Below, one piece after another: positions 1 through 64,000 of a stretch of DNA of 64,000 bases. The translations under genes and the position numbers were made by a program. The notes under the pieces are model-generated. The model worked only from the letters and a program-made list of their open reading frames with translations, searched no databases and was not told where the DNA came from. Position 1 is the first letter of the stretch, and each line of letters opens with the position of its first letter. The stretch is from Bolinopsis microptera (taxonomy: Eukaryota > Ctenophora > Tentaculata > Lobata > Bolinopsidae), in contig NC_087072.1 of NCBI RefSeq assembly GCF_026151205.1, positions 7,922,084 through 7,986,083 of the forward strand. Reading direction: 5' to 3'.

Positions 1-3000
1 GAACTTGAGCACGACTCCATGTATTGGAAAGATCTTAGTGAAATGCTAACAAGATGTGAGTACATTCAACAAGTCCATATCTCACCATCAAAAACCAATG
101 AACTAAAAGTATTTTCATTAAACGTACGATCTTTACACAAAAACATAACTCATTTCCGAGAAGAACTTCACACGTATCTAAATTACGATATACTGAGTTT
201 CAATGAAACAAACTGCACTCTAAGTAAGCTACCTAACGGTATTAATGACATACTTCTAGAGGGATTTCATGAGCCGATAATACAGGAACCAGCACGTACA
301 TCTGGCCGTGGGGGTGGACTGGTGTTATACGTAAATAGACAGGTATGTACAGAGGAGCAAATAGAACAGTACAGGCCAAACTTCAGCTGTGAGGAAGAAA
401 CAAGTGGTGAATTCCAATTTATAAAAATCCACAACTGCAAAGGTTTTAACAAGACCAAGCTACTAATCAATGTTTACCGCTCACCATCGCGTAATGTTGA
501 TAAGTTCATGAAACTGCTAGATAATGTACTTAGAAGCCTAGACAGGCACTCACGTAAACACATTTTATTCACGGGTGACTTCAATATTGATCTAATAAAA
601 TACGATAAGGACGTGCACAGTCAGAACCTCGTTGCAACTTTTGAAAACTACGGTTTCGTTCAAATGATTTCAAGGCCCACCAGAATTACAGACCACAGTG
701 CAACACTCATAGACCACGTGTATTCTAATGACATCAAGAACACGGCAAGTTGTCAGGTGCTTACTCTACACGTATCAGACCACCTAGCCACCCTTACTAC
801 GCTTCTACTTGGGGACAGAGAGGGGCCATGCGGGAGGGTTACAAGTAAAAAACCAAGTATCAAACAGGCACGGAGATTTGGCGAAGCTAACAATGCTAAA
901 TTTCAAAGTTTGATCGAAAGTGAGGACTGGTGTGAAGTGAGTTTACACGAAAATTGTGAAGTACAGTACGAAAAATTTTGTGAAATTTACACCAAACATT
1001 ATGATGAGGCATACCCCTTGAACAAATCCAGGCCGCGGCGTAAAAATGAACGAAGAGATCCAAAACCTTGGATTCTTCCCTGGCTAGAGGATGCGTGTGC
1101 GCGAAGGCATAAGCTCCACCACCTAAAAATCACAACTTCAACCAAGGCCAATGATGAAGCGTATGAAAAAATTGATAAATTCTGCAACAAGCACATTGAC
1201 TTAGCTAAAGCAAAATATTATAAGAAATTTTTTGACGAGCATTGTGAGAACTCTAAAAAGCAATGGCAAATGATTAACACGCTGTTGAACAGGAAGTTGA
1301 AAGAAAAAAATTCTATAAAACTGAAAGGCGACGACGGATCTATTATCAGCAATGGCACCGATGTTGCAGCAAAATTTAACAACTACTTCTCAAATATAGC
1401 TTCAAACATTAAAGCACAGATCAGTGCTAGACAAACTTTTGATCCTGGGGGTTTTAGTAGATATCTTAGGAACCCAACATCGAATTCGATGTATCTTAGG
1501 CCGGTAACACCAACTGAGGTGAGTGAGGTGATTCTAAAATTTAAGAATAAGTCAACACTGGATACCAAAATTGGGCCGATGAAAGTCGCAAACCATGATA
1601 GCAAGTTCACCGGTGTGATTTCTACTATCATAAACTCATCATTTACACAGGGCATATTTCCAACTGCTCTTAAAACTGCACGCGTAATCCCTATCCACAA
1701 GGGAGGTAGTAAGACAGATGTCACTAACTATAGACCCATATCTCTTCTTAGCTCATTCTCAAAAATTTACGAAAAGTTAATGCACACTAGAGTCCTTGAA
1801 TTTCTTGATAAAAACGGCTCTCTGTTCGAAAGCCAATACGGCTTTAGACCGGGGATGTCATGCGAGCATGCTCTTCTTAATGCACAGAACTCTATCCTTC
1901 ATTACCTTGGCAGGAAACAAATTGCGGTGCTCCTACTGTTAGACTACTCCAAAGCTTTCGACCTACTTGAACATAAAATTTTGCTTAAAAAACTGGAACA
2001 CTACGGAATTAGAGGTATAGCACTAAGCTGGTTCGACTCCTATCTTCACGATCGTCATCAGTTCGTCACAGTCAACGGGGTTGATTCCAGTCCCAAGACG
2101 ATCAATTATGGTATTCCTCAAGGCTCTATTCTGGGCCCCCTACTCTTCGTCATCTATATAAACGACCTCCCCGGAATCTCAGACCTGGCCAAGTTCATAC
2201 TTTACGCCGATGATGCAAATATTATAGTCACGGGCCATAACGAGGAAGAAATTCAAAGTAAGCTCTCCATGATTGCAACACTTCTAGCGAATTGGGTAAG
2301 TAGCAACGGGCTTTCTTTAAACCTGAAGAAGACCCACTATATGGTCTTCAGTAACCGTAAAGTAGATTATTCCAAAATAAGTCTCAACATATCTGGAACA
2401 AACATTGAACGGGTTACTGAGGCACGGTTTCTGGGTGTTATAATTGATGAGAAACTAACATGGTGTAAACATATCACAGCGGTAAGATTAAAAATGAGTA
2501 GGTACATAGGCATCATGTTCAAATTAAAACGACATCTGCCCCTAAAAGTGCGACTACAACTTTACCATAGTTTTATTGAGGCACATGTTAACTACTGCTC
2601 GTTAGCCTGGGGATTCGCGGCAAAATGTCACATTGAGACATTATTCCGTAGACAAAAGCAAGGAATGCGGATGGTTATGCCAGGATATGTAAATTACTTT
2701 TACAAAGACGGCAAATTGCCAGCTCACACCAGAGAAGCATTCTGCAAATTTGAGATTTTGACAATACACGGCATCATCGTAAAGAATGCGCTTACATTAA
2801 TGCACCGCATGAAGCACTTTCCTAACACAGTACCTGTATCAATTAGAAATTTGTTTCCAGATAACATACCCACGCATGGTTCAAATCATGAGAACAGTAG
2901 CGAATGGCTAGATACGTACAATAACCGATGTTTCAAAGCATCCATCTTTTTTAAAGGACCTTTACTAGCTCTAACAGACACCAACAAGAACATCACGTCC

Positions 3001-3147
3001 CTACCTAGCTTATTTTCAATAAATATTTACAAATCGAACGCAAAACGCGTGCTTCTTGAGCAACAGTCAACACTAGCTAACTCAGAGGACAGCTGGCCAG
3101 CATTTCTGCTACACAACGTACCTGGTTTGAGGAAGTCCAATAGATGA
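1..3147 (+). CDS. LINE ORF2: apurinic-type endonuclease plus reverse transcriptase (5' partial)
   Basis: The frame is open from base 1; the first ATG is at 19, but translation probably begins further left. From that ATG (1042 residues): an endonuclease/exonuclease/phosphatase domain at about 30-265, with FNETN near residue 62 and GDFNIDL near 186; a linker; then a reverse transcriptase at about 550-830, with YRPISLL, QYGFRPG and the catalytic YADD box at 729-732. The C-terminal 200 residues are basic and of the kind found after the RT thumb in CR1-like proteins. The product would nick target DNA and copy element RNA in the nucleus by target-primed reverse transcription. It differs in sequence from the LINE at 27-34 kb, which has YADD replaced by FADD and an added zinc finger, so two LINE families are present. 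Confidence 0.93.
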   Translation, partial: ELEHDSMYWKDLSEMLTRCEYIQQVHISPSKTNELKVFSLNVRSLHKNITHFREELHTYLNYDILSFNETNCTLSKLPNGINDILLEGFHEPIIQEPARTSGRGGGLVLYVNRQVCTEEQIEQYRPNFSCEEETSGEFQFIKIHNCKGFNKTKLLINVYRSPSRNVDKFMKLLDNVLRSLDRHSRKHILFTGDFNIDLIKYDKDVHSQNLVATFENYGFVQMISRPTRITDHSATLIDHVYSNDIKNTASCQVLTLHVSDHLATLTTLLLGDREGPCGRVTSKKPSIKQARRFGEANNAKFQSLIESEDWCEVSLHENCEVQYEKFCEIYTKHYDEAYPLNKSRPRRKNERRDPKPWILPWLEDACARRHKLHHLKITTSTKANDEAYEKIDKFCNKHIDLAKAKYYKKFFDEHCENSKKQWQMINTLLNRKLKEKNSIKLKGDDGSIISNGTDVAAKFNNYFSNIASNIKAQISARQTFDPGGFSRYLRNPTSNSMYLRPVTPTEVSEVILKFKNKSTLDTKIGPMKVANHDSKFTGVISTIINSSFTQGIFPTALKTARVIPIHKGGSKTDVTNYRPISLLSSFSKIYEKLMHTRVLEFLDKNGSLFESQYGFRPGMSCEHALLNAQNSILHYLGRKQIAVLLLLDYSKAFDLLEHKILLKKLEHYGIRGIALSWFDSYLHDRHQFVTVNGVDSSPKTINYGIPQGSILGPLLFVIYINDLPGISDLAKFILYADDANIIVTGHNEEEIQSKLSMIATLLANWVSSNGLSLNLKKTHYMVFSNRKVDYSKISLNISGTNIERVTEARFLGVIIDEKLTWCKHITAVRLKMSRYIGIMFKLKRHLPLKVRLQLYHSFIEAHVNYCSLAWGFAAKCHIETLFRRQKQGMRMVMPGYVNYFYKDGKLPAHTREAFCKFEILTIHGIIVKNALTLMHRMKHFPNTVPVSIRNLFPDNIPTHGSNHENSSEWLDTYNNRCFKASIFFKGPLLALTDTNKNITSLPSLFSINIYKSNAKRVLLEQQSTLANSEDSWPAFLLHNVPGLRKSNR

Positions 3148-3219
3148 GGGATGATTGAGTAATACAGCGACCAATAATCGCTAAATCATGACATCATATC
3201 ATAACATAACATAACATAG
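1..3219 (+). mobile_element. CR1-like non-LTR retrotransposon, 3' part (5' end outside window)
   Basis: The element enters from the left edge with its second ORF already open, so its 5' end is not visible. After the stop codon there is only about 70 bp of 3' UTR, ending at 3194-3219 in a short tandem repeat of the type ATAAC. CR1-group LINEs commonly end in a microsatellite-like tail rather than poly-A, and that is what is seen. The ORF has no internal stop or frameshift over more than 3.1 kb, so the copy is young or recently active. No target-site duplication can be checked because the left end is missing. Confidence 0.9.
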
Positions 3220-5093
3220 GACGACAGCAAACACACAATAAACGAGCAGTAATAAACAACGTTCGCTTAATGGACTGACATATTTCAGCATATTTTTCAC
3301 TGCCAAAGCGCTGATAACAGCAAGCCTTACCCCACTCCGCGCGGCTTTTTTAATGCACTAAATCTTAAAGATAATTCTCGCGATAAAATTTTCATCGTCA
3401 CGCTTGAAAATTTCTAGAAATTAGAATAGCCGTATATTATAACAAACTATAACAAGCAGAATTAAAAGATAAAAGGTTCTGGGACTTGAGTGGTACAAAT
3501 AAAATGAAAGGCATGCTAATCATGCTCACGTACTGTAATGTGTCGAGAGTTTTTTTTTTTTTTTTTTTTTTTTTAATTTTTACTATTTGACAAAATAATT
3601 GATCTTTTTAGTGCGAGTGTGATTTCAACTTTGAGTTTGAAAATATTTTGAAACGACTTTCGATATTATTGATTATTATATTTAATAAACTGTCTCAAAG
3701 CCCTTAGAGGTGGCTCTATACGGGTCTTTACAACAAATAGAAACAGAAACCTTCCCTTGTGAAAATGGAACGCGCCAATTTTTCTTATTTTTGAATGAAA
3801 TCAAGGCGCTCACAAACCGATTAAATTAAATTATGTAAGCTATACGAGCACGCACGGACGGTCGAGCGCAGTGGCGGCCTGAAGTTGTGACGTCAGGTAC
3901 CAAGCATTACCGGGCACCGGCCTATTCACTATTACTAGCTTAACTAGACAGAATAATTGACGGAGATCTTAAATCACTACATGCATATGTTAAACTCATA
4001 CCAATTATCATTATTAACGTGATTACATAATCACGTTATAATTTAATCCTGTATCGGAATCAAGAAGCCAGGCTAATGTAGTTCAACTTTCACATAGTAC
4101 ATTGTGAGGTGCCCTCTTAAACCCGTTAAAAAATCTAAAGATTCTATCTGAATATGTTATCGTAATATTACTTCAGCACATCGGAATAATCAACGAAGAG
4201 GGGATTAAGCACTTTGCTGTTTAAATCTTTAGTGAACTCTTGGTCGTTCAATTATGGTGAGTTTATATGCCACTAATTTCAATGATTTTTATTTCAAATT
4301 CAGAGACGTAAAAATGGGAAATATCCCTGCTTCAAAATGGATTTTACAATTCTTGTTGCCATTCAAGTTTCAATTCGCAATTCGTCAATAAATTATTGTA
4401 ATATTTCAGGAATTATAACGCATACGATCGCCTAATCCTTTAAGTCCTGACGAGGCAATATTACTGCTGGGAATAATTCTTCTTGGGACTCCCTCTAATC
4501 AGCTGCATTTATTTTATCTATATTCTGTGGTGTTATATTCTGTGGTGTTAAACACTATTGCCGTCATACCACTGTCTGGATATTATGATTTAATAATGAA
4601 AGTTACTGGCGATAATGCGATATATCGTCTTATTTTTCTGTCTTTCGTCAGCCACGGTGTTGACTTATGTTTTCTGAAGTTTATATATACAATTAAAGTG
4701 TACGACTGTTTAAGTTTTTAATATATTATACGTTACTTATTACAAAACGCATGTCTTGAAGAAGTTACTGTACAACTGTCATTTAATTTCATCAGCGCAG
4801 AAAAACACATTTTTTCTCTTTTTGTTTGATATTAAGGCAAACAATTGACATTTGATGTCTAAAATTTACAATTCATATTAACACAAATAAAGTCATTCAA
4901 AACTATTGCTAGCCCAATTAATTATAATCCCAAAATCTTGTACATATGATATATCCATATAAAATTATGATTATATGATATCATAATTTGTTCATGTTAA
5001 GAACCGCGTGATTGACTACTGCAAAACGTGTGTGATAAGTCTTTATAGTTCTTTTATAGTTCCGTGATTCTGAACCTCTGTGAGTGTTACCAT
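3220..5093. other. Gene-free stretch
   Basis: No supported coding exon was found on either strand. It holds a 25-base T run (3550-3574), a perfect CRE-type octamer TGACGTCA at 3888-3895 in a locally GC-rich patch (3840-3930), and otherwise AT-rich sequence. The 3' UTR of the NUPR-like gene, which ends at 5094 on the minus strand, should lie at the right end of this stretch. Confidence 0.6.
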
Positions 5094-5485
5094 CTAGATA
5101 TTATCTATATCTACCTCCTGATTCTCGTCCCTTGCTCCTTCACTTTCTGTAGACTCGTTGGAGACTGTGCGTCGGGGCATGACTTTCCTCTCTTTTTCGT
5201 TGTTGTGGGAGTTCATCATGTTCTTCGTGATTTTAATCTTGCTGGCAAGTTTGTGTCCTTCTGTTACGTGACTCTGCTTTTGCTTGGCAGCCTGAAAAAT
5301 CGACTGTTTTGTATTGTCTTCAAATATTACTGATACAATTTTGGTTCATCATAATTTTCAAAAATTAACTGCATTTAACAAAATTTGGAAAAATGAAGTG
5401 AACAAACCTCAGTCTTGGATCGCCCTTTTCGACCAGCCCGTCCCTGAACCTCTTCATAGTCGTATTCCTCGTATTTATCGGCCAT
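5094..5485 (-). CDS. nupr1: NUPR1/p8-like small basic nuclear protein, two exons
   Basis: Exon 1 is 5408-5485 (26 codons, ATG at 5485) and exon 2 is 5094-5291 (65 codons plus stop), giving 91 residues across a 116-bp GT-AG intron. The protein begins with an acidic, tyrosine-rich stretch (YEEYDYEE, residues 4-11), then a basic block GRAGRKGRSKTEAAK spanning the splice junction, then a lysine-rich basic helix and an acidic tail ending VDIDNI. The order acidic/aromatic, GRKGR(S/T)K, EAA, GH-K-L and basic helix is that of the NUPR family (about 80-100 residues), small disordered chromatin-associated stress regulators. The assignment rests on this short motif and size. The plus-strand ORFs over the same bases are shadows. 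Two hairpins lie 95-165 bp upstream of the start codon. Confidence 0.78.
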
Positions 5486-5579
5486 TGTTACTATATGAAA
5501 ATAAATACAGTAAATCTCTAAATACGGGCCTCTCGGGGGAAGTGCACGCTATGAAGAAATCTGGTTTAAAGAGGTCCAC

Positions 5580-5649
5580 ATCATCCCAATCTCTTTAAGG
5601 GATTGGGATGATTGGGACAACACCGCACAATAATATTGTGCGGTGTTGT
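5580..5649. repeat. Two adjacent perfect hairpins upstream of the NUPR-like gene
   Basis: Hairpin A has 12-bp arms at 5580-5591 and 5601-5612 with a 9-base loop. Hairpin B has 15-bp perfect arms at 5617-5631 and 5635-5649 with a 3-base loop. They lie five bases apart and upstream of the minus-strand start at 5485. The stems are short for animal microRNA precursors. They could be a small transposon relic or a regulatory structure. Confidence 0.7.
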
Positions 5650-5650
5650 G

Positions 5651-8600
5651 ATGGAATACAGCTTGATATGTACTTAAATCTCCACCAAATGAGATATGAG
5701 CTATGATAAATCAGATCTTTTGTACAACACAAGCTAGTTAACTAAAATTTTGGGGGAAGAGAAGAGGCCCGGCATATCGAGGTACCCGGTATAGTGAGGC
5801 ACAGTTTAGTTGATTGTACAAATCCAAAACAAGGATAGAAGATAACAAATAAACAATGAACAGAGAAAATTGATATCATGTTCTGCGATACCTAGTCAGC
5901 AAATACGGTACTGGGTACGTTGCTTCGTCCTTTGACAAAGCATAACTGTATTGGCTGCATTCCAAATATGATCTGATACTGTAAACTCTCAGTTGATCGA
6001 TGCAATGTTATGTAGACCTGTTATTGTGTTACATTTCTACGATGCCAGACAAGATCGAATATTTCAAATTCAATACTGGCTAATATGTATTATCTATGAG
6101 TATGATATTATACTCTAGATCATGCTAAGATTTCATAATCACCATGCAATGGCATGAACAGATCATTTACCATGCATAACCACGAAACAGATTGATAAGT
6201 CTGGAGTCGCAAATTCATCAGAAAAAGTCATTTTATGTATCGTGTATTTTAAAGTAAACTCATAACAAACGAAGCAGGTGGCAGTCAAGTTTAGTGTGCA
6301 CTGTGCAATCAAGTGACTCCATGAGATAAATGCTCCTTCAGAAAATTAAATGTTTCTGAGTATTGAATGTCTTGTCCGCATGATGGGGTAACGGGAATTT
6401 CATATCAAGATCTGAGGCCAACGAGTACGTGAATCTACGGGCGATCCTGAAAACTCGAACTGTTACAAGCGATCATTTCTGAAAATTGTCTGACTACATA
6501 TTACTAATATTATTTGGAAAATAAATCGCCTGATCTGAACTAATGTACAAACTTAAAGCGGATGATGATTAATCAATTTACGCCTACAGAAATTACTTAA
6601 AAGACTTCTCTTACGATAATTTTTGCCTTGGAATTGGATTGGTTTAGCTGGTTGCGGATATTTAATTGAGGCAATTTTGAATTGGGAACTGTGAAGCTCC
6701 CAAAATGCAAAAACGAAAGACTAAAAGACTTAGGGTCAATTTATTAATTAATTTATTATCATCAAGTTGATAAGGTTAACAATGTCTCATTTCACTTTTT
6801 CACCGTCAAACTTGTGCTACTTAAACCACCAAGCAAGAGTCATCTACAACAATTGTAGTACAACATATACGTTGACAACACTTTGCACTTAGTAATTTAA
6901 CGTTAAAAATAAACAAGGCATATGTCTACAGTACATTAAACTGAACACTGTTATTAACAGTTTACGTTACTAAAAGTAACCTAATGAATATTATTTAAAA
7001 CTTCAATACAACTTGAGTCTGAGACGAGGAAGAGCCGGAGTAAAAATGTAACAGATGTGACTGTGAGCAGTCAGCTATAGAACTAATTAAAGTTGTAAGG
7101 TGTGCGCTGTATTTAAGAATTTAAATATAGCACTGTCAGTATATGGCAATCTGGCACCGCAGCAAGGGCATTCAATGTAATAGTAATACTAAATAAAGCT
7201 GTAAGTGTACGGCAATTTTTAGCGTTATGTTATAACGGATCCAGCTTTGAAATCAACGACGCCGCATATTCTTATACTTTTTAATTAATCACATTCGGTT
7301 GTACTAGCTTCAAGACAAGCAAAGCTGTGCGGCCTCGCATAACGTTCTATTCAAAATAACAAATGAGATTGGGTGTTACTGGTTACTGTTGCTGAACTAA
7401 AGTATCTTGCAAAAGGCAATCAAGATAGGTCTAGGTGAAGAGAAAAGCGAACGGTTAAATGAGGCGTTACTGATGAACCAAGAGCTCTACAAGAATACTC
7501 AATACTGCAGCAAGATACTATCATAGTTAATCACACATTTACAATTTATGTTATATATGCATAGATTATCTCTCCGATTTTTAGATCGACACACGACAAT
7601 TAACATAACTACAAACAACATAAAAAGTAGTCAGTAAGTAAACCATATAAACGATATTGCAATTTGAGAGTTTAATAAATGGTGCAACGATCATGGCTTT
7701 TTATTTTAAGTGAATGACTTTATCTCTTATCATGACTACACATATATCATGCACGATAAGTATAAAATGCATACGTGAACATGATTGCAATAAACGCATA
7801 CGGTTACACTCAAAATAGATAAAGACGGCTGTCTCAGTTCTCGCAGCGTTTAGCCTTATTAGAAGACCTTCCATAAACTACTGGCTCACAAAAATGCAGG
7901 CTCAATAACTGTCATGGTCACACTCACATCGGTCACAAGTTATACTTATAGACCAACGTAACCACGGTAACAATTACACATAATCATGGTTCTAATATTT
8001 ATATTATCAGCTCACACAATTAAGTAATGACTGAAGAGGATTATTCACGTTGATTACATTATACATCTGCAACAAATCACACTAAACAGAAGCAAGCCAA
8101 GCAAAGCCGAGATTTGACTGTCTGCCAAACGAGGCACCTGATCACAACACATCAGTATTCAACATCACGCGCACAACACCACATAAGTCAACATGTTAAT
8201 AATAGCTGTACACTGTACAGTCAACGAGAGCATTGTGTTATAGTAACATTTCACAGAATATATGTTATATTAACAGTGCTCAACTGAATACCGCGTTTCA
8301 GAGAGTACATATTAACAGTGCACTCAAGAATAGACTACTTATACTTATAGAAGTGAGTGTACTGTAAAGCCAGGTCATTACATTTCATACATATTATAAC
8401 CAGTGTATAAATAATAGTTGTACTTCCTGTACTGCGTCTGTGATGAGTCATAAGTGGGCAATGTGCACGTGTACAGTGTGATGTCATTCTCTGATACATT
8501 TCAAAACTATGAGATGAACTGTGTGATCACATGATTTTCGTAAATTTTAACCGCAAAACTGGGAAAATCATCGTTATTTTTGTGTTCTCGCACACATTCT

Positions 8601-9838
8601 TTTGATACAATGATTATAAATATATACACTATTTTCATTCAATTTGGAGGAGAGCAAATAGGAATTTTTATTTCTTGAACCACAATCTGCATGAGCTAAT
8701 CACATGCCTCTGAAATTGTATGAATTTTATTAGATTCAACAGTCACCTGACTTCTACACACAAATCACACAAATTTACTTATTACTAAGGAAGACACAGG
8801 AATAACAGTAAATAAGTAAGAATAATCTTGAAATTTTCAAAACTCAACACAACACATAATATACCAGACTCAAACTGCAACACAGGTGCACAGGAGTCTT
8901 CTAAGGCTTTAAATTGGGCTTGGTGCCAAAAAGAATTGGCACAGCTGTGAGGGAGTATTGACCCTCAATACCACTTTGAACAACTTAAACTCGAAATTTT
9001 AAATAGCAGAAATAGTACAGCTTTATTCTTTCATGATATCGATTATTACTTAAAGGGCCAAAGTAGCACGGGGCTATCAAACAGACAGTGGTTTGGATAC
9101 CCATTTTGGTTATTTTGTATTCATTATTCACGAGAAATGTATTTCAAAATAAAAACAATGCATTTTGGAAACTTTTTGTAACGTCAATTTTAAAACCAGC
9201 GTGAATTCCAACCAGCTAGACAATAAATCTCATTAACTTTAACGAACATTATATTACAGTTTTTCAGTCCGTTCGTTTGTCAGAGTCCTGGCTCTACAAT
9301 AGCACTCTAGCTCTCAGAATAATTACCATCGAAATTAATTTCGCTAGCAATTTAGAAATAAATGACAAATATGGTGTATAAAATTTATACCGCTGTTAAA
9401 TCAGTTTATCATTTAATTAACTCAAATTCGAATAATATTGATTGTTCCAGTAATATGGGCGTGTTTAAAGTTTATCAATTACAAAACAGTCACAGCTATA
9501 AAGTTACGCTTCTCTCTCTATCGAGCGTCAATTCCGCTTGTTGGCTGCACCACAATATCAATACACAATTACAAGTTATACATTTCTTTGCAGGGCAGTT
9601 TCGTGCATGAAAAAATAATAACTAAAATATATAGCTAGAAATCGTATATGTTTGTTCATTAATATCGTAAAAACATTGCTTTTCGAAATCAAAAAACAGT
9701 TTGCAGGTAATAGTTACCTACGTTCATAAGGCTGTTTAATTTCCTAATAGTGTATTATGTATCAAAGCATGCAGGAGTCGATAGATATGGTTGAAATATC
9801 GGGGGATGATCCTATGCCCTAAATCAGGATTTTTTTTC
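5651..9838. other. Gene-free intergenic stretch
   Basis: About 4.2 kb of AT-rich sequence between the NUPR-like gene and the 3' end of the septin gene, both on the minus strand. Only short open frames with no family resemblance are present. The septin 3' UTR should occupy the right end. Confidence 0.6.
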
Positions 9839-12800
9839 TCAGAACAGTTTCTTAGTGCTCTTGTTCTTCTTTCCTGAGATCTTGTCCTTAGTGCTGAAAA
9901 GAGAGGGATCAATCACGGGAAACAGGGATGTAATTCAGACAACACGGCACACACGCGGATCACACCCTGGTCTTACCCGGCCCAACCACAGGATGGAACC
10001 AGGCTGGAACCTGGACACAACTTAGCCAGCTCAGTCTTTCGGTTTTGTTTTACCACACGCGGCAGAAATCAGAAAGACTGAGAGGACCCGGCTAATAAAT
10101 ATCTCTTTAGTCTGCTTTATAATCACGATGTTATTATATCACCCAAATATTTTATATCCCGCAAAAAAACATGCCACATTTTAATTGGTAAACACGATAA
10201 TGATCATTTAATCAAGATGGTGAGTTGCCACAACATGGTGAGTAGCCACATTGCCACAATAACACTAAGTGTGGCACCACAGACTGGCCATGCTCGGCCG
10301 TCTAGATTTATCTTTAGATGAGGACCTGTTGAGCGAGGAAGTCGAATTGTTGACGGTCACACCGCTGGACAATTGCAGTTCGTCAAAGGCTTTCTGGGCG
10401 TCTTTCAGTTCGGTTCGTTTTGCTTCGATCTCCTTCTTCATTTTCTCCAAGTGCTTGAGAGCTTGGTCGTGTTTTACCTTCAGCTGAAAAACTCGTATGT
10501 TAAATTCCTAGTTACTGTCCAAAGTATTGGTTTGTAAATGGGTGACCAATTATTTTTGGTATAATATCATGGCCAGGTATTAACGAGTGTTTCAACTGTA
10601 AAATTAGATTAGTATTACGATTGACGATAAGAGACCCAACCGGATACAGTAATTCAAAAAAACCTCGTTATCCTGATAATTTGATTCATGATTCTGTCCA
10701 GTTTTATCGTAATATGGCTCCATAATCAGACCATTTTACATTTCCATTTCAAACCTCAAATCTCACAACTCTTTTTTTATACCCACCTCACTAATAATAA
10801 TGTAATGAGTGAATGAAATGAAGGTTTCTATAAATTTCAGGTCCATCCCACTTCGATTCTCCTATTCCATTGTGGCTTCCTGACACCAAGTCTGGCTAGT
10901 ACTAAGATGCGACCATAGGGGTGGTATTGGCGAAGTGACCTCCGAAAGCGAAAATACGATAATTCTCGGTAGAATTTAGGCTAACTCAATCAGCGCCTCC
11001 CCATCAGGCATCACGGAAATAATAAACCCATTTTTTAAACATTTAAGATAAGAATCAGCAGATGAGCAGATGCCAACCAATCAGTAATTCTCCGACTTGA
11101 TTGAAAACGCGTGAGGATATTGCTATAAAGCCACCTGACCGGTAACAATTTTCACTCTTTCTTTTGCAATCATGAAGAACTTTTCCTTCGTTTTGACTAT
11201 CCTGCTCCTCTTGGGAGTCCTGGAAAATGCATCTGCTCTAGACTGGATGAATGGACCTATCAGGGATATCTACTATCTGGGAGTCTCGTCGGACAACAGA
11301 ATGGTAATCGCATACCGTGGAATGGGGTCTGTCTACATCAAGGAGCGCAGAGGCCTGAGAGAGTACCGTGACTCAAACTGGATGAGGAAGAACGCAAAGT
11401 ATGGTAACTATCAGTGCCACTACGCCGAGTTTCCCGTTATAAGCTTCCCGATGACTATTTCGATTGTCGGTAACACACTTCCTCACTCGGGCAGGAGTGG
11501 AACTGTGAGGAAGCCAGCCGTTGAGACCTGGACTCGAGCTCGGATCGCTGCAAATGGAACCCCAATATCTCAGAATATGTGGAGCAACAAGAGTTGGTAT
11601 TGAACTTTGAAGTTAGTTTTATTGACTGAAGATTCGGACTATATTTCAAGTTATGATAGTAAAGATTTAATTATATTTTTGGGATTTTATTGTCTAAACG
11701 TTCATTCTTTCTGACCTGAATTAATTTGTACTGTAATAATTATACTATTATATCCAAATTTTGTGTGACAATTTCTTTTGATTTTATCGAATTCGAAAAC
11801 CGGGCAGGTAACCCTGAACCCAAGCAACAAAAACTGCCATTTATAGAAAAAGTAAAATTAATCAAACGGTAATTTACCTCATTTTTCTGTTCATCCATTT
11901 TGGTCATTTTCTCCTTAACTTTTTCCTCCATCACCTTTTCCATGCCAGCCTTCATGTTCTTCAAACGCTCTTGGTGTTCTTTCTTTTCTATTTCGAACTG
12001 TGCTAGTGGGTTTCTGAAAAATATTAAATCTTCCAATTGTTAATCCGAACTAATGAAGGCGAATTCTTCCTTATCTTGTAAAAACTTGCGTGGCAATATG
12101 CTTTCGTGCAGTTTTTTATGAAATTATTAACCTCAAATCATATAGGATGTCAAATTTGAAACACGATGAAAACACAAATTGTGCCCACATTCCCATGTAT
12201 TTTATAATATTAACTCCTTTATTATATTACCTGTTGGAAGAAGCAAGTTTGCTATCCAAAGACACTGACGTTACTGCTGCCAACTTATTACACCTAAAGT
12301 TCTCATACAATACATTATTCGTTACATCCTTCAAGTCCTGCATATGAGTCCTTATCAACAGATTCCTCAAGAAGATAAAGTCGCAATGATCAGGATTTTC
12401 CACCTCGGCGATACCCCATGGATACATCCGTCCTCTCAATTTTTTTCCGTTGATATCGAGCATCGTGTTGCTGCCCACCACGGCGAACGGTAGCTGAGCC
12501 TGTGGCAAAGTGGGGTTAATTTCTGAGGCTTCACTTCGAATTACAGATTCTTTGGAATGAGGACATATTTGTTATATATTCTAAGGTTTGAGTCATGGGT
12601 TGTGTCAAAAAAGTTTTCGGAAGTGATTATGCCCGGCTACCCAAATGATAGTTAAATAAAAGTGAAATAAAAACAGAATTATTTTTACCTGCAGATCCTG
12701 AGCCTCCTCTTCCTCATCAAATTCGTCGATAGGGAACTGGTAGATCTTTATATCGTGGAACTCTATTTCTTTCATTACGTTAGCTTTGAATTCCACGCAT

Positions 12801-15800
12801 TCCTCAGGAGTGAGGGTGTCTGCTTTGCCGATTACTGGTACGATGTTTACCTTCTCGTGAAGCTGTTTCATGAACTCGATGTCCAGCGGCTTCAATCTGA
12901 GGTGTAATGATTGAAGAAGTGAGCTAATATGCTACAGAATTAACCAGAGTGGCTGCGGTCTTTCTAGAAACGAAAGAATGCAGTGATTCATAGTTTTAGC
13001 TCCTTTAGGCTGGAATAATACCTTTGAACAAAATCGTGTATGACGCAATGCTAGATTGATAAATTATATCATAAATATATAAATTGCGCGTGATGACAAG
13101 ACGTGCGCGAAAACAATCTTTCCCCACAAATATTTGATTCGGCAATCGCGCGCGCTGCTAAAAATACACGATTCCCTTCTTCTTAGACTCGATTTGCTTT
13201 CCCTTCTATTCATTTCCGTGCATGTCGTGACGACAGAGTACAAAAGTTCCGGTCTTATGTTACCAACTTTACGTAGATAGATAGGTTGGCGTCGTCAAGC
13301 CATCACGTGACTGACTTCAGACACAAGTAAACATGGCAAATCCTTCGTTAAGCAGATAAGTGCTTGCATCACCGTGTAAAGAAGCCAAACCTTGTTTAAC
13401 ATGTTTAGGCACGGGAACAGTTTAGCAGCTGTTCACAATTAATGCGGAATAGACGTTAACGTTGGAATGTTTGTTAAAAGTATTCGAATGCTGTTAAGTT
13501 ATATACGTTATGCAGTATTTTTCGCCGACCATTCCTATTGAACGTCCTACTCAGCCGGTAAACTTTAGACGAAACCCGACTCTTAGACTGAAGAAAAGAT
13601 ATTCCTCTTGCAATAATTGGTGTTAATTTTATCCATTTTAGTTTATTTCAGCGGTTATATTTCAGGAGCTGCTTAGGCGGGATTTTATTAGCTCATAATT
13701 ATGTGCTTAGCATGTATGTCGGAGAAAGTAAGGGTGAGATTCTAAGGGTTTCGCATAAAGCGTAGAGCTTCCGCCGAATTCAATGTAAATGTCAACTCTT
13801 AGAAATATACTAAAATAGATTCTCAATCTAGAGCAGAGAGGATACTTACACTGTACAAGTCGACTCTTAGAAGATACCAGAAAACACGAGAATCAATGTA
13901 TTGTAAATCCAGTTAGAGGGTCTGAAATTAATTCTCTTGACGTGCTTTAAACATTGTTTCTGTAATCACCTGCGCCGGGGAAATGTGTGAATGTTGCTCG
14001 CACAGGCCAGCTTCAGTTACAGTCGCCCAGAAAGTTCTATACAGCACACCAGCTACATTATTATGTTCAAGATTGGAGTCTGGGATTCACGCTGTGTCAA
14101 TGAAACCTCAGTTTTTCTTGTCCAATAAAGAAGCTGTCACATGTCAAACGCGCTGGTGCATTATAACGTTATTAGTGTCACAGCAGTAAAGTTCACATTT
14201 CTAGCAAAATGATCACAACTGTACACAAGCTGCCCGATCTTTAAGTTATTATTAAAATAGCAATAAGGATGTCTCGGTGTGTTCAATAACCAGTGTTATT
14301 AGAATATACGCAATCGAACGACCATGCTATTAGTCCAATTAGTGAATTAGTAGCTCTCAACCTATACCCGGAATTAAATATAATATCCCCGCTGATCAGC
14401 TTTAATTTCCTTAATTACAGAGAATAAAATAATAATGTGTACACACACTCTCTCTCCCCACACTTCACAACAATAGTAATTATCTTAACGACAGTGAGAC
14501 ACGGTGATCAGGTCACAACAGGTTATAATCTCCAGCTGCTGTGTAAGGAGTGAGGAGATAATTATTTGTGTCATTATGTGAGAAGGGTGGCTTGTTTAGT
14601 AAAGGTTCACCGTCTAGGTGGAGAGTTACGTGTTTCGCACGGCTGGTAAGGCTTGTGGTGTCGCTATGTATGGCTAAACGGTACAGGTGTATGCCTAATG
14701 GCTCTCTTTAAGAAATCAAATGCTTGTCGGTTGAGATAATCGTTTGGCTTGAAACATGGGCTTTTGAGCTGGAGGTGACGTTTTTAGTAAATCTTTCTCA
14801 CGCTTGCGCGGTGAAATGACATTTTAAAAGATTGTTATGTCAAGATAGCCTATATTTCCGTCAAGAAGGATTGCAATAATGACCATTAAATAAGACAGAC
14901 TATTTATAACAAAAACAGCGCGGAGAAGACAGTACAAAATAATTTGTAAAACAATTTGAAAACTGTAATTTATCACAACAACTAACCCGTGTCCGGGGGA
15001 GATGAAGTAGAGACAGCAGTGAACCCTGTTGTCCACCACGGTAGATCTGTTAACATGCCCCTCTGCGTTCAGGTACTCCTCATATTTACTGTCTATGTAC
15101 TCCAGGATAGGCTTCCAGCTGTGAGATAACGATCATCATATAGACTGACTTATCATGACTAGTCGTAGTAGTCATGATAATGATAATGAGAAAGATGAAT
15201 GGCCCACATCCAGAAAGTTTTAAATTTCCTCGCAGTTCAATGATTCCCCCTAACAATTTTCTTTAAAAAGTTCTTCTAAAAATGTCCTCTTTGGGCACCA
15301 GATTTCCTCCAAAATCAAAAATTTCCTTGCAGATTATCTGCTGATCTTTCTGGATGTGGGATAAATGGTATACAGATGTTAAGGGGAGATTATTGTAATG
15401 TTAAGGGAGATATAATGTGTACAACAGACAGCTCTCTCAAGTCCACTCTTCAATGACTTTTAAAGAATTTTTTGTCTTCTGTTTAAAATTTTAAAAGGTT
15501 GCAGAATGCAAAGTGGGTCTCGCTTTTCAAGGTTTGAAATTCAAATTTACTGTGACCATCACTGCATCACATCACTGTACTACAACAAGATAGAAATGTA
15601 TATTGAAAGCCAAAACATCATGCAAAATCTTGAAATCTTAGATTTCTCCCACAATGACCATAATATAGCTTTTTAAAACCGCATTAACCTGCCATTGCTT
15701 TTTTCACATAAAGCAGCCATCCATAGCCGATTCTGAATCCACAAATAAAAAATAACAGCATACAGAAGACAAAAAATGCATGGTCAGATCGGGTTATTTT

Positions 15801-18800
15801 ATCACGCATATCGTCAAGACTGGCATAATAAGATGTCATTTTGGATTTTTGCTAAAGAGCATGGCAACAATCGGCTAGGCATGGTCGCAAGTTTAGATAT
15901 TTTGGTAGTCAGTGTGGTACAGATAAAAAGAACTAAACCCCTGAGGTCAGTTTAAGGTCACAGTTTCGCAAATTATAAGAGTAGCACTTGCTAAACTTTG
16001 CACACTGCCGAGGTTCTGCATCAGCCACTACAATTTGAGTAGCTGTTTAGTCAAGTCAGTTAAGCACATTTAACTACCTGTACATCGCCTGATACTTCTG
16101 AGATTTTGCACAGACCTTCATAAAGGAGCCAAAAGAGTTTAAATCATGGGCTTAACCCAGGGGGTCACGCCCATTTTTATTCTTCAGCTTTTGAAGGTCA
16201 TAAAAACTTATGAACGGGCTTTAACAAAACAAAATCTCCCTATGTTTACACAAGTTGTTAAGAAAAAAATATTGCCTGAAATCTTTATTTTTCGAGAAAA
16301 TCACCAAAAAAGTTTTGGGCGTGGCGCCGTGCTCGATTTTGCCAAATTTTGATAGAGTATGATGATAGAGTCTTCCAGAGAGGTGCAAAATAACCGAAAC
16401 TGACATTGTTACATATAAGGAATCTAGAAACAGGTGCCTAAAAATGCTTACTTTTTAAGTTACTGTTGAAAAACTAAGTTTAGGTCCCAAGAAGATCATG
16501 CAAAAAAACGGACCTCAGTTAAATTGGGCTAGGAAGTAGGTCCGAGAAAAACGTTTATTTACACCTTAAGAAGGACAACATGTACCCTACAAAATGCTTA
16601 TCATCTTTCGAGTATTCGGCAAAAAGAACGGAAGGTCTGTGCAAAGTTTCAGAAGTATCAGGCGGTGTGCAGGTAGATGTGCATAAACGACTAGACTAAA
16701 TTGTGCCACTCCACAGTTCAATCCACGTACCGAGGCTTCTTTTTCCTGAGGCCACAGTAATTACCAAAAATTTTCCGTACACCACTGCGGTAAGAGGGCT
16801 TGTGTAGATTTTGCGGTCTGTGAAAGCTAAGTACTCTCTCCGCTCTTATCTCGGCCAATATATGTAGTGTTTGTTTTTATTTTTATTGTCAAACAGTCTT
16901 CCACCAATTAAAATGTAACAATAGTGCCACAAAAGAATTGCAACAAAATAGCTGCAATGATTGTGTGCTGGAATTTGATTGCAGCGGTTGCAATTGTGCC
17001 GCACAATAAAACAATTTGTAAAATGCTCTTCATTTCTATGAATTAAGATGTGGACTAATATTTATGAGGCACACTGCATAATTCCGAACAAAAATGCAAA
17101 TATTCGAGGAATCTACGAACCATTTAGTGTTATTGATAGCATCACCGAAGCCAGGGGTATCAACCAGCGTTAACTTCAGACTGACGCCTCCTTCGACAAG
17201 ATATACTGTCGAGTTCTGCACCTGTAACGTGGGGTTATTTCAGAAGAGAAACCTGATTTTCGGGTACACAAAACAAAAGTCTTGATCTTCGTCTTAATCC
17301 AATCAAAACAATAAAATGTCGGTGTAAATTCCATGTAAGCTATAAGCGTATCACCGAGGTATTCGAGCGTCGAAATTCAGTCCATGAATTGCATAAAATA
17401 TTGCTAATCTAATATACTGTAATATAGATTATACAGGGGCGCCCACTGAAATATCTAGTTACTACCTAGAGAACTGTGTTGAAATAGCAGGTAATAACAA
17501 TAGCAGGTAATACTGTATTATCTATGTAATTTACTATTCAGGTCGCTGATTTCACGACTCCAGATGATCTGTCGTACTGGTTATTAGCTAAACCTAGTTA
17601 TCGGGGGAGGGAGGGAGGGAGGCGATGATTTATGCACTAAGTCATGCTGCCACTGTTATGTAGTAACTAGCATTACTGTTATCTGTACAGTAAATACCGG
17701 TCTGTTAGTCTGACTAATACATTCGCTGCCTTGTACAGAGCTTTGTAGAGGTTTTATAAAACAAACCCCCGGTTTTATTCATAGCCCTTTAAAGTTTAAA
17801 ACAGTACAAATGTGTTGATGTGTAGTGTAGAGGATTATAATATCGTACTCTTACAATATCATTAACATCGGGCCGTGAACCCCCTAAACTTCACATAGTT
17901 TACACACTGCAGAGATATTATCCGTGAACCCCCTAAACTTCACATAGTTTACACACTGCAGAGATATTATCCGTGAACCCCCTAAACTTCACATAGTTTA
18001 CACACTGCAGAGATATTATCCGTTAACATAAAGGAGCGTGCTGTCGGGTTTCTTCGGGGCTCGCGCCTGACACCACAAGTATCTCAAATATGCAGTACCA
18101 CATTAACAAAATATTCGCAATTCCAGCCGGCTGTATTATAATTCCCCCCTCTACAGCTATCTTGTATATTAATGAGTGTAGCATAATAATAATAAAATAT
18201 GCAGGTAACTCCAGGATGTTAAACTAAACGTCAGATTTTTCTCTCCCTCTCCCGAATAATTTATAAATTTCTCATAACTAAGTTTAAGCTGGTACAGAGC
18301 TAAACTAAACTATGTTTGTAAACATTCACGTCACTGACCAGGTTTAATGTCGCGCTCCAACACTGACCCTGTCAGTCAGCACTGACACATACTGACAGAC
18401 CCCCGCTCACTCCCACTGTGACTTACACACTCTCTCTAAGTCAGACTTTACACTAGAGCTTCCCCGGGCCGTGAGTTGAGGTCATCTGGTGTGTGGACAG
18501 CGGAACTGGACTCCCTGTTTAATAATCTGACGTACAATAACCCCCACCCAGACTACACTCTCCAGCTTCGCGATACAGCAGGGCAACTTGCAATTAGGTG
18601 TGTATTGTAGAAACGGGTGTTGAAAGTCGCGTAACCCTTGACGGCCATTAGATCAGCGGCTAAGAACTTTTAATATTATATTTAGAGGATTTCTATTCGT
18701 CCACAGCTCTCTTCCCGCGTGCACTATAAATAAAATACGCCACACGCCCAACACGGCTGAAATGCTGTAATTTTTCGCCTCAAATCCGTATATTTTTCTA

Positions 18801-21800
18801 AATTCTCAACTTCAATACAAATCAGGTGATTGTGTTGTAAGGCGCCTTGTCAAGACTAATTGTTGAGTGTAACAAAGGTTTCGAGTTACACACGACGCAC
18901 TCTTTCCACGCACAATCTCGCACACGCTGTACCAATTGACGGGAGCTGAGTTACACGCCACATTTCAACACACACTCTCTCAGGAACACATACAATATCC
19001 CTCCCTCCGTGTAGTAGCTCTCTTTATGTGTACATATTCTTATATACTGTGCATTATTTAGCTGTCACGTTCTGTTGGGAATATAATGTGAGAGGGGTTG
19101 AGAATGGATTGCGCACTCCCTAATCGGTGTAATGACCCATACTCAATACCTCCCCAAATGGGAGATTACGTAAGAATGTGTCACACTATTCCGGACAATT
19201 TCACCTGTTTATAACAAATACAAATGCTCTTTATACGACAGATTACAGTACAGTGGTAGTAATAGTAATAGTAGTAATACGTGTGCTCCACGTATTTCCT
19301 GTCTCTGTTAGAACAGCAGGTCGCTAATTTGAGAACTCGTTCGCTTCCTTGAATTGCGAGAACGGCTAGAACCTAGACACTAATTTGTCGTGGTGACGTA
19401 ATCTAATAAAGCTCTCACGAATGGAGGAGAGAAGTTAGAAATGTAAGATGATTTAATCAGCACGTTTGAGTCGAGCTTTCAGAAATTGGCTTATTCTCAA
19501 GCTGAGGTGGCGGTACAAAGTAAGGGCTAGGAATCTGACGCCAGAGAAAGTTTGGGTAATGTAAGGCTTTGTTGCCTCTTGAAGGGAATTCTGGAACGTA
19601 AATATATATGATTATATAACAAATGTAAATCGTACAAGTGAAAATACTTTATAAGGACATGTTGTGGCGAATAAATTGAAACATTTAAAACAGCGATGGA
19701 ATCCCGTGTCAGCAATGGTAGACATATTTGCACGTGTGAGAGACGGTACGTGTTATTTTATGTTAATCTTAAAACACATACCTTAACAGTTTTGTTGGGT
19801 GTTCCAGCGACTGGATACTTCTCATCCTCGTAGATACTTGAGAGAAAGAGGGAGTTGATAAGTGTGCTTTTACCCAAACCAGTAGCTCCTGGGGGTATAG
19901 TTCATTAGTCAGTTTATATTTAGTAAATACATTTTTCAGGTAAATCATTTGAGAATATAAGCTAGCAATTGTTTTTCTTCTTCATTCTTCTATTAGTTTA
20001 TGACTGATTGATAAGTTGGGATAAATTGACTGTAAATCGCAAAATACACCATATATTTAGCAGAGTTATAGCCTTTCACTGATAACATTTCTGAGCAATA
20101 AGCTCTTTAACTTATAATAAAAAATGTCCAACAAAAAGGGAGGAAATGGTTATTGTAAGTTAGAACAACTGAAACTAAATAAGAAGGCGACGATATAGCT
20201 GTCTATTGACTCGAGAATTTCTTTTGACAGACACGATAACTAAGTTGTGATCAGACTAACGAAATATCAGTAAAATAGTCTGAAGTATTGGGCATCTTAT
20301 CGTTTAGAAGTAGTTATTTGTACATGAGACGCGATTCACAAATTCTTACTGAGGAATTTCTCGAATAATCCTAGGAAATACATTGTCCTGGGATGAATTC
20401 TGACATTTCGGTGTCTGGTTCATAGACAGGTTAATGTTTTGAATAACTATCCTGTGGCACTAAGTCAAGGGAGATACCGATGGCGCCACGATAAGGTGCT
20501 TAAACAAATAGCAGACCAGGTTAAATTCCATTGTGAGCGGAGAGTCAACAAGAGGAAGAGTTCTTGTGTCACTCGGAAAGCCATTGAGTTTGTCCCAGCA
20601 GGAGGGAGGTTTAAGGAGGTGAAGAGGTCGAAAGTCAGTGGGTTTGGGATTCTGAGTGGGGCCACTGATTGGATAGTATTAGCAGACCTGGATGAGCAGC
20701 TGAAATTCCCGTCGGATATAGCAACGACCAGATTAAGACCAGATTTGGTTCTTTTCTCGAAAGCTTCCAAGAGAGTAATCTGGTGGGAGCTTACAGTACC
20801 GTCGGAAGAGAGAATAGCTGCATCCCATGAGCTGAAGCTTGATCGGTATAACAGTCTACAAGCGGAAATACAAGCTAATGGGTGGTCATGTTTCAGCTTT
20901 GCTGTTGAGGTTGGTGCTAGAGGTGTGGTCGCAGCAAGTTTGGAGTGTGCATCAAGGAAGATTGGTCTGACTGGGAGAGCCCTCAAGAAGTTGGTCAGAG
21001 ATTGTGGGAAGGATGCAGCCCATTGTTCAAGATGGATTTATCTGCTGTCTAGGAAAAGAGAGTGGGAGATGAGAGCTGTTTGAGCTTTATGACTTCACCT
21101 AACAGCCAGAGGTGCCATAAGCTAACTCGTCGTAAATCGCGAGCTCTAGCAGGTATCCTCGGGTGATTGTCAGATCAGATGGTGGTCCAAGAGAGACTGC
21201 TGGGGCACCTGACAGAAAACCGTATCGCAATGAAAGCCCCGAAACGGTGTCAGGTTTGTGACTGAAGATTCTGATCAAGCTCAGGGTTGAGTCTACACAG
21301 TGTCGCCACTTGCCGATGCCATTTGATGCGAGAAGACACTGATGTAAGTGGGAAGTTATGTCTAAGAAACAGCGTGTGGTTCGGGTGCCGGTTGAACGCA
21401 TGTAAAAGGGAGGGTATATCCGTATTTCGCTGCTAGTGATGCAGTCCTTGGCCCGGTAGCTAAGGCTTCCCCGTTTCTCGCTCATTTGTGCTCCGATGGG
21501 CTTGTGACCTCTGCGGGGGTCAAGTGCAGGATGAGGGACATGGCCGACCAGGAGAAGGTTGTTTTTGGGAGATAGAGTAGGGTTGGTTTGGTGTTGTGCC
21601 TTCGCAGTTTAACTGTATCTTTACCCTCGGCCCCAAAGATATAATATGATCAAAGCTGAATGACAGTCATGGCATATTTCTAATTTTTAGCATAACTCAT
21701 GGCATTAAGAATGAGCTATGCTGGTAAACTTTTATACGTTCATATAATGCATCATTTATATAGGAGGTCATATTACTTCCCATACAATACTAACATAGAA

Positions 21801-22075
21801 TAATTGTATTCCTCAGAAGCACAATAGAGTAGGCCGCACACAACATATAGTACACTAATTTATCATTACATCAATTATGGTATAAGCAATAAGCATTAAC
21901 TTATAATTATTTAATATAATAGTAATTACGTACCTACTACCATGAGAGTGAACTCAAATCCTCGTTTGACAGATTTCCTGAAAACCTGATTTGGGAGGTT
22001 GGCAAACCCAACATATCCATTCAACTCTTTGTCAACACACGTGACTGCTGGGGGCGTCTCTGTACGCAGGACCAT
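9839..22075 (-). CDS. septin7: Septin-7 GTPase, nine coding exons
   Basis: Exons on the minus strand: 21934-22075, 19782-19888, 17121-17221, 14987-15118, 12689-12896, 12231-12499, 11878-12013, 10281-10483 and 9839-9893. They join in frame to 450 residues, against about 440 for vertebrate septin 7. Exon 1 has the polybasic lead [11 protein letters not shown]; exon 2 the P-loop GATGLGKST; exon 3 the G3 motif DTPGFGD; exon 5 the G4-like [10 protein letters not shown]; exon 6 the septin unique element with VVGSNT, RMYPWG and [13 protein letters not shown]. Exons 7-8 encode a charged coiled coil and exon 9 a lysine-rich tail ending KKLF. These features fit the septin-7 group, the terminal subunit of septin hexamers that form cortical filaments. 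The exon 8 donor (CT|GTGGTG) is weak; read through, it gives a stop at 10262, so an alternative C terminus ending LWCHT is possible. Confidence 0.94.
11122..11128 (+). promoter_or_regulatory. TATA-like box of the nested secreted-protein gene
   Basis: TATAAAG lies about 50 bp before the ATG at 11172. This spacing fits a short 5' UTR and supports an independent plus-strand promoter inside the septin intron. Confidence 0.5.
11172..11603 (+). CDS. Single-exon secreted protein of unknown function, nested antisense in a septin intron
   Basis: 143 residues with a clear signal peptide: MKNF, a leucine-rich hydrophobic core to about residue 18, and likely cleavage after ASA (residue 22). The mature part is about 120 residues, basic, rich in Arg, Tyr and Trp, with a single cysteine (in YQCHYAEF) and two N-glycosylation sequons near the C terminus. 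It lies wholly inside the septin intron between the exons at 10281-10483 and 11878-12013 and is transcribed the opposite way. A TATA-like box sits 50 bp upstream. I do not recognise the family. The signal peptide, promoter spacing and sustained frame make a real gene more likely than chance; an effector, mucus or venom-like secreted protein is possible but not shown. Confidence 0.6.
   Translation: MKNFSFVLTILLLLGVLENASALDWMNGPIRDIYYLGVSSDNRMVIAYRGMGSVYIKERRGLREYRDSNWMRKNAKYGNYQCHYAEFPVISFPMTISIVGNTLPHSGRSGTVRKPAVETWTRARIAANGTPISQNMWSNKSWY
12897..14986. other. Septin intron 4, no other gene seen
   Basis: A 2.1-kb AT-rich intron between the exons at 12689-12896 and 14987-15118. An open frame at 13983-14189 on the plus strand has no recognisable domain and no signal peptide. 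Confidence 0.55.
15203..15360. mobile_element. Short MITE-like element with 15-bp terminal inverted repeats
   Basis: CCCACATCCAGAAAG at 15203-15217 is exactly inverted at 15346-15360, enclosing 158 bp with no coding potential. It lies in the septin intron 15119-17120. No convincing target-site duplication is visible, so the superfamily is undetermined. Confidence 0.6.
16008..16740. mobile_element. Inverted-repeat (foldback) element in septin intron
   Basis: The bases at 16008-16120 are inverted at about 16632-16740 with roughly three quarters identity over 110 bp; the best-conserved part is GCCTGATACTTCTGA near 16087. The middle, around 16340-16460, resembles the interior of the foldback at 49957-51062: both carry GGTGCAAAATAACCG followed by AAAATGCTT. 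The two therefore look like diverged members of one family. There is no transposase. Confidence 0.6.
17222..19781. other. Septin intron 2, repeats only
   Basis: A 2.6-kb intron between the exons at 17121-17221 and 19782-19888. Apart from the 49-bp tandem repeat and a G-rich GGGAGGGAGG run near 17605, no gene or RNA is recognised. Confidence 0.55.
17873..18020. repeat. Tandem repeat, 49-bp unit, three copies
   Basis: Three essentially identical copies begin at 17873, 17922 and 17971, each starting CCGTGAACCCCCTAAAC. A diverged start of a fourth (CCGTTAAC) follows. The near-perfect identity points to recent expansion. Confidence 0.95.
20380..21650 (+). mobile_element. Retroelement fragment in septin intron 1
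   Basis: A stretch clearly more GC-rich than its surroundings, sitting in the intron between 19889 and 21933. It contains one open frame (20439-21083) followed by about 550 bp of non-coding sequence that looks like the element's 3' UTR, with the base composition returning to AT-rich near 21650. Boundaries are approximate and no target-site duplication was found. Confidence 0.6.
20439..21083 (+). CDS. Retroelement C-terminal nuclease-like domain (PD-(D/E)XK-like), intact ORF
   Basis: 214 residues beginning near [16 protein letters not shown] (residues 11-26). A core follows with RPDLVLF (D102) and, 15 residues on, [12 protein letters not shown] (E117), then a conserved-looking basic segment ELKLDRY and a cysteine-containing helical tail. 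The RHD lead, RPD(L/I)VL and E-L-T-VP-EER arrangement is familiar from C-terminal regions of repetitive retroelement polyproteins in cnidarians and other invertebrates, and has the spacing of a PD-(D/E)XK fold with the final lysine replaced. No reverse transcriptase is attached here. The frame is undamaged although the rest of the element is missing. The minus-strand ORF 20465-20986 is its shadow. Confidence 0.65.
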   Translation: MNNYPVALSQGRYRWRHDKVLKQIADQVKFHCERRVNKRKSSCVTRKAIEFVPAGGRFKEVKRSKVSGFGILSGATDWIVLADLDEQLKFPSDIATTRLRPDLVLFSKASKRVIWWELTVPSEERIAASHELKLDRYNSLQAEIQANGWSCFSFAVEVGARGVVAASLECASRKIGLTGRALKKLVRDCGKDAAHCSRWIYLLSRKREWEMRAV

Positions 22076-22745
22076 TGTTACAATGAACTAGGTAGAGAGG
22101 TTATTCAGTACTGCAGAGCAGGGAGAATGTATTATTATTAATATGCTTGTTTAATGTGTACTGACATTGCTGCTCAGGAGATTAAAATTCCGTGCATACT
22201 AAAACTCAAAACTTGATTAAATATCATAGTACTTATACTTGTCGAGGAAAATGTTCAGTAGATTAAAATTCCATGCATAAAAAAATCAAAACTGTACTTA
22301 ATTTCACAAAACCGGTTGAAGAAATTAAATTATAACAGACATAATACAGAAAACAAACAGTTTTTGAACGTTAAACTTATCTATTAAAATATACACACAA
22401 CAATTAAATATTATAAAATATCTTCTGGCAAACCATACAAAAATAATCAATCTGTCATAATAAAATTACGTCATAACTCTGTAGAAGGTACGAATGTCTC
22501 AACAATTAAATCATTAAAAAATCAAATTTCAGTATTAAAATTAAATTTGCAGTCATGACATCGACTAATAACCAAAATCCAAACATTTAAACATGAATGA
22601 AATTTCCTTAAAAATGCATCTGAAAACTACCGAGTACCTGTTAATCTGTAACTCCCTCACTGCTTTTAACAGCTGACATTATTTACTACAGTCATATGCT
22701 AACCTTTTCCCTAATTGACATGAACGTTAAACTTTTAACAGCTTC
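22076..22745. other. Intergenic, septin 5' side and DNase II 3' side
   Basis: AT-rich, 670 bp. It should contain the septin promoter and 5' UTR and the DNase II 3' UTR; no CpG-rich or TATA promoter is obvious. A short direct repeat (GATTAAAATTCC-TGCATA) occurs at about 22179 and 22261. Confidence 0.5.
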
Positions 22746-23804
22746 TTAAGTACATATCGGCTTTGTAGGACAGTCCTCTGTCATCCCAACAGCAGAAATC
22801 ATAAACTCCCATAAAATGTCATTGAAGAAGCAGTACATCCCTCCACCACGCCTAAATTGGGAGCTCATTCTGTTAACACCTCCAAAACACAAGTATTTAT
22901 ACTGTTCATCAGCAGATATGGCCCACTTAGAGTGGTCTTGAGTCTCTTTATAATCCAATTGATCAGCATAAAATGCCATGTAGACGATATTCTTAACAAA
23001 GTAATTATCAGTACAGTTGGAGTGCAACTTACTTTCGCCATTCTGCCAAGTTTCAGTGTAAAGACTCATTGGTGGATCAAAATGTGGACTTATCAAAGCA
23101 TCAAATATATCAGCTCCGAATGAGCCATTTTTGTTGAATGCAGTTAAAATTGTACTGTCAGTCAAGAATAGAGTTTCGATTTTAGAATGGGGATTCCCAT
23201 TAGCAGGCAAAGGCTCTCCTTTGATAATTTGCTGGAGGTTTTCATATTTCCCGTACAGATCCTCTTTAATCTTGAAGTTGTAAACAAAAGGCCACATCAT
23301 CCTGATTTGATAGAGCAATTTGGATAATTCACTAATCGGCAGTGTAACACAGAAGAAATGTTGCCCATAATAAATGCCTGTGTGTGGAAAACCATATCCT
23401 GCTGTATCATTGTAAGGAAAGTGAGGTGTACTGTGGATCAGGTAAACAATTCTTGTTTCATCAAACAGAACAGTTCCTTTTGTGTGACCATGATCGAAAG
23501 ATTTTCCCCCACCAGGCACTTCATCATTAAACATGAAGTAGTTCAAAGTTCCATTGACAGAGTGATCTGAACCAGGTATATAGACACTCTCCATGGTCAG
23601 TTTAATGGGATTCGTGTCAGAACTTATTTCAACATCATGATGAATTAGGTATGGTTTCTCTTTGTCAGCATAGAAAAGTTTCTCAGAGTGAGGAGGTTTA
23701 AACATGAAGTACCATGGAGTTTCTCCTCTCAAATTTCTGCAGGACAAGCTTGAACAAACTTCTACACTAACCAGGAAGGTGAGTGCAGCTAGAACTGTTC
23801 TCAT
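22746..23804 (-). CDS. dnase2: Lysosomal acid deoxyribonuclease, DNase II family, intronless
   Basis: 352 residues, close to the roughly 360 of animal DNase II. A signal peptide ends near residue 20; the mature protein keeps the family blocks RGETPWYFMFK, GHTKGTVLFD, LIHSTPHFP, YGQHFFCVTL, DHSKWAIS and GGVNRMSSQFRRGGG. The two HxK catalytic motifs of the phospholipase-D-like fold are present as H107-T-K109 and H291-S-K293, so the enzyme should be active. The family cleaves double-stranded DNA without metal at acid pH in lysosomes, degrading DNA of engulfed cells and food. There are several N-glycosylation sequons. The gene has no intron although its neighbours do, and it lies 671 bp upstream of, and in the same direction as, the septin gene. 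A TATTTTATA-like element lies about 35 bp before the ATG. Confidence 0.96.
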   Translation of the reverse strand: MRTVLAALTFLVSVEVCSSLSCRNLRGETPWYFMFKPPHSEKLFYADKEKPYLIHHDVEISSDTNPIKLTMESVYIPGSDHSVNGTLNYFMFNDEVPGGGKSFDHGHTKGTVLFDETRIVYLIHSTPHFPYNDTAGYGFPHTGIYYGQHFFCVTLPISELSKLLYQIRMMWPFVYNFKIKEDLYGKYENLQQIIKGEPLPANGNPHSKIETLFLTDSTILTAFNKNGSFGADIFDALISPHFDPPMSLYTETWQNGESKLHSNCTDNYFVKNIVYMAFYADQLDYKETQDHSKWAISADEQYKYLCFGGVNRMSSQFRRGGGMYCFFNDILWEFMISAVGMTEDCPTKPICT

Positions 23805-24913
23805 GTTTTATTTTATATTCAACTTCCTGCAGTAAATTTTTATAAAATCCTCAGTCATGGAAAACAAACTTGCAACAATCAGATATTTTGAACACGAGTA
23901 CTCAGCAAAAAAAACGAATTATGAATGTTGCCATCTGTACAACCAATCATTGCCATTGAAACATTTTATAATACACTCTAATAATTTTAACTAAACGTGA
24001 CCCGGTTGATCAGTTGATGAATTAAAATCTTTATTTAGTATTTATTAAATCATGTTCATTTGAAATCTTTAAATGATTATGTAGCTCAGATGATGATTAA
24101 TTGCTCTGCAATCGACCATCAAGCAAATAGCTTCAACACGTTCTATACTCTGACCCCTACTCTTAACTAAATCCCAAGCTGAAGCAAATGCTAGAACCCT
24201 AATTAAAAATTAGGCCAATTCTTTGTATGGCCATATCACGTAAGCATTTTAACCTTGTGTCGAGTGAGTGATTCGGAATCAGCTTTTAAAAATACATCAA
24301 TTCAAGATGGCTTCAACTGTCATGGGACAACTTTTAGAATATGCATTATGCGCGCGCTATATCTCCACCGAAAGCACGTCCAATTTGATGTGTATGAAAT
24401 GTGTCTATAGATGATTCTGCACTAAGTTAGTGTGTCGACAAAAATTGAACGGGGAATCGTTTAAGATCAGTTTTGAGGCACCTCAACAAAAGCTACTCAT
24501 GCTATTGTGTTTTTACGGAGAAATTAGACAGTAGCGTTTTTGATCATGTTATTCTCTTTCAAAAGTACTTTAAGTTTAAACTATTCAAACAACATACACA
24601 TAATATAGCAATGACCCTATATAAAAATTGTTTAAAAATGGTACAAATTTTAAAAACTGAGGTAAAAATAAAAACACTTTGCAATAATATATAACAAATT
24701 CACATCACAACAAAAAGCAGTTTAGACCCCCATCCAACAAGCACTCCATGACCTTTTAGGGTTTAGGAATGTTGATCAGGTTAAGGTCCAAATCACGTAT
24801 TGCCGTGGGTAGAAGAGTTCTGGTACCTCTGTATCCCCTGACAGAGATTATACAGGTTCTGAGTAGATGAAAGCGCAGTCTGCGTCTGACAAATGACATC
24901 ACATCACAATAAC

Positions 24914-25613
24914 GTTTACTGGGCCGCGCTCAGCCTGTCATTCCGCCAAATCTTTATGTTAATGACCATAATAGCCTGGGGTCCTCAGGTAAAATAACGT
25001 TGGCCTTTCTTAAGGCTGATCTTTAAGCTCAATAAGGAATAGAAGTGGTACAATATTTCGAATATTTAAAATTTATATTAGTGCACACTATTTGCTTCTG
25101 ATTCACGGTGTCAATCCTTCGCATCTCGCCGATCTGCATACGTGGTTGCGAGAAAATGCGCGGCGCGACCCAGTAGTGCATCGCGCTACAATATCTGCAT
25201 TAGCTAATAATTCATTTATAAAATATGCAGCTTAAGTCACGCTTATGGGGTGCGATTAAAGTTTTACCGTTCTGTGTACATGCTTATACTTTTTGTTTTA
25301 TGAGTAAGCTGTGGGATTGTGAAAATAAGCTATTTCAATGTATTTTGACGCTGATTTCGAAGAAGACCTATTTGCTATTACTGCAAAAATAAAACAAATG
25401 CAATATGCGCCGAATAAATTATTACCAGGCGCAAATGTGAAGCAAATTTAATGGACGGCCTGTACAAACTTTTCAATTCGAAAATTTATAACTATATCAT
25501 ATATATACTTTAACGGGTGATACTCGTAAAACATTTACTGGGCCGCGCTCAGCCTGTCATTCCGCCGAATCTCTATATGTTAATGAACATGATAGCCTGA
25601 GGTCCCCAGGTAA
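24914..25613. repeat. Direct repeat pair, about 80 bp each
   Basis: 24914-24993 and 25532-25613 share about 90 percent identity, starting TTTACTGGGCCGCGCTCAGC and ending in CC(C/T)CAGGTAA. Both are GC-rich islands in AT-rich DNA. They may be ends of one decayed element or two insertions of the same repeat. Confidence 0.75.
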
Positions 25614-26274
25614 TAAAATATCTGTTCCATATGTTGGGACCGTCGACGAGTCCAACTCGGCGCGCGTCCTGGTAGGTTGTAAACCTACAATATATACTGC
25701 TTGAAATCTTCCTTTTTCAAATAAAAGCAAAGCAAGGTAATTATGCATAAACATGATGTGCGCGGCACGTCGACGTGATAATGCAATCTCGCAATGCTGA
25801 ATGCACAATTCCAAATTTAATGAGCAAATGATAATAAATTTTAAAAACTTTTATTTGTACTATTTACTTAAATACTGGATTATCCTGATTCCTGCTGATA
25901 GAAATTAAATTATTTAAATGTGTCTAAATTATTAAATTAAATTATTTAAATGTGACTATACTGAACAATTTATTCATTTTTAGTTCGTTAATATATTACA
26001 TTTTTGGGTTAGCGCGAACTACTTCCTATTCGACAAAATTATTCTATCATCTGCAATCTGTGCTATTCTGGATACACTGACCTCAATACAAGGGTCTTTG
26101 TTTAACCACAAATAATTATTGCCCAAGCCTGATTCAGTGGCCTTGTGTCTGATAATTTCCAGCTGTAAATAATTCGTATTATTACTTTTGGATGCTTGGT
26201 TGGATTATCTGGAAACTGATTCAGCCCTTCGAAACCATTGCCAAAGATGAAGGAAGACGATTGAGATCCAAAAC

Positions 26275-26318
26275 ACAATCATAATTTAGATCTGTTTTTA
26301 GATCTAAATTATGATTGT
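26275..26318. repeat. Perfect hairpin, 19-bp stem and 6-base loop
   Basis: The arm at 26275-26293 is exactly inverted at 26300-26318 around the loop GTTTTT. It is probably a tiny inverted-repeat relic; nothing shows transcription. Confidence 0.75.
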
Positions 26319-27247
26319 TACTTTACTTTTTCTTTACCTACAGAGGCGGCTTGTTGGATGTCCAATCGACGGACTGGGGAGGAGAGGGGGTGGGGGACTT
26401 GGGGCTGGCCAAAGCTCCCTCCAAACTACTGATTGCATTACACACAGGGCCTCATGAATGTAATGTGTCACACTTCACTACACAGGGGACAGCAAACAAA
26501 AACAAAAACTTATAAATTGCTATGGACGAAGCATATATTTCATGAGCCGGGGTCAATGTTAGACCGGACGAAAATATGGCTACATCTCAACAGTGGATAA
26601 CACAGCAGAGGTTCTATTACACTTAAATTCTGTTACCTGAACTCAACTTAACAGTTCTAATATTATAGCATATACTATTGACTATAATATTATGAAGACA
26701 TTTTGTGTCAAAATGAGGCTGTTTAATCATTCTTGTGTGTTTTTAATTAATTTATTATTGTTAAAAAGTTTATATTGAGAATTTTATACAGTAGTCTATA
26801 GACCAATTAAATTATTTACCGGTCACATATGGTCATTGTAAAGTTTGCTTTGCCCAAATTTGACTGCCAAAATTGGTACAATTTGACCGGTTGAGCTATT
26901 TAGTGAGCTAGCATGCCACCTGGTGTTCACCCTTTGTTAATATTTCACCCAGATGGAAACAAATGTTCACTGGACACTTTAACATGTAATCTATATGTGT
27001 TACTCAGCCAATGTGGAGCATATCAGTGCTTCAAAGTGACATTTTAAAACTTTTTGCAATCTCGTTGGTAACTGAATCTGGCAGTCAAAACAGGTTGAGA
27101 CTCTCAGAAAAAGGTCCCATCTACACAGAAAGCCCCGGTTGAGACAACTTTTAATGCTCAGCCTGTGTGGAGCAGTAGCTTGAAAGTTAGGCAATTTTCA
27201 AGACCAAAAATCATACGCTAAACAGTCAAGTTTTTGGTTGAAACTCT

Positions 27248-28915
27248 ATGAACTTTGATCTCTGTGATCTCCACCTGCAACATCTCCTGATTAAAGAAGA
27301 CGGGTTGAAGTCCCATCAGGCTCAAATGAAAAAGTTAGAAGCAGCACTGTCCTCATCATCCAGCTCTGCCACAGACCCTCTAGAATACAGCATAGAGCAG
27401 CTGAACCAGCAACTTGCACAGCTTCAATCGCATCAAACTGCAGCATCTGAAACACCTGCTTGCACTGCCACTCATGAGCTACTTGAGAGAGTCTCACAAG
27501 AACTGAGTGAGCATTCCACCCAACTTAACAACTTAAGCAGTCAAATACAGGATTCTAAAGCATCTCCTCAATCTAAAGCACCACCTGTAGCCCAGTACCC
27601 CTCTCCTCCAGTGCAGGCTCCTCTCCTCTCCTCTCCCCTACAACCTGAACAACCTACCCCTCACTTACCACATGATCAGGTGCCAGTAACTGAAACCAGG
27701 CCAGATTTCATTCTGACTACTGAATCTGAGAAAATTATTGCCTTTCTTCAGTCATGTTCTTTCAAACAAGAGAACGGTCACTCCGTCACTTCATTTGGCA
27801 CCCCCTACCACTACATGGGTTCTAAATCTTCAGAAAATGTGCCACCAATTCCTGAGGAACTCAAACCATTATTTGATGAAATGAACAAAGTACAAACTGA
27901 ACTTTTTAACAAGAGCTACCCGGATCAGCCCCACCTGACGGCCCCGGTTATCAATTCATGTCTCATCAACAAGTATGATGGCTCTGATAGTCACCTGCCT
28001 AACCATTCAGACCGTGAAGTGACCATCCATCCAGAATCATCAATACTTACTTTGTCTCTCGGCCAGATCTGCAAAATCAAGTTCACTGAATGTGACTCTA
28101 GAACTGAATCCTCTCTTGAATGTCATGATCGCTCCCTGTACATAATGAGCCGTAGATCACAAGAAGTTTACAGTCATATGATTGAGCGTGGCTCAATATC
28201 AGATGGTATTAGGTACTCGCTGACCTTTCGTGCTGTTAGCTGGACAAATAAAAATTGCACAAGCTTACATGGTGATTCAAACACAGGCTTCTTGCGTTTT
28301 GGGTCTGACAAGAGGGGTACCTTTGGCGAACTCATGCCAGGTCAAAAGTTCTGGGCTCCCAGAATTGAAGATATCAACCCTGTGTCCTGCATGGGTTACG
28401 CCAATGTGGTGCTCCACTGTGGGATCAATGACGTGAGACAGCCGGATATTAGTTGTGAGAATGATGTTGCTGATTGTTATAATAAACTCAAGCTGAAAAT
28501 TAAACAAATTAAGAATCTTAGCCCCAGCACTAGAGCTGTTTTTGTTTGTAAACTGCTGCCTACTAAGGACTTAGAGCTGAATGTAAAAGTTAATGCATTT
28601 AATAGACTTATTCATTTCGACCTGCTCCCTACATGTAAGGATGTCGTATGTGTTAACGGTTTCGAACAGTTTGCCAGCAACTATGGTCTTGCGGACGAAC
28701 TGTCGAAACAATTCGACAGACATGGTCGACTTGATACACTTCATCTTAACAAGTTAGGGGCAAGAGTCCTTGCTGGACTCATTAAACAATCTGTATTTAT
28801 TAGGTTAAATGGCGGAGAAGACAGAAGAAAACACATCGGCAAAGTCAATGGACGGCTATACAGCAACGTGGCTAGTGGCCCGCCTGCACTGCAGCGGAGG
28901 GGACGGAACGGTTAA
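27248..28915 (+). CDS. LINE ORF1 with AlkB-like 2OG-Fe(II) oxygenase and SGNH/GDSL hydrolase domains
   Basis: 555 residues. Residues 1-100 are helical and glutamine/serine-rich, probably a coiled coil. About 103-145 is a proline-rich linker. Residues about 180-330 have the AlkB-family layout: YHYMG at 187-191, the iron-binding HxD as H253-S-D255, distal H310, and RYSLTFR with R322 and R328 six apart, as in AlkB where these bind 2-oxoglutarate and substrate. The HxD-to-His distance of 57 matches AlkB. Residues about 338-515 have SGNH/GDSL blocks: GDSNT (S344), GIND (N394, D395) and DTLH (D496, H499). SGNH esterase domains are known in ORF1 of CR1-like elements; the AlkB-like domain in front is the unexpected part. 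The upstream in-frame stop (27239-27241) sets the start at 27248. Confidence 0.85.
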   Translation: MNFDLCDLHLQHLLIKEDGLKSHQAQMKKLEAALSSSSSSATDPLEYSIEQLNQQLAQLQSHQTAASETPACTATHELLERVSQELSEHSTQLNNLSSQIQDSKASPQSKAPPVAQYPSPPVQAPLLSSPLQPEQPTPHLPHDQVPVTETRPDFILTTESEKIIAFLQSCSFKQENGHSVTSFGTPYHYMGSKSSENVPPIPEELKPLFDEMNKVQTELFNKSYPDQPHLTAPVINSCLINKYDGSDSHLPNHSDREVTIHPESSILTLSLGQICKIKFTECDSRTESSLECHDRSLYIMSRRSQEVYSHMIERGSISDGIRYSLTFRAVSWTNKNCTSLHGDSNTGFLRFGSDKRGTFGELMPGQKFWAPRIEDINPVSCMGYANVVLHCGINDVRQPDISCENDVADCYNKLKLKIKQIKNLSPSTRAVFVCKLLPTKDLELNVKVNAFNRLIHFDLLPTCKDVVCVNGFEQFASNYGLADELSKQFDRHGRLDTLHLNKLGARVLAGLIKQSVFIRLNGGEDRRKHIGKVNGRLYSNVASGPPALQRRGRNG

Positions 28916-28920
28916 CAGGT

Positions 28921-31900
28921 ATGGTTAATCGTGTTCAAAAGGAAATTTGTAGTCACTGTCTGAAGAATATTGGATTAGGGCTTCCCCACTTTGAATGTTT
29001 TAACTGCAATAGTATTCTCCATGCCAAATGTTTTAATCCTTCCAAAGCGCAAGTTATCAATGACAACTTTTACTGCAACGAGTGTAAACATTCCATATCT
29101 AAAAAATATAATCCTTTTAAAGTAATGACCGATCCTGAAGTTAATGACTGTGACCCATGTATCCAAAAGATGTCCGATGCTTTGGAAAACTGTAGATCCT
29201 ATACAATTAAGGACTTTAACACACATATCAAACCGTGTTTTGCAAGCAACTGCTCCACGATTTTCCAGAACATAGATGGTAATAAAACAAATTTTGATGC
29301 CTTTAGCATGGAACTAAACCGATTAGCCGAAAAATTTAAAATTATTGGACTTGCTGAAACCAATATTGGAATAGAGGAAAGCACTGTCTACCATCTAGAG
29401 GGGTACAATTGTTTCTATCAGGACAAACATATCAATAAAGCAAAGGGAAGTGGAGTAGCATTGTACTTAAAGGACGAACTTAACGGAGTTGTAAACGAAG
29501 AATTATCATGGGTAACCAAAAATCTTGAAACCCTATTTATTACTATTCAACATGATGAACCTGTACATGTAGGAGTACTGTACCGTCCTCCTAGTGGGGA
29601 CTCCTCAGAGGCACTAAATGAACTTAGAAAAATTATTGAATCATGCCCAAAAAAGAATGTTTACATACTAGGTGACTTTAACATTAATCTCCATGATGAA
29701 AACAGTAAACTTGTTCAAGACTTTGAAAACCTTATTCTAGGTCTAGGTTTATCACCACTTATTTCTACTTCCACGCATCATAAACCAGGATGTAACGAAT
29801 CATGCATTGACAACATACTCACCAACAACATAGAGAACTCTATCTGCTCTGGAACAATTAGTACCTGCATCAGTCACCATCATGCTGTATTTAACATATT
29901 CAACTCACCCCTAGTCAGTACTGAGGTTCATGAACAAAACTATTTCCAGTACTATGACTACTGTGCAAAAAATGTGGACAAATTTGTGGAAGTACTAGAC
30001 AATGAATTAACTAGTGATCCACCAGAAGACTTCAGTAATTTTTTCACTGTATTTAATCATCAACTAGACAGTGCATGTAAACTAAACCAGCCTAAGTGTT
30101 CTAAACGTACTGCTAAGAATAATCCATGGATTACATCAGGCCTGATTGCCTCTATAAATAGAAAACATGAGCTTTATGACCTGTGGAAAAAGGCAGTTAA
30201 GAAGAAATGCCTCAACGCCTCTTCAACCAACCATGCAGACTGTCTTACCCTTTGTTTTAATTGTACAAATAAAGTAACACGTCATGAAGAATTTAAGGCA
30301 CACCGGAAGTTATTAAACCACCTTATTAATTCTGCAAAACGTAAGTATCATGGTGTTAAGATTACAGAATGCGCTGGAGATAGTAAGAAAACTTGGCAGA
30401 TAATTAATGAACTGCGTGGTAAGAAGAGACGTGAGATTAAACCTAACTTTGTGATAAATAACGAGCGTGTGATTAATCGGCGTGTAATTGCAAATGAGTT
30501 CAATAAATACTTTGCCTCTATTGCAGCTAACTTGAACGAAGCTTACTCTGGTGACTTCTTAAGAATAAATTCCCTGCCGTCATTTACTGATTACCTGCCC
30601 ACATCAGTTACGTCCAGTATTTTTCTTTGTGATTGTGACTGTATTGAGATTAAAGAGATCATAAACGAACTAAAAAACGGGAAATCTAGTGACATACCTA
30701 TTCATGTGATCAAGAAGTCGTGTCAAATTACTGCACCGTACTTAGCTAGATACTTTAATAAATGCATGCAAGAAGGCCACTTTCCCGATGAATTAAAAAC
30801 TGGGAGAATCAGCCCCATTTACAAAAAAGAAGATGAACAGCTTTTAGAAAACTATAGACCAGTATCAACTCTACCTGTATTCGGGAAAATTCTAGAAAAG
30901 TTAATATATAAGCGGCTCTATAGTTTCCTTACTTCCAAGGGTATAATACATGAAAACCAGTTCGGCTTTAGAAAAGGACACTCCACCAGCCATGCACTGA
31001 ACTACTCTGTAGAACATATAGAATCGTTAATTAGTAAAAAGCAACATGTCCTAGGGGTCTTTATCGATCTCTCAAAAGCCTTTGACACTCTAGACCACTG
31101 TAAACTAACTACAAAGTTAAACAACTATGGCATAAGAGGAAATGCTCTGAATCTTATCTCTAGTTATTTGTCTAATAGGAAACAATTTGTAAACGTTTTG
31201 GATACCAAATCTGATGAATTACCGGTTGAATTCGGGGTCCCTCAGGGTAGTGTATTAGGACCTCTACTTTTCCTACTGTACATCAATGACATATGCAATA
31301 TAACTAAAAAGGGTAAATTTGTCTTATTTGCAGACGATACTAATATATTTGTCGCTGCCGATTCGAGAAATAAAGTATACGAATTGGCTAATGAAGTACT
31401 ACAGGCCGTAAACAAGTATATGGGAGTTAACCTACTGCACATTAATGTAAAGAAGTGTTGTTACATGTATTTTTCTCCCTCTAAACGTAATAATAACGAA
31501 TTAGATGCCGATATAGATAGCCAAAACTTGTCCATTAATAACAAAATAATTAAACGTGTAAGTCAGACAAAATTTCTCGGAGTAATCATGGACGATAAAT
31601 TGAGCTGGAAACCACATATATCATCCCTCAACAAGAAACTAAGAAGTGCTTGTGGACGTATCTACCGTATTAAGAAATGCTTACCAGAATCACTATATAA
31701 GCAAATATATCATTCCCTCTTTGAATCACACCTAGGTTATGCTATTTCTGTCTGGGGAGGTATTCCCAATAATCAGTTAAAACCGCTATTTATTACTCAA
31801 AAGAAGTGTATCAGGATTCTATTTGGAGACTATGAAGCTTATGTAGACAAATTCAAGACATGTGCTAGAGCAAGACCAATTAATTCTCAACGTCTAGGAT

Positions 31901-32265
31901 CTGAATTCTATGTTAAAGAGTCCACTAAGCCTCTATTCACAAAACATGAATTACTTGTTACAGAGAACCTGTACCGATACCGTTGTTTAATGGAACTTTT
32001 CAAGATCATTAAGTCACGAGTACCAATTTCGTTATACTACTTATTCAACATATCAAATAGGAAAGATAATCTGTTCATTACACCCTCTCCAACTAATCAA
32101 TTTATTTATAAATCTGCATGGCTTTGGAACGAATTCCGTAAAGTTGGCCCGTTAAATTTCACCTCCACATGCGGATCTGTCAAGAATTTACTTAAACAGT
32201 CACTTCTAAGAGCTCAAAACCGGTATGGAACTGAGTGGTGTGACAGAAATTTCACTGAATTCTGA
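28921..32265 (+). CDS. LINE ORF2: PHD-like finger, endonuclease, reverse transcriptase
   Basis: 1114 residues starting five bases after the ORF1 stop, in another frame, which suggests coupled re-initiation. The N terminus has a C4HC3 pattern (C10, C13, C26, C29, H34, C37, C52, C55) typical of a PHD finger. The endonuclease domain spans about 105-330, with GLAETN near 143 and GDFNINL near 251. The reverse transcriptase spans about 600-900: YRPVSTLP, QFGFRKGHST, FGVPQGSVLGP and FADD at about 802-805. A basic C-terminal region follows. The frame is intact throughout. PHD-like fingers in CR1-group LINEs have been suggested to read chromatin; here that is inference. The product would nick target DNA and reverse-transcribe the element RNA. 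Confidence 0.93.
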   Translation: MVNRVQKEICSHCLKNIGLGLPHFECFNCNSILHAKCFNPSKAQVINDNFYCNECKHSISKKYNPFKVMTDPEVNDCDPCIQKMSDALENCRSYTIKDFNTHIKPCFASNCSTIFQNIDGNKTNFDAFSMELNRLAEKFKIIGLAETNIGIEESTVYHLEGYNCFYQDKHINKAKGSGVALYLKDELNGVVNEELSWVTKNLETLFITIQHDEPVHVGVLYRPPSGDSSEALNELRKIIESCPKKNVYILGDFNINLHDENSKLVQDFENLILGLGLSPLISTSTHHKPGCNESCIDNILTNNIENSICSGTISTCISHHHAVFNIFNSPLVSTEVHEQNYFQYYDYCAKNVDKFVEVLDNELTSDPPEDFSNFFTVFNHQLDSACKLNQPKCSKRTAKNNPWITSGLIASINRKHELYDLWKKAVKKKCLNASSTNHADCLTLCFNCTNKVTRHEEFKAHRKLLNHLINSAKRKYHGVKITECAGDSKKTWQIINELRGKKRREIKPNFVINNERVINRRVIANEFNKYFASIAANLNEAYSGDFLRINSLPSFTDYLPTSVTSSIFLCDCDCIEIKEIINELKNGKSSDIPIHVIKKSCQITAPYLARYFNKCMQEGHFPDELKTGRISPIYKKEDEQLLENYRPVSTLPVFGKILEKLIYKRLYSFLTSKGIIHENQFGFRKGHSTSHALNYSVEHIESLISKKQHVLGVFIDLSKAFDTLDHCKLTTKLNNYGIRGNALNLISSYLSNRKQFVNVLDTKSDELPVEFGVPQGSVLGPLLFLLYINDICNITKKGKFVLFADDTNIFVAADSRNKVYELANEVLQAVNKYMGVNLLHINVKKCCYMYFSPSKRNNNELDADIDSQNLSINNKIIKRVSQTKFLGVIMDDKLSWKPHISSLNKKLRSACGRIYRIKKCLPESLYKQIYHSLFESHLGYAISVWGGIPNNQLKPLFITQKKCIRILFGDYEAYVDKFKTCARARPINSQRLGSEFYVKESTKPLFTKHELLVTENLYRYRCLMELFKIIKSRVPISLYYLFNISNRKDNLFITPSPTNQFIYKSAWLWNEFRKVGPLNFTSTCGSVKNLLKQSLLRAQNRYGTEWCDRNFTEF

Positions 32266-34120
32266 TTATGAAGTGATATTCATTTGCCCGTTATTCCCAC
32301 TTAAGCACTTACTGACTGACAAGCTTATCTATGAATACCATGCTTGAATTTAGGTAAACAACATACAACTCATTCCCAGTTACGCTGAGCGCAACCGCCG
32401 AATGACACAGTAATATGGGCACGCGCATAGCATTGCGCGCCGATGCTGTCTGCGCGTTGTCGGCCGAAACTTGGGAAGTTCCCGCTCTAATATTCAGACG
32501 ACAGTGATGACTCATTAAGAGCACTAATTTCGACCACTTTCCCGGTCGAGCCATACCAAATCAAACTAATTGACCCACGTGTATAGCCAATGTCCTGGCG
32601 GTGCTGAGCCGATGTAAAACTCTTCTGTAAACTCTTTTGTCTCTTGTAACTTGTTTATATTTTATATTTAAGTTATACTGTGTACTGTGTACAATAGTTA
32701 TAGCGTATATATAGTGTGTAGTGTGTAGTGGTTATTTTGTTGTGACGTGTCACTTTATATTTTGCTACCAACGTCAGCCTTGACTTACCATTTATTGTAA
32801 TTGGTACAGCATATATCAAAACTAAAACACTGTTTTCGATCTGACGGGTGATGGGCTCTCTCTGATGGGACACGGTTCTAGGGGGTACCCGGGGTACGAG
32901 TTAACGAATAGTGTTCGTGTCCTTCCACAACCCCCTCTCATTGTGTTTTTGACGGAGGAGAAGCCTAGTTCATCCGTCTGCATCGCTTAATCGAGTTGAA
33001 AATTTAGCCAATAACAAACTAAATTACATGTTATACTGATAGCAGGTGTAGAGTTTATAACATACAAATTCTAAATTTTTGACGGCTGACGATGGTAAGT
33101 CGCTATGTTTAATTCGGGACTTTTATAGTCTTAAGTCTTGGAGCTCAAAATGTCTCGTGCTGTGGGCCGTATAAACGGCGCACACCACCGCCCCGCCTTA
33201 CTGCTTACATTACTTCATGGTTGCGGGCGGAGCTGGTGCCGTTTGTCTCGGCCTCGAGTGGCGAGTGCTTGCCCATCGAATACACAATTGAAACACTAAT
33301 TATTTATTGGAATTCTACAGTTTCCAAAACGAAGTACGAGGATATATTAACTTTGAGCTTTGTTTTGGCGACTGCTTCATCGATGGGCGAGTAGGTATTT
33401 GTTGTTTAGCAGTGTTGAATATTGGAGCAATTATATAATGCAATGTATATCTCCATCATAATATAGGCTAGTGTAAACATATATAATCAATAATACAAAC
33501 AAATGGTATTAGTAACTCGCTAGATTATAGATGTTATTTAAACACATATGTTTACGTCAATTATTACTAAAATTAATATTCTTTTTGCTTTAATATAATT
33601 ACATGTCACATAATGGATTAGTTGAATGAAACGTGTGCTACAAATGTCTACGCCTCACGCAAAACTGCGTACCGCTTAGTACTTCATGCTTGAGCGGTAC
33701 TGCGGTTGACAGTGGCGCGCACTCAATTTAATCACAAATAACGAGCGCGCGGTTTTTTGGAATCTCTCCATTATTATATTAATTAGGTCGCAGTGTTCAC
33801 GGCCTGTACTGCGTGAACGACAGAAATATCTTTTAATTATTTGCTTCTGAAATTTTGGCTCTAGAAATTAAGAAATATGACATGTAATTGTAAGATATGT
33901 ATTGACATGTATTGTAAGATAACAATTAAATAGATCAGATCATGTGCGCGGCGCCTACAGCTGACCTACGAATTTCTGAACAATTTTAAATTGTGGCTGT
34001 GTGCGCGGCGTACTGTATATGTGTTTGAAATTGAAATTTGAATTTATTTATGAATATAACATTATGTATTGATTGTTTTGTGGTAAATAAAAATTTTTCT
34101 TTCCTAAATTTTTCTTTCCT
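32266..34120 (+). other. 3' region of the LINE
   Basis: Non-coding, with patches richer in GC (32400-32470, 33150-33280) and an inverted pair TTGCCCATCGA / TCGATGGGCGA near 33269 and 33378. The symmetry of the host motif array implies that all of it came in with, or inside, the LINE. A second small insertion within it is possible. Confidence 0.55.
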
Positions 34121-36065
34121 AGCTGAAACCCCTCTTAAGAGTTTTTGACTATTTGCGATAACACACTATGTCTCAACCGACGTGGAGCAAGGTTTTTGCA
34201 ATGTAGAAATTTGTAAATTTTTAATTTATTAGCTTTTCATAATGCTTTTGTTTAGATCTGTAAGATTTTTTTAGCTTGGTAACTCTTACTAACTCTATTT
34301 TGAGTACTGAAACGGATATTTATATTCAGTACACTTCTCTCAACCCTGTGGAGCCCAAAATGGTTAAAAATTTGCCAACTTTTAAATTCTTTCTGGGTTG
34401 AGATAAAGTGACTTCTGTGATTTACATCTTGACTCCTGTATCTATATTTTTACCGTTGATGCAGACTCTTTAGTCGAGAACAGCCTATCTCAACCATGTG
34501 GAGCAAAAAGAGGTCTTCCTTTTGATCAATCGAGACAACTTTTAAGTGCTTCATGGGATATTATTTTTATTCATTCTAGAGAAAATATGTTATAATATTG
34601 GTGGTCAATAAACTTACTTCACGGGAACTATTCAGTGCTCAACCTGTGTGGAGCAGAGATGATTTCTGTTGTATTAGATTTTCGAAGCTCACTACTTCAT
34701 TCTACAGCCGCATGCAAGAGAGATCTTCATCAAATGTTAGGCAGTTGAGGAATCCCGTACATGACATGTCATTTCTAGCTCTGCTCCACTCTGGCTGAAC
34801 AGTTCTGGAACATCAATCATGGCCTAATCATGGTAAGAAAAGTATTTAAAGTATATCAGTAAACTTTAAATTGCATTACGTACAAATTGGCTACAGATCG
34901 ACCATCATGGAGACTCTTTTTACCGTAGAAAAGCCTGTTGCTCCTCACGGTTGAGCATATTGTCTTTTTATATGGTGGCATATTTCTCTTTAAAGGACAC
35001 AGTACTACATACATCAACAGCTTCTTAAGTATTGATGATATCATTCCTCCTTTATCCTAATATAACAACACTGATCCTTACAAATAGTTGTGTTATCAAT
35101 CTATCATTCCATTCTGCTCCTCTCTGGTTGAGCCTATTAAATACAATTTTTCAATCTGTTCTGCTAGTTATTTATTATAAAAGCTAAAATACTCATTCTA
35201 ATTTCTCATCCAAGTCATATCAGCCGATGAGGAGTCATGTTATGCTGTAAAAGTCCTCTGCTCCACATGGTTGAGCATTACTAGGTTTATCAGCAGTTCC
35301 AAAGAATAGAGTCAGGGGGTCTGCACATAATCACAAGAAAAAATGATATTTTTATGGCCTGATTAGATGTATTTATCGTTTTTAATCACACTCACTTTCA
35401 AAACTCAGTTTCTTCCCAATCAGTTTTCCCAACTAAGGTATAATAGTTTCGTGCTCCGCATCGGTTGAGCAAGGTGTACCATTATTGATAATGTTATCTG
35501 GTGCGTATTCCTTTAAACTAAGATTTTGTGAAAAGACGGAGATTCTACTGTAATGTTTACCCCTGGTTGAGACGAAAAATATGAGGATATTTCGACTGCT
35601 CCACACTGGCTGAGGTCCATTTTATGATTTGGCAGTGAAAATATTTTGCAATTAACGTCCAGGATCTATTTGTTAAATGGCGATCAAAATAGTCAAAAAG
35701 CATAGATTTTATTGGGGTGCTCCACACTTTTTTGCTCCACATCGAAAACCAGGTCATAACTTTTGCTCCACATGAGATAGAAACTTCATTCCAAAGAATT
35801 CAGAAAATTCGGAATCTTCAGATGAAAATGATATCAGAAAGGATTAAATTGCTCTTTATCAACCTGCTCAAAAATTTAAATCAAAAAGTAAGCAAAATGG
35901 GCAAAGCAAAATTGACAATGACCATATATATGCGGTTTTAAGAATTATATAATGACATTGAACGAACTTATTTATTGCAAATTTAAATGATTGCTAGTAT
36001 TTTATGTATTTGTTTTCACTTCTGCACGTTTAGGCAGTTGCTCTTGTGACCAGAGTTTTAGAGTT

Positions 36066-36083
36066 ATATATATATATATATAT
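36066..36083. repeat. (TA)n microsatellite
   Basis: About nine TA dinucleotides followed by GGGTGAAACAAG. No gene is nearby. Confidence 0.85.
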
Positions 36084-36629
36084 GGGTGAAACAAGACACC
36101 ACACGTGTACGATCTCAGCTGCACAGTATCATAACAGTCGATGGTTCAAATTGCAAGGTGTACTGGACGAGCAAATCATATTAATTACCTGTAGTGGGAT
36201 GCGCTTGATGTGCTTTGTACCGTTTACAATTAACTAGGTATTAAAACTGCGCGGCTTAGTCGTCCAAACGTAGGATTAGACGACCATTAACACAAAATTT
36301 TACAAAGATCATGCATGCGCTTTCATTCGAATGTTTGAGTGAATACAGACAAAAGAGCTTTTTATTGCGATAAGATATTTCCAAACACTATTACTAATCA
36401 CTATTTCTATTTTTAAGCACCAGCCACCAGATGGGTGTCCACGAACGCCTGAACGCCCTCAATAGCCGCCTCTGGGTACCTAGACTAAGCTGCATTTCAA
36501 AGGTTAAGCCACCAAGACACGTAGAATTCACTTATATACCTTGCTAGTAAATTGTAGTAAATTGTTGTGGCTATAATATAATCGTTAGATGCGTGACTTT
36601 TAAATACCGATTAAATCAATGCCTGTGGT

Positions 36630-37430
36630 ACAATACCATTGATTGATGCAGGAAACATTGAGAAAAATGTGACTCAGATCTGGTATGCTGATGACTCTGC
36701 TGCTGGGGGAAAACTTGAAGAAATGAGGAAGTGGTGGGATAACCTCTGCATTAAAGGAACTCTCTTTGGATAAAAACCTAAATCTTCTAAGACATGGGTG
36801 ATAGTCAAGCCTGAGCACGTAGAGAAGGCAAGAAAAATATTCCCAGGTGTAAATGTGACACACAACTCGTTGAGAGACACCTTTGCAGAACTAATGAGAA
36901 CTGTGAAATGCAAGGATGTGCAGACTGAGCCAGTTCTTCTTCCAGTTGATGGCCTAGAGTTACCAAAGGGAACAGTCCTAGGAGACCAAGCTAGGCTGGA
37001 CATTTCTGCAAGATCGATTTGGAATGCTTCAGAGAGGGCATATTTTGATGTAAGGGTATTCCATGCCCCAGCCCCCTCCAATGCAAGCAAATCGATCCCA
37101 GCAATGTACCAGTCCCATGAAAATGAGAAGAAAAGGTGTTACAATGCAAGGGTTCTGGAAGTAGAGAAAGGAAGCTTCATGCCGTTAGTTTTCTCAACAT
37201 CTGGTGGAATGGGTGTGACGCTGAAAGACTAGTAAAGAAGCTTGCTAGCAAGATGGAATACCACACAGGGCAAAGGTATTCAGATGTTGTTGGATACATA
37301 AGAAAGCGCCTTCGTTTCGAAATCCTAAGAACAACAGTGATTTCTCTACGGGGGGACAGAGGTGCAAGAAAGAACTTTGTTGATATAAACAGTTTAGATT
37401 TGAATTTGGAGCCACAAGGCAAAGGTTGAT
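36630..37430 (+). pseudogene. Reverse-transcriptase element fragment with frame damage
   Basis: Translating the plus strand from about 36640 gives IWYADDSAAGGKL, a reverse-transcriptase catalytic box. An in-frame stop follows near 36770 where the family has an aromatic residue, then SKTWVIVKPEHVEKARKIF. A second block (36798-37232) contains LPKGTVLGDQARLDISAR, RVFHAPAPSNASKSI, HENEKKRCYNARVL and FSTSGGMG, conserved words of a repetitive invertebrate retroelement polyprotein. A frameshift near 37200 moves the tail, YIRKRLRFEILRTT through RGDRGARKNF, into the next frame. The 5' two thirds of the polyprotein is absent. This is a dead fragment; the minus-strand ORF at 36674-37090 is its shadow. 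Confidence 0.8.
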
Positions 37431-40398
37431 ATTCAAATTTTTCTCCCAATATCTGAGATAGGGAATATATTGATTTTTTGAAGGGTTGTTTTTATATAGG
37501 GTCATTGTGACAATTATGTGTATATTGTTTGAATAATTTTACTTTAAAAACGTTTACTACTTAAAGGGTTTTTATAAAATTTACTAAGATTTTTTATTGA
37601 ATTTCATATTGAATTTTTATATATAATAGGGTCAATGCTATATTATGTGTATATTGTTTGAATTTTCCTATTTTGAATTAAATCAATTGTTTATCCTTCG
37701 TCGCAGTAATTATAAAACTTTCTTTACAATTGTATTTCTTTGTTTTTTCAAGATTTTGGGGCCACAACACGCCAAGGAGTCACCCTAGCTCTGGACACGC
37801 TAGGAATTTGTAGGTTTGAGAGTTCTAAAACAAATGCTATTCTGCAAGATACAGAAATTAATACAAGAAAACAACCAATTTCAAGAAAACAACAAATTTT
37901 TATTTAAATCAATTACGTATAGCAACAGTTTGAAAAACTTTAAAGTTATTCTATTACCAAGGAATATACTACGGGTATCCCAGTGGAATAAATTTTAAAT
38001 ATGACTAGGAATCCAGTTTGGGAAGAAAAAAAGGCTATATATTTTTCGGCCGCTTTGCGGCCGACTTGTCACTGGTCAGCTCTTCTCCCAGGTCAAGATT
38101 AGTTTGAAATGCTTAGCGTATCCATTAGAATAATTACCGGATGAATATGCAATTGCAAATTTTGAAATTAAATAAAAAATTTCTGAGAATTCTTTAATTT
38201 ATTTGAAACGCAAGGAAATATTTTTTAAAAGAAGTATAAAGCCTAGCTCACAAACATCCTTACACTTTTCTTCATACCAACTCGGTAGATCGAATTCTAA
38301 GATTGGACTCTCATCAGCATGATGAATGATTCGCTATTCTGAAAGTGACTTCGACCTTGTGTCGATATTTATGGCCTGACTTTGGATCTGAAGCTTGCTT
38401 CTGCCAGGTTAGATACAATATTGGACAATAAACAATGATAAACTTCGGACTTAAAGCGGGATAGGGATGTATAATGGAGGGGGTTGTCTGCACTGTACTC
38501 TAGATGATCTAGGATGTGAAGCTTGCTTAAGCCTAGAACACACGAGTTCCCCTGATATAGTAGCAATGGCTAGATTCACTTCCTTCCCACTTGCACTGTT
38601 GTTGACTTGTAGCTACAATATTAAATTGATTCGTGGAAATCGGTCTCGGATGTGAAGCTTCCTTAAGCGCCAAACCCTGAGAATACTGTATTACTCGAAC
38701 TTCGAGAATTTTCTAAATGAATCTAGACTAAAGGAGCCAACTTGAATCCATAAAATTTTGAATGCTACATTTTAAAATACCGCTCTATATTTACACCGTT
38801 CACCAGTTAATATGGCTGGGAGGATTGGGAGGATTCATATTAGATTGTCGATTGTTTAAGATTAACTTGATATTTTAGCGTATCAGAGCTGAAATTTTGC
38901 ATGACTATTTTAAATGACTATTTTACATGACTATTTTTTCATATTCCGGGATGTTGAGGAAGGAGGAATGGATAGCGCGCGTTTTCTGCGCGTTTTTTGG
39001 TGTCTGAATGCGCAAAAAATAGTCAAGCAATCTTATAGGTAAGAAATAGTCATGGAATCTAGGAATGCGCTCGATTCGAACTTCGAGTCGATAAAATGAT
39101 GTAACATCGCGTTAGCCCTGAGAGCGACCAAGTTTGATTTAATTTTAAATTAATGTGAATATTTTTTCCACAAGAATCTTTTTTTACCGGTTATCAACAA
39201 ATTTTGACTAGGTGTTAAATTCCTGGACGCCTGACTATTTGCCACTGGGACGGGTATGGTGACTAACTGGCTCAAGCACGGCAGGATTCTAACAGGCTAT
39301 ATACATAACAACATAGTATAGTGGCTTATTAATCAGTCTGCAGCAAAGAAAGATTACTATGCTTATCCCAGTAATATTAAATCTTAATAATTCTGTTTAA
39401 GCTACCTATATTTACCTTGTTTTATTCAGTTGTCAGGTATTGGGCTACAATTATCACATAATCTTCTCTGTGCATCTGTTCCTACAAGGAAACCCTGCAG
39501 GAGCATTCCTCTAGTGACCAACCATGCTGGTCTATCTTAAGAGATGATAGTGATAACAGCATCACTGCCTTCCGCTCTTTAGCACAAATTGCCATTGGTG
39601 AACTATCATGAAAATGATTATTATAGTGCTCTCCCTGCCCATCTTCTTGTGACATTTCTTCTCCTTCAGCCTCTTCTACTCACTTTTACTGCCTCATCTT
39701 CTGGACGTCATTATCTTTAGTCTAGTTGAGGATTCTCAACACCCACTTTCAAGTCGAGTACTCTCGACCCACTTAGTCCACATGCTTTGCAAACTTACAG
39801 CACGGTATTTGTAATGGTCTAAGTCCTTAATACTCGCCAAAGATGGTTCCTCTAGTCAATCGTAGGAGAAGAGAAAGCTTAACAACAAATTAGGTGGCTG
39901 CATTTTGTTTTGATTTTATTAGGTCCTAGTATTTGTTCCTATTGTCTTAAAGTTTTAAGAGAACTCTCCTTAAATTATTTGAATGCAGTCACTCAGATAA
40001 GTTTATATCAGGACACTTCAACAAAGACACATACTCTGCCCACAAAAAGGGCCATAATTGTTTCAATTATGTAACTGTATAAGATTATTATTATTATTAT
40101 TCAATTGACAGTTAGATATGAAATTGGTGTATGTGGCTCCAGTGGAAGGTTATACTCACCTACTTTGAGTTGCCATACCTGATTTCCTCCAAGCATCTCA
40201 GCAGACAGATCTTCTACTCATAGCTCATACGATTTGGTATAAGATACATTTACAAAATTATTCGCTGTAACTGTGGTGATACCATTATTAAAACATGCGT
40301 TTAACATTCGTAATGTTTCATTGACTAATAAACTATCTGTGATAATTTAACTGGTATTTCTTTGCCTCAGATTTATCAGGGTTTGTGCTTCAGACATA
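37431..40398. other. Gene-free stretch
   Basis: AT-rich sequence with three spaced copies of a GGAT(C/G)TGAAGCTT(G/C)CTT motif (about 38383, 38511 and 38649), repeated TGACTATTTT words (38904-39060) and short inverted words, perhaps a decayed DNA element. The right end should hold the ZDHHC promoter. Confidence 0.5.
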
Positions 40399-43203
40399 AT
40401 GTTTGAGTGGTTTGTTAACGACGTCGCTGGGATTGTTTGCAGCACATTCACCTACCTGTTAGTTTTATACTCACAGTTTGTCATCATCTCAGTTGTCTTA
40501 CTTCCTGATCCTATTGTCAGCGAAACTATCCAGGTCAGTCAGTTTCTTTAGTTTCATTATGATAATTTTTAAAAGTTGAATTATAATCAAACAAAACTTT
40601 ATTTTGTTAATTTTAATAATATCATCATAAACATGATAAAGTATTTACTCATCAGGCAGTGTATTGCTACGTCATGCATTGATATTTTATGTGAACTGAA
40701 TTACTTCAAATGATTTGAAGGCTCTATTTATTACATAATATGATACATTAACGAAAATTGAAAGTTTACTGCGACCGTTTTATGTTCAAATTTCGTTCAT
40801 GCCATATTCCACTTTTATATTTAATATCTTTAATTAATATTAATATCTTTATCTGTATCTTCCTAGTAGGGTGTACTACTAACAGTCTTACGATCTGATT
40901 TGCTTCTTCCTTGACAGCATCATCTATGGTTCATTTTATAACTGACTCAAATATTTACTGATAAAGTGCTTATAAAATTTGCTTTATTTATTTATTTATT
41001 TATATTATTATCTGCAATGTGCATGATAGGTTATAGTTCACGACTTAATTGTGTGAGACTGTGATAGGGCACCAAAAGTAGAGAGTTCTTGAGTTAATAG
41101 ATAACCTGTGCTATTTAACATTTTGCCCTCATTTTGGTTCTGTTGCTGTTTACTATAAGTTGTTTAAATAACCTAATAATTTAGTTAAAATATTAATCAC
41201 AGGTCGGAATTTTCTGGACGTTTTCTCTGCTAGCACTGTGGTGTCATATCAGAGCAATGACTACCAATCCTGGTTAGTTTTCCCTCCTTCTCTTTCGGTT
41301 AAGTTACTCACAGGAGACTCAGTAATTTTCACAAATTGTGCCATGTGAATAATTGAATTCTTGTATGTATTCGTTCTGTTGATTGAAGAAATATTAAGCA
41401 CATAAATTCTACAAATTATTTGACACGGATTTTACACTTATAATTTGATTTATCAAAAATGTGCCACATTATGTTACCACATATTACCACCCTAACTTTA
41501 CCTTAATCACACAGGTACAGTGCCGATGGAAACATATAACGTGAGATACACGGGTAAAGATGAGCTTCGAAGTGCAGTGCTCTGTCTTAAGTGTAACAGT
41601 ATTAAACCTGAACGTGCGCATCACTGTAGTGTAAGTACCAAGTGCTCAGTGCTCAGTGCTTATGCCTAATTTAGTTGTTTGACTTGATGTTATTTTGAGA
41701 CCCAGAAAATAAATACGGCCTGAATGCGGAGCACATTTTATGGAAATTGCCGGGTAAATGTACATTGTAATTGTATAATTTTGAATAAAAGATTTTTAAT
41801 ATACGGCTGAGCATTTGTGTACCCGGAATACCATCGTAACATGTATACTATATAGCAGTAACAATATTCACAGTCATATCTTTGTTCATTTCATTTGAGT
41901 GCAAACAAATACACATTCACCATATACATTCCTCAGCTCGACTTCTTGTGAATATTTTACAGTTTAGACTTGGTAATTTAAATAATATCAGGGATCTTTG
42001 ATCATTAAATCCTTCAGACTTAGGTTATCCATTATTTCACAAGCCATAAAGTAGATTTACACTCTCTGAAATAAAAAATATAATTATATACAACTATGTA
42101 CAATAACTTTGTACGCGACGTAACCTACATCTGAAGCTGAGTCTACTATTTTCATGCCTAAACTATTTCACTACCTAAACTAGTTCACTGCCTTTTCAAC
42201 GGTTCAGTCTGCTGCCACTACTTTACAAGATAACTAACCAATTAACTATAGTCTCTTACACACATACTTCTGTTCAGGTTTGCAAGAGATGCGTAAGAAA
42301 GATGGACCACCACTGTCCATGGGTCAACAACTGCGTGGGCCAGCAAAACCAGAAGTTCTTCATACTCTTTACTTTCTATATATTTGCCATATCAGTCCAC
42401 GCGATGTATATGGCGGTACAGAAGATTGTTACTTGCAGTGATTCTGAGTGGAGAAGTAAGTGAAAATAATCGTTCAGGTCGTTAATTTCTAGAAATTCAA
42501 TCTGCTAAATGCTCCGACCTCAGTGCAAGTCCAACTACTACATTCTTTCTACTAGCATTTAAATTCCAAATAATTACATATCCCAGTAACCATATAATAC
42601 AATTTGTCCAGGTTGCGGGTCACTCTCCCCTCCAGTATCGCTGATGTTACTCACAATCCTACTCTTTATTTCACTACTATTTGGCCTTTTTACTGGTATT
42701 ATGTTTGGTACTCAAATATACGCAATCTTAGACGACCAAACGGTTAGTGGAGTGCTGTGTAGACTTTATAACTTTACATTTTGTTTGCTTCCCCTTTTTG
42801 AAATTGTAGATTGCTAGAGATTTTTTACCACCAACTTTTGACTATATTCGTGTATGTATAATGTATTATATTGTATAAGTGCATGATATTATGTGCAACA
42901 ATATTATGTACAACGATAGATAATAGCCCAGTATGCTGGAGTCAGATAATTTTACTTGGCTCCATGACAAAATGTATTATCATTGCACGGTCAATAGTTT
43001 ATAATAATAATACAATAATAATGCTGATAATGCAGGGAATAGAGAAGTTAAAGAACGAGACAGCGACGTGGGAACGGTTAACTTGGAAACAGAACCTCCA
43101 AGAAGTATTTGGCACACAGGCAGGTTGTACCTGGTTACTTCCTGTCATGCCATCTCACCTTACTCCCGGGCCCAAGATGCACCAGAACAAATTCCAAGTG
43201 TAG
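40399..43203 (+). CDS. zdhhc3/7-like: DHHC palmitoyltransferase, ZDHHC3/7 type, six exons
   Basis: Exons 40399-40533, 41203-41272, 41515-41630, 42278-42455, 42612-42742 and 43036-43203 join in frame to 265 residues, all with GT-AG borders. The protein starts [11 protein letters not shown], then a transmembrane segment, a second segment ([13 protein letters not shown]), the TNPG motif, the cysteine-rich domain [21 protein letters not shown], the catalytic DHHC within [14 protein letters not shown], and two further membrane segments. The last exon encodes a short cytosolic tail with [12 protein letters not shown]. These fit the Golgi ZDHHC3/ZDHHC7 subgroup, which autoacylates on the DHHC cysteine and passes palmitate to cysteines of membrane-associated proteins. 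The final coding exon has a partial duplicate at 57605-57727. Confidence 0.95.
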
Positions 43204-45702
43204 CGCTAAAACTTTTTATAGTCCCCAGAGAACAATAATGATCTGATATTAATTGATCATGATATTGTTATGATGATATGATATGATATTTATGTAGATG
43301 AAGAATGAAGCGCTTTATAAGGATCTTAATAGTTTTTCAACATCTGGCATATGTGAAATCCAGTATTGCAGTTAAATAGTACAGGTTTAACTAGGATATG
43401 GAACTTTACATTAATGATTTATATGAACATGATGTATTAAAATTTCGAGATTGTTCGATAGTCAGTAGATTTAGTTACGATAGTTTGGTAGTTAAGTGTA
43501 CAACGGTGTTTATAGTAGAGTTACATTTTACATTTATCTTGTATCGAGTAAATTGCACCAGGCCACCACCAATCACCATCCGTACTAAAACGTTTGATTA
43601 ATTTGTTTGAAACAGTAACCACGGTTGGCTATTATTGTCTGCGGTTAGCTAAATTGTAAAGTTTAAGGCATGGACATTCAAATCACAACTAAAATTTTCC
43701 CGTTTTATTACCCAGATCGTCAGAAAGCCATTCCGAGCATAAATGATCGGAAATGATTGGAAAACTAAAACCGGTTAAACCAACACTTGGCACACGGATC
43801 ACAACACTTTCTTTGTAGGGTCACATTATCAGTCTTTAAGTAATGTCATCCATATCTGAATACCATGATGTAACTATTGACCGATTAAACAGTATTGTTG
43901 TTCGATTAGCTCTGCTCTATCGCCACATGTAATGAAGAGGAAACTTTTTAAACGAAAGTATGTTGAAAATGTCAGTATTGTTATTACTATCGGAATGTAC
44001 AATGTACAATGGCAGATATTCGACTCAATATACATCAATGTATATCATTCTGATCGCTAAATGATATAGATATTATATACAGAGGAGACGCCTATATAAA
44101 TTTATATTGCGCACAGTGGTTTTATAATTTGACCTGAAAATCGCGGTATAATATTTTACCGGGGTAAGCACAGGGCTCCAAAATGAATGCTCTAAATTAC
44201 AGTGGTCCTATAGTGATAATGACCACAGTCTCCTGCGAAGAAGTAGAACCTGAAAATCCGATCGTTGGGTTCAGTTGTGATATGACCTGGGTTCAGTTGT
44301 CGTTTTGGGATTTAAGCTGATTGGTCACCCAATTAAGCTGATTGGGTGCCTGTTAACTGCGTGGGAACTAGGTTCAATTGGGTTCAGTTGTCGGTCACCC
44401 AATTTAAAACATTAAGGTTGTAGTTGGTGGACTTATAAGAAAGAGGATAGCAATCACTCTATAATATGCAAATGTTTAGATTATAAATTGCCGTATGTGG
44501 TTAGGCTTTTTTTGGAGCTGGTTTGACGAATCAGTGTTCACTACTTGGGAACTGTCAGAAAACGAATAGGTCACCCTGTATCTAACAATTTGGGTATAAT
44601 TACATGACATGCAATTCTAGTATAAAGCCTTTATTTCTTAATCTGTCCAGTCACGCCTTAAACCGGGAAATTTATTGAAGCTCTCACAGAAATTTCGGCT
44701 GCATCTCTCATTCTAAATTACTTTGCAGTTTCATCAAATCAGAGTTAAAATTAAATTGTAATCGAGGGTAGTGTATAGTGTACAGTGTATCGTATTTCTG
44801 TAAAACTAAAACACAAACTCGATTTATAAGCTGTTGCTTGTAACAAAATCTAAAATAAAATTTCAACCAAACTTCTAGTCTCCACAAACAATAGTTTTAC
44901 TAACTGACATGCGTTAATACATGCAATCCTACCTGTGGATCAGGGTTGAGGAGAGTGTGGACCCTTCTATCTGCTGAGTTGCTTTGCTGTGTAGAGGACA
45001 GATTGCGCTTTAGTACTTTAGTCTTTACTCGACAAATTACAAATTACAAAAGCAGAAAATACTGGAACAAGAGCAATGTTATGTAAGCAATATTTGAGAG
45101 AGAGGTTTCAACAAATTCCATAGTAATACTAGTGTTAAAAGGACTAACAGCGATAATTAAACTTAGACTGAGCTGAGACTAAAATTAACAGCTGAATTCT
45201 AAAAGTTCTTAGGTGGCTCTTGGTGGTGTAAGATCCAGAGGTGTTTGAAGTTTTAAAGAATTTGGAGTTGATTATTTTTGGCTTGACATCGGTTTATATA
45301 CATTTTAAGCATTTGTAGTGAAATAACCTAGTTTAAGTCCTCTCCATTGAATTTTAATAAGGCTGGAAAGTTTAGTGCTGTTGCAAGTTTGATAATAAAA
45401 TGTTGATTAGAATTCTTTCTATAAAATTGATAATATTCCAAGTTGTTTATACAGCTAAAACATTGAGATCAGTTTCATAATATCTGGTTGTTTCAGTTTT
45501 CTAAATTCTTTAGTTGATTGGCTACACAAACTCTATGATAAAGTTGACCTTAGAAGCATTTAGAATAGTCAAATCAGATTCCAATTCTCACTTCAGTACT
45601 TGAAACTAACATATTACAGATTATCGTGGATAAATTGATTATCCTAAAAATCAACAATAAATATCATTTACTACCAACCATTCAATTTTTACACCACTAT
45701 TC
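43204..45702. other. Gene-free stretch downstream of ZDHHC
   Basis: 2.5 kb without supported exons. Around 44270-44400 the words GGGTTCAGTTGT and GGTCACCCAATT recur several times, a small locally duplicated patch. Confidence 0.5.
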
Positions 45703-45808
45703 TACATAGATCTAATTTAAAAGATAAGGATGGGAAGCAAAAAGACTCAAAAACTCTGGTGTAAATCTCTGGGCACAGTTCTCTCAACAAGGTCAACTTA
45801 TTTAAACT
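45703..45808 (+). pseudogene. Decayed copy of kynurenine aminotransferase exon 1
   Basis: This stretch aligns with 58757-58874 around the start of the aminotransferase gene: the leader ATTTAAAAGAT, then AAACT(C/T)TGGTGT(A/C)AATCTCTGGGC and AGTTCTCT, and past the exon into intron words (TTATTTAAAC against TTATTAAAC). The start codon context is altered, the middle of the exon is shortened, and the splice donor GTAAGT is destroyed. No other aminotransferase exon follows. It marks the counterpart of the KAT gene in the left duplicate block. Confidence 0.75.
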
Positions 45809-46296
45809 TTCAGTTCTTGTCAATAAATGATCATTATCAACCAACTTTGGTGTCTCACAATGTCGAATTAATTTTTAGTCCGTGCCGCGACAAGTTTGTC
45901 CTAATAAGATTACAATTATCATCTTATTGTACTGAAGCAATGTCGCAGTTGATTGTATGATTGCACAAGCTTGCCGAGATCTACAATTGCGAGTGTTATT
46001 ATACCACTGAGGTATAACAGTACATATTATTATGTATAAATGTTTCTTGCCAACGCTTATTCTCGTCTGTTGCCTTTTTCTGTTGCCATTTGACGGAATC
46101 AGCCCGACTCAATAATTAATCATGGTGCCGTAAGATAATTACCGTGCCACTGGTACCGTCGAAGTGGGACTGAGATTGGTGTCTCATTCTAAAACTTATT
46201 GGAGAGGAGAAACAGAAGTTTAATTTAAATTCCGTTTCAGGTAAACACGAGCTCACTGAAGCGATGACTGTCTTCATTGATATATAAAACCTCTTT

Positions 46297-46315
46297 TCTC
46301 TCTCTCTCTCTCTCA
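46297..46315. repeat. (TC)n microsatellite
   Basis: A run of CT dinucleotides ending in CTCAGC. Confidence 0.8.
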
Positions 46316-46770
46316 GCAAAGGAAAAAAGGTTAGGAGATCTTTTATAGATAGTACTAGTAATTTTTAATATTTAATTACTGTACCTTGTTTTTATTTTTG
46401 AAGATCACAAGTCTGCTGTGCAATTAAAAGATGAAAACGAACCGAAAGTTTGTTCAATAGATTAATTACGCAGTTCACTATAGATTTAAAACAATAAACG
46501 TGTACTAGAAATAATATTTTTGTTGATATTCAAACTTTTTTCACCGTTTTAATAAACACCTCGCTACGTGATAAATGTTAATTCATCTGAAATGGTTACA
46601 TCTTTAAATTAGACAAAAAAATACATGTACCATGATATCGATAGAAATATAGTTTGTCGAGAGTGAATGATTTTATGTTATTCTAGGATGGAGTAAAATC
46701 TTTTCCTTAGTTTGGTATCGTACCTCCATTCTTTTTCTGTGTTTTCTCAGCAGTTTTTTCGCTTTTATTT

Positions 46771-47788
46771 TTACTGCTTTCCCACGGTCAACCCCTTCAA
46801 TGAACTCATCTTTCTCATCGCAGCATAATCAGGAGCGATAGCACTTTCATTGTGAAGATTTAATGACTTAATCCGCTCAAATTGTCTCTCCACCTGAGTA
46901 GTTTCTGATAGTTCTTCTTCGTCTTCTTCGTCTTTCTTCTTTTTTAAAACCAATACGCCACACTGGACACACAGTGCAAGAGAGAAGAATAAACATACAG
47001 CTGATATCGCCACTGTCAATGTTTTCTTGGCTCGATATCCTAATGGGGATTTGTTAACGGTTAAAAAGTTAATATAAGCTTACATAAAATGAAGAATGAA
47101 ATTTAATTATATTGACATGGAGATTGTTTCAACTTATTATCATGCCACAATTATTAAAAAATATCTTACCAACGGTATCGTGAACTTTGTAGCTGTCATA
47201 ATCGATGTAATAATCGATTGGTTGGTTCTTGTACGGGACAATTTCACATCTTGAACACTCATCACCGCCAGTTCTGTGTTTGTTATACCAGTCCCCGTGC
47301 ACTTTGATCGTTTCCATGACTTCAGTCTGCAAGCTGGACACGTGACAAGAATACTCATTGTGGTATGTGTACTGAAGTTGCGAGGGTAAAAGTTTCAGTG
47401 TGAGAGTCAGCGTTTGTAGTCCTTCTGTGTCACTAAGTTGTTCAGTGACTCTATCTATCCTATGATGACCCACTTTCCAATAGCCTTTTAGAAACGGTGG
47501 TCCAGTTGAAGTGCATATCAGATTAACAGCTTCCATTTTGACTTCCATGGTGAGAGAGATTGTGGGTTTTACTGGCTGGGGAGTAATCTGCTCCTTTTTT
47601 TCTGTTTCATCTGACTGGTCTTGTCTCTTTTTTGGTGCGATGACCAGTCTCGCGGTTGTAGGTTTAGTGGTATTCACAGGTGCTGAGGTTGAGAAATCAA
47701 TTTCAACTGGGTGAGAGTAAGTTGTGTTCTCAGAGGCAGCAGCGCCAAGCAAGACAACCAACAAAATCAACATGGCATAATCAAACAA
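46771..47788 (-). CDS. Short Ig-domain single-pass membrane protein, two exons
   Basis: Exons 47170-47788 and 46771-47039 give 295 residues (290 if the second Met at 47773 is used). Order: signal peptide (LILLVVLLGAAAS), a Thr-rich stretch, a charged linker APKKRQDQSDETEKKEQITPQ, one Ig-like domain (cysteines in NLICTST and EYSCHVS, with YWKV between), and a membrane-proximal segment with CSRC. Exon 2 supplies the transmembrane helix, a KKKKDEEDEEE juxtamembrane block and a cytoplasmic tail with PDYAAMRKM. The tail tyrosine is in a YxxM context, the known binding consensus of PI3-kinase p85 SH2 domains. It is a paralogue of the gene at 61883-64000 with near-identical Ig coding sequence but lacks that gene's N-terminal Ig and lectin-like parts. 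Ligand unknown. Confidence 0.8.
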
Positions 47789-48040
47789 TGGAACTATCTG
47801 AAAATCTATATCCCTTTGTCTCGGAAGCGTGCGTTACATTATATATTCATATATTCACTGCTACTAACCACGAGAATCGTCTGGGCGGGATTCCAATAAC
47901 CAGTATCGACATTATATAATACAGGACCAATTTGAAAAGGCAGTGCAATTTTTACAAAAAATATTTTTATAAATAGAGCAGTAACACAGATATAATAGGA
48001 AAGCAGGTAACTACAATAACTAGGTGACAGATCATTGGGA

Positions 48041-48530
48041 GGCCCTGGTGGGTATTGGGCCACTGATGGGTATTGGGGCCACTGATGGCTATTAGCAGCC
48101 ACTGATGGGTATTGGGAGCCACTGATGGGTATTGGGGCCACTGATGGGTATTGGGAGCCACTGATGGGTATTGGGGCCACTGATGGCTATTAGCAGCCAC
48201 TGATGGGTATTGGGAGCCACTGATGGGTATTGGAGCCACTGATGGGTATTGAGCGCCACTGATGGCTATTAGCAGCCACTGATGGGTATTGGGAGCCACT
48301 GATGGGTATTGGGAGCCACTGATGGGTATTGGGGCCACTGATGGGTATTAGCAGCCACTGATGGGTATTGGGGCCACTGATGGCTATTAGCAGCCACTGA
48401 TGGGTATTGGGGCCACTGATGGCTATTAGCAGCCACTGATGGGTATTGGGAGCCACTGATGGGTATTGGGGCCACTGATGGGTATTGGGAACCACTGATG
48501 GGTATTGAGCGCCACTGATGGGTATTGAAT
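48041..48530. repeat. Minisatellite, 19-20 bp unit, about 24 copies
   Basis: The unit is CCACTGATGGGTATTGGGR, with a variant CCACTGATGGCTATTAGCAG interspersed at least five times in an irregular higher-order order. It starts about 250 bp upstream of the Ig-receptor start codon. The overlapping long open frames on the minus strand are produced by the repeat and are not genes. Confidence 0.95.
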
Positions 48531-48820
48531 CCTTCAATTAACTTCTGAGTACAAACCAACTCATAAGAAATAATGTCTCGCCCATTGGTCCGCATTTACT
48601 GCATCCAGCCTGGGGTGGTGACATGAACGAGAATGTACCATGATAAAAGGAAACGAATGTCGCCACCCCACCACTCACCAGCAGTCAAGTCCTCAATATG
48701 CTATTTTGTAATTAGATAAGTTGGAATTCAAAAATATTCAAAAGTAAGTTGTTTACTTTTTTACTGTTAGTGAATAGTGATAACCAGGGCATCACTGCAG
48801 TGTAATATTTTACAATTATA

Positions 48821-49597
48821 CAGGGTGGGCCAAAAGTCAGTGTGCAAACGTTGGCCTTAATAGCTCAGTCACTGAGTGCCCAATTGAAATAATTTGTTCT
48901 GGTATGACTTACTACTACCACTGGTTCGAGAAATTTTTCAAATCGAAACATATTTGTGTTCATTTTTTTCAAAAGAAGGTTCATTTTCGCATTTATTTGA
49001 TAGTTTGGATAGTCGGATCGAGCCAAATTTTATTGAATTGTGTTTGGCCATTTAAATTACGTTTGCCCTGAAAAAATGAGAGTTCTATAGCTTCTCAGAT
49101 GACCGAGATATCAACCTTAACGAGGTGTCGAGGTTATTCATTACGTGTGATCATGTGATTGGTTTACCTAATCACGTGATTAGGTGACCCCGTTAACCAC
49201 CCTGTTAAACATTATGGGAATCATGAAGGCTGCCCAATTAAAGTGACGTGTCGCGGTGTCACATAATCACCCAGTCAATTTTGTTAACGAGATACAGAAA
49301 ATGCTTGATAACTTCGTCATTTCTAATCCGTTTTGCCTCATATTTTCAGATCATATGCAATATTTAATAATCTACCGTCTCTGAAAAAATTAGACATCTA
49401 GCATGTTCGGGGAGAACAATATAAGTGTTTTAATATTGAATGGGCGTGGTCTAAAATATTCGAATTTTCAAATTTTGGTGACGGAATCCTCGAACCAGTA
49501 GGTACAGTAAACCATCTGCAAAGCAACAACCCTCAAATATAAAACACGGCGGAGGTATAAGACCCAACGTTTGCACACTGACTTTTGGCCCACCCTG
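48821..49597. mobile_element. Mariner/Tc1-like MITE with TA target duplication
   Basis: CAGGGTGGGCCAAAAGTCAG at 48821 is inverted exactly at the right end (49597), with over 30 bp of terminal inverted repeat, and TA flanks both sides. The 777-bp interior has no transposase; it contains several copies of words like ATCACGTGATTAGGTGACC near 49150. CAGGGTGG-type ends with a TA duplication fit the Tc1/mariner group. Confidence 0.88.
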
Positions 49598-49956
49598 TAT
49601 AAGTTGGTACATATATTTTGTACTATAAAGACTTAACTCTTAAGAGCTTAAGCTTATATTTTTATTTCTCAGGTTATGTGTCTCCTCAGATGGTTCTAAC
49701 TGCTCATTCCGCTGTTCTTCAGTCCTCTAAATGAATAAATATTTGGACTTTGAAACCATCGATTATGAAGTTGGTAAGTGGAGACATATTTCCTACAAAG
49801 ACTGTGTTGCGTATTACTAATTACTGATTAATGATGATTGATCATATTAAGTTGTACTATAGTGTAGTTTTCACTCTTCTAACATCGACCCCTTATGCGT
49901 GTTATTCATGCTTCCAAATATTAAATTAATCCCAAATTTTTACACCATGTACTTAA

Positions 49957-51062
49957 GGGGGCATACCCCAAATCTGTCCAGACCTAATGACCTCATAGGC
50001 AGTTCAGTGACCTTCTAGCGCACCGTTTCCACACAAACAAAAATTATTTTGAGAATTCCCATTTTTGTAATCGACCATTTCCTGGTTAAGATCGCAATTT
50101 TCGGAAAAAATTATTTTGTGGTTGAGACGCTATAAGTTAATCATTTCTTGCGGTATCGGGTTGAAATTTCGCCGTTTATTCACAACTATGTCAAGGTGTG
50201 TGTAAAATCTTGATATCGTATCTAAAAAGGCTGGTGTGTTAAAATAAGTCAGAAAAGGACAATTTTAGCTTTTTGACTTTAAAAATTCATAAATGAATTT
50301 TTAAATATTTACTGATTTTTCTAAAATTTTGATAGGAATGTGCTAGTGACTTTTTGAAGGGTGCAAAATAACCGCAACTAGCACATTTATATATGAGTTA
50401 TGAAGAACAAAACACCCTAAAATGCTTCCCTTTGAAGTTATGGGAGAAAATGTGATTTTTTATCTGCAAAATTTTAGAAAAATCAGTAAATATTAAAAAC
50501 GAAAAATGTGCCTAAATTTGTTGTTTGGCTTTGAGGTCCAATAGATCAGGAGGTGAATGAGTAAAAACATTTTTGAGGGCATCAAAAACTGCGCCAGAAT
50601 TCAGAGAACAATTTGATGTCAAGCATCAAATAATCCGATCTTCCCTGACTGACTTTTTGTTAAAATAAGTCAGAAAAGGACAATTTTAGCTTTTTGACTT
50701 TAAAAATTCATTTATGAATTTTTAAAGTCAAAAAGCTAAAATTGTCCTTTTCTGACTTATTTTAACACACCAGCCTTTTTAGATACGATATCAAGATTTT
50801 ACACACACCTTGACATAGTTGTGAATAAACGGCGAGCAAAATTTCAACCCGATACCGCAAGAAATGATTAACTTATAGCGTCTCAACCACAAAATAATTT
50901 TTTCCGAAAATTGCGATCTTAACCAGGAAATGGTCGATTACAAAAATGGGAATCCTCAAAATAATTTTTTTTGTGTGGAAACGGTGCGCTAGAAGGTCAC
51001 TGAACTGCCTATGAGGTCATTTGGTCTGGACGGCACAAACCACTGTTTTGGGGTATGCCCCC
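49957..51062. mobile_element. Foldback element with 300-bp arms and TTAA target duplication
   Basis: The ends GGGGGCATACCCC and GGGGTATGCCCCC are flanked by TTAA on both sides (49953-49956 and 51063-51066), as in piggyBac-type insertion. Inverted arms run from 49957 to about 50300 and from about 50680 to 51062 with over 90 percent identity; the right arm carries about 19 extra bases near 51031. Within it, 50658-50767 is a perfect palindrome with 54-bp arms and a 2-base loop, and a further inverted pair lies at about 50305-50332 and 50467-50494. There is no coding sequence. Confidence 0.88.
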
Positions 51063-51272
51063 TTAACTGGAATGTTGCAAACAGAGTGATGTATTCACGA
51101 TATTATAGATACAATTTTGTAAAATTAAAATGTGAAATGTATTCTTGCGAAACGTGAGTTTATTCCCTGGTTGCTAAACTGCAACTGCTATCTAGTCAGC
51201 TTTAAGGTTGGAAATGGAAAGTATACAACATCGATCCAAAATTTATTGTTGAGGGATGGTAATTAAAACACG

Positions 51273-52529
51273 TACGGGTATTTGCCTCACAGAATGGCCA
51301 AAAAAAAGGAAGGTCTCTCAAAGTCACAAAACACACTTTATTCCAGTTTTTATCTCATAAGAAGCTAAGTTGACACTCATTTTTTTCTTCCCGGGGGTTC
51401 ATTTAATCTCATAACCATTTTTTCTTTGAGAAAAATTGGCCGGAAAATCTTCCACCAAAAAAACATGCCTCACAGAATGGCCAAATCTGAATTTCTATAA
51501 TTTTGTTGATGGAGATACTTTTTAAATTTCTATCACCACACGTTCTTAGAAAACCTATTGAGGAATGGGGTAATAACCTAAAACTCACGAAAAAACTGAG
51601 CTGTGAAAAATTATTTCACAAAAAAGAAAAAATGCCTGACAAAATGGCAAAAAAAAAAAGAAAACGAGAAAATTTTATTTTTCTAAAACCTTTGGCTCTT
51701 GTTTCAGGCATGCTGCTGGTATTAATATGCCTTGTTAACACCCCCATATAGGTGAAATTTCTTAGAACTGAATAAAAAGGGCATAGTTTCCTACACCAAA
51801 AATGGCCATTTTGTGTGGCGTTGTTCATATTCCCTGATTTCATGATTTATAACCTTCATTCGGCTGTAAAAACACTCCATCTGGGGTGTTATTGTATGAT
51901 AAATAGCTTGTGAATACTTTAGACTTATGGTTTCATTGAATAAAAGGAGTTTTAAATTTTGGCCATTTTGTGAGGCATATTTTGGCCGATTTTGTGAGGC
52001 GTTTAGCCATTTTAACATTTTGTTTCTTCCTAAATTGAACAATGTTCGTTTTGTTTGATGAATACTATTCTTTAAACATCTTCTGTCATACTGGTGCCAG
52101 AAGTTTTCACCAAAATGCAAACTTAGTTCAAAAATTTGAAAACAAATTTTGTGAGGCATATTTTGGCCATTTTGTGAGGCGTGTAGCCATTTTAGAATTT
52201 TTTTCTTCCTATATTGAACAATGTTCGTTTTGTTTGATGAATACATCTTCTGTCATACTGGTGCTAGAAGTTCTCACCAAAATGTAAACTTAGTTCAAAA
52301 ATTTGAAAACAAATTTTTCAGTGCTCAAAATTTCTACATAAACAGTCATATTTATGCCAGAAAATGTGGTCCTAGTTAATGATTTCACCACAGGAAGTGT
52401 TGCCAGAAGACTTTTGTTTCATATGGTATCCACAAAACCTACCAGTCTTTTATAAAAATTTAGTTACAAAAACATTTACAAATTTGGCCATTCTGTGAGG
52501 CTAGCCATTCTGTGAGGCATTTACCCGTA
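51273..52529. mobile_element. Inverted-repeat element with a spaced motif array
   Basis: The ends are TACGGGTA (51273-51280) and TACCCGTA (52522-52529), each followed inward by TGCCTCACAGAATGGC. The motif ATGCCTCACARAATGGCCA is repeated inside: forward at about 51283, 51464 and 51630, then inverted at about 51803, 51960, 51978, 52147, 52164, 52487 and 52501. Left-half spacing is 165-183 bp. The element is 1257 bp with no transposase. The open frames on both strands through this region come from the motif repeats and AT-rich filler. Confidence 0.8.
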
Positions 52530-53210
52530 GATGATTCATGAAGTGGAGCGATGATAATAAAGTTTAATAACTAATTGAAATTATCAAACAATTCAAATGG
52601 AATGTAAGGAGTGAGTAGGAAATGGAAACAAGCAAGCGATAGATGAGGTACTGGGTCAACGGGCCATAAAATACAAATACAAATGAACGAGTGATATGTA
52701 CGCAATTAGTAGAGTAGTAGGATCTCCTTGAGAAAGAAGCAAAAAAATTACCATTCACTTCGTAGATCTGTTATCACATGCTGATTTTTTTGCATATATA
52801 TACTAGGTTTTTTAGATAAACATTACTTGTTCAGACCACCAACTCATCTGAAGTATGAATATGTAAATTAAGAGCAGATCTATTATAATCTTGATCTAAA
52901 ACCTGATAACATATTTCAAATTTCACGGTTCATGGCGTTACAACGACAATTAATCAATCATACCGAAATTGTGAACCATGATGGATAATTATTGATGATG
53001 TAGGCCACGGCAAGGGCCAAAAACGAGGATTTACTGATTAGATTATTTAAAGAGCAAAAACGATAATTGCAAGTCTAATCCTAATTTTTACCCAGTTCCC
53101 ATACACTCCCCCCAACGTGTGGGATTTTGGTCATGCTCTTCTGCAAACACGTCTGATTTCATCTCAGCTCATTTTGGTCGTTTATCCTTTATATTTTGAT
53201 TTGATTGACC

Positions 53211-54755
53211 ATGGAAGAGGTCTCAGTAAATAATGAGCCGCCACAAGATTCGGTTTACAAAGAGTCTCTGACGATCGAACAAGTTGTAGATAAAACTGTA
53301 AAAAGATTGAATCTCCCACTGTTTCTTCTCTACTGGGCTGCTTTGAGCACAGCACTTAATTCTGGTGCTGTAGCATACGTAACTGTTATCACGGGCAACA
53401 TTCCTTACAAGGACTGGAAGTGCACTTCGGATAAATGTGCATCTCTCCACGCAGAAATGTCTGAGAAAGAGGACTTCTTCACCCAGAAGACAATGTGCGA
53501 TAATGAAATGGAGGCAGGGATGGACTTCATCTGGACGACAAGCAAGATAACTTTTACCACTGATTGGAATATCTACTGTAAGGAAGAAAGCAGACTGGCC
53601 ACAATATCAGGCTCTTTTTTCATCGGAGCCATTGCTGGCTTACTGTGCTCCACCGGACTCTTTGATAGAATAGGACGGAAAAAGGGTGCGATTGTAGGCG
53701 GGGTGATAACGATAGTAGCGACAGCAGCAAGTTGTGTGGCTCCTAACTATCAGGCTCTCCTTGCGTTTAGGATAATATCTGGGTTCGGACTTCTCATCAA
53801 CTACACTGGTGTATATTGCTGGGTCATAGAGTACGCTCCTATGGGTCTAAGGAATGTGGCCGCTGGTTTTTTCAATATTTCCTGGTCCATAAGTTACCTT
53901 ATCTTAGTGCTGCTGGGCTATCTGATTGATGATTGGAAGTATTTGTACCTGGCTCTGACTGCAGTTTGTGTCATCTCCACTGCTATGTTCTTTGTGGTCC
54001 CGCTCCCTGAGTCTCCCAGGTTTCATTTAGTCAGGGGTATGGAGAAGGAGGCCAAAGAAAACATTATTTCTTTTTTCCAGATCACAAGAAATGAGTTTTC
54101 GTTTGACAGTATCAATCTTGTTTACGAAGAAAGGGCCCAGAATTACCTGGAGCAATTAAGTGATTTTAAGAAATATCCCTGTCTGCTGAAAAGAGCTCTC
54201 CTTTGTATGGCCTGCTGGTTCCTTGTGTCTCTTATTACCTACGCGTACACAGTGGGTTGGAGTAAAATAGGGTCAGACCTTTTTACCAGCTATTTGTTCG
54301 CTGCTCTTGGTGATGCTTTCGGTTACGTGTCAGCAATCCCTATCTGTCGACTTCTCGGCCGAAAACGAGCAACAATCTGCCTGTTTGGAGGAATAGCCGT
54401 GATGAACTTCTTCGCAATGCTGAACGTGGATATCACGGACACCTGGACGATCGAGCAAATAGCCAGTTTACTGGGGAGTGTAGCCACCTCCGGCACCTTC
54501 TCCATGGTGTATCTGTACACGGGGGAGCTAGCTCCTACTTCCCACCGGGGTATGATAGTGTGTCTCAGTTCCAGCTGTGCTAGATTAGGCAGTATTTTCG
54601 GGGCGTATGTGAGCCTCCTTTACGGGGTGACCGATAGGAGAGTACCTCTGGCACTGTTCTCGGGTTTGTCGGTCTGTGGATGTGTGGCGGTCCTTTTCCT
54701 GCCTGACACTACTGGGAAAGGGATACCAGAGACACCGAAAGATGTTGTTAATTAA
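53211..54755 (+). CDS. SLC22-type organic ion transporter (MFS), intronless
   Basis: 514 residues from the ATG at 53211, which sits in a good context (GACCATGG). It has the organic cation/anion transporter layout: an N-terminal tail, TM1 (about 35-60), a large extracellular loop (about 62-125) with several cysteines, the MFS signature GLFDRIGRKKG between TM2 and TM3 (148-158), PESPRF after TM6 (about 266-271), and LGRKRA after TM8; about twelve membrane segments in all. The family moves organic cations, anions or zwitterions such as carnitine across the plasma membrane; the substrate cannot be read from sequence. The gene has no intron, unlike most neighbours, so a retrocopy origin or intron loss is possible. 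The frame is intact. Confidence 0.93.
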   Translation: MEEVSVNNEPPQDSVYKESLTIEQVVDKTVKRLNLPLFLLYWAALSTALNSGAVAYVTVITGNIPYKDWKCTSDKCASLHAEMSEKEDFFTQKTMCDNEMEAGMDFIWTTSKITFTTDWNIYCKEESRLATISGSFFIGAIAGLLCSTGLFDRIGRKKGAIVGGVITIVATAASCVAPNYQALLAFRIISGFGLLINYTGVYCWVIEYAPMGLRNVAAGFFNISWSISYLILVLLGYLIDDWKYLYLALTAVCVISTAMFFVVPLPESPRFHLVRGMEKEAKENIISFFQITRNEFSFDSINLVYEERAQNYLEQLSDFKKYPCLLKRALLCMACWFLVSLITYAYTVGWSKIGSDLFTSYLFAALGDAFGYVSAIPICRLLGRKRATICLFGGIAVMNFFAMLNVDITDTWTIEQIASLLGSVATSGTFSMVYLYTGELAPTSHRGMIVCLSSSCARLGSIFGAYVSLLYGVTDRRVPLALFSGLSVCGCVAVLFLPDTTGKGIPETPKDVVN

Positions 54756-55722
54756 AATATATTTAATCGGATTAACGTTTTTAAAGGAAGCGCAGAGAGC
54801 TATTTGTTTAAGAAAGGAAAAACTCAATTCTTAGACGTGATTTGAATTATAACGATCAGACTTTAAAGAATAAAGATATATGTATAATGCAGGTCCGGAA
54901 TTCGACGTTTCACTTTATTTTCACTATTTAAACATTGAACATATTATTATTATGTTAAATGTTTACTTCCATGCACAAAATTACTTAATGTACAAGATGT
55001 TATAAGATATTATTACATATTATATTGCCTAGTAAATTACTGTAGATTTCGATTATAAGTGATGATGTTTCCATTTTTATAGAAATATTTTCAGTTTTCA
55101 AAGAAAGGCAAGCTGTAGCTTTAAAAACAAATTAGATTCAATTACAAATGAAACGCGAAGACTTGCGAAATTTAGGTTCTACGAAATAAATCGATCATCA
55201 TAAATTCATTTATTGATTTTTCAAACAAACGCAAGCTGTAAATTCAACAAACATTTTTTGTTTGACTTTGAAAAAACGTTAGCTGTCAAAAACTGTGGAA
55301 AATCCTTCAACAAAAATATTCGTGAAATGTAACTGTTTTATGCAGAAATAAAATTTGTGCAGTTTAAAAATTAACTTCGCGTTTAAAAATTAACTCCGTG
55401 TTTACTGTTCACTCTGAAATCTTGATCAAGTATTAATTATAAAATCGAAACAAAAATGCAATCGTTCAAAACGGTTAATTTAACAACTCAAAAGCAAACA
55501 AAAACTCATCTATAATAATTATGCAACCATCTGCCACATATAATTGCATCTTTTAAGGTTTTAATGTAAGTTTCTTAAATCTTGATTTGCTTAATGTTCA
55601 CTTTGTAAGGTATAAAAAATTCGAAATCGCTTCAACAACGAATCCTTCAACTGTACTATTTCATTAAGTCAATTCTGTAACTATTTGGATCATCTTCTGG
55701 TGCCAGTTTTGATCAAGCTAGT
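54756..55722. other. Intergenic, convergent 3' ends of transporter and GPCR genes
   Basis: AT-rich; AATAAAG near 54869 is a plausible transporter polyadenylation signal. Contains the left copy (55144-55222) of a direct repeat found again at 57519-57604, plus several scattered GCAAGCTGTA-like words. Confidence 0.5.
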
Positions 55723-57026
55723 TCAAACGGAAGTATGCCGAATAAGTCTGATAGAGCTGTCTGGCCCATCTTCTTTCTGGCCACTTTGTTCCTGAGAAGT
55801 TGCTCCTTCTGTCGCCATTTTCGCTACCATCCCAACTTCTGCTTTACTTTCTTCGTTTGCAACTCGTGTTGATGCTGTCGTTTCTCCTGAAAAAATAATT
55901 GTTTAAATATTGGTGATTAAATAAGCAATAACCGTCACATGTTTACTCGAGCTTATCACATTACCATACATATTACATATTATGTAAATGCTCTAGTACT
56001 TAGATTTATAGCTAACAACTGAATTTTGAACAAAGCAAAGATGAGGAAGTATTTACCTTGAGAAGTCCGAGTAAGTTGGGAGAGGTTACCGATGGAGAGA
56101 CACGGTAATAATTTCTTTATCAGCTTCGTCTTTAAGAAATCTCTAAAGCTGGCTACGGTGAGGCCATACGTGAAGAAATTTGCCATAACGTTAGTGAACA
56201 GCACAGCTTCTGTCACTCTGTAGTACCTGTTGAAAAACGGCCCTGGCTCCTCGGAATCAGTTTCTAGGAGAGGTCCAGCGATGAAGTAGACAGTAATGGG
56301 AAGGAAGGATATGGTGAAGATTGTTGCAGTGATGACAACAGCCATGGTTCCTTGCCAGCGTAGATTTTCCTGCATTCTTTTGGCCACCCTTCTTGCACTT
56401 GTCAGCAACAGGATTGTTGCGATGATGATGATTATATTGGGAGTGAGGTAAGCCAGCACGGTGGTGATCGGCATCAGTGTGTTCCATATCTCGGAGGAGT
56501 ACCTGTAGTTCCACATGTACGTCCTGCAGTCAAACACAACATCGTCCATGTCGACGAGAAGGTGCTGCACTGGAACAGTAAGTGACAATATCCAGAGTCC
56601 AACACACAGCTTGTGTGTCTTCATTTTGGACCAGCTCCGTGCTCTCAAAGGATATCTCACCAGAAGAAACTTGCCTACTGACATGGCACCTATGAGAAGT
56701 GGGCTCGCAGAGAACACCCAGTAACCGATGAAGAAGCGAATGAATTTGATGACCTCATTAGAACCACCGCTGTCATAAATCAGTGACACTACTACAGGTA
56801 AGAGCATGCCTACAGCAGTGAACATATCACAAACAGCTACATGCTGGATGAACACTACGACTGTCCTGTGTAGACGGAAGGCTTTGTACTTTATGGAAGC
56901 AACGAGGATTGTGGTGTCTCCCAGAAGAGAAGATATGACTACTAACGTCAGCCAACTCCCATAGATGTATCTCTCAGCCTCATTCTTTATCCCAAACAGA
57001 TCGCAGTCATCGTAGTTGGTAGACAT
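55723..57026 (-). CDS. Class-A-like G-protein-coupled receptor, two exons
   Basis: Exons 56057-57026 and 55723-55886 join in frame to 377 residues. The first exon holds all seven membrane segments (about 24-45, 56-80, 98-120, 140-158, 184-210, 228-251 and 271-293); the second adds a hydrophilic, serine/glutamate-rich cytoplasmic tail. TM2 keeps the sodium-site aspartate (D67 in VAVCD). Several class-A hallmarks are altered: TM1 has D37 for the usual Asn, the DRY box is GKF (118-120), the TM3 extracellular cysteine is absent though one is in loop 2 (C167), and NPxxY is NFFTY (283-287). This resembles the many orphan rhodopsin-like receptors of cnidarians and other invertebrates. Ligand and G protein cannot be inferred. 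Reading past the exon 1 donor adds 25 residues, an artefact. Confidence 0.87.
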
Positions 57027-57518
57027 TTTTAAAGGAAATGAGTTGTTAAGCGTGTTAACAACGGTTGGTACCGTTAAAAAGTCTTATGCAAGTTATAGAA
57101 ATATATGGATGTGTACCAAGATCAGACGCTACCAGTGAAAATACAAAGATTTCTTGACGTAACCTTGCTATATTACACTTTTTATCTACCCTACTCAACC
57201 TTAGCTTTCACGTAATAATGTGACCTAGTGTTGCTGCATCCAATTCTTAATCACGAGCGTATTTCTGGAATATGAGAAATATAGAAATAAATCATGTCTG
57301 CCAAGATCACTAGATCAGACGCTACTAATTGAAAAGCGAAAATACAAATGAAAAAACATCATGTAATAACATCTGATAATGAGTTTATTACATGTGTTTT
57401 TACCAGTATCCACTATCCATATTCCCATATTATATTCCATGAAGAACTAAGCCTAAGCAAGTGAATGACTTGTGAATATAGCTTTCTGAGAATCTGAAAT
57501 TGTTACATGTGCCTAGAT
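57027..57518. other. GPCR 5' flank
   Basis: No exon seen. The words AGATCAGACGCTAC and GAAAATACAAA recur at about 57120 and 57312, a small local duplication that may bear on the promoter. Confidence 0.45.
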
Positions 57519-57604
57519 ACAAATGAAACGTGAAAACGTGCGAAATTAACGATTTACGAAATAAAAAATAAATCGATCATCGTAAATTCATTTATCAATT
57601 TTTC

Positions 57605-57727
57605 AGAAAAGTAAAAGAACGAGACAGCAACGTGGGAACGGTTTACGGTTAACTTGGAAACAGAACCTCCAAGAAGTATTTGGCACACAGCCAGGTTGCG
57701 CCTGGTTACTTCCTGTCATGCCATCAT
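57605..57727 (+). pseudogene. Fragment of the ZDHHC last exon
   Basis: Matches 43046-43152 at about 90-95 percent, including AAGAACGAGACAGC and CAAGAAGTATTTGGCACACA, with a 6-bp insertion in the middle of the CGGTTAAC region and a break after CTTCCTGTCATGCCATC. No upstream ZDHHC exon precedes it; the GPCR gene lies there instead. It marks the lost ZDHHC counterpart in the right duplicate block. Confidence 0.9.
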
Positions 57728-58779
57728 AATGGAACATAATATAATAAATGTTAAAGCACCTTGATATATGGTATCTTATATATTTAAAAAATCTGCTATA
57801 ACTGCACAGACACCTTAATATCATGAATAAGATGGCGGAAGTTAATTGTCAATTGTAACAACAGTTTCTGAGATGCTTATTTTTCCTTTTGATTTGTTCC
57901 GTTCACCATTTTGCGAAGCAAAAATGTTAAGTGAAAGGTTATGAAAGGTCGTTTTTGCAGAAAAAGAGGGATTTTGGAGAACGAGGAAGGTGGGTTTAGA
58001 TATGTTGCCATTCCTTCCTTCCGCGCTTGTATTTTAATGTATTAAGTGATAAGCCCAATTTGTACGTGACACGCGTAGTGTACACTGTACTGAGATGTAT
58101 AAGACATGAGTATAGTTCACTTTTTGCTTACAATTTCTTAAATTACAGATAAACTTTAAGTTCTAGTGTTTTTCGTATTTGAAGCATAATATTATGAATT
58201 GAACTGATTAGAGCTTGTAGTGAATGGAAATCTAGCGTCCGCCACGACGAAAAAACAGGCACATGTTAAAACCTTTTAACGTTCTTCTTAAGTTTGAATT
58301 AGAATTTATTCAGTAATTTTGAATATTTTACGTTATCATACAACTGATGTTTTTTAAAAGTATGAAGTTAAACGATCGGGCCATTTTGAAAGCAACATGG
58401 AATTTGATCTTTTATCAGCTGAAGAAGTGAAACGACGTTTTAATGATCAAAAGTAATTTTCGTCTGACATCTTTGTTAACAATGTTTCAATTGTTCAGAT
58501 AATATTGATATTACAGAGAATCTTCTGATCTGCGTTTTTGATAATGTTGGCGTTTTGTCACTTGTTCAGCTCATGCTAGACGATCATGTAATAAACTTTC
58601 ATCATTAATCCTTAAGTATGGTTCCGCATAAAACTGTGTTCTGGTTCAGCAATTAATATTGTTTTTCTGTTATAGTTTGGGAACTACCTATCAACTTAAA
58701 TTTCAAATTTAATTTCCTTTTTTATTGATTCTGCTGTATAACTAACAATTTCATAATTTATATAGATATCATTTAAAAG
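57728..58779. other. Stretch between the ZDHHC scrap and KAT start
   Basis: AT-rich. A 19-codon ORF at 58397-58456 has good codon-like composition but no support. The KAT promoter should lie here; no TATA box at a standard distance is evident. Confidence 0.45.
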
Positions 58780-60196
58780 ATGAAGTTAGACAGCACAGTG
58801 CCACCACCAGCATCTAGACTGAGAAACTTTGGTGTCAATCTCTGGGCCGAGTTCTCTTCACTAGGTAAGTTTATTAAACAATTAGGTTCGTACCATAATA
58901 TAAATATAATCAGCATAAAACGGACCTTTACCGATAGTTTAAATTCGACATCTAGCGTCATCTAGCGTGAAATGATGCTAGATGACAGTAGATGACGCTA
59001 TCTAGCGTCATTTAACGCTAGTTACGCGACACTGTCGCCAGGCGACAGCTAGCGCTTTTTGGATAGAATTTCTGGCTAGACAGCGCTAGAATAATTAGAT
59101 GTCGCCCACAAAAAGGCCCGAAATTCAGTGCAAATAGCGCTAGCTGTCGCCTGGCGACAGTGTCGCGTAACTAGCGTTAAATGACGCTAGATAGCGTCAT
59201 CTATCATCATCTGGCGTCATTTCACGCTACATGAGTCATGACGCTAGATGTCAAATTTCAACTATCGGTAAAGGTCCCATAAAACAACCTACTTTTTAAT
59301 TTAATGTAACTCAGAACTCATTGGCGTGAGAGTACAATGATCATTACTTTTTCAGCGAATGAGCACAAAGCAACAAATATCGGACAAGGGTTCCCGGACT
59401 TTGTAGTCCCTGAGTTTCTGCAAGAAGAAGTCCGTAAAGCTGTGGCTAAACCCGCTGCTAACTGGTAATTATCAGACAGTTAGACACTTTTGTCTGGGAT
59501 TAATTTTAAAAGTTTAATCTACTGCCATCATGGGCTCATGATTGATAAGCTCGCTGTGATCATTAATCATTATACCTATTAATTTATGTTTCTCCTGGAA
59601 TTCATCATTAATAATTGCTACACTATGTGTTCCAAAATGTGCTTGCCTGCATGTGTAATGTGTTTAATCTCCAATATGAGTAGACTCGGTTAGAAGTTAA
59701 TAAAAGACAAATTGTGTTTGAAATGATGATTGAAATCGCAGAATTGTCGAACCATGAAGAAAGTATTGGGTTATTGAATATTGATACTATTGTTAGCTTT
59801 AAAAGTGATGTGATTTACAAATAACTCGGCAGTGTCCCTCAAACTGAACACAAAAGACAGTTAGTGTTTTGTAGTGTCAATATCAGACTGCTCAGCAGTC
59901 AGCTACCACAACTTCAGCCCTTGATACGATAATATCTAACCAGTAACCAAAGTTATACATACAAAGAAGAAAGTCAAAAGTGAGGTATAAAACTAAAAGT
60001 ACCTGCACCCACACTGAGTATCTATTTCAGGTACACACGAGCCCAGGGGCACCCCCGACTAGTAAAGGAGTTAGCAACAGAGTTCTCTCCTCTCTTCAAC
60101 AGGAACATTAACCCTATGACGGAGGTCATGACTGCTGTGGGTGCTTATGAAGCTATCTACGCTGCTATCACTGCTTTCATCAACGAGGGAGATGAG
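58780..60196 (+). CDS. kyat: Kynurenine aminotransferase / cysteine-S-conjugate beta-lyase, first three exons
   Basis: Exons 58780-58864, 59356-59464 and 60031-60196 join to 120 residues in frame. They contain VNLWAEFSSLA, NIGQGFPDF, then YTRAQGHPRLVKELATEFSPLFNR and MTAVGAYEAIYAAITAFINEGDE, ending at a GTGAGG donor. This is the N-terminal quarter of a fold-type I, PLP-dependent aminotransferase of the KYAT1/KYAT3 group, which turns kynurenine and glutamine-type amino acids into keto acids. The PLP-lysine half is not in the window. No following exon appears by 61780, and an opposite-strand gene fills 61883-64000, so either the next intron exceeds 3.8 kb and contains that gene, or the gene is truncated. 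Intron 1 carries a MITE. No mitochondrial presequence is evident. Confidence 0.88.
58922..59277. mobile_element. hAT-like foldback MITE in KAT intron 1, 8-bp target duplication
   Basis: GGACCTTTACCGATAGTT at 58922 is inverted at 59277, flanked on both sides by CATAAAAC (58914-58921 and 59278-59285). The 8-bp duplication fits the hAT superfamily. The whole 356 bp is nearly one long inverted repeat, with the octamer TAGCGTCAT and the palindrome TGTCGCCAGGCGACA repeated on both arms. No coding sequence. Confidence 0.92.
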
Positions 60197-61882
60197 GTGA
60201 GGAGACCTTCTTGATTAGTTTGTGTATGATTCAGACCTCGTTATCGTAACTCTTTAGAATTGATGGCTAAATACTGACTTGACAAGTATCTAGCGACATT
60301 TGATTAACTAGGAACAGATAACTTGGTAACTTTGTACGAGAACCCGCTTTAAAGAGCATTTCTCGTTTGGTCCAAGATAGGTACTGTTTCTGTCTTGTAT
60401 AGAATATACAAGAAACACACCGTTAGAGAATAGATAATTTAATTGATTTTCCAATTTTCATCAATGGTGAAAATGGGTAAAACATTATAAAGATTATAAT
60501 GCTTTTGGACACGAAGGGAAACACACAACGTAAGGCTTGAAATCTTCGTAAAACTACATAATTAGAGCCTGTAAAAAATGTAACTATAAGATAAGCACTC
60601 TATTAAGTAAAATTCATATTATATAATCATCATAGTTTATTAACTCAAACGTTAAAAAAATTCGTAGCATGTACAAGTAATTATGGATGGGCTACATTGT
60701 ACAACTCCATTCGGAAAATTATAGTATAGTATGAAACAAACTAAACACTTTAGTAAAGCTGATAAGCAGTGACTAGAACTACTTATCAAACAAAAATGCA
60801 CTAATCGATCTTAGAACTGCTGTGTCCCATTACTGTTAATTGATAACGCTAAGAAATCTCGTTAAAGTAGCGACGATAACACTAAAAGCATAATATTATC
60901 TCTTCTACATACCAGCTTTATTTGTAAACACGAACAAATGTATCAAATGATCCAGGTTGTAAGTATAAATTACAAAATTGTTAAGATGCACTGTGTGAGA
61001 TAATTAAAGAAATCTAAAAATGTACAAATTACCGTTTTATCTCCATTCTATTAAGTCCCCAAACGTTAGTTTTGAATTTTGAACAAAATCTTGACTCTTC
61101 TCTATCTAATAAAATTGGTTTTGTTCTCTTTACGATCCCAAATCTAAAAGTTTCAAAATTAAAGGTATTTTTGTGCTCAATATAAACAGTGCGTGGATAA
61201 GGCAGAATGTTTATACATTTTTCGGTCATCTAAATTAAATTTACTACGGTGGCCATTAAGACGGATGTGAAAGATTAGCTTTATTACCAAATTTTACAAA
61301 GTCTTCGTGTCACCAAGAAAACGTGTAACATATTATAGAAGTTTTAATTTAAGATTTTTCAAAACATGATCTTCAGAATTCGAATTTTTCTGTACGTATC
61401 TGCCCATAGCTCAAGTTCATATGTTGACTATATTTGATCATCGATGGCAAACAACGGTAAAATCTATTCTGGCCCGCCAGATAACGTAATAAACTTGAAA
61501 AAACAAAGGTATTTAGACTTTAGTTCTTGGAGTGCAAATCAAAAGCCTCATCCTAAGATTCCTTCAAATTTAAATAAGTTCAATTACTGGCTCTTACAAC
61601 AATCTGGTCATCTTTAATGCCCTTTAATCAAATATTTGTTAATAATCATGTTTTATGCATTAATCATTCTGAATAACTATTAAAGTAATAATAACGAAAC
61701 TGTAAAATCATCTTTGAAGGGAAAATGCAAGAAAGCTGTAATAACTACTAAGTCCGATGAAATGTTCTGGAATGAATTAAGGTAAAATGCAAAACCAGGA
61801 ACTTTACCAAACGTGGCAGCTGGATTTTCTATGTTTCCCTTTTCCTATCTGCAAATCCGCGTCCCCATTTTCACACGTTGTT
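60197..61882. other. KAT intron or downstream sequence, no exon seen
   Basis: 1.7 kb of AT-rich DNA. I searched for the next expected aminotransferase block (a FYDxY-type motif) and saw none in the plus frames. Confidence 0.5.
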
Positions 61883-64000
61883 CTAATCGAAAAGACCAAG
61901 TTCCCTTTGTCTCAACCTCAAAATCTCATCTGCAGTCAACTCTTTTTTAAGTCCTGTTTTCTCGGCTTCTTCCTTAGCTGCAGCTGCAGCTGCACGCTCC
62001 TCTTTGTAATTCTCTCCGTATCGTTTCCTCCTCATTTCATCGTAGTCAGGATTGTAGGTCGCGGGGTACATACCATAGTCCTTGTACCGATTCACTGTCC
62101 TCTCCCATTTGGTTACTTCTGACAGTTCCTCCTCCTCCTCTTCCTCCTCCTCCTCTGCATTCACTTTCTTTTCTTTTTTGTAGAGTCTAAGAAGGTAATA
62201 CTGGAGGAAACACATGAGGAGAAGGAGGCCACAGACTGATCCTAGCGCTATTGTCATCCTTTTTTCTTTCTTTTCTGAGAATTATTTTTGTTAATTTATT
62301 TGCATATATTTAACATTGACATATCATTCTCAATCACGAACATTTTTTAATTTATTGGATACAAGACTGTAGGCAAGGATATATAATTATATCAATGATG
62401 TGATTCTTATAATAATTAGCTATCTAACTTATTAAAAACGCCTAATAACCTGCGGTCTTCAGCTTCTCTGCCTGTTCAAGGGCTGCCGCTTCTGCCCTTA
62501 ATCGAGCTTGACGGGCTTCCTCTTCAGCTGCTGCTCTACCACCATCTCCACATTTCGAACAGTTGGGATCTTTTTCTCTGTAGTCTTCCCCTCGTACTGT
62601 GATAACTTTCTTAATTCCCCTGCTATCAGGCCCCTGATTGGACGTACTGAACACTATACACTCGTAATTTCTAGTTTGTAGATATGATGGTGTAATTTTC
62701 AGAGTTAGGGTCAGCGTTTGTAGTCCTTCTGTGTCACTCAATTGTTCAGTGAATCTAACATTTGGTAGGTCTCTATTGTAGTAGAACCTCTGATAACCCA
62801 CTTTCCAGTAGCCCGTCAAAAACGGTGGTCCAGTTGAAGTGCATATCAGATTGACAGTTTCCATTTTGACTTCCATGGTGAGAGAGATTGTGGGTTTTAT
62901 TGGCTGGCAGATGGAAATATAGTCAATGGACACGCCATTGACATCATCCCCGATACTTATTTGGGTTAAATTTTTGAGATCTTCTGGGGGTATCCTGATG
63001 GATCTCAGTTGGCCAGTCTGTTGTGAAGTTATTATCTCTAACGATGCAATCTCAGGATTGTACCTCAGTTGGAGCTTCAGTTCCGTACTATCCTCCAACC
63101 AGAGCGGGCTTTCGTTGTAGCCGTCATTGAAGGGGTACTTTTTGGTTCCGTCGACGAACCAATCTGCCCTAGTTTGACCGATTCTCCTGTTTGTAGTTTT
63201 TTTGATGATAACTTCAATTGAGCCTTTTTGGTGAAAGGAATCTTCCGGTTGGTTGAGTGATAAGACCTTGAATGTTTCAGTCTGGGTCTTTATCTTGGAA
63301 TTTACGATCTCTTGTGTGGGGTCTATTTTAGTAGCTATCTGAGAGGGCGCGGGCGGGGTCGCGTCGGGTGTCATATCTTCCTGGTTCTCTAATCTTTCAT
63401 CGGGAGCTCCATTAAAATCTGGGGCTTCTTCTGAACCCTTGATATCCCCGCTCCTTCTTTTGGCAGGTTTGTTCATGTTTCCCCTTCTTTTTTTGTGAGA
63501 GCTCCAATCTGTATTATCCCAGGATGAACCATATTCGTTACCCCGGTTTAAGTTATTATAACGATTGTAGAAGATGTATCGTGCCTTTATCGTGAGCACT
63601 TCGTTCATCAGGCGACCTTTTGGGATGGATAGCACATCTCCTGCCCTATATTTATCTTGATTCCATCCATAGATATGATCTACTTTCAACATCTTACAGA
63701 TACTTCTTTCCGCAATTGGCGTGGTTGTAGGTTTAAGGGTTGTTAATGTTGAAGCATCTTTTGAGGTCTGGTTATTTGTGGCAGCCGGATCTGCTGTGGA
63801 TACGTTTTGGTCATCATTCTGGTCTGGTTTACTTTGGGGAGTAATCTGCTCCGTTTTTTCCGTTTCATCTGCCCGGTCTTGTCTCTTTTTTGGTGTGATA
63901 ACCAGTCTCAGTACCTTGCCTTGCCGAGTATAAACTAAGCCTTTTCTTTTAAACCTCCATCTGCAGCTGTAGTTCCCCAGATCCATACTGCTGAAGTTCT
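61883..64000 (-). CDS. Large Ig-domain membrane protein with galectin-like segment (5' partial)
   Basis: Exons: 62450 to beyond 64000, and 61883-62274. The frame is open at the right edge (NFSSMDLGNYSC), so the visible N terminus is the end of an Ig-type domain. Then come the charged linker PKKRQD...TEQITPQ, a Thr-rich linker, and a region of beta-strand character from GDVLSIPKGRLM, interrupted by a basic/acidic insert (KKRRGNMNKPAKRR), to ISIGDDVNGVSIDYISIC, reminiscent of galectin-like lectins. A second Ig-like domain (NLICTSTGPPFL, YWKV, NYECIVF) and CSKC follow. Exon 2 gives the transmembrane helix (about MTIALGSVCGLLLLMCFLQY), a ten-glutamate run and a tail with NPDYDEMRRKRY, again a YxxM tyrosine. 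Paralogue of the shorter gene at 46771-47788. A cell-surface recognition role is inference. Confidence 0.8.

Follow-up and report, generated by a model that had tools for sequence, protein, structure and literature searches.

A ctenophore LINE ORF1 joining predicted AlkB dioxygenase and SGNH hydrolase domains, with related AlkB domains in Helitrons

Introduction

The type IV (esterase) ORF1 proteins of CR1/L2 LINEs, such as that of ZfL2-1, combine a coiled coil with an SGNH domain in which the S, G, N, H and D residues are kept, and the elements carrying them have two ORFs with endonuclease (EN) and reverse transcriptase (RT) domains (PMC3905857, PMC4120745). PHD domains are also known in the CR1/L2 lineages, in ORF1s and at the start of an ORF2 (PMC3905857, PMC4120745). 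A survey of 448 Jockey-superfamily elements limited esterase-type ORF1s to vertebrate groups, and the words 'AlkB' and 'dioxygenase' are absent from its text (PMC4120745); transposon esterases have also been shown from cnidarians and sponges (PMC3905857). A retroelement-encoded AlkB is described from orchid Ty3/Gypsy LTR retrotransposons, where it is ALKBH5-like, occupies an additional separate ORF, demethylates m6A RNA in vitro and is recent according to its authors (PMC9289625). RNA viruses of the Alphaflexiviridae, Betaflexiviridae and Closteroviridae likewise encode AlkB (PMC9289625), within their replication proteins, where it is thought to repair RNA. Accessory enzymes (GDSL, DEDDy) occur across different retroelement classes of bdelloids, in a paper whose text contains neither AlkB nor Helitron as a word (PMC5408684), and the accessible parts of PMC11294593 and PMC3750612 hold nothing on AlkB in transposons.

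Here we describe a LINE from a 64,000-nucleotide stretch (the window) on contig C1 of the 264.65 Mb genome of the lobate ctenophore Bolinopsis microptera. Its ORF1 resembles type IV ORF1s by the presence of an SGNH domain, and departs from their published layout, an esterase with a coiled coil or zf/lz and without AlkB, in that an AlkB domain precedes the esterase. In contrast to the orchid Gypsy AlkB, the Bolinopsis AlkB appears ALKBH2/3-like, lies in a LINE ORF1, is diverse and is joined to SGNH, and unlike human ALKBH2 and ALKBH3 and three host genes of the same genome (L026, L027, L028) it is SGNH-fused and carried by a mobile element. Viral AlkB structures are among its fold matches, whereas the replication enzyme that accompanies viral AlkB is unrelated. 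We know of no SGNH partner for an RNA-virus AlkB. Compared with the bdelloid case, sharing here seems to cross the boundary from retrotransposons to rolling-circle DNA transposons. AlkB is already known from orchid Gypsy elements and from RNA viruses, and so are ORF1s with an esterase or with a PHD domain, while the AlkB-SGNH combination and the sharing of AlkB with Helitrons appear to be new. Among the literature matches listed, mainly from the open literature outside Repbase, there was no report of AlkB in a LINE or a Helitron; one may exist, and these are the first of each among those matches.

Domain organization and conservation of ORF1

After its first codons, the frame read in the window covers the last three quarters of an ORF1 of 730 aa, which is comprised of a PHD-like finger, a coiled coil, AlkB and SGNH (Table 1). 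A preliminary description made from the window letters had proposed an AlkB-SGNH fusion in a LINE ORF1 spanning the whole frame. The LINE ORF1 domains are indeed there, and all seven motifs that it named (YHYMG, HSD, H310, RYSLTFR, GDSNT, GIND and DTLH) lie at the residues given; the start of the frame, however, is host flank, the copy is truncated relative to the 730-aa protein, and the finger and coiled coil of the full protein had been missed.

Table 1. Features of the element in the window. Residue counts cover the window and 267 homologs among the matches listed by three sequence searches, aligned letters only; broken copies are under-represented because the homologs were found by sequence search.
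Feature	Position	Strand	Remarks
LINE (non-LTR retrotransposon) copy, 5'-truncated	27265..34120	+	ends approximate
ORF1 frame in the window, 555 aa	27248..28915	+	first codons host flank
AlkB-type Fe(II)/2-oxoglutarate dioxygenase domain (predicted), residues 150-335	27695..28252	+	
HxD iron-binding motif, H253-S-D255	28004..28012	+	H 262/263, D 263/263
Third iron ligand, H310	28175..28177	+	261/261
RYSLTFR, 2-oxoglutarate-binding R322...R328	28211..28231	+	R322 259/260, R328 258/259
SGNH hydrolase domain (predicted), residues 336-520	28253..28807	+	
SGNH block I GDSNT, Ser344	28271..28285	+	S344 258/258
SGNH block III GIND, Asn394	28421..28432	+	N394 258/259
SGNH block V DTLH, Asp496 and His499	28733..28744	+	D496 245/249, H499 249/249
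ORF2, 1114 aa: PHD/C1-like finger, endonuclease, reverse transcriptase	28921..32265	+	
3' end: AAATTTTTCTTTCCT, 15-nt unit twice in tandem, without long poly(A)	34091..34120	+	

On residues 150-531, PF13532 (2OG-FeII_Oxy_2) scores 60.7 bits against a curated cut-off of 31.2, so that the profile match expected of an AlkB domain was found; 55 of 57 alignment members match it at E<=1e-3, and a Pfam scan of the whole 555-aa frame gave no PF13532 match. The predicted model matches AlkB structures and contains the double-stranded beta-helix fold, with about 21-24% identity in the alignments to ALKBH2 and ALKBH3. The solved relatives nearest to the AlkB profile are ALKBH2, ALKBH3 and then ALKBH8, while ALKBH5 and FTO are absent (best 60 of 213 structure-profile matches). 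The SGNH fold is likewise present in the model; the window sequence matches PF13472 (SGNH) with 14.6 bits against a cut-off of 32.9 (E 0.047), and 23 of the 57 members do so at E<=1e-3. AlphaFold, run on the 730-aa ORF1 with 23 sequences, scored AlkB-SGNH mostly >90, the coiled-coil helices mostly 50-83 and the PHD-like region 44-56. Because of this last score, and because PF00628 remains under its cut-off (E 6.1e-4; 5/57 members at E<=1e-3), the matches behind the PHD finger are weak. Together, profile and model support an ORF1 that joins AlkB and SGNH in one protein, both predicted enzymes, and thus an ORF1 with two predicted active sites.

The residues expected to be catalytic are almost invariant (Table 1), including the five AlkB ligands H253, D255, H310, R322 and R328 whose retention in related copies the preliminary description had put forward as a check, and nine catalytic residues are all intact in ten Bolinopsis copies including the window. 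The Gly of SGNH block II (G365) is kept in 260 of 261 sequences, and within AlkB N241 is found in 218/261 and Y243 in 229/262. The Glu of an HxDxE motif (E257; 262/263) is common to the transposon AlkBs, ALKBH2, ALKBH3 and the host ALKBH2/3-like genes, and E. coli AlkB has Asp there; its retention is a weak pointer to an ALKBH2/3-like class. Organism names are attached to 20 of the 267 homologs (18 Mnemiopsis leidyi, 2 Bolinopsis microptera), and the range may extend to other phyla.

The AlkB domain is under purifying selection. Between subfamilies, dN/dS is 0.12-0.15 in AlkB, 0.27-0.32 in SGNH and 0.26-0.31 in the linker/coiled coil; for the window against L016 and L017 the respective values are 0.14-0.15, 0.30-0.32 and 0.29-0.31. 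By this measure only AlkB stands out, since the SGNH ratio does not fall below the ratio of the far more diverged linker/coiled coil (dS ~1.4-1.6 versus 0.2-0.36). The fusion that had been read from the letters is supported by profile, fold and catalytic conservation and, for AlkB, by low dN/dS, and none of the three outcomes that the preliminary description had named as refuting it was observed. Among other AlkBs of the genome, dN/dS is 0.16-0.33 in Helitron-type frames, 0.12 in type B LINEs and 0.06-0.08 in type D LINEs, where dS is near saturation for the type B value (1.97) and for two of the type D pairs (~1), and the pair L032-L031 is too close to be used.

The element and its copies

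ORF2 begins 5 nt past the ORF1 stop and contains RVT_1 (E 2.3e-38) and Exo_endo_phos_2 (E 3.3e-8), preceded by a finger that matches C1_1 (E 9.1e-4) and PHD (E 0.015), both under their cut-offs. Near-identical copies (96-99% identity) lie at dispersed genomic sites, most with the ORF1 and ORF2 frames open. Specifically, L010 and L011 have ORF1s of 730 and 728 aa with a common start and open ORF2s of 1129 and 1128 codons, while in L012 and L015 ORF2 is broken into two frames. In all seven other near-identical copies examined, similarity is lost upstream of 27265, so the ATG at 27248 is host DNA. Other copies begin farther upstream than that of the window, several at different points, which fits 5' truncation by target-primed reverse transcription. 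On the 3' side similarity stops at 34118-34130 in 6/6 flanks compared, and similar short tandem tails are found in six other copies compared. EN and RT in ORF2, variable 5' truncation and a common 3' end identify the element as a LINE. Candidate target-site duplications are a 12-bp one in L010, which is AT-rich and repetitive, and 5-7 bp in six others including the window, within chance. The element is probably CR1/L2-like, as judged from the short tandem 3' repeats, the PHD-like finger and the lack of an RNase H match in a Pfam scan of the element. Four Mnemiopsis gene models also combine PF13532 with EN or RT domains. Origin of the motifs from a host gene or by chance was ruled out by the profile, fold and copy evidence.

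AlkB domains elsewhere in the genome

The Bolinopsis genome contains at least 150 matches to PF13532 (150 scored out of 587 candidates); among those listed a single one has an inner stop, and most lie in long open frames. Three belong to host ALKBH2/3-like genes, namely L026 (by tree), L027 (ALKBH3, E 2.5e-39) and L028 (ALKBH3, E 1.6e-27). The ALKBH3-like genes at C2:9636400 (L027) and C5:22266892 (L028) have the domain in one open frame each. The preliminary description had placed AlkB in one LINE; other LINEs and Helitrons of this genome carry it too, and transposon copies may swell the number of 'AlkB genes' counted when ctenophore genomes are annotated. The type B LINE (L032, 646 aa, C5) has AlkB followed by SGNH according to Pfam, with EN and RT downstream (L057). 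The type D LINE (L042, 777 aa, C7) has AlkB according to Pfam, an SGNH-like C-terminal stretch recognized by motif only (HDSQ, GVND, DQLH), and EN and RT downstream (L058).

A 3388-aa Helitron-type frame at C10:16874382-16884548 carries SGNH, AlkB (L047), DUF6570, the Helitron Rep and a PIF1 helicase (L056). Judged by its sequence matches, this element is a Helitron, since PF14214 (Helitron_like_N, E 3.3e-22) and PF05970 (PIF1-type helicase, E 6.8e-22) occur in one protein. Six of the 41 genomic Helitron Rep matches coincide with an AlkB match in contig, strand and frame length, in frames of 3388, 3366, 3321, 3226, 2459 and 2225 aa (one on C10, five on C3/C9/C12). Of these six, L030 and L047 were scanned for SGNH and contain it by Pfam, and in L049 block I of SGNH can be recognized. 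The domain order is AlkB-SGNH in LINEs versus SGNH-AlkB in Helitrons. In the Helitron-type proteins L030, L040, L047 and L054, AlkB is surrounded by long linkers, both Ala/Pro-rich ones and repeats of the TEGVSSSGPVSLKP type, which vary between copies.

Besides the window and L039, the 34 AlkB domains placed in a tree came from 19 homologs chosen among the 267, two type B and three type D LINEs, three Helitron-type frames, three host genes and two human proteins; P0149 was dropped because it misses the motif pattern, and L054 is labelled Helitron by protein similarity only. The transposon AlkBs fall on one side and the human and host ALKBH2/3 on the other (94/85; 81/81 with E. coli AlkB in the tree). 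The Helitron AlkBs group with type A (87/86), within a group of A, B and Helitrons (98/91), and type D is outermost among transposon AlkBs (98/91), which may represent a separate acquisition. In AU tests on groups picked after an earlier tree had been inspected, and hence post hoc, separation of all LINE AlkBs from Helitrons was disfavoured (p 0.028), and that of types A+B from Helitrons was not rejected (p 0.167). Separate capture of a host AlkB by Helitrons, with Helitron AlkBs placed beside human and host genes, was also disfavoured (p 0.024) in the same post hoc test. These domain phylogenies moderately favour a passage of AlkB between the two kinds of element, in either direction and once or more, rather than a separate capture from the host.

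Possible function of the AlkB domain

We hold at about even the chance that the four-part ORF1p of this LINE uses AlkB to clear m1A/m3C from its own RNA and cDNA and SGNH to act on lipid or acyl groups, with the Helitron AlkB working likewise. ORF1p would oligomerize via its coiled coil and coat the element RNA, from which AlkB, with Fe(II) and 2-oxoglutarate, would strip methyls of the Watson-Crick face (m1A/m3C type); nascent single-stranded cDNA would also be demethylated inside the particle. Such removal would keep the template readable and the reverse transcriptase unblocked. SGNH may act on lipid or acyl substrates, perhaps bringing the particle to membranes, a role that has been proposed for ZfL2-1. 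A single-stranded intermediate is common to LINEs and Helitrons, and the Helitron AlkB would serve the same purpose on the single-stranded DNA intermediate. In OTTR, m1A hinders the RT (named R2 RT there), AlkB removes m1A and m3C, most 3' tRNA halves are captured more and intact tRNAs change modestly (PMC12140624); the elements would supply natural RT-plus-demethylase pairs, a combination that biochemists at present assemble themselves when copying modified RNA (PMC12140624). Repair or protection of the element RNA, as already suggested in the preliminary description, is plausible. The recurrence of AlkB in transposons hints that these elements have to rid their genomes of chemical marks or of damage, and suggests that methylated or alkylated bases may hold back transposition in a lineage that branched early among animals.

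AlkB could instead be a counter-defence enzyme that erases a silencing methyl placed by the host (m6A in RNA, 6mA in DNA, or regulatory m1A). We consider this possible but on the unlikely side, as ALKBH2 and ALKBH3 come first in the profile search, HxDxE is nearly invariant, whereas ALKBH5 and FTO to our knowledge are without its Glu, and a shallow literature search found no ctenophore data on such marks. The orchid Gypsy AlkB is a precedent for an eraser of this kind (PMC9289625). It is improbable that AlkB and SGNH act on host molecules such as chromatin proteins, tRNAs or lipids and so render cells permissive for transposition, since the nearest solved relatives repair nucleic acids. PHD fingers are known as histone readers and the substrate of some AlkB relatives is tRNA or protein, and both the sub-threshold PHD-like finger and these relatives speak for such a role.

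If AlkB were an inactive nucleic-acid-binding scaffold, it would stand in for the usual RNA-binding domains of ORF1; neither RRM nor CCHC families appear in the Pfam results for ORF1 and its relatives, so something else must bind RNA, and the esterase turnover of the ZfL2-1 ORF1 is low (PMC3905857). However, for each of H253, D255, H310, R322 and R328 there is no more than a single exception among the 259-263 sequences aligned, and binding alone would not require all five, which makes a mere scaffold very unlikely. The genome does contain host ALKBH2/3-like genes, but there is next to no chance that we are dealing with a host gene or with a captured passenger instead of part of a working transposon, given the dispersed near-identical copies with mostly open frames, their differing 5' truncation points and common 3' end, EN and RT directly downstream, and the Mnemiopsis gene models. 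A broader proposal, that ctenophore LINEs and Helitrons share a portable AlkB and SGNH cassette, kept because the germ cells of these animals methylate or alkylate transposon nucleic acids, is a tentative one that we rather doubt; if true, it would imply a nucleic-acid-methylation arms race across class I and class II elements.

Neighbouring features of the window

Another LINE ORF2 (1042 aa, EN and RT, RVT_1 E 4.6e-35), apparently of a different family, lies at 19-3147 on the + strand. Host genes encode a DNase II (22746-23804, -; E 1.1e-77), an MFS transporter (53205-54755, +) and a rhodopsin-class 7TM receptor (55980-57026, -). The frames at 47129-47788 and 62442-63986, both on the - strand, contain a nearly identical stretch (PTISLTMEVKME.VNLICTSTGPPFL) and are perhaps paralogs.
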